From Leptolyngbya sp. CCY15150 (GTDB taxonomy: Bacteria > Cyanobacteriota > Cyanobacteriia > RECH01), in contig NZ_JACSWB010000161.1 of assembly GCF_016888135.1 (NCBI RefSeq), positions 1 to 39,304 on the forward strand: 39,304 bases of DNA, written 5' to 3'. Numbering within the stretch: position 1 is the first letter of the stretch; every line of letters begins with the position of its first letter. The notes beneath the pieces are model-generated. The model saw only the letters and a list, made by a program, of their open reading frames with translations, was not told the DNA's origin and ran no database searches. The translations under genes were made by a program, and so were the position numbers. This document shows, one piece after another, positions 1-39,304 of this stretch.

Positions 1-3000
1 CACCGAGGGCACTGGCGCTGCCATCGGTGGTGTTGTAGTCAACAGAAATGTCCGTTTGGCTAGGATTGCTCAGTTGCACCGTGAAGATGGCGCTGGTTGT
101 CGTCGTCGCATCACCTTCGAGCACCGATGTTCCCAAGATGGCGATCGCTGCCTGATCATCATCGTCAGTAATGGTTCCGGTACCAACTTGCACGCCACCA
201 CTGAGTTCTGCACCGCCACTTGGATCAGCAAGCGTCACCGTAAAGGTTTCGTCTAGCTCATCGACGTCATCGCCATTGACGGTAACGGTGATCAAGGCCG
301 TTGTCTCACCCGGCGCAAAGGTGAGCGTTCCGGTGAGAGGCGTATAGTCATCGGTGCCCGCGTTGACCTCGCCCCCAGCATTAGCCGTCCCATTGGCGGT
401 GCTGTAGTCAACGGTCACTTCATTTTGACTAGGATTACTCAGTTGCACCGTGAAGATGGCGTTTACCGTATCACCGCTGTCTCCTTCATCCACGACCGCA
501 TTGGAAATGGCGATCGCGGGTGGCCCATCATTGTCCACAATTGTCCCAACGCCCACCAGATCGCCCGGGGTCGCATCTCCGGTGAGATTATTTAAGGTAA
601 CGGTGAAGGTTTCATCCTCTTCATTGGCACCATCGCCATTCACCGCGATCGTGATCAACCGCTCGGTCTCACCCGGTGCAAAGACAATCACTTCGTCGGT
701 GACCGGCGTATAGTCGCCCTCACCGGTTGCCACATCACCCCCAGAACTAGCGGTGTCATCCGCCGTACTGTAGGTGACACTCACCTCACCCGGAGTAGGA
801 CTACTCAGGCTGACGGTAAAGACAGCGTTGCTGGTTTCGCCAAGATCACCTTCCAGCACCGAGGCATTGGAAATGGTGATGACGGCTGGATCATCATCAT
901 CAATAATCGTCCCGGTTGCTTGGGTATCTGGCTCAAGGTTGGCTCCGCCGCTAGCATTGCTGAGGATGACATCAAAGGTCTCATCCGCCTCGTCTACGTC
1001 ATCGCCATTCACGGTGATCGTGATTAATTGCTGCACAGCACCGGGGGCAAAGGTGAGGACTCCATCCACCACCGGCACATAGTCATCCTCACCAAGCACC
1101 GGATTCCCACCAAAGCTGGCCGTACCGTTCGCAGTATTGTAGTTAACCGTTACCTCAGACTGGCTAGGCGTGGTCAGTCGCACGGTGAAAATAGCGTTGG
1201 TTATCTGGCCGCTGTCCCCTTCTAACGACGTTCGGCTGTCAATCGTGATCGTCGGCTGGGCGTCATCATCCCCAATCGTGCCGACTCCCGTATCGTTGCT
1301 TACCGTGGCGTTTCCTTGCAGATTGTCCAACACCACATTGAAGGTTTCACTGGGTTCGCTGACGCCATCCCCGTTCACGGTGACCGTGATCAATTGCAGC
1401 GTCTCGCCTGCCACAAAGGTCAACGAACCACTGGCCGCTTCGTAGTCATTGCCCCCAACGGCTGGATCACTGCCAGCAAGGGCACTGCCATCTGTTGTGT
1501 TGTAGTCAACGGTAATGTCCGTTTGACTCGGATTGCTCAGTTGCACCGTGAAGATGGCGTTGGTGGTGGTGAGATCATCGCCTTCGAGCACCGATGATCC
1601 CAAGATGGCGATCGCTGGCTGAGGATCATCATCAACAATTGTGCCAATGGCGCTCTCGCCCCCTCCTACCAAGTTGGCACCACCGCCGTTAGGATCAGAG
1701 AGGGTCACACTGAAGGTTTCATCGCCTTCATTGGCACCATCGCCGTTCACGGTGATCGTGATCAACTGCTCGATCTCACCCGCCGCGAAGGTCACAGTTC
1801 CGCCAAGCACAGGCAGATAATCATCCCCGCCCGCTGCCAAAGCTCCGCCGGTACTGGCGGTGATATTGGCGGTGGTGTAGTTAACCGTCACCGCCTCCGA
1901 ACTGGGGTTGGTCAAGCTCACCGTGAATACGGCATTGGTGGTTTCATTGATAGCGCCTTCGGTGACACTGGTGCCCAGGATGGCGATCGCGGGTGGCCCA
2001 TCATTATCGACAATGGTTCCCACACCTGTCCCATCTGCAATGCCGCCCCCCGCCGATGTGCTGGTGAGATTTACGTTGAAGGTTTCGGTACCTTCAGTCG
2101 CGCCGTCCCCATTCACCGCGATGGTGATCAACCGTTGGGTTTCGCCTGCGGTGAAGGTCAGAGCACCATCCACCACCGGCTCAAAGTCGCCCTCACCGGC
2201 CGCTATATTTCCCCCAGAGCTAGCCGTTCCGTCTGCGGTGCTGTAGGTCACCGTTACATCGTCCTGGCTAGGATTACTCAGGCTGACGGTAAAGATGGCG
2301 TTGCTGGTGTCACCAAGATTGCCCTCCAACACCGAAGCATTAGAAATGGCGATCGTTGGCGGATCATCATTGTCGATAATGGTGCCGGTGCCGGGATTAT
2401 CGCCCAGGGTTGGGCCCCCAGTCGGCGGACTCAGCCGGACAGCAAAGGTTTCATCCTCTTCATTCACACCATCCCCATTCACAGTGATCGTGATGAACTG
2501 CTGAGTTTCACCGGCGGCAAAGGTCAGAACACCATCGACCACAGGCTGATAGTCATCAAGGCCCAGCGCGCCATTGCCACCGGCTAAGGCTGTCCCATCT
2601 TCTGTGGTGTAGGCTACCGTCACCTCAGCCTGATTTGGATTGCTGAGGCTAACGGTAAACACCGCCGTGCTGATGTCCCCCGTGTTGCCTTCCAGCACCG
2701 TGGCGTTGCTAATGTTCACCACCGGCACATTGTCATCATCCAAGATCGTGCCGATGCCCAACCCGTCATCTAGCGTCGCGTTGGTGGTGGGGTTGATCAA
2801 CGTAATGCTGAAGGTTTCATCCAGTTCGTTGACATCATCGCCATTCACGGCGATCGTGATCAACTGTTGGGTTTCACCGGGCGCAAAGGTCAGCGTGTTG
2901 CCCACCACGGGCACATAGTCATCGCCACCGGCTGCCCCGTTGTCTCCGGTGCTGGTTGTGATATTTGCCGTGCTATAGTCAACGGTGACTTCCGTCTGGC

Positions 3001-6000
3001 TGGGATTGCTCAACTGGACAGTGAAGATGGCAGCGGTGGTGTCGCCACTATTTCCCTCGGTGACCGATGTATCTAAGATGGCGATCGCTGGCTGATCATC
3101 ATCATCCAAAATAGTGACCGTGCCAGAACTAGCCGTTCCATCTAAGGTTGCTCCCCCTCCTCCAGTGACACCGTTCAAGACAACATTGAAGGTTTCTGCA
3201 TCCGGCTCGTTCGTATCATCCCCATTCACCGTCACCGTGATCAACTGCTGGGTCTCACCCGGTGCAAAGACCAGTACCCCATCTACCCCATCAACGATAG
3301 GACTAAAATCTGCCGTCCCCGCATTCAACTCTCCGTCGGAACGGGCGGTACCATCGTTCGTGCTGTAGGTGACGGTCAGCTCCGTCTGACTGGGATTGCT
3401 CAGTTGCACTGTAAAAACGGCAGTGGCTGTCTCGCCGCTATCCCCTTCATTGACGGTGACAGCATTGTTGAGAAGGGCGATCGCTGGTGGCCCGTCGTTA
3501 TTAACAATCGTGCCCGTGCCCACTCCGTCGGCCACCGTTGCGCCCGTAGGATCAGCGAGGTTGATCGTGAAGGCTTCATTCCCTTCATTCACGTCGTCCC
3601 CATTCACCGTAATGGTGATCAATTGCTGGGTTTCACCGGGGGCAAAGACTAAGGTTTCGTCGATGACCGGGACATAATCGCTGCCGCCCGCTGCAACAAC
3701 ACCGCTTGAACTGGCTGTGCCATCCCCGGTGCTGTAGGTGACGGTGACCTCAGATTGGCTGGGGTTGGTCAGTTGTACCGTGAAGACAGCATTGGTCGTT
3801 TCCCCACTATTGCCCTCCACCACCGATGTATCCAGGATGGCGATCGCTGGCTGAGCATCATCTTCAAGAAGGGTGCCGGTGACCTGTGGGGTGCTGAGGG
3901 TCGAACCGTTGCTGGGGTTGCTGAGATTGAGGACAAAGGTTTCATCGACCCCGTCTTCAAAGGTGTTGTCTCCGTTGACCGTCACCGTCAGGCGTTGGAT
4001 CGTTGAGCCAGGCGCGAAGGTTAACAGGCCGGTTCTGGGCGTATAGTCCGCCGTCCCAGCCTCAATCTCACCACCGCTCTCCGCCGTCCCGTCTGCCGTT
4101 TCATAGGTAACCGTGACGGGCGCTTGGCTAGGGCGATCGAGGAGGAAGGTAAAAACGGCTCCAGGTGAATTACCCAAGGCACCTTCATTCACCGCCACAT
4201 CCTCAACGGAAATGATGGGGGCCGGATCATCATTGAGGATCGTGCTTGTTCCCACAGAGCTGCCGCCTGTGAAGGTGGCATTGTCTGCACCTGGATCTAG
4301 CGATAGCTGTAGCGTTAGGGTTTCATTCGGTTCAAAAATCTCATCCGCCGCTGTGGGCACCACCACGGTAAGCTGCGTTTCCCCCGGTGCAAAGGTGAGG
4401 CTGCCTTGGGTAGCGGTATAGTCGTTATCGCCATCCGGCTCAGGCGTCAGGGGTTCAGCGATCGCTGTCCCATTTACCGTGGTGTAGTTGATGACAACGG
4501 GGGTGGTGCCCTCCCGCGATAGCTGCACGATAAAGGCGAGATCCGTACCCTCCGCTTGGCTATCGCCCAGCACCGTCACAATCGGCACACTGTCATTATC
4601 CCGAATCGTCACCACACCTTGAGTAATGCCATCATTCAGGTTGACGCTGCCAGGCACTGGCGTACCTGTGAGGTTCACGAAAAACTGCTCGTTGACCTCT
4701 TCCACCACATCATCCACAACGGTGATCGTCAGCAGTGTGGAGGTTGTGCCCGCCACAAACGATAGGGTGCCTACGCGTGGGTCATAGTCTCGGGTGCCAT
4801 CAATCACAGCCCCTGTGCTGACAGCCGTATCATCAGCCGTCGTATAGGTCACCCGAGTGAGCTCATCACTGGCATTGCTGAGGGTCACCTCTAGCACCGC
4901 TGTTCCTGCATCTTCAAGAACCGTGAGGCTATTAATGCTCACCACCGGAGCCAGCTCATTGTCGGTAATGCTGACCGTACTGATGCGATCTGGGCCAAGC
5001 TCTACCCCATCTCCGCTAGGATTACCCGTGACGCTAAAAATCTCTAGGGAAAAGGTTTCGGGGACGCCATTTTTCTCATAGATATCGTCATCAAGGATGG
5101 TAATTTCAATGACTTTTTGGGTTTCTTGTTCCAGAAACACAAGAGAGGGTGTGTCGGGGAAGAAATAGTCTTCTCCATCGGTGGCGGTACCGTTGTTGAG
5201 GGTATAGTTCACCGTAATCTGCCCCGCAGCCGGGCCGCTTAAGCCGACGGTGAAGCGCGCCACCGCACCCACTCCTTCCGTGACCTGCACCCCTGTATTG
5301 AGCAGATTGACCACCGGTGCCGGATCATTATCCGTAATATTGCCAAAACCATTCAGGATGGAATTGGTCGAGTCAGCCCCAGAGACAATTGAGAGATCAA
5401 CGGAAAAAGTTTCGCTTTCAAAGGGATCACCATCACGTGCCTCGTCAAGATCATCATCAATGATCGGAACGGTGATAAAGGCTTGGGTGCCTCCCGATGG
5501 AATGGTGAGCCGCCCCGACACAGCCGTATAGTCTTCCCCAGCGGTTGTACTGAAATCACTGGTATTAAAGTCCAGCACCACTGGATCTGTAGCTGGCTCT
5601 GACAAGGTCACGGTGAAGACAGCATCGCCCACATCTTCTTCCAAGGTGAGATCGGAGATGCTGACAGTTGGTATAAAGCAGTGGGGATAGGTCTGTTGGG
5701 TGGCAGGATTCACCACAACGGGCGTATGTACTTTTCCCAGGGTGACATCTAGATCCCAGGTGCCGCCTAGGGATGGATGACCAATCGGGGTCGTAGAGGC
5801 GGCGATATTTGCCCCCGTTAGAACCTGCAGTTGCCGGATAAACCCGTACCCCGTCACGCCGTCAGCCACCTGGCAGCCGTAGATCAAGATATCGGCCTGG
5901 GGCGCTAGGGCCGTAGACCAACGCTGCAGCGATCGCCCGTAGCGACCTAGGGTGCTGGTGGTGAGGAGACTATGGCCCAGATGCAGTTGGCCGCGATCGC

Positions 6001-6256
6001 CATGGGTGATCAGGTGAAGAGCTTGGATCTGCTGATTGTAGTGCTGCAACAGCTCCGTGATCTGCTCAATCCCGTCCTGCTGCGGATGGAGCACATACAC
6101 CACCACGCCAGGCCGCAGGCCGTCGATCAACTGCCCATAGTCTTGTACGGATGGATCAATGACGAGCAACTCCAACCGATCAGAGGCGATCGCTGATGTA
6201 GGTAGACCAGAAGCGATCGCACCGGACTGCGTCAAATCATCCCGAAAGTTAGTCAT
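1..6256 (-). CDS. DUF4347 / Calx-beta repeat giant surface or secreted protein (C-terminus outside window)
   Basis: The reading frame starts at ATG 6256 (MTNFRDDLTQSG) and stays open for 2,085 codons to the window edge, so the C-terminus is missing. Residues about 27-190 look like DUF4347, with the landmarks LHLITHGDRG (His85) and ILIYGCQVADG (Cys128). About 15 Calx-beta units follow at a spacing of about 360-380 bp (about 122 aa). Each carries the family signatures: TEGxxG, VxVDYxT, a GGDDY-like block, TFAPGExQ, a run ending ExDETF, and a terminal xxDD. Calx-beta domains bind calcium and are common in large adhesins and secreted proteins of cyanobacteria. No classical signal peptide is visible, which is usual for DUF4347 proteins; type I secretion through a C-terminal signal is likely but that end is not in view. 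Many plus-strand ORFs here are antisense shadows. Function as adhesin, motility or matrix protein is inference. Confidence 0.93.
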   Translation of the reverse strand, partial: MTNFRDDLTQSGAIASGLPTSAIASDRLELLVIDPSVQDYGQLIDGLRPGVVVYVLHPQQDGIEQITELLQHYNQQIQALHLITHGDRGQLHLGHSLLTTSTLGRYGRSLQRWSTALAPQADILIYGCQVADGVTGYGFIRQLQVLTGANIAASTTPIGHPSLGGTWDLDVTLGKVHTPVVVNPATQQTYPHCFIPTVSISDLTLEEDVGDAVFTVTLSEPATDPVVLDFNTSDFSTTAGEDYTAVSGRLTIPSGGTQAFITVPIIDDDLDEARDGDPFESETFSVDLSIVSGADSTNSILNGFGNITDNDPAPVVNLLNTGVQVTEGVGAVARFTVGLSGPAAGQITVNYTLNNGTATDGEDYFFPDTPSLVFLEQETQKVIEITILDDDIYEKNGVPETFSLEIFSVTGNPSGDGVELGPDRISTVSITDNELAPVVSINSLTVLEDAGTAVLEVTLSNASDELTRVTYTTADDTAVSTGAVIDGTRDYDPRVGTLSFVAGTTSTLLTITVVDDVVEEVNEQFFVNLTGTPVPGSVNLNDGITQGVVTIRDNDSVPIVTVLGDSQAEGTDLAFIVQLSREGTTPVVINYTTVNGTAIAEPLTPEPDGDNDYTATQGSLTFAPGETQLTVVVPTAADEIFEPNETLTLQLSLDPGADNATFTGGSSVGTSTILNDDPAPIISVEDVAVNEGALGNSPGAVFTFLLDRPSQAPVTVTYETADGTAESGGEIEAGTADYTPRTGLLTFAPGSTIQRLTVTVNGDNTFEDGVDETFVLNLSNPSNGSTLSTPQVTGTLLEDDAQPAIAILDTSVVEGNSGETTNAVFTVQLTNPSQSEVTVTYSTGDGTASSSGVVAAGGSDYVPVIDETLVFAPGETQQLITITVNGDDVNEGNEAFTINLADPTGATVADGVGTGTIVNNDGPPAIALLNNAVTVNEGDSGETATAVFTVQLSNPSQTELTVTYSTNDGTARSDGELNAGTADFSPIVDGVDGVLVFAPGETQQLITVTVNGDDTNEPDAETFNVVLNGVTGGGGATLDGTASSGTVTILDDDDQPAIAILDTSVTEGNSGDTTAAIFTVQLSNPSQTEVTVDYSTANITTSTGDNGAAGGDDYVPVVGNTLTFAPGETQQLITIAVNGDDVNELDETFSITLINPTTNATLDDGLGIGTILDDDNVPVVNISNATVLEGNTGDISTAVFTVSLSNPNQAEVTVAYTTEDGTALAGGNGALGLDDYQPVVDGVLTFAAGETQQFITITVNGDGVNEEDETFAVRLSPPTGGPTLGDNPGTGTIIDNDDPPTIAISNASVLEGNLGDTSNAIFTVSLSNPSQDDVTVTYSTADGTASSGGNIAAGEGDFEPVVDGALTFTAGETQRLITIAVNGDGATEGTETFNVNLTSTSAGGGIADGTGVGTIVDNDGPPAIAILGTSVTEGAINETTNAVFTVSLTNPSSEAVTVNYTTANITASTGGALAAGGDDYLPVLGGTVTFAAGEIEQLITITVNGDGANEGDETFSVTLSDPNGGGANLVGGGESAIGTIVDDDPQPAIAILGSSVLEGDDLTTTNAIFTVQLSNPSQTDITVDYNTTDGSALAGSDPAVGGNDYEAASGSLTFVAGETLQLITVTVNGDGVSEPSETFNVVLDNLQGNATVSNDTGVGTIGDDDAQPTITIDSRTSLEGDSGQITNAIFTVRLTTPSQSEVTVNYNTANGTASFGGNPVLGEDDYVPVVDGVLTFAPGAVQQLITITVNGDDVDEADETFDVILSNASGGANLEPDTQATGTIIDDDDPAVITISNASVLEGDLGETSNAVFTVSLSSPTPGEVSVTYSTADDTASSGGDVATGEGDYTPVTDEVIVFAPGETERLITIAVNGDGANEEDETFTVTLNNLTGDATPGDLVGVGTIVDNDGPPAIAISNAVVDEGDSGDTVNAIFTVQLSNPSQNEVTVDYSTANGTANAGGEVNAGTDDYTPLTGTLTFAPGETTALITVTVNGDDVDELDETFTVTLADPSGGAELSGGVQVGTGTITDDDDQAAIAILGTSVLEGDATTTTSAIFTVQLSNPSQTDISVDYNTTDGSASALG

Positions 6257-7029
6257 GGCGGCACCAAATACTACGTTGACCTACCCCTAGGGCATACAGA
6301 TTACAGGCAAACAGCAAGCATCAAACCAAGCATTCCTAATCCTACAGATGCAACTAGCATCCGAGGTTTCTACAGGGCGAACTACAGCCTAAGTGAACCA
6401 CAGCCTAAGAGTATGGCTCAAATAGTCCTGACCTGCACGTCATGGACTTGTAAAAGAAACAACAACGGGAAACGCGTTCTCTACACCCCAAAACCTATCA
6501 ACCAGACCCATGCGAGCGATCGCCCATGTGTCTGGCCCTGTTGGACTCTGAGCAACCCCCTCAAATGCACCTGAGGCTATCCGCAGCCGATCTATGTCTG
6601 CCACACCTTCTAGCGACCATCACGAATGCCGGACTGACTTAATAGAACACGAAACAGCAACAAGCGACAACATGTCCCCCTAGGCTGGTTAGCCTAAGAG
6701 AGTGGGCGGCGATGGATGGGTTGACCTAGACCATGGATTGCCTAGGAAGCACAGTCAAGTTAGGGAACTGATGTGTACTCATCTACTCCATCAGAGCTGT
6801 CCCTGTTGTTCATTCATCCTCATGTTGATGACCGTATTCACCGATCCAGTTGTGACTCAAATCTTTTAAGACCAAGCTTATCAGCGCCTCATAGCTTGAA
6901 CGCTGGGGCATGACATGCTGCCGGACTCACCCGTGATGGCGCTGATCTTCAGCCGTCTTGCTGCTGTCAAAAACAGAACAGTATTAGTCTGCCCTATTTT
7001 TTCTGAAAGACGACATCGGTCGGAAACTT
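6257..7029. other. 773-bp intergenic region without a gene
   Basis: The stretch lies between the giant protein's start and the stop of the uracil-DNA glycosylase gene, both on the minus strand. No ORF with a convincing ribosome binding site was seen. It holds the tandem repeat at 6379-6409 and a small inverted repeat at 6681-6696 (TAGGCT, 4-nt loop, AGCCTA). HIP1 is absent, apart from a related CGATCG core near 6519, which fits a regulatory or neutral spacer. Confidence 0.6.
6379..6409. repeat. tandem 15-bp direct repeat upstream of the Calx-beta gene
   Basis: GAACTACAGCCTAAG (6379-6393) and GAACCACAGCCTAAG (6395-6409) differ at one base and repeat with a 16-bp period, about 125-150 bp upstream of the start codon at 6256. 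They may be binding sites for a regulator or a chance duplication. No promoter boxes could be assigned confidently between them and the gene. Confidence 0.5.
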
Positions 7030-7740
7030 TTACGGGGACTTGGGCGGAATTTGGCGAATTTCATCGAGCTTAGCCCGCACGGTTTGAATGTCTTGCCACA
7101 TCAGCCACTTAGGACTGCCCTTATCACGGGAGGCGTTGCGCAGCAGGTAGGCAGGATGGAAGATGGGCATACAGAGACGATTTTCCCACTCCAGCCACTG
7201 CCCACGAATTTTGGTGATGCCGCGCTTATCGCCAATCAAGCCCCGCACGGACGACGCGCCGGTGAGCAAAATGATCTTGGGATCCACTAGGCGAATTTGC
7301 TCTAGCAAGTAGGGACGGCAGGCATCCATCTCCGTAGCGGTGGGAGTGCGGTTGCCCGGTGGCCGGCATTTGACAATGTTGGAAATGTAGACGTCTTGCT
7401 GACTGTCGATATTCACCGCGGCCAGAATTTTTTCCAGCAACTGCCCCGATCGCCCCACAAATGGCTGCCCAGCTTCGTCTTCATGCTGCCCTGGCCCCTC
7501 ACCCACGATCATAATCGGGGCCTTAGGATTGCCCCGCCCCACTACGGCATGGATGCGAGTTCCCCCCAGTTCGCAGCGCTGACACTGGCGACAATGGTGC
7601 CCCAAGGTCTCCAGATCGGTATAGGTGCCGGGAGGAATGGGCAGTTTGGCGCTGGTGGGAATGCGATCTACGTCCACGGAGGGCGGCGGCGCTGGGGTGG
7701 AGAGGAGATCGAAGAGTGGGATTTGTTCAGGGTCAGACAT
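7030..7740 (-). CDS. family 4 uracil-DNA glycosylase ([4Fe-4S])
   Basis: This 236-aa protein removes uracil from DNA to start base-excision repair. The family 4 pattern is clear: iron-sulfur ligands C53 and C56 (CX2C), C125 and C141 (CX15C). The uracil-binding motif GEGPGQHEDEAGQPFVGRSG covers residues 80-99, and the catalytic-loop motif HPAYLLR covers 195-201. The first 45 residues are a proline-rich, probably disordered extension. ATG at 7740 gives the usual length. The DUF482 gene lies 149 bp upstream on the same strand, so co-transcription is possible but not required. Family identity is strong; in vivo substrate range is not shown by sequence. Confidence 0.93.
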   Translation of the reverse strand: MSDPEQIPLFDLLSTPAPPPSVDVDRIPTSAKLPIPPGTYTDLETLGHHCRQCQRCELGGTRIHAVVGRGNPKAPIMIVGEGPGQHEDEAGQPFVGRSGQLLEKILAAVNIDSQQDVYISNIVKCRPPGNRTPTATEMDACRPYLLEQIRLVDPKIILLTGASSVRGLIGDKRGITKIRGQWLEWENRLCMPIFHPAYLLRNASRDKGSPKWLMWQDIQTVRAKLDEIRQIPPKSP

Positions 7741-7889
7741 GGTTTGGGTAGAGCCGCATGATACCTACAGGATGGAAAACGAAGGACGCCGATCGCCTTG
7801 GTTAACCTATCTTATAGATTTTAAGGCGATTCGCGAAAAAGCTCGGAACAACGGCCAACATCCCAGGGGCGATCGCTCCCTCTTCTCCC

Positions 7890-9074
7890 CTAGTTGCTGC
7901 CCATGTGCTTAAAGGGCAACTCTTGGTTAATGCCATCAATTTCCTGCTGTTCTAGCTCATTGGCTTGGCGCATATAGGCGCTGAGAATCGGCAGGAGGCG
8001 ATCGCTGTAGATGCGGTGTAGGGAATAGTTGGGCGTGGCCGGAAAGCCCCGCCGCTTTTTGTGTCGGCCACCTGCGCCTGGATCAAAGGTTTGGACACCT
8101 TGAGCGATCGCCCATTCAATCGGAGCATAGTAGCAAGCATTGAAGTGCAGGCAGTCAAACTCCTGAAACGAGCCCCAGTAGCGACCGTAAAGCTGATCGC
8201 CCTTGTTGAGGCAAAAGGACATCCCCGTGGGTTTGCGGGGATCTTGGTCATCGAAGGCGGCTACCAACACCACTCGATGGCGGTAGTCGTGGTGGAGTTG
8301 CTCAAAAAACTGTCGCGTTAGGTACTTACTGCCCCACCAACCAAACTTATCGCAGGTATCGGCGTAGAAGTCATACATCAGCGAGAGCAGCGGTTTGGTG
8401 ATCTGCTCTCCCGTGAGGATCTGCATCGATAGCCCAGCTTTCTCGATGGCTTTGCGTTCCCGCTTAATGTTGCGCCGCTGATTGGCATTGAAGGAGGTCA
8501 AGTAATCGTCGAAGTTGCTGTAGCCCTGATTGCTCCAAACATAGTTGTGGTGCAGCCAAGCACTGAAGCCTCGCTGCTCCATCATCTGCCGCCACTGGGG
8601 ATCGACGTAGAGAAAATGGCAGGCAGAAATATGGTTGCGATCGCAAAAATCATCAATGGCATGAACCATCAGGTCGGTGAGCACCGCCTCATCTTCCCCT
8701 GGCGCGATTAAAAATCGATAGCCCTCGGCCGGCGTAAAGGGCGACATGCCCAAGAGTTTGGGATAGTACTGCACCCCCATGCGTTGGGCCAGGTCTGCCC
8801 ACTGCTGGTCGAACACAAACTCTCCGTAGCTATGCCCCTTCAGGTAGAGCGGTGCGGCGGCCACCAGCGATCGCCCGCGCCACACGGTCAAATGCTGGGG
8901 CAGCCAGCCAGTATTGGGCACAACGCTGTGGGAGGTTTCCATGGCGTTTAGCCAATGCCACTCCAGAAACGGCGTTTTCAGCGGCAGGGCTAGGGCGTCC
9001 CATTCCCCTTGGGGAAGTTCCGCCATGTTTGCGATCCAAGCAATGGAATAGGGAGAGGTTAGGGGATCCACCAT
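7890..9074 (-). CDS. DUF482 (PF04339) GNAT/FemAB-like 'peptidogalycan biosynthesis/recognition' protein
   Basis: The frame extends up to a GTG at 9125 (411 aa). I prefer ATG 9074 (394 aa), because homologues as I remember them begin shortly before the segment YSIAWIANMAELPQGEWDAL. ATG 9107 is also possible, and no strong Shine-Dalgarno decides between them. Conserved blocks include TPFLEWHWLNAMETS, YGEFVFDQQWADL, YYPKLLGMSPFTPAEGYRFL, FNANQRRNIKRERKAI and FDPGAGGRHKKRRGF. The protein is soluble, with no signal peptide. The family is built like tandem GNAT acyltransferase domains and is presumed to transfer an acyl or aminoacyl group. Its substrate is unknown to me, and the cell-wall role in the family name is not demonstrated here. 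Confidence 0.88.
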   Translation of the reverse strand: MVDPLTSPYSIAWIANMAELPQGEWDALALPLKTPFLEWHWLNAMETSHSVVPNTGWLPQHLTVWRGRSLVAAAPLYLKGHSYGEFVFDQQWADLAQRMGVQYYPKLLGMSPFTPAEGYRFLIAPGEDEAVLTDLMVHAIDDFCDRNHISACHFLYVDPQWRQMMEQRGFSAWLHHNYVWSNQGYSNFDDYLTSFNANQRRNIKRERKAIEKAGLSMQILTGEQITKPLLSLMYDFYADTCDKFGWWGSKYLTRQFFEQLHHDYRHRVVLVAAFDDQDPRKPTGMSFCLNKGDQLYGRYWGSFQEFDCLHFNACYYAPIEWAIAQGVQTFDPGAGGRHKKRRGFPATPNYSLHRIYSDRLLPILSAYMRQANELEQQEIDGINQELPFKHMGSN

Positions 9075-9376
9075 GAAAGTCTGCAGAAAAATCGCTAGGG
9101 TGGACATGGATTGAGCGGCGGACACTAGGCAGCACAGCTACAGATGCATCCCGACCATCACCGCTCGCTTGCTAGACAAACCTGCCGTAGACAAGCGCTA
9201 TTGACGATTATCCACAATCTTTTATGTTGTAGCCACGAAAAATACTTTCAATGTAGTTCTTGATGGTCATGAGATGCACAAGGAAGGGCGATCGCTGCCG
9301 CCGTTGACGCACCTCGGGTTCCCATCCTCAACGACACGCTTTAGACTTAAAGATTGGTAATCAATAAAAACGAGTT

Positions 9377-9787
9377 ATGACCCATCCCCATACACCCACT
9401 ACCCACCCCACAGCGGCAGACTTGGCCAAGCTTGATGACAAACTCTCCAAACGCTTCATCGAGCTGGATCCAGAGGGATATTTTATTATTTACGTTGATC
9501 GGGAAGCCGGACTGATCTGCGCCGATCACTACACCAATGCCATCAACGAAAAAGGTCTAGCCGTCGATCCAGAGACCGGCGAACCCCTTTGCGCCCGAGG
9601 TGGCAATGCCAAGCGGCTGCCCACCCAAACCTACAAAGGTCGCACCGCTAAAGAACTGGGCATGGCCATTACGGAAGCAGCCAACCCTTGCCCCCTCAGC
9701 AGATTCGACCATGCTCTGTATCTGGGGCGGGAATTTGTGCGCGCAGAGACGGCCTTAATCAGCGGCCATGACTACGTTCAAGACTAG
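9377..9787 (+). CDS. DUF4346 domain protein
   Basis: This 136-aa soluble protein has a Thr/His/Pro-rich N-terminus (residues 1-15) and then a compact domain. Its recognisable landmarks are ELDPEGYFIIYVDREAGLIC, NAINEKGLAVDPETGEPL, the block ending GRTAKELG, and LSRFDHALYLGREFVRAE. I recognise this as DUF4346, a small conserved cyanobacterial family, also found fused to pterin-binding domains. The function is unknown. The start ATG at 9377 follows an AT-rich leader with no strong Shine-Dalgarno. It is transcribed divergently from the DUF482 gene and sits 90 bp upstream of the glycosyltransferase-like gene. Confidence 0.85.
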   Translation: MTHPHTPTTHPTAADLAKLDDKLSKRFIELDPEGYFIIYVDREAGLICADHYTNAINEKGLAVDPETGEPLCARGGNAKRLPTQTYKGRTAKELGMAITEAANPCPLSRFDHALYLGREFVRAETALISGHDYVQD

Positions 9788-9877
9788 GACGACTTCGGAG
9801 ATGATGTAGTGGTCTAACGAAAAGAATTTAAGCTATAACTGACGCCTACCCTGTCTCTTTAACAATGAGTAGACAAT

Positions 9878-11065
9878 ATGGCTTCAGCAGAACCATCGAG
9901 CCGCCCCCTAAGTCCGACTGGATGTTTACAGCCTGTTTGGGAACGATTAGCTCCCCTTCCACATCCGGTATATTTCGTCACAAAAGACCCGAAATGGCAG
10001 GATATTGTTGATAATCCTAATTTTTTAGATTATCCAAACCAATTTCCCTTGGAATCACTCTACGAACGCGGTGTCAATACAAGCGATATTTGGACAGCCC
10101 AAGCCTATATTGACCTGAAGCAATGTGGTTTAGATGTTCATCTAGTTCCTGAGATTATTCCAGGACAAATTTGCTTCATACCTTACTATTACTTGAAAGC
10201 ACGCGATTGGTTGCATAAAAGCTTTGTAGTAGCGTTATATCACGATTGTCCACGCCCTATGATGTGCAATCAGCGCTTTGTTATCAATCATTCCCAAATT
10301 CAATCTCAGAGGCTGGATCACTTCATTTCCCATCGTCCCCAACCTAATATGAAACCAAGGAATCCATCTAGAGGGGCTACGATTGAAAATCTGGTGTTTA
10401 AGGGGGAGGCGTACAATCTATTTCCACCCTTTAGAACCCCTGAGTTTTTAGCCCAGCTAGATGCAATGGACATTCGCCTAGTTATGAACACAGAGTTTAC
10501 GGGAAATGTCTTTGAAGGCTGGGCGAACTATCGGGATGCTGATGTGGTGATGGCGATCCGAAACACAACCCATTTTGATACATCTTTAAAACCCGCTCTG
10601 AAGCTGATTAATGCTTGGACGGCGGGGGTTCCAGCCTTGCTGAGCCCTGAACCTTCCTATCAACGACTTCGTCAATCTAGTTTGGATTACATTGAAGTCT
10701 GCACCCCAGAAGATGCGATCGCCGCACTGCACCACTTAAAGCAGAATCCTGATCTCTATCTAGCCATGATTGAAAATGGGTTGCGTCGGTCGCAAGAGTT
10801 CACTCCGGCTCAAACTGCAATGCAATGGCATCAGCTATTGTCTGGCCCAATTGCGGCCGGATATGCACAGTGGCTACGACAGTCCCCGCTGCAGAAAAAA
10901 TTAGTTCGACCGATGCAATATTTTGGGCAGTTTTTACTTCAGAAACGAGAAATTAAGCGGTATTTGCATGGCATCAATCACGGTCCGCGAATTTTGACTG
11001 AGCGAAGCCCATCCTATCAGCTACAGTTGCCGACACTGGAGGATGCGAAACAGCTTTGGGGATGA
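9878..11065 (+). CDS. GT-B-fold glycosyltransferase-like protein
   Basis: This 395-aa protein has no signal peptide or membrane segment. The second half resembles the nucleotide-sugar-binding Rossmann domain of GT-B enzymes. Residues from about 225 read RDADVVMAIRN, then KPALKLINAWTAGVPALLSPEPSYQRLR, then DYIEVCTPEDAIAALHHLKQNPDLYLAMIENGLRRSQEFTP. This is the usual order of substrate loop, damage-avoiding helix and C-terminal helices. The N-terminal half is not a recognisable family. Base use is AT-richer than the flanks, and only one HIP1 site (near 10716) lies in 1.2 kb, so recent acquisition is possible. No other polysaccharide genes are next to it. Acceptor and donor are unknown. Confidence 0.65.
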   Translation: MASAEPSSRPLSPTGCLQPVWERLAPLPHPVYFVTKDPKWQDIVDNPNFLDYPNQFPLESLYERGVNTSDIWTAQAYIDLKQCGLDVHLVPEIIPGQICFIPYYYLKARDWLHKSFVVALYHDCPRPMMCNQRFVINHSQIQSQRLDHFISHRPQPNMKPRNPSRGATIENLVFKGEAYNLFPPFRTPEFLAQLDAMDIRLVMNTEFTGNVFEGWANYRDADVVMAIRNTTHFDTSLKPALKLINAWTAGVPALLSPEPSYQRLRQSSLDYIEVCTPEDAIAALHHLKQNPDLYLAMIENGLRRSQEFTPAQTAMQWHQLLSGPIAAGYAQWLRQSPLQKKLVRPMQYFGQFLLQKREIKRYLHGINHGPRILTERSPSYQLQLPTLEDAKQLWG

Positions 11066-11079
11066 TACCCAGTGCCGGT

Positions 11080-11796
11080 CTAACGAACGTAGATGTAGTA
11101 GGTGACCATTGGGATCACGGTGGCGGCAATCAAGAAGCCGACAATGATCACCGTGGAGCTATTTTGATCCGTTTCCTCGGCCTTGGCGTAGGTGCCTTCG
11201 GTTTGGATAGTGACTTCAACCACTGGCGGCCCGGGATCGGGTTGCCCCGTCAGTACGGCTAGGAGGCGATCGCCTGCGTCTAGAAAGGCTTGGTTGTATT
11301 TGTTGCCATCGCGAATGGGCACTTGCAGCGTTTCTTGCGCAACGCTCTCAGCAATCTCTGCGGTTAGCCGATCGCTCACCGACGCATCGGCATGGATGGC
11401 GGTGGTGTTAGTGACATTATCCAGCACTAGGACAACTTGGTTGGCTTGGGAGTCTGTCGTGGGAAACCAGGTTTCAAACAACTGATCGGCAAAACTTTGG
11501 GCCGTTTCACCATAGTCTAAACGGTGAAAGGTGACGAAGCGAACCTCAACGCCAGTCTCTTCAGCGATCGCTGCCAGTTGGCGATCGAGCTTGCCTTGGT
11601 TTAAGCGACTGATGATATCAGCCTCATCAATCACCCAGGTGGGATCCCCCGCAGCAACGGATGGCATACTGTAGACCCCGGTGGCATGGGCTGGCAATGC
11701 TCCTACCTGGAGCATGAAAAAAACGCTCACCAAGGCAATCAAAACGCTTTTGCACAAAGCTGTCCAGACCGAAGCGGTATTAGCAGATTTCACCAT
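11080..11796 (-). CDS. psb32: Psb32-like TPM-domain thylakoid protein
   Basis: This 238-aa protein has a signal peptide (hydrophobic segment about 15-33, cleavage after AHA near residue 38). A TPM domain covers about 50-185, starting DPTWVIDEADIISRLNQGKL and containing VEVRFVTFHRLDYG and QVVLVLDNVTN. A C-terminal membrane anchor spans about 214-236. This is the architecture of cyanobacterial Psb32, a lumen-facing protein that protects photosystem II from photodamage and helps its repair. It is convergent with the glycosyltransferase-like gene, with 14 bp between the stops. The upstream side faces the long gene-poor island. Confidence 0.88.
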   Translation of the reverse strand: MVKSANTASVWTALCKSVLIALVSVFFMLQVGALPAHATGVYSMPSVAAGDPTWVIDEADIISRLNQGKLDRQLAAIAEETGVEVRFVTFHRLDYGETAQSFADQLFETWFPTTDSQANQVVLVLDNVTNTTAIHADASVSDRLTAEIAESVAQETLQVPIRDGNKYNQAFLDAGDRLLAVLTGQPDPGPPVVEVTIQTEGTYAKAEETDQNSSTVIIVGFLIAATVIPMVTYYIYVR

Positions 11797-11904
11797 ACGT
11801 CTATGTCGTGTTGACCTCTCCAGACCATACTATCAGCTCTGCCGACGCGAGACATTAAGTTACGCAAGTGTGGGGATCACGCTAAGCAATGGGGCGCAAC
11901 CGCT

Positions 11905-11933
11905 CGGACAGTCTCACCAAAAATCAATATAAT
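11905..11933 (+). promoter_or_regulatory. putative sigma70-type promoter reading into a gene-poor region
   Basis: The -35 box is CGGACA (11905-11910) and the -10 box is TATAAT (11928-11933), separated by 17 bp; start of transcription is predicted near 11940. It lies upstream of and divergent from psb32, yet points into sequence without a long ORF. Confidence 0.45.
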
Positions 11934-11944
11934 GAAACATAACG

Positions 11945-11982
11945 TTACAAGACAGTCCGTAAACCTACGCGTTGTCTTGTGA
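11945..11982 (+). ncRNA. candidate 5' stem-loop of an unassigned transcript
   Basis: ACAAGACA (11947-11954) pairs perfectly with TGTCTTGT (11973-11980). The stem can be extended by a G-U and a T-A pair, and the 18-nt loop holds a further CGT/ACG match. It begins within about 10 nt of the predicted start of transcription at 11940. GTGAC/GTCAC pairing just downstream suggests more structure. It does not match tmRNA, RNase P RNA or SRP RNA signatures I know. The 3' end is not defined. Confidence 0.3.
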
Positions 11983-12259
11983 CACCCCCTGAATAGTCAC
12001 GTGCCCTCACGGACGAAGTCAGACCTCATGAAGGACTACGTTAGACATAACCCACCGGATCAAGGATTGCGGCTGGGGAAAGAGAACAATAGAGCGCCAT
12101 GGTTTTAGCAGGTCTTTCCCGACGGACAACCCTAGGTCAGGTTACCAAAGTGTCACCTACCTCTCCCTCAATAGACGTGTTTTCGCAGACCATAGGCCTA
12201 TCTGAAGTTCTCTCGATATGCAAGCGTTATCCAAGTGAACATGGATGACAACAGGGGGC

Positions 12260-12290
12260 TTGACTCGTTTCGGTACACCGCACTTACACT
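12260..12290 (+). promoter_or_regulatory. putative promoter of the small ORF at 12408
   Basis: TTGACT (12260-12265) and TACACT (12285-12290) are separated by 19 bp, or 18 bp if TTACAC is used. This would give a leader of about 110 nt before the start codon at 12408 and a transcript of about 400 nt ending at the terminator near 12696. Confidence 0.35.
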
Positions 12291-12407
12291 GCGTCGTTGG
12301 GTCAAGGAGGACAGCAAACCTTCACTCCGGATCCATCCCTCGCACCGTGTAAGTCATACAGATGTAAGCTGCCGTTTATCAACGGTGGCCATGCTCAAGG
12401 AGTTCCT

Positions 12408-12620
12408 ATGGAATCTAGCCGCCGTCAATCCTACGTCCTGTGGATGCGCCCCAGCCGGCTCAATCGATTTGGTGATGGAGTAGTTCAGCAATCCAACACA
12501 TTGCTCACCCTATCCGCCAAGCTGAGAACCAACAGCTCTGAGGCGATCGCTCCTCTCCCCGTCTCAACGGTGGCAAAACCCAAGCGATCGCTGCCGCACC
12601 TGGAGCTGCTGCCTGCCTAA
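12408..12620 (+). CDS. candidate 70-aa basic small protein
   Basis: The ORF begins MESSRRQSYVLWMRPSRL and ends LELLPA. A strong Shine-Dalgarno AAGGAG (12397-12402) sits 5 nt before ATG 12408. The frame opens further upstream to 12297, but that start has a poorer context. A plausible promoter lies about 120 bp upstream and an intrinsic terminator about 45 bp downstream, so the ORF has all parts of a single-gene transcript. The product is basic and has no membrane segment or cysteine. I recognise no family. Two HIP1 sites lie in the ORF. It could instead be a non-coding RNA that happens to contain an open frame. Confidence 0.4.
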   Translation: MESSRRQSYVLWMRPSRLNRFGDGVVQQSNTLLTLSAKLRTNSSEAIAPLPVSTVAKPKRSLPHLELLPA

Positions 12621-12663
12621 GCTGTTGGATACTGACGTCATCATCTTGAAACTTATCTCCCTC

Positions 12664-12696
12664 AGCCGCGGTCTCTAATTGTCTTGCGGCTTTTTT
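12664..12696 (+). terminator. intrinsic terminator
   Basis: AGCCGC (12664-12669) and GCGGCT (12686-12691) form a 6-bp stem with a 16-nt loop, followed by a run of Ts (12691-12696). A second T run follows at about 12703. It ends plus-strand transcription after the 70-codon ORF. Confidence 0.6.
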
Positions 12697-12776
12697 GTAC
12701 CTTTTTTGTATCTATTAATGCTGTTTTTTTCTGACATGACTGATTAGCCCAACATAGATGCTTCTGGGGAGAACTC

Positions 12777-12808
12777 TGAGATATCTTCTGTCGTCTGTTG
12801 AGATATCT
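12777..12808. repeat. paired 10-bp direct repeat TGAGATATCT
   Basis: TGAGATATCT occurs at 12777-12786 and again at 12799-12808. The copies are identical and 22 bp apart, close to two helical turns, so a protein could contact both on one face. The core GATATC is itself palindromic. The second copy lies 4 bp before a Shine-Dalgarno AAGGAG (12813-12818). Confidence 0.5.
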
Positions 12809-12826
12809 GCCCAAGGAGTAGCCACC

Positions 12827-12880
12827 ATGCTCGGTTTATCTCATTCATACCTCTTGCACCGATCCACTACTTTCGCATGA
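12827..12880 (+). CDS. candidate 17-aa micro-ORF or leader peptide
   Basis: ATG 12827 is preceded by AAGGAG at 12813-12818 with an 8-nt spacer. It encodes MLGLSHSYLLHRSTTFA and stops at TGA. It is too short to judge by sequence. The paired direct repeat just upstream and a second micro-ORF 46 bp downstream are the only support. Confidence 0.25.
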   Translation: MLGLSHSYLLHRSTTFA

Positions 12881-12926
12881 ACCCAGACCCTCGCCTGCCA
12901 GCTTTCCTCAGGACGTAGGAGCCAGG

Positions 12927-13076
12927 ATGAGAGGGCTGTTTGCCTATGTGCAGGCGATCGATTCTGTCACAGGGGTCTCATCAAAAACTCAGGTTGCCGT
13001 GCCACGATGGACGTACAAGCAGCACCGTTCAGCGCCATGCAGCATAGATGAGACCTCATACCCATGGGTAGGCTAA
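12927..13076 (+). CDS. candidate 49-aa small protein
   Basis: ATG 12927 follows AGGAG (12917-12921) with a 5-nt spacer. The ORF begins MRGLFAYVQAIDSVTG and ends TSYPWVG before TAA. I recognise no domain, and it has no obvious membrane segment. A perfect 6-bp hairpin (GGGGAT/ATCCCC, 13089-13106) starts 12 nt after the stop but has no T run. Its main support is the Shine-Dalgarno site and its place after the 17-codon ORF. Chance is a fair alternative. Confidence 0.25.
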   Translation: MRGLFAYVQAIDSVTGVSSKTQVAVPRWTYKQHRSAPCSIDETSYPWVG

Positions 13077-13456
13077 CAGCAGGATGTTGGGGATCACAGC
13101 ATCCCCGTAATCTGAGGAATAAAAGGTGTATCCCTTCATAGTCCTCCCTGCCATGCTCTGACATTTATACCCGACATATCCGATTCCTAGTCCCCTGTTC
13201 ACCATCGTCAATGCAACAGTTCGTACTGGGCTATTGATGATTCTACCTACAGGCTAGCGGGGGAATGCCCTCCGTATATATGCTGAAGAAAGTTGGGAAT
13301 TTCCAGCGATGCAGCACAAGAATTGGTGATATTCGGCACGCCAGCACTGTCTAGAACCCTGTAGGATCCGGAAAGCTGGTGGTCTAACCCTAACAAGCCT
13401 TTGGTCATTGGCCTGATTCACATCTGTACCACAGCGTAGTATTCTCCCAACTTGGC
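13077..13456. other. leader region of the ABC ATPase gene
   Basis: No ORF of substance was found. It contains the GGGGAT/ATCCCC hairpin at 13089-13106 and an A+T patch, TATATATG, near 13275 that could serve as a -10 element for the downstream ATPase gene, though no matching -35 box was seen. Confidence 0.45.
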
Positions 13457-14224
13457 ATGATTTCTTTACCTTTGTCTCAGCGTCGCCGTCTATCCAAGCC
13501 TAGCTCTACCTCTCATCTAGACCATGCACCAGAGAGCGATCGCGCCATTGTGGCTCGGCAGATCAACATGGTGTTTGGGGAAGGAGCCCAGCAGTTTCAA
13601 GCCCTCTACAATATTGACCTAGAGGTGGCGCGGGGCGATATCCAGCTTTTGATGGGCCCATCCGGGTCAGGCAAAACCACGCTGCTCTCCATCCTAGGCG
13701 GAATTTTACACCCCACATCCGGAGAGGTGCAACTCCTAGGGCAAACCATTACCAATCTCTCTCGGAAACAGCTATCTGCCTTCCGCCTCCACTCCATCGG
13801 CTTCATCTTTCAGGGGTTCAACCTCTTCCCCGCCCTGACGGCCGCCGAAAATATTGAACTGGCCTTGAAGCTCAAAGGCGTGCAAAAACGTCCAGCTCAT
13901 TGGGAAGCCATGATGCTCCTAGACCAAGTGGGCTTGGGCGATCGCGCCCATCACTTGCCCAAGGATCTCTCCGGTGGACAGAAGCAACGGGTGGCGATCG
14001 CTCGGGCCTTGGCCGGCAACCCAGCGTTGATTATGGCGGATGAGCCCACGGCTGCCCTCGATTCCCACAGCGGTCATGCCGTGATCAACCTGCTGCGCAC
14101 CCTAGCCAAAGACAAGGGCTGCACGGTGCTGATGGTCACCCATGATCCCCGGATCATCGATATTGCTGATCAGGTCACCTATCTAGAAGATGGGCGGCTA
14201 CAGGCTCACCCCACCTTGGCGTAG
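13457..14224 (+). CDS. ABC transporter ATP-binding protein, LolD/MacB/DevA type
   Basis: This 255-aa protein has a complete nucleotide-binding domain: Walker A GPSGSGKT (67-74), Q-loop Gln119, signature LSGGQ (171-175), Walker B LIMADEP (191-197) and switch His229. The segment FGEGAQQFQALYNIDLEVARG and the GFIFQGFNLFPALTAAENIE block fit the MacB/LolD/DevA branch, whose members work with FtsX-type permeases. In cyanobacteria DevA-like ATPases usually follow devB (membrane fusion) and devC (permease) genes. Neither is present within the window. The first 30 residues are a Ser/Arg-rich extension. Its stop overlaps the 3' end of the convergent tsaC gene by 27 bp. Confidence 0.9.
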   Translation: MISLPLSQRRRLSKPSSTSHLDHAPESDRAIVARQINMVFGEGAQQFQALYNIDLEVARGDIQLLMGPSGSGKTTLLSILGGILHPTSGEVQLLGQTITNLSRKQLSAFRLHSIGFIFQGFNLFPALTAAENIELALKLKGVQKRPAHWEAMMLLDQVGLGDRAHHLPKDLSGGQKQRVAIARALAGNPALIMADEPTAALDSHSGHAVINLLRTLAKDKGCTVLMVTHDPRIIDIADQVTYLEDGRLQAHPTLA

Positions 14225-14803
14225 AATCGTCCAGCCGCTGCCCGTCCACTGCGCTACTGTGGAGGGCAAGCCTGCCGGCTGTGTCGATGTCCCTAGCTCT
14301 TGGTTGAGGGTGGCGATCGCCTCTGGATGCAGCGTCAAAACCGTGGGGAAGCTAGCTGCAATCTCCTCTAGGCTTTGCAGGGCTGGCTCACCGGAGCGGT
14401 TGGCGCTGGTGGTGGCTAAGGGGCCGGTCTGGGCCAGAATGTGGCGGGCGATCGCACAGTTGGGTACCCGGATGCCAATGCTGGTGGGGTTGGTGGGGTT
14501 CATCGCTGTCGGTACGCGATCGCTAGCGGGCAAGACTAGGGTCAATGCGCCCGGCCAATGCTGCTGGGCCACTTCCTGCCAATAGAGCCAATCGGATTCG
14601 CTCCCGGTCACGTAGGGCCAAAGATCCAGGGCCTTGGCACCCATGAGAATCAACGGTTTGTCTTGGCTCCGCTGTTTGAGCGTAAACACCTGCTCTGCAT
14701 GGGCCGGAGCGCTGGCCAAAGCGGGCACGGTATCGGTGGGGAAGGACACGAGCTGTCCTGCCCGTGCCCCCGAAACTAGCTCCGCAAAGGATACATGTGG
14801 CAT
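14198..14803 (-). CDS. tsaC: L-threonylcarbamoyladenylate synthase (Sua5/YciO/YrdC)
   Basis: It makes threonylcarbamoyl-AMP, the donor for the t6A37 modification of ANN-decoding tRNAs. The YrdC domain is shown by SFPTDTVPALA near the N-terminus, QDKPLILM, WPGALTLVLPASDRVP, GIRVPNCAIARHIL and LATTSANRSGEPA. I chose ATG 14803 (MPHVSFAELVSGARAG, 201 aa), which matches the normal start of the domain. The frame opens upstream to 14899, but those 32 residues are not YrdC-like. No strong Shine-Dalgarno was found. It overlaps the convergent ABC ATPase gene at the 3' end and lies downstream of prmC on the same strand. Confidence 0.9.
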   Translation of the reverse strand: MPHVSFAELVSGARAGQLVSFPTDTVPALASAPAHAEQVFTLKQRSQDKPLILMGAKALDLWPYVTGSESDWLYWQEVAQQHWPGALTLVLPASDRVPTAMNPTNPTSIGIRVPNCAIARHILAQTGPLATTSANRSGEPALQSLEEIAASFPTVLTLHPEAIATLNQELGTSTQPAGLPSTVAQWTGSGWTILRQGGVSL

Positions 14804-14955
14804 GAGAAATGCTGTTAGGTGAAGGGTTAGCAGTTGAAAGAGAACGTAGGGCTGGATAGAGGCATGGGGATCGCCTGAAAAGAGGCTCCCTAAGCACATC
14901 TCGGCAGGCAGCCCATCATGTATTCTATCGGCACCCGCCCATCCTTAAACCCATC

Positions 14956-15858
14956 TTACTGACCTCGATAGGCGAGGGCAAAGCGCTGCCGTCCAGCCAA
15001 ATCGAGATGAATATCAATCGGGTCATACTGCCCCGTCTGCTGAAGCAGCGATCGCACGGCCCCTCCCTGCCCATCCATCAATTCCACCAGCCAAAGCCCG
15101 CCGATCTTAAGATAGCGAGGCGCGATCGCCGCTAGATGGCGAATACAGTCTAGCCCGTCGGCTCCACCATCGAGGGCCAGGCTCGGTTCGTGGTCTCGCA
15201 CTTCCGGCTGCAGCTCGTCCAGCAGCGCCGTGGGAATATAGGGCGGGTTGGACACCATGCCGCTCAGGGGCATAGCCTCCGGCGGCAGCCCTGCAAACCA
15301 GGATCCTTGACTCACCTGTAGGCGATCGCTTAGACCACAGGTGACGGCATTAGCCTGGGCGATCGCTAAGGCCTCAGCACTAACATCCACGGCATAGATC
15401 CTGGCTTCGGGCAAAAGCTGGGCCAGAGCCAGGGCGATCGCCCCACTCCCCGTCCCTAGATCGGCCCAGGCTCCGGCAGCTAGATGGGGATAGTGCTGAA
15501 CCGCCGCCGCCACCAGATCAATCATGCCCTCTGTCTCAGGGCGCGGAATCAACACCGCTGGCGACACCTGGAGACAGAACCGCCGCCACCGCACCCGACC
15601 CGCTAGATATTGCACCGGCACGCGATCGCGCAAGCGCTGAGTCCAAAGGCGATCCAGGTCTGCCAACGTCACATCCAACGTCACCTGCGGACGAGTTTTA
15701 AAGCTTTCTAGCCGTAGCGTTAGCCGGTCAATCGAGCACAGCTCCTGCATCAGCCACTCTAGTTCAACCAAAGGCACCTCCGAGGCGATCGCTGCCTGCC
15801 GAGCGCCCTGCCACCAGTGCCAAAGCTGTTGTCCAGAAATCGTGCGATCGTCCATCAT
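14956..15858 (-). CDS. prmC: peptide chain release factor N5-glutamine methyltransferase
   Basis: PrmC methylates the GGQ glutamine of RF1/RF2 using S-adenosylmethionine, which raises termination efficiency. The helical N-terminal domain carries the motif IPRPETEG. The SAM site reads DLGTGSGAIALALA, and the catalytic motif is VSNPPYIP, where NPPY contacts the glutamine. I place the start at ATG 15858 (MMDDRTISGQQLWHW, 300 aa), because the 13 codons upstream, from ATG 15897, are not part of the family. It lies between the Tic22-like gene and tsaC, all on the minus strand. Confidence 0.93.
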   Translation of the reverse strand: MMDDRTISGQQLWHWWQGARQAAIASEVPLVELEWLMQELCSIDRLTLRLESFKTRPQVTLDVTLADLDRLWTQRLRDRVPVQYLAGRVRWRRFCLQVSPAVLIPRPETEGMIDLVAAAVQHYPHLAAGAWADLGTGSGAIALALAQLLPEARIYAVDVSAEALAIAQANAVTCGLSDRLQVSQGSWFAGLPPEAMPLSGMVSNPPYIPTALLDELQPEVRDHEPSLALDGGADGLDCIRHLAAIAPRYLKIGGLWLVELMDGQGGAVRSLLQQTGQYDPIDIHLDLAGRQRFALAYRGQ

Positions 15859-15980
15859 GCGCTCAAGCTGCAACCCATCCTCATGGCCCAACAGCAAACG
15901 CAGCAGATTTGTGATCTCTGCTGCGTTGCTTACTAGCTAACCGACAAGCCCGGTTGGTTCAATGTCATCCCCATGCACAA

Positions 15981-16766
15981 CTACTGAGGTTGAGGTGCAC
16001 TATCAAGAATATACTGCAACGAATCGGTGGGAGGAATCAACAAAATGCGATTGAGTTCATCATTATCGCTGGTTTGCAGGGTTTCAATCAGCCCTTCTAA
16101 GTTGATCACCTGAATTTCAATGGAATTGGCAAGCGATGGCTGGGCTTCCGTCAGGCGAGCCAGCATGGATTCAATTTGGGTTTGCTGGAAGAAAATGGGA
16201 ATAAAGCGCTCCTGTTCTCCTTGAGCCGTTGCTTCTTGACCAGACTCAATGGTGAGGAAGCCCCCTTCTCCTTCTAAAGAACGAGCGATAAACAGGGGTA
16301 CCCCTTCAAACTCATTTACATCTTGCCCTTGAGTGCGCAGAATATCGACGGCTGATTCTACTTCAGCCACCATAGGCACAAAGACAAACTCAACGCCTGC
16401 CGACTCTTGCTGGCTTGTGACGGCTAGTTGATACACTTCTGCGAGGGACACAGGCACAACTTGCACTGACCCAGCCAAAGCCGGATCTTGTGCTTCCAAG
16501 TTGTTCAAAAAGTTTTCAGCATCATCTTGGCTGATAAACACACCGGCAACAGGGGTACTGGCTGCACCATCAGTTGCACGTTCAGGAGCAGCCACAAGGG
16601 GAGACCCGCTTTCATCGGTGATCGTGAACACTGGCACCGAGCGCAGACGCTCCATAACTTGCTCTTCGGTAAGAGCTAGAGCCGGCATCGTGCCCGTCAA
16701 AATAGCACCGGCTAGTGATCCAGCAACGATACCCAGTGCAGTACTCCAACGCATTAATGACCTCAT
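15981..16766 (-). CDS. Tic22-like periplasmic chaperone
   Basis: The start ATG 16766 has a good Shine-Dalgarno (AGGAG, 8 nt upstream), giving 261 aa (MRSLMRWSTALGIVAG). The longer frame to 16823 lacks such a site. A signal peptide of about 31 residues ends ALA. The mature protein shows two Tic22 repeats: each begins with a short 'name of a value' strand (VPVFTITDESGSPLV; RFIPIFFQQTQIESML), and VFISQDDAENFLNNL and VEFVFVPMVAEVESAVDIL lie between. Cyanobacterial Tic22 is a periplasmic/thylakoid-associated chaperone linked to outer-membrane protein delivery. Assignment is by overall pattern. Confidence 0.85.
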   Translation of the reverse strand: MRSLMRWSTALGIVAGSLAGAILTGTMPALALTEEQVMERLRSVPVFTITDESGSPLVAAPERATDGAASTPVAGVFISQDDAENFLNNLEAQDPALAGSVQVVPVSLAEVYQLAVTSQQESAGVEFVFVPMVAEVESAVDILRTQGQDVNEFEGVPLFIARSLEGEGGFLTIESGQEATAQGEQERFIPIFFQQTQIESMLARLTEAQPSLANSIEIQVINLEGLIETLQTSDNDELNRILLIPPTDSLQYILDSAPQPQ

Positions 16767-17191
16767 AACTGCTCCTATCAAAACAATTGAACATTTAACA
16801 TGAACTCGGTCAATGAACCGCACGACTGAGTTTTCACTATTCGACCGGTCAGGCGATCGCTTAGGGCATCACCGAAACAATCTGGATCATCCTATCGAAT
16901 TTCTGAGAAGGATGACGGGTATGACTGGAAATTGATCCCTTGACAAGTTGTCCTACCCTGAGTTGCTATGACGCGGCGGCATCCATGAGAGTTCCGTCAC
17001 CAACAGGTGCCAGCAGGGCGAAAGCCACCGTTCCCTGGTTTTCCGCAGGGGCGATCGCTCGTCCGGATCAACCAGAAAACCCAGGCAGACATAGCCCAGG
17101 CCTAGCCCAGACATGATCAAGCTGCCCCACCTCAGCCATCATGCTTGATGACCAATGGAGCAGCTTAATTTGAATATAACGGCACAGGGCC

Positions 17192-17268
<77 letters not shown>

Positions 17269-17351
17269 AATCACTCGACCCTTAGTATAGCGTGTTTTGC
17301 TCGTATCCGTCTGCGATACCGTTGAGCTAGTGGAGCCCATGGTGGTGAGAG

Positions 17352-18749
17352 TTAGGCATCGTAGAAAAACGTTTCCTCGGAATTGGGGGAACCAGGAGAA
17401 TTCAGGTCCTTGGGAGGATCCACACTCTGCAAATCGTCAACTTGATGCTCGATGGTACGCAGCATTTCGCTGAGGCTTGCCAGAGCTTCCATACGGGCTT
17501 GAACAAGGCCTGGCTCCGACAAAGCCCGCTCTCGAATTTCATTGACCTTAAACTGCAGTTGCTTGGCAATGCTCAGGGCATCTCGTCCCAATCGCGAAAG
17601 CTGCTGCTGCTGATAAAACTTGAGCGCTGCCCCCCGCAAGACCTGCACCGTCGCCTCTTCTCCATGTTTGGAGGGCATGACTCGAAACCGCAGGAGGATA
17701 CGATTTTGTTGATAGGAGCGTTCAATCTCTACTTGTTGGGGGGTTTGGAGCGGTGCAGCGGGCATATGAGCCATAACCTTGAGTTCTGTCACCAGCCCAT
17801 GCAGCAGTGATAGATCAATCCGATCCATGATGGACTGCAGCACCCCATTTTGGCTCCAGAGCACGCGGCCATGGTGGCTTTGACGCTCAAAATATAGACG
17901 CCCAATGCCGTCTTCCAAGATGCGCCCCAGCAACTCCTGCAGAAGTTGTTGAGGCGGTAAGGTGCGTAAAATCTCCACAGGACTATTGCGATGCTGGGGG
18001 TGAAGCTGCAAAACCGGCAGGTTATTGAGCAGAGATGCCCGTCGCGCGGCGGAAATGGGGGGGGATTCTCCCGTTGTAGCGGGTGGGGGCGTCGGAGCAG
18101 GTATTGCTGGAGCAGGCGCATCTGGGGAAGATGTAGCTGGTGAAGGCGTAACCAGGGAAGGCGTAGCTGGCGCAGGTGCAGCCGGAGGACTCGTGGTACC
18201 TGGGGCCGTCTTGTTATGTCTAGGGGATGGGATAGAGGGTATGGCAGACTGCGCCTGATCCGAGGCTTCTAGGTCATCAGGGCTATCAACAATCAGAGTT
18301 TGGCGATCGCTTTGGTGATCCTCGTCTGACGATGGCTGGGGCTGAAAGTCGTCTGTCTTGGCGGGCGTTTTGAGGGCCGCAGCAGACTCGGTGCCTGCCT
18401 GGCGGCTCGACACGTAGTTGAGATAGGCCGATAGCACGGCCTGCAGCGCTGCTGAGGAAATAGATTGGGTAACTAGGGAGTAATTGAGATAAGAGACGAT
18501 GCGCCTGGCATAGTCAGAGGCGGTTTGATCATCAGGACTGACCATTCCCAGATGCAGGCGGCTACCTTCTAGATACAACGGTAGAACCTGGTGGTATAGG
18601 CAGGCTTCAAATGGCAAAACGCCGTCAATTAGGATAAAAACCTGATCCACATTCAGACGACTGGCTAGATCGTCTGGAAAATTTGACAAAACTAGCTCGT
18701 AGCTATTTCCCGTAGATTTTGACCCTGAGCGATCGCTTGGAGGAGACAT
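17352..18749 (-). CDS. PilB/GspE-like protein lacking the ATPase domain
   Basis: This 465-aa protein begins with a globular domain (about 15-120; SYELVLSNFPDDLASRLNVD, LGMVSPDDQTASDYARRIVS) that resembles the GspE/MshE N-terminal domain. A disordered linker rich in Ala, Pro, Thr and Ser covers about 125-240. Residues about 255-395 resemble the PAS-like N2 domain of PilB, where LGRILEDGIGRLYFERQ corresponds to the A..ASDIHxEP strand. LHGLVTELKVMAHMPAAPLQTPQ and RFRVMPSKHGEEATVQVLR follow. The protein then ends in a helical, coiled-coil-like tail. No Walker A, Asp-box or Walker B is present. A strong acidic/Pro tail closes the protein. It may be a regulatory or scaffold paralogue of a type IV pilus ATPase. 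A Shine-Dalgarno GGAG precedes ATG 18749. Confidence 0.7.
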   Translation of the reverse strand: MSPPSDRSGSKSTGNSYELVLSNFPDDLASRLNVDQVFILIDGVLPFEACLYHQVLPLYLEGSRLHLGMVSPDDQTASDYARRIVSYLNYSLVTQSISSAALQAVLSAYLNYVSSRQAGTESAAALKTPAKTDDFQPQPSSDEDHQSDRQTLIVDSPDDLEASDQAQSAIPSIPSPRHNKTAPGTTSPPAAPAPATPSLVTPSPATSSPDAPAPAIPAPTPPPATTGESPPISAARRASLLNNLPVLQLHPQHRNSPVEILRTLPPQQLLQELLGRILEDGIGRLYFERQSHHGRVLWSQNGVLQSIMDRIDLSLLHGLVTELKVMAHMPAAPLQTPQQVEIERSYQQNRILLRFRVMPSKHGEEATVQVLRGAALKFYQQQQLSRLGRDALSIAKQLQFKVNEIRERALSEPGLVQARMEALASLSEMLRTIEHQVDDLQSVDPPKDLNSPGSPNSEETFFYDA

Positions 18750-18946
18750 GAGCGGAACTCCAGCAACAGTCTGCTTTTAGAGTGACATAGTGATGGATGG
18801 TTTAGCATGGGTAGGATTGACGGGTTGAGGTAGCGAAATTCTTCTGTTCTTAAGCATGGAGCTCAACCCGCGTGCAATCTCCTCTTAACACTCTAAGGGA
18901 CATTGAGCAGAATACATGCCCCCATGGACAGAACTGATCCGTGGGA

Positions 18947-20077
18947 CTAGCCGCTGGCCCGCAGTTCCTGAGCTTTGAGGTACAGCTTACTCCATTCTCC
19001 CACTACCTGATTGGTGCGTAAATTCAAGGCTTTCGCGATCGCTTCTGTGGGCTGATCGGCTTTCAATAGGTCTAGCAGACGGCGCTGGGTGGGCGATAGG
19101 TCATCCCAGTAGCTCGTCCATTGTTCCGGCGTTAAGCCTAAACTATGCTCCTTGAGGGAGGTGCCCAGCCAAGACATGACCATATCAGGGTTGTGCTTGA
19201 GCCCAAACACCCGCACGGCATGGTAGCTAATTTTTTCTCGCAGGCGATAGATTTGCTTGATGGGCACCTGCAGGATGGTAGCGATCGCTTCCTGGGACTG
19301 TCCTTCTAGATAGAGTTCTAGCCATTGGGCGGCCAAGGGATCGACCTGTTCTCGCAGATAGTCGGCAAACTGATGTTTGACCTGATCCCGCAGCACCTGC
19401 TGTTCCGTCCAAACCTGCTGATCTTGGTAGTCGGCGAGCGCTTGGTTATCTAGCAGGCTGACCGGATTGTCAGAATCATCGGGCGTAATTTCTTCGGACA
19501 CCAGACGGATCAGGTCTCCCGACGGCACCTGGGTCATCCCGGCCCGCTGCGATCGCCGCAGGTAGTTGACAAACCGATAAACCAGCAGGGGTTGATTGCG
19601 AATGGGGCGCAGGCAATATTCTTCAACGCTGGCCAACATCAAGGCATTGCGCAGACGAGAGCTGGGGGTGCATTCTGAAATCCAGCGCATCTGCTGACCC
19701 ATGTAGCGATCGCTTTGGATCATTTCTTGGATCACTTCCTGCAGCACATCCATGACCGTACGGTGGCGATCGCGGGACAGGGCCACCCAGGTACGAATTT
19801 TGCTACGAATCAGGAATAGGCTGCCCAGCCGCTGTAGCAGTTGCTTGTAGGCCTGTGCTTGGTGTACCCGTAAATAGCGCTGCTGCAGGATCCGATAGCG
19901 ATAGTCCATAGCCTGCTGAGCAATAGCCAGATCCTCGCGACCGAAGGAATCAAACCGTTCTAAATCAGCACCAAAGAGCCACCGGATAATGCTTTCTCGG
20001 CTAGCAGGGGGCTGGTCTGAACAATCGGCTTCGAGGCGCGATCGCCAGCTTTGCATTAATTCCTCAGCCAATGGCAT
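18947..20077 (-). CDS. HetZ-related protein (HetZ-related protein 2 type)
   Basis: This 376-aa soluble helical protein has landmarks ESIIRWLFGADLERF, DYRYRILQQRYLRVHQAQAY, IRTWVALSRDRHRTVMDVLQ, EYCLRPIRNQPLLVYRFVNY and VPSGDLIRLVSEEI. I recognise these as the cyanobacterial HetZ-related group. The C-terminal half has two helix-turn-helix-like stretches: QSQEAIATILQVPIKQIYRL, and one starting LSPTQRRLLDLL and ending AIAKALNLRTNQVV. Both resemble sigma-region-4 or LuxR-type motifs, so DNA binding is likely. HetZ itself acts early in heterocyst commitment. The related group is also found in non-heterocystous species, where its role is not established as far as I know. No other heterocyst gene is in the window. 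Confidence 0.75.
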   Translation of the reverse strand: MPLAEELMQSWRSRLEADCSDQPPASRESIIRWLFGADLERFDSFGREDLAIAQQAMDYRYRILQQRYLRVHQAQAYKQLLQRLGSLFLIRSKIRTWVALSRDRHRTVMDVLQEVIQEMIQSDRYMGQQMRWISECTPSSRLRNALMLASVEEYCLRPIRNQPLLVYRFVNYLRRSQRAGMTQVPSGDLIRLVSEEITPDDSDNPVSLLDNQALADYQDQQVWTEQQVLRDQVKHQFADYLREQVDPLAAQWLELYLEGQSQEAIATILQVPIKQIYRLREKISYHAVRVFGLKHNPDMVMSWLGTSLKEHSLGLTPEQWTSYWDDLSPTQRRLLDLLKADQPTEAIAKALNLRTNQVVGEWSKLYLKAQELRASG

Positions 20078-20407
20078 AACGCATGAATCCTTAAAAAAGC
20101 TGTTTTACATCGGTCTCAAGCCCTGGGAGTGGGCATGACATCAACCGAGGAGTCTCTGTGCCGACTGTCTCTCGTGCCGACCGTTGGCAACCTACCCTAA
20201 AGTGTGTCCCATTGCCGGCTGTGCGTCTTGATTGAGATCACGTCGAACTGCTGATCTCAGCCGCAGCACCCGATCGACCTCGGAGCAACGGAAACGATGG
20301 TCACTGGTGTGGCTCACGTCTAAATCACTGTGTCTTGAAATAGTGTATTGAAGTTGTATCCTCCTCGTCACGTAGTTGTATTTCACAGGCCATGAACAGA
20401 CTATAGA
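20078..20407. other. 330-bp intergenic region with an inverted repeat
   Basis: No gene is seen. TGAGATC (20233-20239) and GATCTCA (20253-20259) form a perfect 7-bp inverted repeat with a 13-nt spacer, about 160 bp upstream of the HetZ-related start. It could be an operator for that gene or a fold after the 88-codon gene. It has no T run. Confidence 0.45.
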
Positions 20408-20674
20408 TCAGCCATGGGCTTCATCATCAATGGCAGCCACCAACCGCTGTAGGGAATCGGTCAAGCGATCGAGCCGCTCTAGCATCACATCTTGGTTTTC
20501 GGCCAAGGTTTGGATGGCATCGCTGAGGGCAAAGATTTGGTATCCCTGTTGCTGAACCTGCCCTGCAAGCGTATCTACACGCGTAGCCATTTGTTCGACG
20601 GTTTCTGAGGTGGCAATCACGGATTCGCCAATTTGTTGAACAATTGATTCTAGTCGATCTAATCTAGCATCCAC
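20408..20674 (-). CDS. small coiled-coil protein
   Basis: This 88-aa protein starts at GTG 20674 (MDARLDRLESIVQQ), with a GAGG Shine-Dalgarno about 10 nt upstream. Nearly the whole chain is heptad-patterned (LDRLESIVQQIGESV, VDTLAGQVQQQGYQIFALSDAIQTL, MLERLDRLTDSLQRLV). This predicts a long oligomeric coiled coil with no membrane segment. Such proteins are common in cyanobacteria and often oligomerise or tether partners. It lies 12 bp after the 70-codon ORF and is probably co-transcribed with it. Function is unknown. Confidence 0.75.
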   Translation of the reverse strand: MDARLDRLESIVQQIGESVIATSETVEQMATRVDTLAGQVQQQGYQIFALSDAIQTLAENQDVMLERLDRLTDSLQRLVAAIDDEAHG

Positions 20675-20686
20675 CTTATCGTTGCC

Positions 20687-20899
20687 TCACACTTTGCTGG
20701 TCGTTTGCCCTGGTCTGAGGGCAGAATGAACGCTTGAGTCTTCAACGCTACCCAAAAGCTGGGCAAGCTGCCACCCCTGCTCCTCAACGGCTGATGGATC
20801 GATGAGGATAGTTAGGATCAAGCAAGCAAAACCGTCTCCCCAACCTGCATAAACCGTCTGGACAGGCTGGGATGAGTCAGCCTCACTATACAATGTCAT
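20687..20899 (-). CDS. hypothetical 70-aa protein
   Basis: The ORF begins MTLYSEADSSQPVQTVY and contains the hydrophobic stretch ACLILTILIDPS. No domain is recognised. Its support is position: it ends 12 bp before the coiled-coil gene on the same strand and starts 42 bp from the divergent epimerase gene, which leaves little room for anything else. No clear Shine-Dalgarno was seen, so a non-coding leader for the coiled-coil gene is the alternative. Confidence 0.5.
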   Translation of the reverse strand: MTLYSEADSSQPVQTVYAGWGDGFACLILTILIDPSAVEEQGWQLAQLLGSVEDSSVHSALRPGQTTSKV

Positions 20900-20941
20900 C
20901 CATACTGTTCATTGTGCCATCCGGGCTAGGCTCCATCAGCG

Positions 20942-22000
20942 ATGCAGATTCAAGTTGATACCTTTACCGTTCATAAACGATTTGCCTTAACCATTAGCCG
21001 GGGCACCACCTCCACCTCCACCAATCTGTGGCTACGGCTTAGGGCCGATGGGCTAGAGGGCTGGGGCGAGGCCGCACCGTTTTCCATCGGCGACCATCAC
21101 CAAACCACGGAGGACCTAACGGCAGGCCTCGCCAGACTGGCTCCTCTCCTAGACAAGCGATCGCCCTTGGATCTCATGGCCCTGGAGCAGGCGATGGATC
21201 AGGTTGCTCTGCCTTCGGCGGCCCGAGCGGCCCTGGATATGGCCCGCCATGACTGGATTGGCAAGCGCATTGGCCTGCCGATTTGGCAACTCTGGGGGGG
21301 CGATCGCCATCAGATTCCCCCCACCTCCGTCACCATTGGCATCAGCAGCCCGGAGGCGGCTCAACAGCGATTGCAGCATTGGCTACAGTCTGCGCCGGTG
21401 GGGGCCGTTAAGGTCAAATTGGGCAGTGCTGTGGGACTGGATGCCGATCAGGCGATGTTCTTGGCCCTGCAGGCGATCGCCCCTCCAGGTTTAAAGTGGA
21501 GCGTCGATGCCAACGGCGGCTGGAGCTTGGCCGATGCGTTGACCATGAGCCGATGGCTGGCGGAACGAGGCGTCACCTACCTGGAGCAACCCCTGGATGC
21601 TGGACAGGAGGTTGACTTACCGATGCTCTATGAGCGATCGCCCTTACCCATTTTTGTAGACGAGAGTTGCTTCACCAGTGCCGATATTCCTGCCCTTGCC
21701 GATCGGGTGCATGGAATCAATATTAAGCTGATGAAGTCAGGTGGCCTCACCGAAGCCCTGCGCATGGTGCATACCGCCCGAGCCTGTGGTCTACAGATTA
21801 TGTTGGGCTGCTATTCCGACAGCAGTTTATCCAACACCGCCGCCGCCCAACTGGCCCCCTTTGCCACCCATCTAGATTTAGATAGCCATCTCAATCTCGT
21901 GGATGACCCCTTTGTGGGCGCAACCCTCACCGATGGGATCCTCAGCCCCAATGATCAGCCAGGCCTAGGGGTGGAGCGATCGCCCCAGGTGGTGATCTAG
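20942..22000 (+). CDS. enolase-superfamily epimerase (dipeptide epimerase / DgcA-type racemase)
   Basis: This 352-aa protein belongs to the muconate-lactonising/dipeptide-epimerase branch. Catalytic residues are visible: KVK (Lys157, Lys159), metal ligands Asp189 (SVDAN), Glu215 (LEQP) and Asp240 (VDES), and the second acid/base Lys262 in NIKLMKSGG. A DLD motif (312-314) follows, as in L-Ala-D/L-Glu epimerases, where it binds the free amino group of the substrate. The partner 19 bp (or 70 bp) downstream is a DUF1611 protein. That pairing matches the D-glutamate pathway DgcA (N-acetyl-D-glutamate racemase) and DgcN. Murein dipeptide recycling and D-glutamate use are both open, and the DLD motif leans toward a dipeptide. 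Confidence 0.88.
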   Translation: MQIQVDTFTVHKRFALTISRGTTSTSTNLWLRLRADGLEGWGEAAPFSIGDHHQTTEDLTAGLARLAPLLDKRSPLDLMALEQAMDQVALPSAARAALDMARHDWIGKRIGLPIWQLWGGDRHQIPPTSVTIGISSPEAAQQRLQHWLQSAPVGAVKVKLGSAVGLDADQAMFLALQAIAPPGLKWSVDANGGWSLADALTMSRWLAERGVTYLEQPLDAGQEVDLPMLYERSPLPIFVDESCFTSADIPALADRVHGINIKLMKSGGLTEALRMVHTARACGLQIMLGCYSDSSLSNTAAAQLAPFATHLDLDSHLNLVDDPFVGATLTDGILSPNDQPGLGVERSPQVVI

Positions 22001-22070
22001 CGATCGCCTCACCTTACCCTTGACCAGACAATCAGAGCGCTATCTATACCCTTTTTCAATCAACCCAGCT

Positions 22071-23126
22071 ATGCTCACCCCTCAGCATCGAGTCGCCATC
22101 CTGATGCACGACGGCATCAAAACCGGCCGAGGCAAAACCGGCATTTCCCTCCTGCGCTACGGACAAATGCCGGTGGTCGCGGTGATTGACCATCAAACCG
22201 CCGGGCAATCCCTAGCAGACTGGACGGGTATTCAAAACCCTGCGCCCATCGTCGCCTCAGTGAACGATGCCCTAGCCTATGAGCCTGACGTGTTAGCCAT
22301 CGGCATTGCTCCCTCAGGGGGAAGCTTACCGGAGCCGCTGCGCCAAGAGGTGCGGGCGGCCCTGGCCGCCGGCCTATCGGTGGTCAACGGCCTGCACACT
22401 AGCCTGGCGGATGATCCAGAGCTGCGATCGCTGGTCACGCCTCCCCAGTGGATTTGGGATGTGCGCCGAGAGCCTGAGGGGTTATCGGTGGGCAGTGGGC
22501 GGGCGCGATCGCTCCCCAGCAGGCGAATTCTCGCGGTGGGTACGGATATGGCCGTGGGCAAAATGTCGACCGGCATTGAACTCCATCAAGCGGCCTTGTC
22601 TACGGGGTTGCGATCGGCCTTTGTGGCCACCGGGCAAACGGGTCTGATGCTGGGCTATGGCGGCGTGGCTCTAGACGCCGTGCGCATTGACTTTGCCTCA
22701 GGTGCTGTGGAGCAGGCGGTGTTGGCCCAGGGGCAAGATTGCGATCTTGTGTGGATTGAAGGCCAGGGCTCCTTCTTTAACCCCGCCTCCACCGCCACCC
22801 TGCCGCTGCTGCGGGGCAGTCAGCCCACCCATCTGGTTTTAGTCCACCGCGCTGGTCTCACCCATATTCACAACCTGCCTCAGATCTTGATCCCGCCCCT
22901 GTCTAGGGTGGTGCAGATCTATGAAGCGGTGGCCGCTGCTGGCGGAGCGTTTACGGCTCCCAAGATCGTCGCCGTGGCCTTGAATACCTTTGGCTTGACG
23001 GAGTCTGACGCCAGACAAGCGATCGCTGATGTGCAGGACGAAACCCAACTGCCCTGTACTGACGTGATTCGGTTTGGCAGCGCTCCGATTTTGGACGCTA
23101 TTCTGGCCACTGATCCGGCCCGCTAG
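22071..23126 (+). CDS. DUF1611 protein (DgcN-like, P-loop)
   Basis: I place the start at ATG 22071 (MLTPQHRVAILMHDG, 351 aa). The frame extends upstream to 22020, but the added 17 residues do not look like the family. The N-terminal Rossmann-like domain has ILMHDGIKTGRGKTGISLLRY and LAIGIAPSGG. The C-terminal P-loop domain has ILAVGTDMAVGKMSTGIEL as its Walker-A-like loop, then FVATGQTGLML and LVWIEGQGSFFNPAST. DUF1611 members include DgcN, described as a D-glutamate N-acetyltransferase acting before DgcA. The conserved pairing with the epimerase upstream supports a shared pathway. Confidence 0.87.
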   Translation: MLTPQHRVAILMHDGIKTGRGKTGISLLRYGQMPVVAVIDHQTAGQSLADWTGIQNPAPIVASVNDALAYEPDVLAIGIAPSGGSLPEPLRQEVRAALAAGLSVVNGLHTSLADDPELRSLVTPPQWIWDVRREPEGLSVGSGRARSLPSRRILAVGTDMAVGKMSTGIELHQAALSTGLRSAFVATGQTGLMLGYGGVALDAVRIDFASGAVEQAVLAQGQDCDLVWIEGQGSFFNPASTATLPLLRGSQPTHLVLVHRAGLTHIHNLPQILIPPLSRVVQIYEAVAAAGGAFTAPKIVAVALNTFGLTESDARQAIADVQDETQLPCTDVIRFGSAPILDAILATDPAR

Positions 23127-23177
23127 CCTGGCTCTAGACTAATATTGAAGAAATGTAAATTTCGCGAGCAACGTGCC

Positions 23178-23441
23178 ATGACTGCAACGGTTGAAATCTA
23201 TACCTGGAGTACTTGCCCCTTCTGCATTCGGGCCAAGATGCTGCTAGAACGCAAGGGCATTAACTACACCGAACTCTGCATTGACGGCGATGAAGCGGCG
23301 CGGGCCGAGATGGCTGACCGGGCTAACGGGCGGCGATCGCTCCCCCAAATTTTTATCAACGATCAGCATGTGGGCGGCTGCGATGACCTGCACGCCCTCG
23401 AACGCCAAGGACAACTGGATGCGATGCTGCAAGCCGCCTAA
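23178..23441 (+). CDS. grxC: glutaredoxin (GrxC type)
   Basis: From ATG 23178 (MTATVEIYTWSTCPFC) the protein is 87 aa, the normal length for glutaredoxin 3. The dithiol active site CPFC is at residues 13-16. The glutathione-binding elements follow: RRSLPQIFINDQHVGGCDDL contains the cis-Pro (LPQIF) and the GGCDDL helix start. The frame opens upstream to 23145, but those codons are not conserved-looking. It is followed by gshB 78 bp downstream. The two form a glutathione unit, with GshB making the reductant that recycles this protein. Confidence 0.95.
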   Translation: MTATVEIYTWSTCPFCIRAKMLLERKGINYTELCIDGDEAARAEMADRANGRRSLPQIFINDQHVGGCDDLHALERQGQLDAMLQAA

Positions 23442-23519
23442 TCCTCAACCGTAGTACACTGACGGCTGTACTGTATCCCTAGGATGCAGTACAGAGTTTC
23501 ATGCGCGGAGAATCGCCCA

Positions 23520-24491
23520 GTGAAGTTTGCATTTATCATCGACCCGATTGAGCGCCTTGATCCGGGCCACGACACCAGCGTGGCGCTCATGGAAGCAGCC
23601 CAGCAGTTGGGCCATGAGGTATGGATTACGACGGCAGCGGATCTCAGCGTGGCGGGCGGCCAGGCCTATGCCACCCTCACCCCGGTCATTCTCACCCCGG
23701 TAGACTTGATCGACGGCCGTTGGGTGGCGGCGACACCGTGGTATACCCTAGGCGATCGCCAGCGGCTGCCGCTGACCGATATATCCGCTGTGTTCATGCG
23801 TACTGACCCGCCGGTGACCATTCCCTACCTCTACGCTACCTATGTGCTAGATGCGGTGGATCCGAGCCAGACCCTGGTGGTGAATTCCCCGGCAGGTTTG
23901 CGGGCCGCCAATGAGAAAATGTATGCCCTGCAGTTCACCGAGGCGATTCCCGACACCATTGTCAGCAGCGATAAAGAGGTGATTCGGGACTTTGTGGAAC
24001 AGCAAGGCGCGGGCGTCCTCAAGCCCTTGGGCGGAAAGGCTGGCGAAGGCATTTTATTTTTAGAATCGAGCGATCGCAACTTCAATTCCCTCATCGAAAT
24101 CAGCACCCAGCGCGGCCAGTATCCGGTCATGGTGCAAACCTATCTGCCTGCGGCCAAAGAGGGCGATAAGCGGATTATTGTGCTGAACGGCGACCCGATT
24201 GGCGCAGTCAACCGCATTCCCACCGGCAAAGAATTTCGGGGCAATATGGCCGTGGGTGGTCGGGTGGCGGCGGTGGACATCACCGATCGCGAGCTGGATA
24301 TCTGCCGCCAACTGGCTCCTACCCTGCAGCGAGACGGCTTGATCTTTGTGGGTATTGACATCATCGGTGGCTACTTGACGGAGGTGAACGTCACCAGCCC
24401 CACCGGCATTCGAGAAATCGATCGCCTCAATGATGTGCGCCTAGGGCATCAGGTGATGGACTGGGTGATCCATCGAGTTAAAACGCTGTGA
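23520..24491 (+). CDS. gshB: glutathione synthetase
   Basis: GshB joins glycine to gamma-glutamylcysteine with ATP in the cytosol. I chose GTG 23520 (MKFAFIIDPIERLDPGHDTS, 323 aa), since this matches the usual N-terminus and has GGAGA about 10 nt upstream. ATG 23484 would add 12 atypical residues. ATP-grasp features are present: MRTDPPVT, the central domain with VLKPLGGKAGEGILFLE as nucleotide loop, and the metal/substrate motifs GDKRIIVLNGDPIGA, RIPTGKEFRGN and EVNVTSPTGIREID. The adjacent grx gene supports the call. Confidence 0.95.
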   Translation: MKFAFIIDPIERLDPGHDTSVALMEAAQQLGHEVWITTAADLSVAGGQAYATLTPVILTPVDLIDGRWVAATPWYTLGDRQRLPLTDISAVFMRTDPPVTIPYLYATYVLDAVDPSQTLVVNSPAGLRAANEKMYALQFTEAIPDTIVSSDKEVIRDFVEQQGAGVLKPLGGKAGEGILFLESSDRNFNSLIEISTQRGQYPVMVQTYLPAAKEGDKRIIVLNGDPIGAVNRIPTGKEFRGNMAVGGRVAAVDITDRELDICRQLAPTLQRDGLIFVGIDIIGGYLTEVNVTSPTGIREIDRLNDVRLGHQVMDWVIHRVKTL

Positions 24492-24634
24492 TCTCCTAGC
24501 AGGGGCGATCGCTCTACCATCCATGCCATCTTGCTGCTTAGACAACAGCTTGTAGGTTAAGCGAGAATTAAAATCAGACTTTAGAATAAACACAATTGAT
24601 CTAGCGAAGCGGCAAGCGCATTAGGAGATAGAGC

Positions 24635-25735
24635 ATGAGTGATTTGTGGTACCCCAGTCGTCGCATTGTCCATCTGAGTCGGCGGCGGTTGCTGCAATAT
24701 GGCGCAATCACCCTTGGCACTAGCGTCTTGGCAGCCTGTACGGGCAACCAGCCCACCACCAGCACCGAACCAACGCCTGAAGCCGCGCCCGAACCGGCGG
24801 CCAGCGGCGATCTCACCCCACTCACCTTCGGCACCAACTGGTACGCCCAAGGGGAACATGGCGGCTATTACCAAGCCGTTGCCACCGGCATTTATGAAGA
24901 ATACGGCCTCGACGTCACCGTTCAAATGGGTGGCCCTCAGGTCAACGGTACGCAACTGCTCATGGGCGGTGCCATCGACTTTTTCATGGGCTACACCTCC
25001 GACGCGATCGCTGCGGTGGCCGAAAACATTCCCAAAATTACCGTCGCCGCCATTTTCCAAAAAGATCCGCAAGTCTTGCTGGCCCATCCCGACACCGGCG
25101 TGACTAGTCTCGAAGACCTGCAGGGCCGCCCCATCTTCATCTCATCGGCTGCCAACGTCACCTATTGGCCGTTTCTGGAAGCCAAGTATGGCTTCACCGA
25201 GGATCAAAAACGTCCCTACAATTTCAACCCTGGCCCCTTCTTGGCCGACACCACATCTGCCCAACAGGGCTACCTGAGTTCCGAACCGCTGAAGGTCTCC
25301 CAGGAAGGCGGCTTCGAGCCCCTTGTCTTCCTGCTCGCCGATTATGGCTATAACCCCTACGCCACCACCATTGAAACCCGTCGCGAATTGGTAGACAGCG
25401 ATCCTGACTTGGTGCAGCGCTTTGTGGATGCATCGATCAAGGGCTGGTATAGCTACTTCGAGGATCCGGCTCCGGCCAACGAGCTGATTAAGCAAGACAA
25501 CCCAGAAATGTCTGACGAGCAGTTGGCCTATAGCCATGAAAAAATGCAGGAGTATGGCATTGTTATATCCGGCGATGCAGAAACCTTGGGTATTGGTGCC
25601 ATGACCGAAGAACGCTGGCAGACCTTCTTTGAGTCCTTGGTGGAGGCGGGCATCCATGACGCCGATCTCGACTACACCCAAGCCTTTACCCTCGACTTTG
25701 TGAATAAAGGCACCGATTACTACCTGAATTCCTAG
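24635..25735 (+). CDS. ABC transporter substrate-binding lipoprotein (NMT1/THI5/SsuA-like)
   Basis: This 366-aa protein is a periplasmic binding lipoprotein. The N-terminus has a basic SRRRLLQYGAI segment, possibly a Tat signal, and a lipobox LAAC with Cys35. A Thr/Pro/Ala/Glu-rich tether (36-57) follows. The mature domain starts LTFGTNWYAQGEHGGYYQAV and contains GIYEEYGLDVTVQMGGPQVN and LLMGGAIDFFMGYTSDAI, the pattern of the THI5/NMT1 family that binds pyrimidine precursors, sulfonates or nitriles. AGGAG stands 7 nt before ATG 24635. The following genes encode ATPase, permease and a CodA-like deaminase, which suggests a pyrimidine-like ligand. Confidence 0.9.
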   Translation: MSDLWYPSRRIVHLSRRRLLQYGAITLGTSVLAACTGNQPTTSTEPTPEAAPEPAASGDLTPLTFGTNWYAQGEHGGYYQAVATGIYEEYGLDVTVQMGGPQVNGTQLLMGGAIDFFMGYTSDAIAAVAENIPKITVAAIFQKDPQVLLAHPDTGVTSLEDLQGRPIFISSAANVTYWPFLEAKYGFTEDQKRPYNFNPGPFLADTTSAQQGYLSSEPLKVSQEGGFEPLVFLLADYGYNPYATTIETRRELVDSDPDLVQRFVDASIKGWYSYFEDPAPANELIKQDNPEMSDEQLAYSHEKMQEYGIVISGDAETLGIGAMTEERWQTFFESLVEAGIHDADLDYTQAFTLDFVNKGTDYYLNS

Positions 25736-25865
25736 CATCTTGGAGACCTGGGGAGGCGATCGCCCCTTTGCGCACAACCAAAGCACAACCTGGGCATCCT
25801 AACCTTAAGGTGATCATGGCCCCCATCCTGAGCGATCGCCCGCTGTTGTTTCATCCTTTCTGGCT

Positions 25866-26651
25866 ATGACCTTTTCTTCTGCCATTCGTCTGCGCCATGT
25901 GGGCAAAACCTACGCCAACGGCACGGTTGCCCTAGACGATGTCAATTTGGCGATCGCCCCCACGGAGTTTGTCAGCTTGGTGGGGCCATCGGGCTGCGGC
26001 AAAAGTACCGTCCTGCGCTTGATGGCTGGGCTCAGTCCCCTCAGCAACGGCACCGTGGAATGGGGCGATGCCCTATCCCGCGATCGCCTCTCCTTTGTGT
26101 TTCAAGACGCGTCCCTGATGCCCTGGGCCACCGTGCAGGACAACGTGCGGCTGCCGCTACGGTTGGCCGGTGTGCCCAAGGCAAAAGCCGAGGGAGCGAT
26201 CGCCAATGCCTTGAAGATGGTTGACCTCCAGGGCTACGAACGCGCCTACCCTCGCCAGCTCTCCGGCGGCATGAAGATGCGGGTGTCGATTGCGCGATCG
26301 CTGGTTACCCAACCCAGTTTGATGCTGATGGACGAACCCTTCGGGGCGCTGGATGAAATGACCCGCGGTCGTTTGAACAGCGATATTCTCCACCTCTGGG
26401 AAACCCAGCGCTGGACCGTTGTTTTTGTCACCCACAATATCTACGAAGCCGTCTACCTCTCCCAGCGAGTGATCGTTATGGCAGCACGACCAGGACGAAT
26501 TATCGCCGACATTGCCATTGATGCCCCCTATCCTCGCAACGACGCTTTTCGCACCTCTCCTCTCTTCAACAACTACTGTCGTGACGTGGCCCAGCAGCTT
26601 GCCGAAGCCTCCCTGGGAATGCCGCCCCTAGCCGATCTGCGTCAGCCCTAA
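25866..26651 (+). CDS. ABC transporter ATP-binding protein (SsuB/TauB/ThiZ type)
   Basis: This 261-aa protein has a complete nucleotide-binding domain: Walker A GPSGCGKS (40-47), Q-loop Gln80, signature LSGGM (132-136), Walker B LMLMDEP (152-158) and switch His190. FQDASLMPWATVQDNVRLPL and the EPFGALDEMTR block are typical of the nitrate/sulfonate/taurine/HMP group. It is the energiser for the binding protein upstream and the permease 9 bp (or 156 bp) downstream. A 130-bp gap separates it from the binding-protein gene; no terminator was seen there, so one operon is likely. Confidence 0.93.
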   Translation: MTFSSAIRLRHVGKTYANGTVALDDVNLAIAPTEFVSLVGPSGCGKSTVLRLMAGLSPLSNGTVEWGDALSRDRLSFVFQDASLMPWATVQDNVRLPLRLAGVPKAKAEGAIANALKMVDLQGYERAYPRQLSGGMKMRVSIARSLVTQPSLMLMDEPFGALDEMTRGRLNSDILHLWETQRWTVVFVTHNIYEAVYLSQRVIVMAARPGRIIADIAIDAPYPRNDAFRTSPLFNNYCRDVAQQLAEASLGMPPLADLRQP

Positions 26652-26807
26652 TCACCCGCATTGAGACTAGCCGCCATGCTGCTTCGCTACTTCGTTGTGG
26701 CTCTTCTGGAGTTGCAAAACCTCTGCCTGAAGCGGGGTATCCGTAGGTTCCGCGCCCAGGGCGTCCTGCGTATCCTGTATGATTTTTTCACTGCTCGATG
26801 GTCTGCT

Positions 26808-27689
26808 ATGACTGTTCCTCCCCTAGCCAATACCGATCCGGCCACTCGCTCCGCCCCATCTGCCCAGGGTAAACCCCGACGCGATCGCCCCTTGGTGTTA
26901 ACCTGGCTCACCTCTAGCGAAGTCATTGCCCCCGTCGTTGTTGGCGTTTTGGTGCTGATTGCCTGGGAACTGGCCGTTCGGCTCACCAATACACCGCCCT
27001 ACCTATTGCCAGCCCCCTCCCTGGTGCTCACCACCCTGATCCAAGACTGGCATCAGCTCTTTCCGTCCTTGATGGTGACCCTGCGGATTACCACGATCGC
27101 CTTCATCGCTGCTGCCATCTCAGGCTTACTGATCGCGATCATATTTGCCCAGAGTAAGTGGATTGAACGTAGCTTATTTCCCTACGCCGTTATTTTGCAA
27201 ACTACTCCGATCGTAGCGATCGCCCCGCTGATTATTATCTGGTTTAGGAACAATACCATCATAGCCCTCGTGGTCTGCGCTTGGATTATTGCCCTATTCC
27301 CGATTATTTCCAATACGACCCTGGGTCTCAAAAGTGCCGATCATAATCTGGTCAATCTTTTTAAGCTCTACAATGCTTCCCGCTGGCAGACCTTAATTTA
27401 CCTGCGCCTGCCCAGTGCCCTGCCCTACTTTTTGGGCGGACTGCGCATTAGCGGCGGGCTGGCTTTAATTGGTGCCGTGGTGGCAGAATTTGTGGCGGGT
27501 ACGGGCGGGCAGCGATCGGGCATTGCCTACCAGATTTTGATGTCGAGCTATAACCTGCAAATTCCCCGCATGTTCGCAGCCCTGATCCTCACCACCGGTC
27601 TAGGCGTCGTCATTTTTGTGACCCTCACCCTCCTATCGGATCTATGTCTACGTCACTGGCATGAAAGCGCCATGACCCAAGAGTCTTAA
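26808..27689 (+). CDS. ABC transporter permease (SsuC/ThiX-like)
   Basis: From ATG 26808 (MTVPPLANTDPATRSAPS) the protein is 293 aa. The frame opens upstream to 26661, but that 49-codon stretch is basic and atypical. Six membrane segments can be traced, the first at APVVVGVLVLIAWELAV. The EAA-type coupling loop is LPSALPYFLGGLRISGGLAL, followed by IGAVVAEFVAG and the C-terminal FAALILTTGLGVVIFVTLTL segment. As only one permease gene is present, a homodimer is likely. The deaminase gene starts 5 bp after the stop. Confidence 0.92.
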   Translation: MTVPPLANTDPATRSAPSAQGKPRRDRPLVLTWLTSSEVIAPVVVGVLVLIAWELAVRLTNTPPYLLPAPSLVLTTLIQDWHQLFPSLMVTLRITTIAFIAAAISGLLIAIIFAQSKWIERSLFPYAVILQTTPIVAIAPLIIIWFRNNTIIALVVCAWIIALFPIISNTTLGLKSADHNLVNLFKLYNASRWQTLIYLRLPSALPYFLGGLRISGGLALIGAVVAEFVAGTGGQRSGIAYQILMSSYNLQIPRMFAALILTTGLGVVIFVTLTLLSDLCLRHWHESAMTQES

Positions 27690-27694
27690 CATCC

Positions 27695-29014
27695 ATGATT
27701 CCTGAAACCCCATCCTACTGGCTGCGGAATGCCAGGGTTCCTCAAGCCCTGCTCAGCGACCCAGATCAAGCGATCGCCCCTGTCATTCCCCACCTGGCCG
27801 CCGCCCCCATTTGGGAAGACCTAGTCGCCCTCGATGTGCATATCCAAGATGGCCAGATCGCTCATCTCCGTCCCAGCGGCGGTGAGATCGAGGAGCCATC
27901 GATGGATCTCCAGCAAGGTCTCATCTTTCCTGGATTTGTGGATATTCATACTCATTTGGATAAAGCCCACACCTGGACACGTACCCCCAATCCTGATGGC
28001 ACATTTATGGGTGCCTTAACCCATATTGAAGCAGATAAGCGCTATTGGACAGAAGCCGATCTCTATCAGCGAATGAACTTCGGAGTACGGTGTGCCTATG
28101 CTCAAGGCACCGTTGCCATCCGCACCCATTTAGACATTTTTGAGAACACCATTGCCGCTAGCTTATCTGCTTTCCGACAGTTAAAAGCAGATTGGAGCGA
28201 TCGCGTTACCCTAGAAGCCGTGGCGCTGGTGACCCTCGACGACTACACCACCTCTCGGGGAGAACAGCTTGCCGATGCGATGGCAGAAGTAGGCGGCATG
28301 ATTGGCGGCGTGCCGATGATGAACGCTGACCTAGATGCTCAGCTCGATCGCGTCTTTACTCTGGCCAAAGAGCGACAGATGCCCCTCGATTTCCACACCG
28401 ATGAAACCAACGATCCCACCTCCATCACCCTGCGTCAGGTGGCGATCGCCGCCCTGCGCCACGAGTTTCCCTATCCAATTCTCTGCGGGCATTGCTGCAA
28501 TTTATCCGTTCAGTCTGAAGACGAAGCTAGCAAAACGATGCGCCTTGTTCAAGAAGCAGGCATCAGCATCGTCAGCCTGCCAATGTGCAATCTGTTTTTA
28601 CAGGATCGTCAGCCCCAGCGAATGCCGCGTTGGCGAGGCGTAACCCTGCTCCACGAGTTACGGGCGCAAGGAATTCCCGTCGCGATCGCCAATGACAACA
28701 GCCGCGATGCCTTCTTTGGCTACGGCAACCATGATGGACTAGAGGCCCTGACCCAATCGGTGCGTATCGCCCAACTCGATCGCCCTATTGGCACCTGGCC
28801 CCGCGCCATCACCCGCACCCCAGCACAGATCATGGGGATTGCGGCTGGCGAGATTGGTGTGGGGCGAGCAGCCGATCTTATTCTCTTCTCAGCCCGCAAC
28901 TTTAGCGAACTGTTTTCCCGACCCCAGAGCGATCGCCGTGTACTTCGCCAAGGGAAAGCGATCGCCACCACCTTGCCAGACTACCGAGAGCTGGATCATC
29001 TGGTGCCTTATTAA
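27695..29014 (+). CDS. codA: CodA-like cytosine deaminase / amidohydrolase
   Basis: This 439-aa amidohydrolase hydrolyses an aminated ring, releasing ammonia. The metal and catalytic residues follow the E. coli CodA pattern: His85 and His87 (FVDIHTHLDK), RTHLD at 143-147, His234 and Glu237 (FHTDET), His266 (LCGHCCN) and Asp334 (IANDN). The HxxE and His-His spacings match CodA. A Pro-rich N-terminal segment precedes the beta-sandwich. Cytosine, giving uracil and NH3, is the natural first guess; related enzymes act on isoguanine or other rings, so the true substrate is open. The gene is fused transcriptionally to the ABC permease (5-bp gap). Confidence 0.85.
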   Translation: MIPETPSYWLRNARVPQALLSDPDQAIAPVIPHLAAAPIWEDLVALDVHIQDGQIAHLRPSGGEIEEPSMDLQQGLIFPGFVDIHTHLDKAHTWTRTPNPDGTFMGALTHIEADKRYWTEADLYQRMNFGVRCAYAQGTVAIRTHLDIFENTIAASLSAFRQLKADWSDRVTLEAVALVTLDDYTTSRGEQLADAMAEVGGMIGGVPMMNADLDAQLDRVFTLAKERQMPLDFHTDETNDPTSITLRQVAIAALRHEFPYPILCGHCCNLSVQSEDEASKTMRLVQEAGISIVSLPMCNLFLQDRQPQRMPRWRGVTLLHELRAQGIPVAIANDNSRDAFFGYGNHDGLEALTQSVRIAQLDRPIGTWPRAITRTPAQIMGIAAGEIGVGRAADLILFSARNFSELFSRPQSDRRVLRQGKAIATTLPDYRELDHLVPY

Positions 29015-29074
29015 ACTCTTCAGAAGAATCTATGCTGAAGGGCGATCGCCCAACTGTCAACGTTTCAGGTTAGA

Positions 29075-30478
29075 TCAGCCGCCCATAATGATCTTCTTCA
29101 AAAAATCTAGCTTACCTGCATAAGGAGCATAGCGCCCTTTAATATCCAGCCAGAACGAAGATGACAAGACGCTCTTGCGATGGGAAAAGGTATCAAAGCT
29201 AGACTTGCCGTGGTAGCTACCCATGCCGCTCTCTCCCACACCCCCAAAGGGTAAGTTAGACGCCGTCACCTGCATCACCGTATCATTGATACAGACCGTG
29301 CCAGACGAGGTTGCCGAAAGCACTCGATTTTGCACCTGGGAGTCTCGGGAAAAGATATAGAGCGCTAGGGGCTTAGGACGTTCGTTGACAAAAGCGATCG
29401 CCTCTTCTACGTCATCATAGGTAAGCACGGGAAGAATCGGCCCGAAGATTTCATCTTGCATGACCGGATCATGGGGTGAGACATCGTCCAAAATCGTTGG
29501 AGCAATATAGCGATCGCTGCGATCCGTTTGTCCACCAATCACCGTCGTTCCAGCGCCTAGTAGACGGCTAACTCGCTCAAAATGGCGATCGCTGATCAGA
29601 CGCGCATAGTCAGGACTGACCGCCGGATCAGATCCGTAAAAAGCCTGAACTGTTTCAACCAAAGCCGACATCAACGCAGCTTTGACCTTGCGATTCACGA
29701 ACAGATAATCTGGCGCGATGCAGGTTTGTCCAGCATTGAGAAATTTCCCCCAAACAATCCGTCGAGCGGCGTGGTCTAGGTGAATGTCGGTGTCTACAAT
29801 GCAAGGGCTTTTGCCGCCAAGTTCTAGGGTAACCGGCGTTAAATGGGGGGCAGCAGCAGCCATGACAATGCGACCCACCTCCGTGCCGCCGGTAAAGAAG
29901 ATATGATCATATCGTTCCTGGAGTAGCGCCTGACTCGTATCCACACCTCCCTCCACCACCGTTATATAGCTAGGATCGAAGGTTTTCTGCATGAGATCAG
30001 CGATCGCCTGGGAGGTTTGGGGAGCCACTTCGGAGGGCTTGAGGATCGCGCAATTTCCCGCTGCGATCGCGCCCACCAACGGTGAAATCATCAGTTGAAA
30101 CGGATAATTCCATGGGGAGATGATCAGCACAACGCCCAGGGGTTCAGGAATAATCTGAGCAGAGGAGGGAAACAAGGTCAAGGGTACGGAGACCCGAGTT
30201 GGCTTGGCCCAGGTTTTGAGATGTTTGATGGCGTGATCAATTTCGCCGACCACACCTACTTCTGTGGCATAGGCTTCAAACTCAGGCTTGCGTAAATCTG
30301 CAGCCAGCGCCTGAACAATCAGCGATTGATGATCTAACACCGCCTGTCGCAACGCTTTCAGTTGCCGTAGCCGAAACCCTATATCTTTCGTTTGACCCGT
30401 CTGAAAAAATTCCCGTTGGCGATTCAGCACTTTTTGAATGGTGCTCATAGATTGCAGGTCGATCGCATCTTGTACCAT
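29075..30478 (-). CDS. aldehyde dehydrogenase family protein (class 3-like)
   Basis: This 467-aa enzyme oxidises an aldehyde with NAD(P)+. Key residues: Asn124 in SPWNYPF, the lysine of LKPSE, Glu219 in TLELGGKSP, and the nucleophile Cys253 in NAGQTCIAPDY. The short length, lack of a targeting peptide and C-terminal GVGESGMGSYHGKSSFDTFS block fit the class 3/CoA-independent fatty-aldehyde group, of which cyanobacterial AldE is a member. Likely roles are removal of lipid aldehydes or an alkane-related by-product, by inference. AAGGAG lies just upstream of ATG 30478. It converges on codA with a 60-bp gap. Confidence 0.93.
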   Translation of the reverse strand: MVQDAIDLQSMSTIQKVLNRQREFFQTGQTKDIGFRLRQLKALRQAVLDHQSLIVQALAADLRKPEFEAYATEVGVVGEIDHAIKHLKTWAKPTRVSVPLTLFPSSAQIIPEPLGVVLIISPWNYPFQLMISPLVGAIAAGNCAILKPSEVAPQTSQAIADLMQKTFDPSYITVVEGGVDTSQALLQERYDHIFFTGGTEVGRIVMAAAAPHLTPVTLELGGKSPCIVDTDIHLDHAARRIVWGKFLNAGQTCIAPDYLFVNRKVKAALMSALVETVQAFYGSDPAVSPDYARLISDRHFERVSRLLGAGTTVIGGQTDRSDRYIAPTILDDVSPHDPVMQDEIFGPILPVLTYDDVEEAIAFVNERPKPLALYIFSRDSQVQNRVLSATSSGTVCINDTVMQVTASNLPFGGVGESGMGSYHGKSSFDTFSHRKSVLSSSFWLDIKGRYAPYAGKLDFLKKIIMGG

Positions 30479-30925
30479 GGATTGTTCTCCTTAGCAGTGC
30501 GGCATGACGTCTTCTTGTCCACCTTTTCCTAGGATATCGCGCCAGCCCATGCCCTTCAGAGAGCGATCGCCCTCATGGTTCCCGCCAATCTGCCCTGTCC
30601 CCGCCTGAGAGTCAGCCGACTGATCGATAGTACCACTTCATCTGACGAGAGAATCAGGGTTTGATCGCCTTTTGTCCGAGATAGAGTGAATGAAGAGTAC
30701 TAGGTAGAGGGTCATCATTTAGCAACCCCTGGGTTGGATGTCCGTTGCATAAATCTGAAAACTGAGTAGCTCATTTCAGTCAGCATCATGGCTGCAAAGC
30801 GGAAGCAAGATTGGTATAAAGGTGAATGAATGATTCTAGTTATTTCCGTAGGATAAGAACAATCAAGTCACTAAGTAAACGCAAACCTTCGTTTACGAGT
30901 GCTTATTGAATACGGAGAGACTTTT
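30479..30925. other. intergenic region, including leader of the 203-aa protein gene
   Basis: No long ORF on either strand looks like a gene. It must hold the promoters of the divergent ALDH and 203-aa genes; no convincing -35/-10 pair was picked out. The notable element is the inverted repeat at 30875-30896. Confidence 0.5.
30875..30896 (+). promoter_or_regulatory. inverted repeat before the 203-aa protein gene
   Basis: GTAAACG (30875-30881) and CGTTTAC (30890-30896) form a perfect 7-bp inverted repeat with an 8-nt spacer, ending 29 bp before ATG 30926. It may be an operator or a leader hairpin controlling translation. Confidence 0.45.
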
Positions 30926-31537
30926 ATGACTGCAACCATCAGCCGCGCGGATCGGGCTAGCACATTCCCATCCTCCATGCGTCAAACTTCAGGATTTCAG
31001 CCTTCGCCCTTGTCTAGATCTTCTGATCTATCCACGCGATCCGTCCGTTTTCAACATCGTTCCAGTGCAAATCGATTTGGTTTAACACCTACCCCTAATG
31101 CAGTCTGGAACAACATTACAGCAGTCTTTCGTGGACGCAATCCTCGTGTGACTGCAGTGGGTGGCAATCGTGGAATCCAATCAGCCGCCCAGGTTCGATC
31201 TATGCATCAGCCGGGTACGTGGGAATTTTCTTCGAACGGACAATTCCGATTTACGCCGCGTGGATTAGGAATTATTGCCAGAACGGATTTATTTCCAATT
31301 GTAGGGCGGTACAGTAGGCAGGGTAATATAATCCGCTTTTCAGGTGCGCGGTCATCGGCCAATTTAGTATCGATCAATACCTCATCGATTCGGGGATGGT
31401 TTTCCCTAGGGACTGGAGGAGCGCGCGTTATCCAGCAAACCTCAAGAACTGCTGTATCTGGATTTGGTGCTGGTACCTTTGGCGCTGGTTCCAATAGTAT
31501 CGTTTCCATGAATCTGCGCATGGTGCGGGTTAGCTAA
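30926..31537 (+). CDS. cysteine-free 203-aa protein of unknown function
   Basis: I chose ATG 30926 (MTATISRADRASTFPSS) because GGAGAG is 6 nt upstream; the frame opens to 30899. The first 60 residues are rich in Ser, Arg, Pro and Gln and look disordered. Residues about 95-200 form a beta-rich domain: GTWEFSSNGQFRFTPRG, then IVGRYSRQGNIIRFSGARSS, a Ser/Gly strand set and SGFGAGTFGAGSN. The alternating pattern recalls a small beta-barrel or lipocalin-like fold, which is inference. There is no cysteine and no classical signal peptide. The only linked gene is a parvulin-like PPIase 168 bp downstream. It is AT-richer than its neighbours and contains no HIP1. Confidence 0.7.
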   Translation: MTATISRADRASTFPSSMRQTSGFQPSPLSRSSDLSTRSVRFQHRSSANRFGLTPTPNAVWNNITAVFRGRNPRVTAVGGNRGIQSAAQVRSMHQPGTWEFSSNGQFRFTPRGLGIIARTDLFPIVGRYSRQGNIIRFSGARSSANLVSINTSSIRGWFSLGTGGARVIQQTSRTAVSGFGAGTFGAGSNSIVSMNLRMVRVS

Positions 31538-31569
31538 TCCTGTCTGAACGAAGCGTATCCCAAATGCTT

Positions 31570-31608
31570 GATTTTTTGCCTAAACCTCTTCCGAAGAGGA
31601 TGAAAATC
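31570..31608 (+). other. hairpin between the 203-aa and PPIase genes
   Basis: CCTCTT/AAGAGG (31585-31599) with a 3-nt loop forms the tip. GATTTT (31570-31575) can pair with AAAATC (31603-31608) as an outer stem. It has no T run on the + side. It could slow or protect the RNA between the two genes. Confidence 0.4.
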
Positions 31609-31629
31609 GCAAAAGTAGCCTAGACTATC

Positions 31630-31657
31630 ACTCCCGTCCCCACAAAGTGGCGGGAGT
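31630..31657 (+). other. strong hairpin, possible partial terminator or processing site
   Basis: ACTCCCG (31630-31636) pairs with CGGGAGT (31651-31657); CCAC/GTGG adds a 4-bp inner stem around AAA. It stands 47 bp before the PPIase start and lacks a proper T run. This suggests a stabiliser or attenuator that sets the ratio of the two proteins. Confidence 0.45.
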
Positions 31658-31704
31658 AGATAATTTCTATCTGTCGTCAGTCATTAACCTTTGTCTATAA
31701 AGCC

Positions 31705-32499
31705 ATGAGTACCAAAACGCGATCGCTGGATGAGTTAGCCCATACTCTAACCATCAACCAACAACCTGTATCACTTCAGCATATCTTGCGTCAATTTCGC
31801 AGGGCAGGCAAGCTAGACACAGTCATCACCGATATTCTCAGCCTCTATGTGATTGAGCAAGAGCTGAATCGATTTCATATCTCTCAGAAAGAGCGCGTCA
31901 TCGAAGCATCGATGGTTCAGTATCGTGAACAGTATGGTTTGATGGATGAAGGCACGTTTCAAGAATGGTTGCTGAATCGGGGCTTGGATGCTGCTAGTTT
32001 TTGTGAACATATAGAATTCAACGTCACGTTAAAGACCTTCAAAGCGGAGTTGGCTGCGCCCAAACTTCTTGAAACCTTTATCGAACACAAGCTGAATCTC
32101 GACCAGGTTGTGCTCTCTCGGATTACGGTGGATCATCAAGACCTTGCTGACGAACTCAAATTGCAACTCGAAGAAGGCGCAGACTTTGAGGTATTGGCAC
32201 GAGAATATTCTTGCTCAGAGGATGCGCTGACCCATGGCATGATGGGTATTTTAAGTCGTGCGGATGTTCAAAATGTGTTTGGAATAGATGCCTATCAAGC
32301 AACGGTAGGTGAGTTTATGAGTCCTATTCAGCGGGACGGATGTTGGCATCTCCTGCGCGTTGATGGGCTTCTACCTGCGGCACTTGATGATACTGTGATC
32401 CCTTACTTGCAAGAACAGATATTTGAGCAGTGGCTAGCCACGCGAATTCAATCACTACAGGTGGATGTTTGTCTGAGTCAGGCTACCTTAGTTTACTGA
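31705..32499 (+). CDS. parvulin-like peptidyl-prolyl isomerase (cytoplasmic, exporter-associated type)
   Basis: This 264-aa protein has no signal peptide. Residues 1-125 are helical (LDTVITDILSLYVIEQELNRF, FQEWLLNRGLDAASFCEHIEF), like a SurA-type chaperone module. Residues about 130-235 are a PpiC-like domain: VVLSRITVDHQDLADELKLQ, then LEEGADFEVLAREYSCSED, GMMGILSRADV and CWHLLRVDGLLPA. The canonical GGxLG of parvulins is degraded to GMMGIL, so activity may be reduced. Similar cyanobacterial proteins are encoded beside HlyD and peptidase-ABC exporters, which would make this a substrate chaperone; no such exporter is within the window. The only candidate client is the 203-aa protein upstream. 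Recognition is by pattern. Confidence 0.8.
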   Translation: MSTKTRSLDELAHTLTINQQPVSLQHILRQFRRAGKLDTVITDILSLYVIEQELNRFHISQKERVIEASMVQYREQYGLMDEGTFQEWLLNRGLDAASFCEHIEFNVTLKTFKAELAAPKLLETFIEHKLNLDQVVLSRITVDHQDLADELKLQLEEGADFEVLAREYSCSEDALTHGMMGILSRADVQNVFGIDAYQATVGEFMSPIQRDGCWHLLRVDGLLPAALDDTVIPYLQEQIFEQWLATRIQSLQVDVCLSQATLVY

Positions 32500-32942
32500 T
32501 CAACCAAGTTAAGCTTGTCCTGGTACATGCTTTTGGGTGTTGCCGACTAAAGATATGAAAGCTTATGGATCGTCAGCGCAAATCCTATTGTGATTCGACT
32601 TGTGGTTCGACTGCCCATCCTTGGTTTGTTGTTGAGAGGAGAGGATCATTCGGTGTTACTTAGATGAGAGATGAATTTCCTGAACCAACTCCTGCATCCT
32701 GGACTGTTCAGACATGGATTCATCTCAGACATCAGCAACGTCCCTGGAAGTCCTAGACTAAGGTCTGGGCGCAGGAGCAACCCTGGGAGCATGCCCACGC
32801 TCAACGTAGGAACGATAGGAGGTCGTGGGAGCGCCTCGCTCACGGTTCCTTCGCACACATCATCTATCGATTCAGCAACGCCGATCATTCATAACCTATC
32901 AGAGGTAGCGAAACTAGAGCCTTGACTCAATACTAGAACTAG
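32500..32942. other. 443-bp region with a tandem repeat and an uncertain broken frame
   Basis: TGTGATTCGACT (32589-32600) and TGTGGTTCGACT (32601-32612) are tandem copies differing at one base. From ATG 32664 a frame reads MRDEFPEPTPASWTVQTWIH and stops at TAG 32756; the same frame then continues open, Trp-rich, for about 44 codons (for example KVWAQEQPWEH and SWERLAHGSFAHIIYRFSN). A purine-rich GAGAGGAGAGG precedes it by about 20 nt. A decayed gene is possible; overlapping frames at 32671 (+) and 32888 (-) look like shadows. No call is made. Confidence 0.35.
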
Positions 32943-33587
32943 ATGTTGAGCCATGGAGGCGATCGCTTGAGTACCTCATTTCTCAGTCCTGACTTTTGGG
33001 AAAACCGCTATCAGGAAAACACTGCCCGTTGGGACCTTGGCCAGCCCGCCCTCGCCTTTGTCGATTGGCTCACTGATTGTCAACTCCAGCCTGGACGGAT
33101 GATGGTTTTAGGAGCTGGACGCGGCCATGACGCCCTATGGTTTGCGTCCCACGGCTTTGAGGTCGTCGGCGTTGATTTTGCTCCCTCCGCCGTGGAGCAG
33201 GCCCGCGCCCTAGCCCAAGAACAGCAGCTCAGCGCTCAGTTTGAGCAGCACAATATTTTTGAGCTACCCGACGACTGGCATCATAGTTTTGACTACGTTC
33301 TGGAACATACTTGCTTCTGCGCGATCGCCCCTGAGCAACGCCCTGCCTATGTGCAAGTGGTGCAGCAGCTTCTGAAACCCACCGGGCAGTTCATTGGTCT
33401 ATTTTGGGCCCACGATCGCCCAGGCGGCCCACCCTTTGGCTCTCGTGTTGCAGATATCCAAGCGCTTTTTTCAGAGCACTTTGATGTATCTAGCCTGAAA
33501 CCCGTAGCGCGATCGGTGCCTCAGCGCCAAGGGGAAGAATACCTAGCCCAGTTTCCAAGGAAGGGAGCGATCGCCCGTCACGCTTGA
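32943..33587 (+). CDS. class I SAM methyltransferase, thiopurine methyltransferase (TPMT) family
   Basis: From ATG 32943 the protein is 214 aa; TTG 32967 is an alternative start with GGAGG 7 nt upstream (STSFLSPDFWENRYQE). The TPMT pattern is clear: FWENRYQENTARWDLGQP, the SAM site MVLGAGRGHDALWFASHG, GVDFAPSAVEQAR, YVLEHTCFCAIAPEQRPAYV and LIGLFWAHDRPGGPPFG-like strand. Such bacterial members methylate thiol, selenium or tellurium compounds or small organics; the substrate is not predictable. Its end overlaps the convergent HAD gene by 10 bp. Confidence 0.88.
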   Translation: MLSHGGDRLSTSFLSPDFWENRYQENTARWDLGQPALAFVDWLTDCQLQPGRMMVLGAGRGHDALWFASHGFEVVGVDFAPSAVEQARALAQEQQLSAQFEQHNIFELPDDWHHSFDYVLEHTCFCAIAPEQRPAYVQVVQQLLKPTGQFIGLFWAHDRPGGPPFGSRVADIQALFSEHFDVSSLKPVARSVPQRQGEEYLAQFPRKGAIARHA

Positions 33588-34387
33588 ATCAGACGATGGA
33601 CTAAGTCGCCTTGCAAATCGCGCACGCTGGGCAGTACCTTTTCGGCTCCATGCTGAGTCAGCAGAGTGACGTAGTCGGCCTGATAGTGAGCGTCGGTTTG
33701 CACATGGGGCGGCAAAATGCCTACCGCGTGCCACGATCGCTGGGGCTGCTGCTGCCGCGCTTGGTGAACGGTTTGTAGATCTGCCACCGTATCCCCGGCA
33801 TAGATCACCGGCAGATGGGCCGGTAGCGTTGCCCTCTGTTCAAGCTGCGCCACGACCTGAAACAAGCCGGTGGGATCGGGTTTGCCCGGTGCATCTTCCA
33901 TGGCAACTAAGATCGGATCGACTAGACCAATGCGCCGCTCTAAGACATACTGCGCCGAGCCCCGCGTAGCGCCGCTGAAAAAGCCCCAGGCAATACCCGC
34001 ATCGGTCAACTGGGCAAAGTAGTCTGCATCGACCAACAGCGGTTCTTGGCAGATATAGCCCGTCCATTGATCGGGATCGGTGGGATCGGGGCCTCGATAG
34101 CGGCGCTGGAAGAAGTCCACTAGGTCTTCATAGACCAAGCCAAGCTGCGATCGCTCCTGCCCCTGGGCTTCAAAATATCGGCAGACCAACTCCTGGGATC
34201 CTTCCCAATCATTATTCCAGCAGCCCTCGGCTTTGAGATCGTCAATGTCTGCTTGCGAAGGGCGATAGTGCCCTTGGGTGTAGTGTTCCACCGTATCCGC
34301 AAGGGCGCGGCGGTAGGATCCACCCACATCCCGCAAGACCCCATCAATATCAAAGATGGCGATCGCTTGAATGGGGGCTGAGGGCAT
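33578..34387 (-). CDS. HAD-superfamily hydrolase, TIGR01548 type
   Basis: This 269-aa enzyme has the HAD motifs in order: motif I FDIDGVLRDVGGSYRRAL, motif II FFSGATRGSAQ, motif III in EDAPGKPDPTGL, motif IV YAGDTVADLQT. The large cap with GYICQEPLLVDADYFAQL and the first-motif extension fit TIGR01548, a group I know from cyanobacteria and plants. It is a predicted phosphatase with an unknown substrate. A good Shine-Dalgarno (AGGAGAG) lies 7 nt before ATG 34387. Confidence 0.85.
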   Translation of the reverse strand: MPSAPIQAIAIFDIDGVLRDVGGSYRRALADTVEHYTQGHYRPSQADIDDLKAEGCWNNDWEGSQELVCRYFEAQGQERSQLGLVYEDLVDFFQRRYRGPDPTDPDQWTGYICQEPLLVDADYFAQLTDAGIAWGFFSGATRGSAQYVLERRIGLVDPILVAMEDAPGKPDPTGLFQVVAQLEQRATLPAHLPVIYAGDTVADLQTVHQARQQQPQRSWHAVGILPPHVQTDAHYQADYVTLLTQHGAEKVLPSVRDLQGDLVHRLIQA

Positions 34388-34520
34388 TCTAAACTCTCCT
34401 GATACTGGGTGGGATGAGCATAGGGCGATCGCTCATCAAGGTTCTCCAGGTTGGTTCGTCCAACTCGCAGGATAAATCTACCCGAACCGGGAGCGATCGC
34501 CCCTATTTGGGGAAAACATA

Positions 34521-34533
34521 CTCTAATATAGAG
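34521..34533 (+). promoter_or_regulatory. 13-bp palindrome over a -10-like box upstream of ycf65
   Basis: CTCTAATATAGAG is an imperfect-centre palindrome (arms CTCTA/TAGAG) and includes TAATAT, a -10-like sequence, 39 bp before ATG 34572. A CCCC-5-GGGG hairpin (34500-34512) lies just upstream. No good -35 box was seen. Confidence 0.35.
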
Positions 34534-34571
34534 GATTGTAGAGTTTTCAACGTCGTGCAGATAGGTTTGTG

Positions 34572-34883
34572 ATGGAGGCTGTATTGGCAAAGTTTATGTT
34601 AAAGGTTCTCTGGCTGGATGAGAACGTGGCGATCGCCGTTGACCAAATTGTAGGGAAGGGAACCAGCCCACTCACCTCCTACTTTTTCTGGCCCCGCAAT
34701 GATGCGTGGGAACAGCTCAAAACTGAGCTAGAAGCCAAGCATTGGATTTCTGAAACGGATCGGATTGAATTGCTCAACCGTGCCACGGAACTCATCAACT
34801 ACTGGCAAGAGGAAGGACGTCGTCGTCCGATGTCCGAAGCCCAGTCTAAGTTTCCGGATGTGGCGTTCACGGGGAGCGCCTGA
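34572..34883 (+). CDS. ycf65: 30S ribosome-associated protein PSRP-3/Ycf65
   Basis: This is a 103-aa protein of the small ribosomal subunit shared by cyanobacteria and plastids. The family core is complete: [57 protein letters not shown] and [12 protein letters not shown] 34572 is preceded by GTG 34569 and is the likelier start; a TTG at 34584 behind GGAGG is also possible. An intrinsic terminator follows about 80 bp downstream. Confidence 0.93.
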
Positions 34884-34962
34884 GTCAGGGCGAGGTTAGC
34901 AAGGTGGCTGGGCTTCCGTCAGTGGCTCAGTAGCCTGTTTAATAGAATCATCGCTTCACAAC

Positions 34963-34985
34963 AAGCCTCGCCCTGCGGGGCTTTT
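34963..34985 (+). terminator. intrinsic terminator shared by ycf65 and the GST gene
   Basis: A 9-bp stem AAGCCTCGC/GCGGGGCTT (one T-G pair) with loop CCT is followed by TTTT; the other strand has A-rich flanks. It lies between two convergent genes and can act in both directions, though the T run is short. Confidence 0.7.
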
Positions 34986-35002
34986 GTGGTATTTGGCATT
35001 GC

Positions 35003-35608
35003 CTAACTGGGGACTGCCATGCCTCGCCGCACTGCCGGACGGTTGTTCATGGTTTCCACCCAACGGCTGAGGTGGCTGTGGTGCTCCAAGGTCATGCCCA
35101 TGTAGTCGTAGGCGGCTACCCAGGGGTAGATGGCCATGTCGGCAATGGAGTAGTCGCCGCTCAGGTAGTCTCGATCCTGGAGTTGGGTATCCAGAACGCC
35201 GTAGAGCCGGATGGTTTCCTGTTCGTAGCGGTTGATGGCGTAGGGAAGTTTCTCGGGAGCCGTGCGGCGAAAATGGTTGAGTTGCCCAAACATGGGCCCC
35301 ACGCTACCCATTTGAAACATCAGCCATTGCAGCACCGAGTAGCGCTGGCGGGCATCGGTGGGTAAAAACTTGGCGGTTTTTTCAGCGAGGTAGATCAAAA
35401 TTGCGCCGGATTCAAACACCGTTAGCCCGGTTTCTTGATCCGTAATCACCGGAATCTTGCTGTTGGGATTGAGCTTGATGAAGTCAGGGTGGAACTGTTC
35501 CCCTTCCCCGATATGGACGGAGTGGACGGTGTAGGGCAAGCCAACTTCCTCCAGCATGACCGAGACTTTGCGGCCATTGGGGGTTGCGAAGGTATAAAAG
35601 TCAATCAT
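35003..35608 (-). CDS. glutathione S-transferase (YfcG/nu-like)
   Basis: This 201-aa protein has a thioredoxin-like N-terminal domain: FYTFATPNGRKVSVMLEEVG, with Thr/Asn near residues 8-11 as in nu-class enzymes, then NSKIPVITD and the glutathione-binding FESGAILIYLAEK. The helical C-terminal domain has GPMFGQLNHF, YLSGDYSIADMAIYPWVAAY and RPAVRRGMAV. It likely uses or reduces glutathione conjugates or disulfides in the cytosol; its exact substrate is unknown. It is divergent from the aminotransferase gene (285 bp). Confidence 0.92.
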   Translation of the reverse strand: MIDFYTFATPNGRKVSVMLEEVGLPYTVHSVHIGEGEQFHPDFIKLNPNSKIPVITDQETGLTVFESGAILIYLAEKTAKFLPTDARQRYSVLQWLMFQMGSVGPMFGQLNHFRRTAPEKLPYAINRYEQETIRLYGVLDTQLQDRDYLSGDYSIADMAIYPWVAAYDYMGMTLEHHSHLSRWVETMNNRPAVRRGMAVPS

Positions 35609-35893
35609 GGGTGATAGGGCTGATGGATAGAGGGCGCTCGGGCTTAGGTCTGCCAGTTAGGTGACCGTAGACCCATGAACCCAAACCATAGCCCATTCTA
35701 CCGGCCTGGTTTCATATTTTTTTGCATGGCTCAGGGTTCTTACCCCATCAGGGCGATCGCCCTCTGTGGATCGTTGCATCTGGCCGCGAACCAGATCCCT
35801 ATGGGAGAATGGAGCAGGGCGATCGCTCTCAGGTTGAGACGATGCCTCGCCTTGCACCTTCACCGCTCCACTGCACTTTAAGGATCACGGTTC

Positions 35894-37081
35894 ATGACGG
35901 CAACGGTCTCTTCTGCCCTTTCCCTGGTTGATGATCAACACCGCGTTCAGGTGTCTCAAGTCAATATGCCCCCCCGGCTGTTGCTGGGCCCCGGCCCGTC
36001 CAACGCCCACCCTCTCGTCCTCCAGTCCTTGGCACTGCGGCAGGTGGGACATCTAGACCCTAGCTTTTTGGCTCTGATGGACGAGACCCAAACGCTGCTG
36101 CGCTATGCCTGGCAGACCCATAGTCGCCTCACCTACCCGATCAGCGGCACCGGCAGCGCTGCCATGGAAGCCACCTTTGCCAATGTGATTGAACCGGGCG
36201 ATGTGGTCGTGATTGGCGTCATGGGCTATTTTGGGCATCGCATGGTAGACATGGCCGGTCGCTATGGTGCCGAGGCGCGATCGCTTCATCAAGACTGGGG
36301 CAAAGTCTTTAGCCTAGACACCCTGCGGGAGGCCCTAGAAACCCATCGTCCCTCGGTGCTAGCCCTCGTCCATGCCGAAACCTCCACCGGCGCTCGTCAA
36401 CCTCTAGAGGGCGTGGGCGAACTATGCCGCGAGTATGATTGCTTGCTGTTGGTCGATACGGTGACCAGCCTAGGCGGCGTGCCCCTCTTTTTAGATGAAT
36501 GGGGCGTGGATCTAGCCTATAGCTGTAGCCAGAAAGGACTGAGCTGCCCGCCCGGCATTTCGCCCTTCACCCTTGGGCCGCGGGCCGAAGAAAAGCTGCA
36601 GGCCCGTCACACCAAGGTTGCCAATTGGTATCTGGATGCGTCCTTGCTGGCCAAATACTGGGGAAGCGATCGCACCTACCACCACACCGCCCCCATTAAC
36701 ATGACCTACGCGCTGCACGAGTCCCTGCGGTTGATTGCCGAGGAAGGTCTCGATGCTCGCTGGGCCCGCCACCAAACCAATGCCGAGCTGCTGTGGGAAG
36801 GCTTGGAAGCCATGGGGCTAGCTTGTCACGTTGCCCGCGACTACCGTCTACCCACCTTGACCACCGTCTGCATTCCCGAGGGCATCGATGGCAAGGCCGT
36901 CACCCGCCGGTTATTGCAGGACTACAACATCGAAATTGGCGGCGGGCTGGGTGACCTGGCGGGTAAGGTGTGGCGTGTGGGATTGATGGGCTTCAATAGC
37001 CGCCCCGAAAATGTGCTGCTGCTGCTGACGGCCTTGGAGCAGGTGCTGTCTGATCTAGGCTGGACGTCGCCTCGGCTGTAG
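35894..37081 (+). CDS. class V aminotransferase (alanine/serine-glyoxylate type)
   Basis: This 395-aa PLP enzyme carries PPRLLLGPGPSNAHPLVL, the cofactor loop ISGTGSAAMEATF, LLLVDTVTSLGGVP (Asp188 to the pyridine) and the Schiff-base lysine Lys214 in SCSQKGLSCPPG. The C-terminal small domain ends with LAGKVWRVGLMGFNSRPENV. This fits alanine:glyoxylate or serine:glyoxylate aminotransferase, which in cyanobacteria converts photorespiratory glyoxylate to glycine. AAGGA lies 9-13 nt upstream of ATG 35894. Its stop is 3 bp from the convergent CDF gene. Confidence 0.93.
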   Translation: MTATVSSALSLVDDQHRVQVSQVNMPPRLLLGPGPSNAHPLVLQSLALRQVGHLDPSFLALMDETQTLLRYAWQTHSRLTYPISGTGSAAMEATFANVIEPGDVVVIGVMGYFGHRMVDMAGRYGAEARSLHQDWGKVFSLDTLREALETHRPSVLALVHAETSTGARQPLEGVGELCREYDCLLLVDTVTSLGGVPLFLDEWGVDLAYSCSQKGLSCPPGISPFTLGPRAEEKLQARHTKVANWYLDASLLAKYWGSDRTYHHTAPINMTYALHESLRLIAEEGLDARWARHQTNAELLWEGLEAMGLACHVARDYRLPTLTTVCIPEGIDGKAVTRRLLQDYNIEIGGGLGDLAGKVWRVGLMGFNSRPENVLLLLTALEQVLSDLGWTSPRL

Positions 37082-37084
37082 CCT

Positions 37085-37990
37085 CTAGTGGGGTTCTGGT
37101 CTGTAGTCCACCTGATCCGATTGATAGGAGGGCGGCTCGATGTGAATGTTGATGCGAGCCGGCCCATATTTCTGATTGAGATGATCCTCGACCTGCTCGG
37201 TAATGTCGTGGGCAGTTTTGACGTCTGCCGCCTCAACCACTAGGTGCATTTCCATAAAAATCTGGCGTCCCATCATGCCCCGGGAGGCAATGTTGTGGCA
37301 GTTGAGTACGCCCGGAACCTCTAGAGCAGCAGCTTGAATGGCTTCGGGAGCGATCGCCACTTCGTCCACCAACCAAGGCAAATTGGCCTTAAGCACCGAC
37401 CAACAGCTTTGGGCCACCAAGATTACAACGGGAAAGACCAGCGCCAAGTCTAGCCACTGGATATCCCAGATCCAAATTCCGATAAGTCCTGCTAAGACAC
37501 TGATGGTAATCCACACATCGCTCATGGTGTGGTAAGCATCGGCGATCAAAATCGTGCTGCCGATGCGATGACCCACCCGCCGTTCATAGACTGCCACACC
37601 GATGTTAATGCCCAGCACCCCTAGCAAAACCCATAGATCTAGTCCTGAAACCTGGACTGGATCAGCAGCGTTCAACAGGCGAGCGATCGCCCCTTGAATA
37701 ATTTCATAACAAGCAATGCCCAAGAAAGCCGCAATGCCCAAGGCACCCAAGGCTTCAAATTTTTGATGGCCATAGGGATGGTCGCGATCGGGTTCGGGGG
37801 AGGAGAGGTGATTGGTGACCAAGCCGAGGATGTTATTCACGCCATCAGTCGTGCTGTGGAGGGCATCGGCGATGAGGCTGAGGGAACCGGTGAGGCTGCC
37901 AATGATGGCTTTTAGCACCGCGACCAAGATATTAAGCACAAGGGTAATGACAAGAACGCGCTGCACCTCGGCCCGATAGGAAATAGCCAT
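37085..37990 (-). CDS. cation diffusion facilitator (CDF) metal transporter
   Basis: This 301-aa membrane protein has six predicted segments. The transport metal site is Asp42, His45 and Asp49 (ADALHSTTDG) in TM2 and Asp151, His154 and Asp158 (ADAYHTMSDVW) in TM5. The cytoplasmic C-terminal domain (about 205-301) has the ferredoxin-like fold of CDF proteins, with HNIASRGMMGRQIFMEMHLV. It exports divalent ions, most likely Zn, Mn or Fe, by proton exchange. The D/H set is compatible with several metals, so the ion is unassigned. An acidic HxxD-rich loop (SPEPDRDHPYGHQKFEA) joins TM2 and TM3. Confidence 0.93.
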   Translation of the reverse strand: MAISYRAEVQRVLVITLVLNILVAVLKAIIGSLTGSLSLIADALHSTTDGVNNILGLVTNHLSSPEPDRDHPYGHQKFEALGALGIAAFLGIACYEIIQGAIARLLNAADPVQVSGLDLWVLLGVLGINIGVAVYERRVGHRIGSTILIADAYHTMSDVWITISVLAGLIGIWIWDIQWLDLALVFPVVILVAQSCWSVLKANLPWLVDEVAIAPEAIQAAALEVPGVLNCHNIASRGMMGRQIFMEMHLVVEAADVKTAHDITEQVEDHLNQKYGPARINIHIEPPSYQSDQVDYRPEPH

Positions 37991-38162
37991 AGGGATTCAC
38001 CAATCAGAACTAGCTGCCCTTCATTGTAGGAGTGTTGGGGTGCAAGGTTGATGGTTTTCGGCATGGACAAGGGGCGATCGCCCGTACGTCCTGATAGGCG
38101 CTAGCGATCGCTTCAAGCCTACTCAATCGGTGGATTCAATGAAAGGAAGCTACGTTGCCGGG

Positions 38163-38219
38163 TTTCGACTCCGCTCAACCCTCTTCTCGCTAGGATTGGA
38201 GCATTGAGTGACGTCGAAA
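38163..38219. repeat. dispersed hairpin repeat (GAGCGGAGTCGAAA family)
   Basis: TTTCGACTCCGCTCAA at the left and TTGAGTGACGTCGAAA at the right are inverted copies with 13 of 16 positions matching. The left arm is the common bacterial repeat 'CTCCGCTCAA'. It is a likely transcription-ending or mobile-like repeat after the adenine methyltransferase gene. Confidence 0.45.
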
Positions 38220-38241
38220 GACTGGCAAGTTATGACGTCGT

Positions 38242-39051
38242 CTAATAGTTTTTGATCATCAATTCCTGCCCTTCTGCAGCAGACGTTTGCTTGTAGTTAT
38301 TCATGCCATATTGCAGCGTCCATTCAACAATTGTTGCGAAACTAAAAAGCTCCCGAATCTTGGGAGAATCATCATAGGTAATCAGCCATTGATGGGGACA
38401 TTCCCGCATAATTTTGGCGAAGCGCTCATGGTCAAAATCGAGGTGCAAGTTTCCCTTCACGCCGTAAAGCTTAGACTTGGTGGCACTTAAGTAGGGTGGG
38501 TCTAGAAAAATAAAAACTCCTTCACCATCCTGACGGATCAACGTTTCATAGTCGCCGTTGGTGACTAAGGTTGATGACAAGTGAGCACCCAGTTTTCTTA
38601 AACGGTCAATCGATGAATCGGTGAAACGATGTTCAAATGCATGTTGGGAATATCCTCCAGAATCTACTGTTCCAGAAAACGTGATGCGATTGAGGACAAA
38701 GAAGCGTACTGCTCGTTCAAACTCGGTTAAATCTTGGTTGGTCTGAGTCAACGTTTTAAAGAGTTCCCGACCATTGGAGGTATTGTTCTTGATCCTTTCT
38801 ACTTCGTCAGCAAGAGCATGGATGTCTTTCTGCACATATGTCCAGAAGTAATAGAGATCAACGTTGAGATCGTTAATCCAGTAAGACTGGATGCGATCGC
38901 CGAATGCTTGTTTAACCGCTAAAAATACCGATCCACCACCGATAAAAGGCTCTCTATACTCATGAATCGTTAAGGGTATATGGGGAACTATCTTGCTGAT
39001 CGCCTTGGACTTTCCACCTGGGTAACGCAAAGGACTTTTATCGTGAGGCAT
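38242..39051 (-). CDS. D12-class adenine-N6 DNA methyltransferase
   Basis: This 269-aa enzyme has the alpha-group order of motifs: LRYPGGKSKAIS (10-19), SAM motif REPFIGGGSVF (33-43), ND at 60-61, FVLNRITFSG, catalytic FLDPPYLSA (182-190, DPPY at 184-187) and a C-terminal segment ending EGQELMIKNY. This is the M.DpnII/Dam/EcoRV type. The recognition sequence cannot be read from this. GATC, which lies inside every HIP1 site, is one possibility known for cyanobacterial Dam-like enzymes. No restriction gene is seen beside it, though the right flank is cut by the window edge. Confidence 0.92.
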   Translation of the reverse strand: MPHDKSPLRYPGGKSKAISKIVPHIPLTIHEYREPFIGGGSVFLAVKQAFGDRIQSYWINDLNVDLYYFWTYVQKDIHALADEVERIKNNTSNGRELFKTLTQTNQDLTEFERAVRFFVLNRITFSGTVDSGGYSQHAFEHRFTDSSIDRLRKLGAHLSSTLVTNGDYETLIRQDGEGVFIFLDPPYLSATKSKLYGVKGNLHLDFDHERFAKIMRECPHQWLITYDDSPKIRELFSFATIVEWTLQYGMNNYKQTSAAEGQELMIKNY

Positions 39052-39124
39052 CGTTGATCAATAACCTTGACTTGAGTAGGATCGACTATCAATTTCTAAG
39101 TAGTCTCAATCAATCGTTTTGTAG

Positions 39125-39153
39125 CGTGCTGTGAGGCATAGCCGTAACGCACG
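39125..39153. repeat. REP-like imperfect hairpin (cyanobacterial GTGCGTTACGGC-type repeat)
   Basis: CGTGCTGTGAGGC and GCCGTAACGCACG pair over 13 positions with three mismatches around ATA. The right arm resembles the cyanobacterial repeat 'GGCATAGCCGTAACGCACC'; the left arm has diverged. It lies between the methyltransferase and the window end. Confidence 0.4.
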
Positions 39154-39304
39154 TTTTATAGAGTCTTGATGCCTTAAGCGATCGCTCCCGCATCCTATAG
39201 ATTAAAAGGGGAGCATCCCACTTTCGACAAAATAGTCAACAGGCAAGCTGCCCATTGAGGTAGGCACAACGCAAACTCAACATCGCATTGACAGAGGCCG
39301 TATT

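Follow-up and report, generated by a model that had tools for sequence, protein, structure and literature searches.

The window analysed here, a stretch of 39,304 nucleotides from Leptolyngbya sp. CCY15150 (NZ_JACSWB010000161.1, positions 1-39,304), contains a rare cassette of two genes, both of them real, that encode a 203-aa beta-barrel-like protein and a 264-aa parvulin-like PPIase. We consider it fairly probable that this module is an acquired cargo-plus-chaperone cassette whose product leaves the cell through an exporter encoded elsewhere in the genome; binding of the two proteins, export and the identity of the exporter are what we infer in this reading. Such a cassette suggests that a chaperone of its own can accompany an exported protein, which then uses an exporter that the cell already has. 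The features of the locus are collected in Table 1, and throughout we use G for genomes, L for fetched loci and C for contigs (C207, C141 and C289 being contigs of the CCY15150 genome).

Table 1. Features of the two-gene module and its surroundings (positions are those of the window).
Feature	Positions	Strand	Remarks
Variable segment (module and intergenic repeats)	30610-32885		Not present between the same flanking genes of sister genome G003
7-bp inverted repeat, GTAAACG-n8-CGTTTAC	30875-30881 / 30890-30896	+	Upstream of first gene; fold z = -2.5
Ribosome-binding site, GGAGAG	30914-30919	+	6 nt before ATG 30926; sequence
203-aa candidate exported protein	30926-31537	+	ATG start; no Cys, no Lys, 25 Arg, pI 12.0
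Residues 1-61, disordered Ser/Thr/Arg/Gln-rich extension, candidate targeting region	30926-31108	+	Model, composition
Residues 62-203, up-and-down beta-barrel domain	31109-31534	+	Homologue alignment and model
Intergenic hairpin 1, CCTCTT-CCG-AAGAGG	31585-31599	+	Sequence, fold
Intergenic hairpin 2, TATCACTCCCG...CGGGAGTaGATA	31626-31662	+	No U-tract; candidate partial terminator
264-aa SurA/PrsA-architecture parvulin-like protein, proposed private export chaperone	31705-32499	+	No signal peptide, pI 4.7
N-terminal helical chaperone-like module, residues 8-132	31726-32100	+	AF2 model, mean pLDDT 90
Parvulin domain, residues 134-223, active-site positions degenerate	32104-32373	+	Pfam, alignment, model
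Three adjacent dispersed repeats, about 90, 60 and 60 bp	32652-32882		Many copies in genus; downstream edge of variable segment

A search of 390 cyanobacterial genomes recovered only four believable relatives of the 203-aa protein, namely three stand-alone proteins (52% identity in G158, 'Filamentous cyanobacterium CCP2', 41% in G172 and 41% over the core in G026) and one domain within a larger protein of G292. In G158 and G172, which belong to another family than Leptolyngbya sp. CCY15150, a PPIase gene comes directly after that of the homologue, with order and strand as in the window, and these pair-linked PPIases are the closest relatives of the 264-aa PPIase (53% and 48% identity, respectively). 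Three of the four stand-alone copies, window included, adjoin a PPIase in this way; the G026 homologue has no adjacent PPIase and lies next to a transposase-like ORF. The functional link between the two genes proposed in the preliminary description came through this search, because homologues of the two proteins, far from never being neighbours, are adjacent in two further genomes. In a maximum-likelihood tree of 78 family members, the three paired PPIases form one clade (support 99/90, present in 200 of 200 bootstrap trees) that is separate from the exporter-linked PPIases, even those of the same genomes. The 203-aa and PPIase proteins also order the genomes alike by similarity, and the gap between the paired genes measures 167 nt in the window and 141-167 nt across the three pairs. 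With about five such PPIases per roughly 5,000 genes, we estimate the chance of adjacency with equal order and strand in G158 and G172 at less than about 1e-7. No ABC exporter or HlyD gene was found beside any of the three pairs in the fetched flanks.

Two other matches to the 203-aa protein, in G019 and G040, were set aside as chance, as they have stops inside, E values of about 0.01 and vanish when a profile is used. Searches for sources of the module among plasmids and among viral contigs returned no match, and a scan of genome contigs with the 203-aa alignment found only CCP2. Four kb from the pair in this genome (locus L042) we observed a gene for GrrM, a cyclophane-forming radical SAM maturase (5683-6879, minus strand; TIGR04261, E=9e-165) and, beside it, what is likely its precursor, rich in Trp and Asn (6988-7422, minus strand).

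The 203-aa protein was initially described as Cys-free, beta-rich and of no recognised family, and all three points held: it has no match in Pfam (and hence no RTX repeats detected there) or NCBIfam and no significant relative of solved structure by sequence, and its model places an antiparallel beta-barrel after the disordered N-terminal residues. Confidence in this model, which draws on four sequences only, is modest (overall pLDDT 63, mostly 70-90 in the barrel). The barrel has no significant fold match, and the nearest folds to the low-confidence model are avidins and PsbO, the avidins with a Foldseek E of about 0.05 and a query TM-score of about 0.3 or less. The domain carries the signature WxF..N..FRFTP.G.G...R.DLFP.VG, and its core has 0 Lys and 17 Arg. 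A Cys-free, Lys-poor core and a high pI are common to the relatives, the G026 homologue having one core Lys, and the N-terminal extension is conserved among them above shuffled sequence. Cys-free, Lys-free cores are more usual of exported proteins, and this Arg-rich, barrel-like protein is probably exported. Residues 1-61 contain no Sec/Tat-like hydrophobic stretch, and no Gly-Gly is conserved within residues 1-62 across the homologues. The lack of RTX repeats does not exclude type I export, because non-RTX substrates of this pathway such as HasA exist.

We also considered a common N-terminal export signal for the 203-aa family and the S8 and PPC candidate cargoes. Resemblances such as 'FQP...S...SSS' and 'RLTSALP...VVRL' can be picked out by eye, but this candidate was rejected because cross-family alignments were mostly no better than shuffles (p 0.03-0.9), and the N-terminus resembles those of S8, PPC and other candidate cargoes in composition only. 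A 1048-aa protein of G292 (L045, 7474-10617, minus strand) carries the barrel domain behind a Sec-like signal, which argues that the domain works outside the cytoplasm. The architecture of this protein is unusual, with the signal and barrel domain followed first by a weak TPR and then by a C-terminal CHAT domain.

The second gene had been described as encoding a PPIase-like protein, and this is borne out by a Pfam Rotamase domain (PF00639, E=1.8e-9, 38.9 bits against a cut-off of 21.7) and by fold matches to parvulin structures, the best Foldseek matches being PrsA (4wo7, E=7.6e-11) and SurA (9hg5, E=2.4e-8). The model of this PPIase, in which an N-terminal helical module is joined to a parvulin domain, is of high confidence (pLDDT 90). 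With E. coli PpiC as reference, the catalytic set of His/Cys-or-Asp/His is not present in the 264-aa PPIase. The first catalytic His is replaced by Arg in the window and G172 PPIases and stays His in G158, Cys41 is Ser in all three paired PPIases, and the second His is retained in two of the three. Neither a Sec signal peptide nor a lipobox was found in the 264-aa PPIase, which has no hydrophobic N-terminal segment; its most hydrophobic near-N-terminal 15-mer scores 1.29 at residue 37. The protein is SurA/PrsA-like, lacks a signal peptide and has a degenerate active site, and is best read as a putative cytosolic holding chaperone.

It is conceivable that the pair stays in the cytosol altogether, with the basic barrel binding nucleic acid or another polyanion and being folded or regulated by the acidic PPIase, and with no export at all. 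This would agree with the lack of a signal peptide in both proteins and with the absence of an exporter gene from all three loci, and the pI of 12 would equally suit a nucleic-acid binder, which counts against export. The contrast between pI 12 and pI 4.7 might seem to add to this, but we dropped it as a sign of a specific pair because PPIases of this family are acidic as a rule. We regard a purely cytosolic pair as rather unlikely: in G292 a Sec-like signal precedes the barrel, the rest of the PPIase family is associated with exporters and probable exported cargo, and the core has the composition more usual of exported proteins.

The PPIase family is present in 315 of the 390 genomes, and both the family and its link to exporters are already known: Wang, Fewer and Sivonen (2011) named its rotamase proteins 'SurA' in cyanobacterial bacteriocin clusters of groups I, II and VI, which carry HlyD and, in group VI, also S8-peptidase proteins (PMC3140520). 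We examined the gene neighbours of 80 family PPIases and found that about 47 adjoin an ABC842 exporter, two a 1011-aa exporter, nine DUF4347 proteins and one a PPC protein, which, together with that study, upholds the initial statement that such PPIases usually stand beside HlyD/ABC exporters. Among the closest relatives outside the paired clade, the PPIase almost always lies directly before the ABC exporter in the fetched loci, and exporter-linked members share 37-42% identity with the 264-aa PPIase. The exporters consist of an N-terminal cNMP-type region (CAP_ED), a C39-like domain, a membrane domain and an ATPase. Operons of the types HlyD-PPIase-ABC-further ORF (L080, L093) and PPIase-ABC-S8 protein (L063, L066, L067) match groups I, II and VI, the S8-protease proteins of group VI corresponding to the latter three loci (PMC3140520).

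The CCY15150 genome holds three further PPIase paralogues. One is followed by an 869-aa ABC protein on C207, another is accompanied by a 1011-aa ABC protein and a 531-aa HlyD (type_I_hlyD above cut-off) on C141, and the copy on C289 has no adjacent exporter. The earlier suggestion that the missing exporter could be encoded elsewhere therefore finds two PPIase-linked exporters in the same genome. By eye, the catalytic Cys is gone from the C39 domain of both; one example reads MNTAAACLTM where active C39 peptidases have D-C-G. This loss makes the candidate exporters comparable to HlyB, whose C39-like domain (CLD) tethers unfolded cargo (PMC8277102). The C289 PPIase (L047, 7575-8432) and that of G002 (L091, 2191-3048) lie between ABC and RND transporter genes, an arrangement kept within the genus.

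In the cargo-plus-chaperone reading, the product of the first gene would be a beta-barrel protein that is strongly cationic, Cys-free and Lys-poor and whose N-terminal extension is unstructured, and that of the second a cytosolic SurA/PrsA-shaped parvulin of a family tied to CAP_ED/C39-like ABC exporters. Type I substrates are threaded unfolded, a state for which the RTX-free substrate HasA depends on SecB (PMC8277102). Because of this need for unfolding, a small barrel without RTX would meet the same problem, and the 264-aa PPIase may hold the 203-aa protein unfolded in the cytosol, as SecB does with HasA, before passing it to a type I exporter, either the C207 PPIase-ABC or the C141 PPIase-ABC-HlyD system. 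As the C39 domains of these exporters are without the catalytic Cys, the cargo would keep its whole N-terminus on exit, barring trimming by another protease. Folding would then take place outside the cell or at its surface, where the protein would probably attach to anionic matrix or surface polymers, as its highly positive charge suggests.

The loss of the catalytic Cys also bears on whether the 203-aa protein could be a bacteriocin-like product, cleaved by a C39 exporter at a Gly-Gly-like site in its N-terminus and served by the PPIase as a maturation factor ('SurA'). Cationic, disordered at the N-terminus and paired with a member of a family known from cyanobacterial bacteriocin clusters (PMC3140520), the protein has some of the expected features, and the 264-aa PPIase has a weak NCBIfam match to TIGR04500, 'putative peptide maturation'. 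However, this match is sub-threshold (58 bits against a cut-off of 180), the N-terminal region of the homologues has no conserved Gly-Gly, both PPIase-linked exporters of the genome are without the catalytic Cys, and a protein of 203 aa that includes a conserved folded domain is large compared with double-glycine peptides. We therefore hold a bacteriocin-like product to be quite improbable.

The base composition of the module, its absence from a sister genome and the placement of its nearest relatives in another family all bear on its history. As had been noted, the pair is AT-richer than its flanks: the 203-aa and PPIase genes have a GC of 50.2% and 46.3% and a GC3 of 0.41 and 0.46, whereas most of the other window genes checked have a GC3 of 0.54-0.72 (codon and GC3 statistics cover window genes only). 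The preliminary description was right in counting one HIP1 site, although its position is 31719 instead of 31722; the scarcity of HIP1 alone is weak evidence because 5.8% of window stretches of module length have one or none. In G003 the same two flanking genes, for an aldehyde dehydrogenase and a methyltransferase, are adjacent with 601 unrelated bp between them; the flanks are 89-95% identical, with identity ending at 30609 and restarting at 32886. This absence from the same site fits the acquired cassette initially proposed, but gain here and loss in the sisters both agree with it; we consider acquisition likelier than repeated loss. The repeats at the downstream edge occur in dozens of copies across the genus. 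Elsewhere in the window, a Dam-type DNA adenine methylase-like gene (38242-39051, minus strand; GC 43.7%) is possibly another acquired gene.

The two hairpins between the genes and the 7-bp inverted repeat before the first start codon, both pointed out initially, were recovered as well; the inverted repeat is possibly an operator or a 5' UTR hairpin, and the joint fold of the hairpins has a z of -3.9. The gaps of the window, G158 and G172 all hold hairpins stronger than shuffles (z -3.9, -3.0 and -3.6, respectively), which share no sequence similarity, and no known RNA element was found in the gaps with Rfam. A reasonable reading is that the hairpins form a partial terminator, which would keep the level of the chaperone below that of its cargo. 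That the two genes were inserted together by accident, leaving the PPIase as a dispensable orphan paralogue without a functional tie, would suit the variable site with its dispersed repeats, hairpins suggestive of separate transcription and a genome with three other paralogues, of which the C289 copy lacks an adjacent exporter, but is decidedly improbable given that the genes have stayed paired in two families, at 41-53% identity and in different contexts, in the same order and with a distinct PPIase clade, and that gap length and gap hairpins recur.

DUF4347-linked PPIases, which lie directly upstream of very large DUF4347 proteins, make up 9 of the 13 rows of one clade, and this looks like a separate cargo-linked chaperone branch. 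The loci are L062, L065, L069, L070, L071, L074, L075, L076 and L078, the last with two tandem family PPIases (4047-5673) before a large DUF4347 protein. A wider and more tentative idea, which we find plausible but would not favour, is that export is modular: branches of one cytosolic parvulin-like family would each serve one cargo class (the 203-aa beta-barrel, DUF4347 giants, S8 proteins) and deliver to shared CAP_ED/C39-like exporters, with cargo specificity provided by the chaperone and not by a leader peptide common to the cargoes. Type I export in cyanobacteria is poorly mapped: exporters are widespread, but their genes frequently lie on their own, and for this reason the majority of cargoes are unknown. 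If cargoes can be recognised by a chaperone gene next to their own, PPIases of this kind would offer a handle on exported proteins across the phylum. If the reading is true, type I secretion would also have a cytosolic anti-folding factor beyond SecB, one that is parvulin-shaped and may not need isomerase activity. In the open-licence literature we did not find the barrel family, its pairing with a dedicated PPIase clade or the matching of PPIase clades to cargo classes.

Several known systems resemble the cassette in part. Like the avidin-like and lipocalin-like barrels, the modelled barrel is up-and-down and antiparallel, but the match is of low coverage and there is no sequence relation. 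The 'SurA' of bacteriocin clusters belongs to the same family and is likewise a signal-less rotamase, normally beside a long-type CAP_ED/C39 ABC exporter (PMC3140520). In contrast, the CCY15150 locus has no exporter or HlyD, its PPIase belongs to a clade of its own, the partner is a beta-barrel and not an exporter or peptide precursor, the fetched flanks of the three pairs contain no adjacent C39-type ABC exporter or HlyD, and the 203-aa protein does not have the Gly-Gly leader of a precursor. SurA and PrsA foldases combine an N-terminal helical chaperone module with a parvulin domain, as the 264-aa PPIase does, but the latter lacks a signal peptide or lipobox, is predicted to be cytosolic and has its active-site His/Cys positions replaced. 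In Synechococcus elongatus, the C39-type transporter PteB exports small proteins, EbfG, to the matrix or medium. It depends on its catalytic Cys, and the EbfG proteins bear Gly-Gly motifs (PMC4997328); neither feature is seen in the candidate exporters and the 203-aa protein of CCY15150. By hypothesis, the cassette works like SecB-HasA of Serratia, where the cargo of a type I exporter has no RTX repeats and is kept from folding by a chaperone in the cytosol (PMC8277102). The likely exporter in CCY15150 has a C39-like domain, which HasD does not, and whereas SecB is a general chaperone of unrelated fold, that of CCY15150 would be a private one of parvulin type, encoded next to its cargo.
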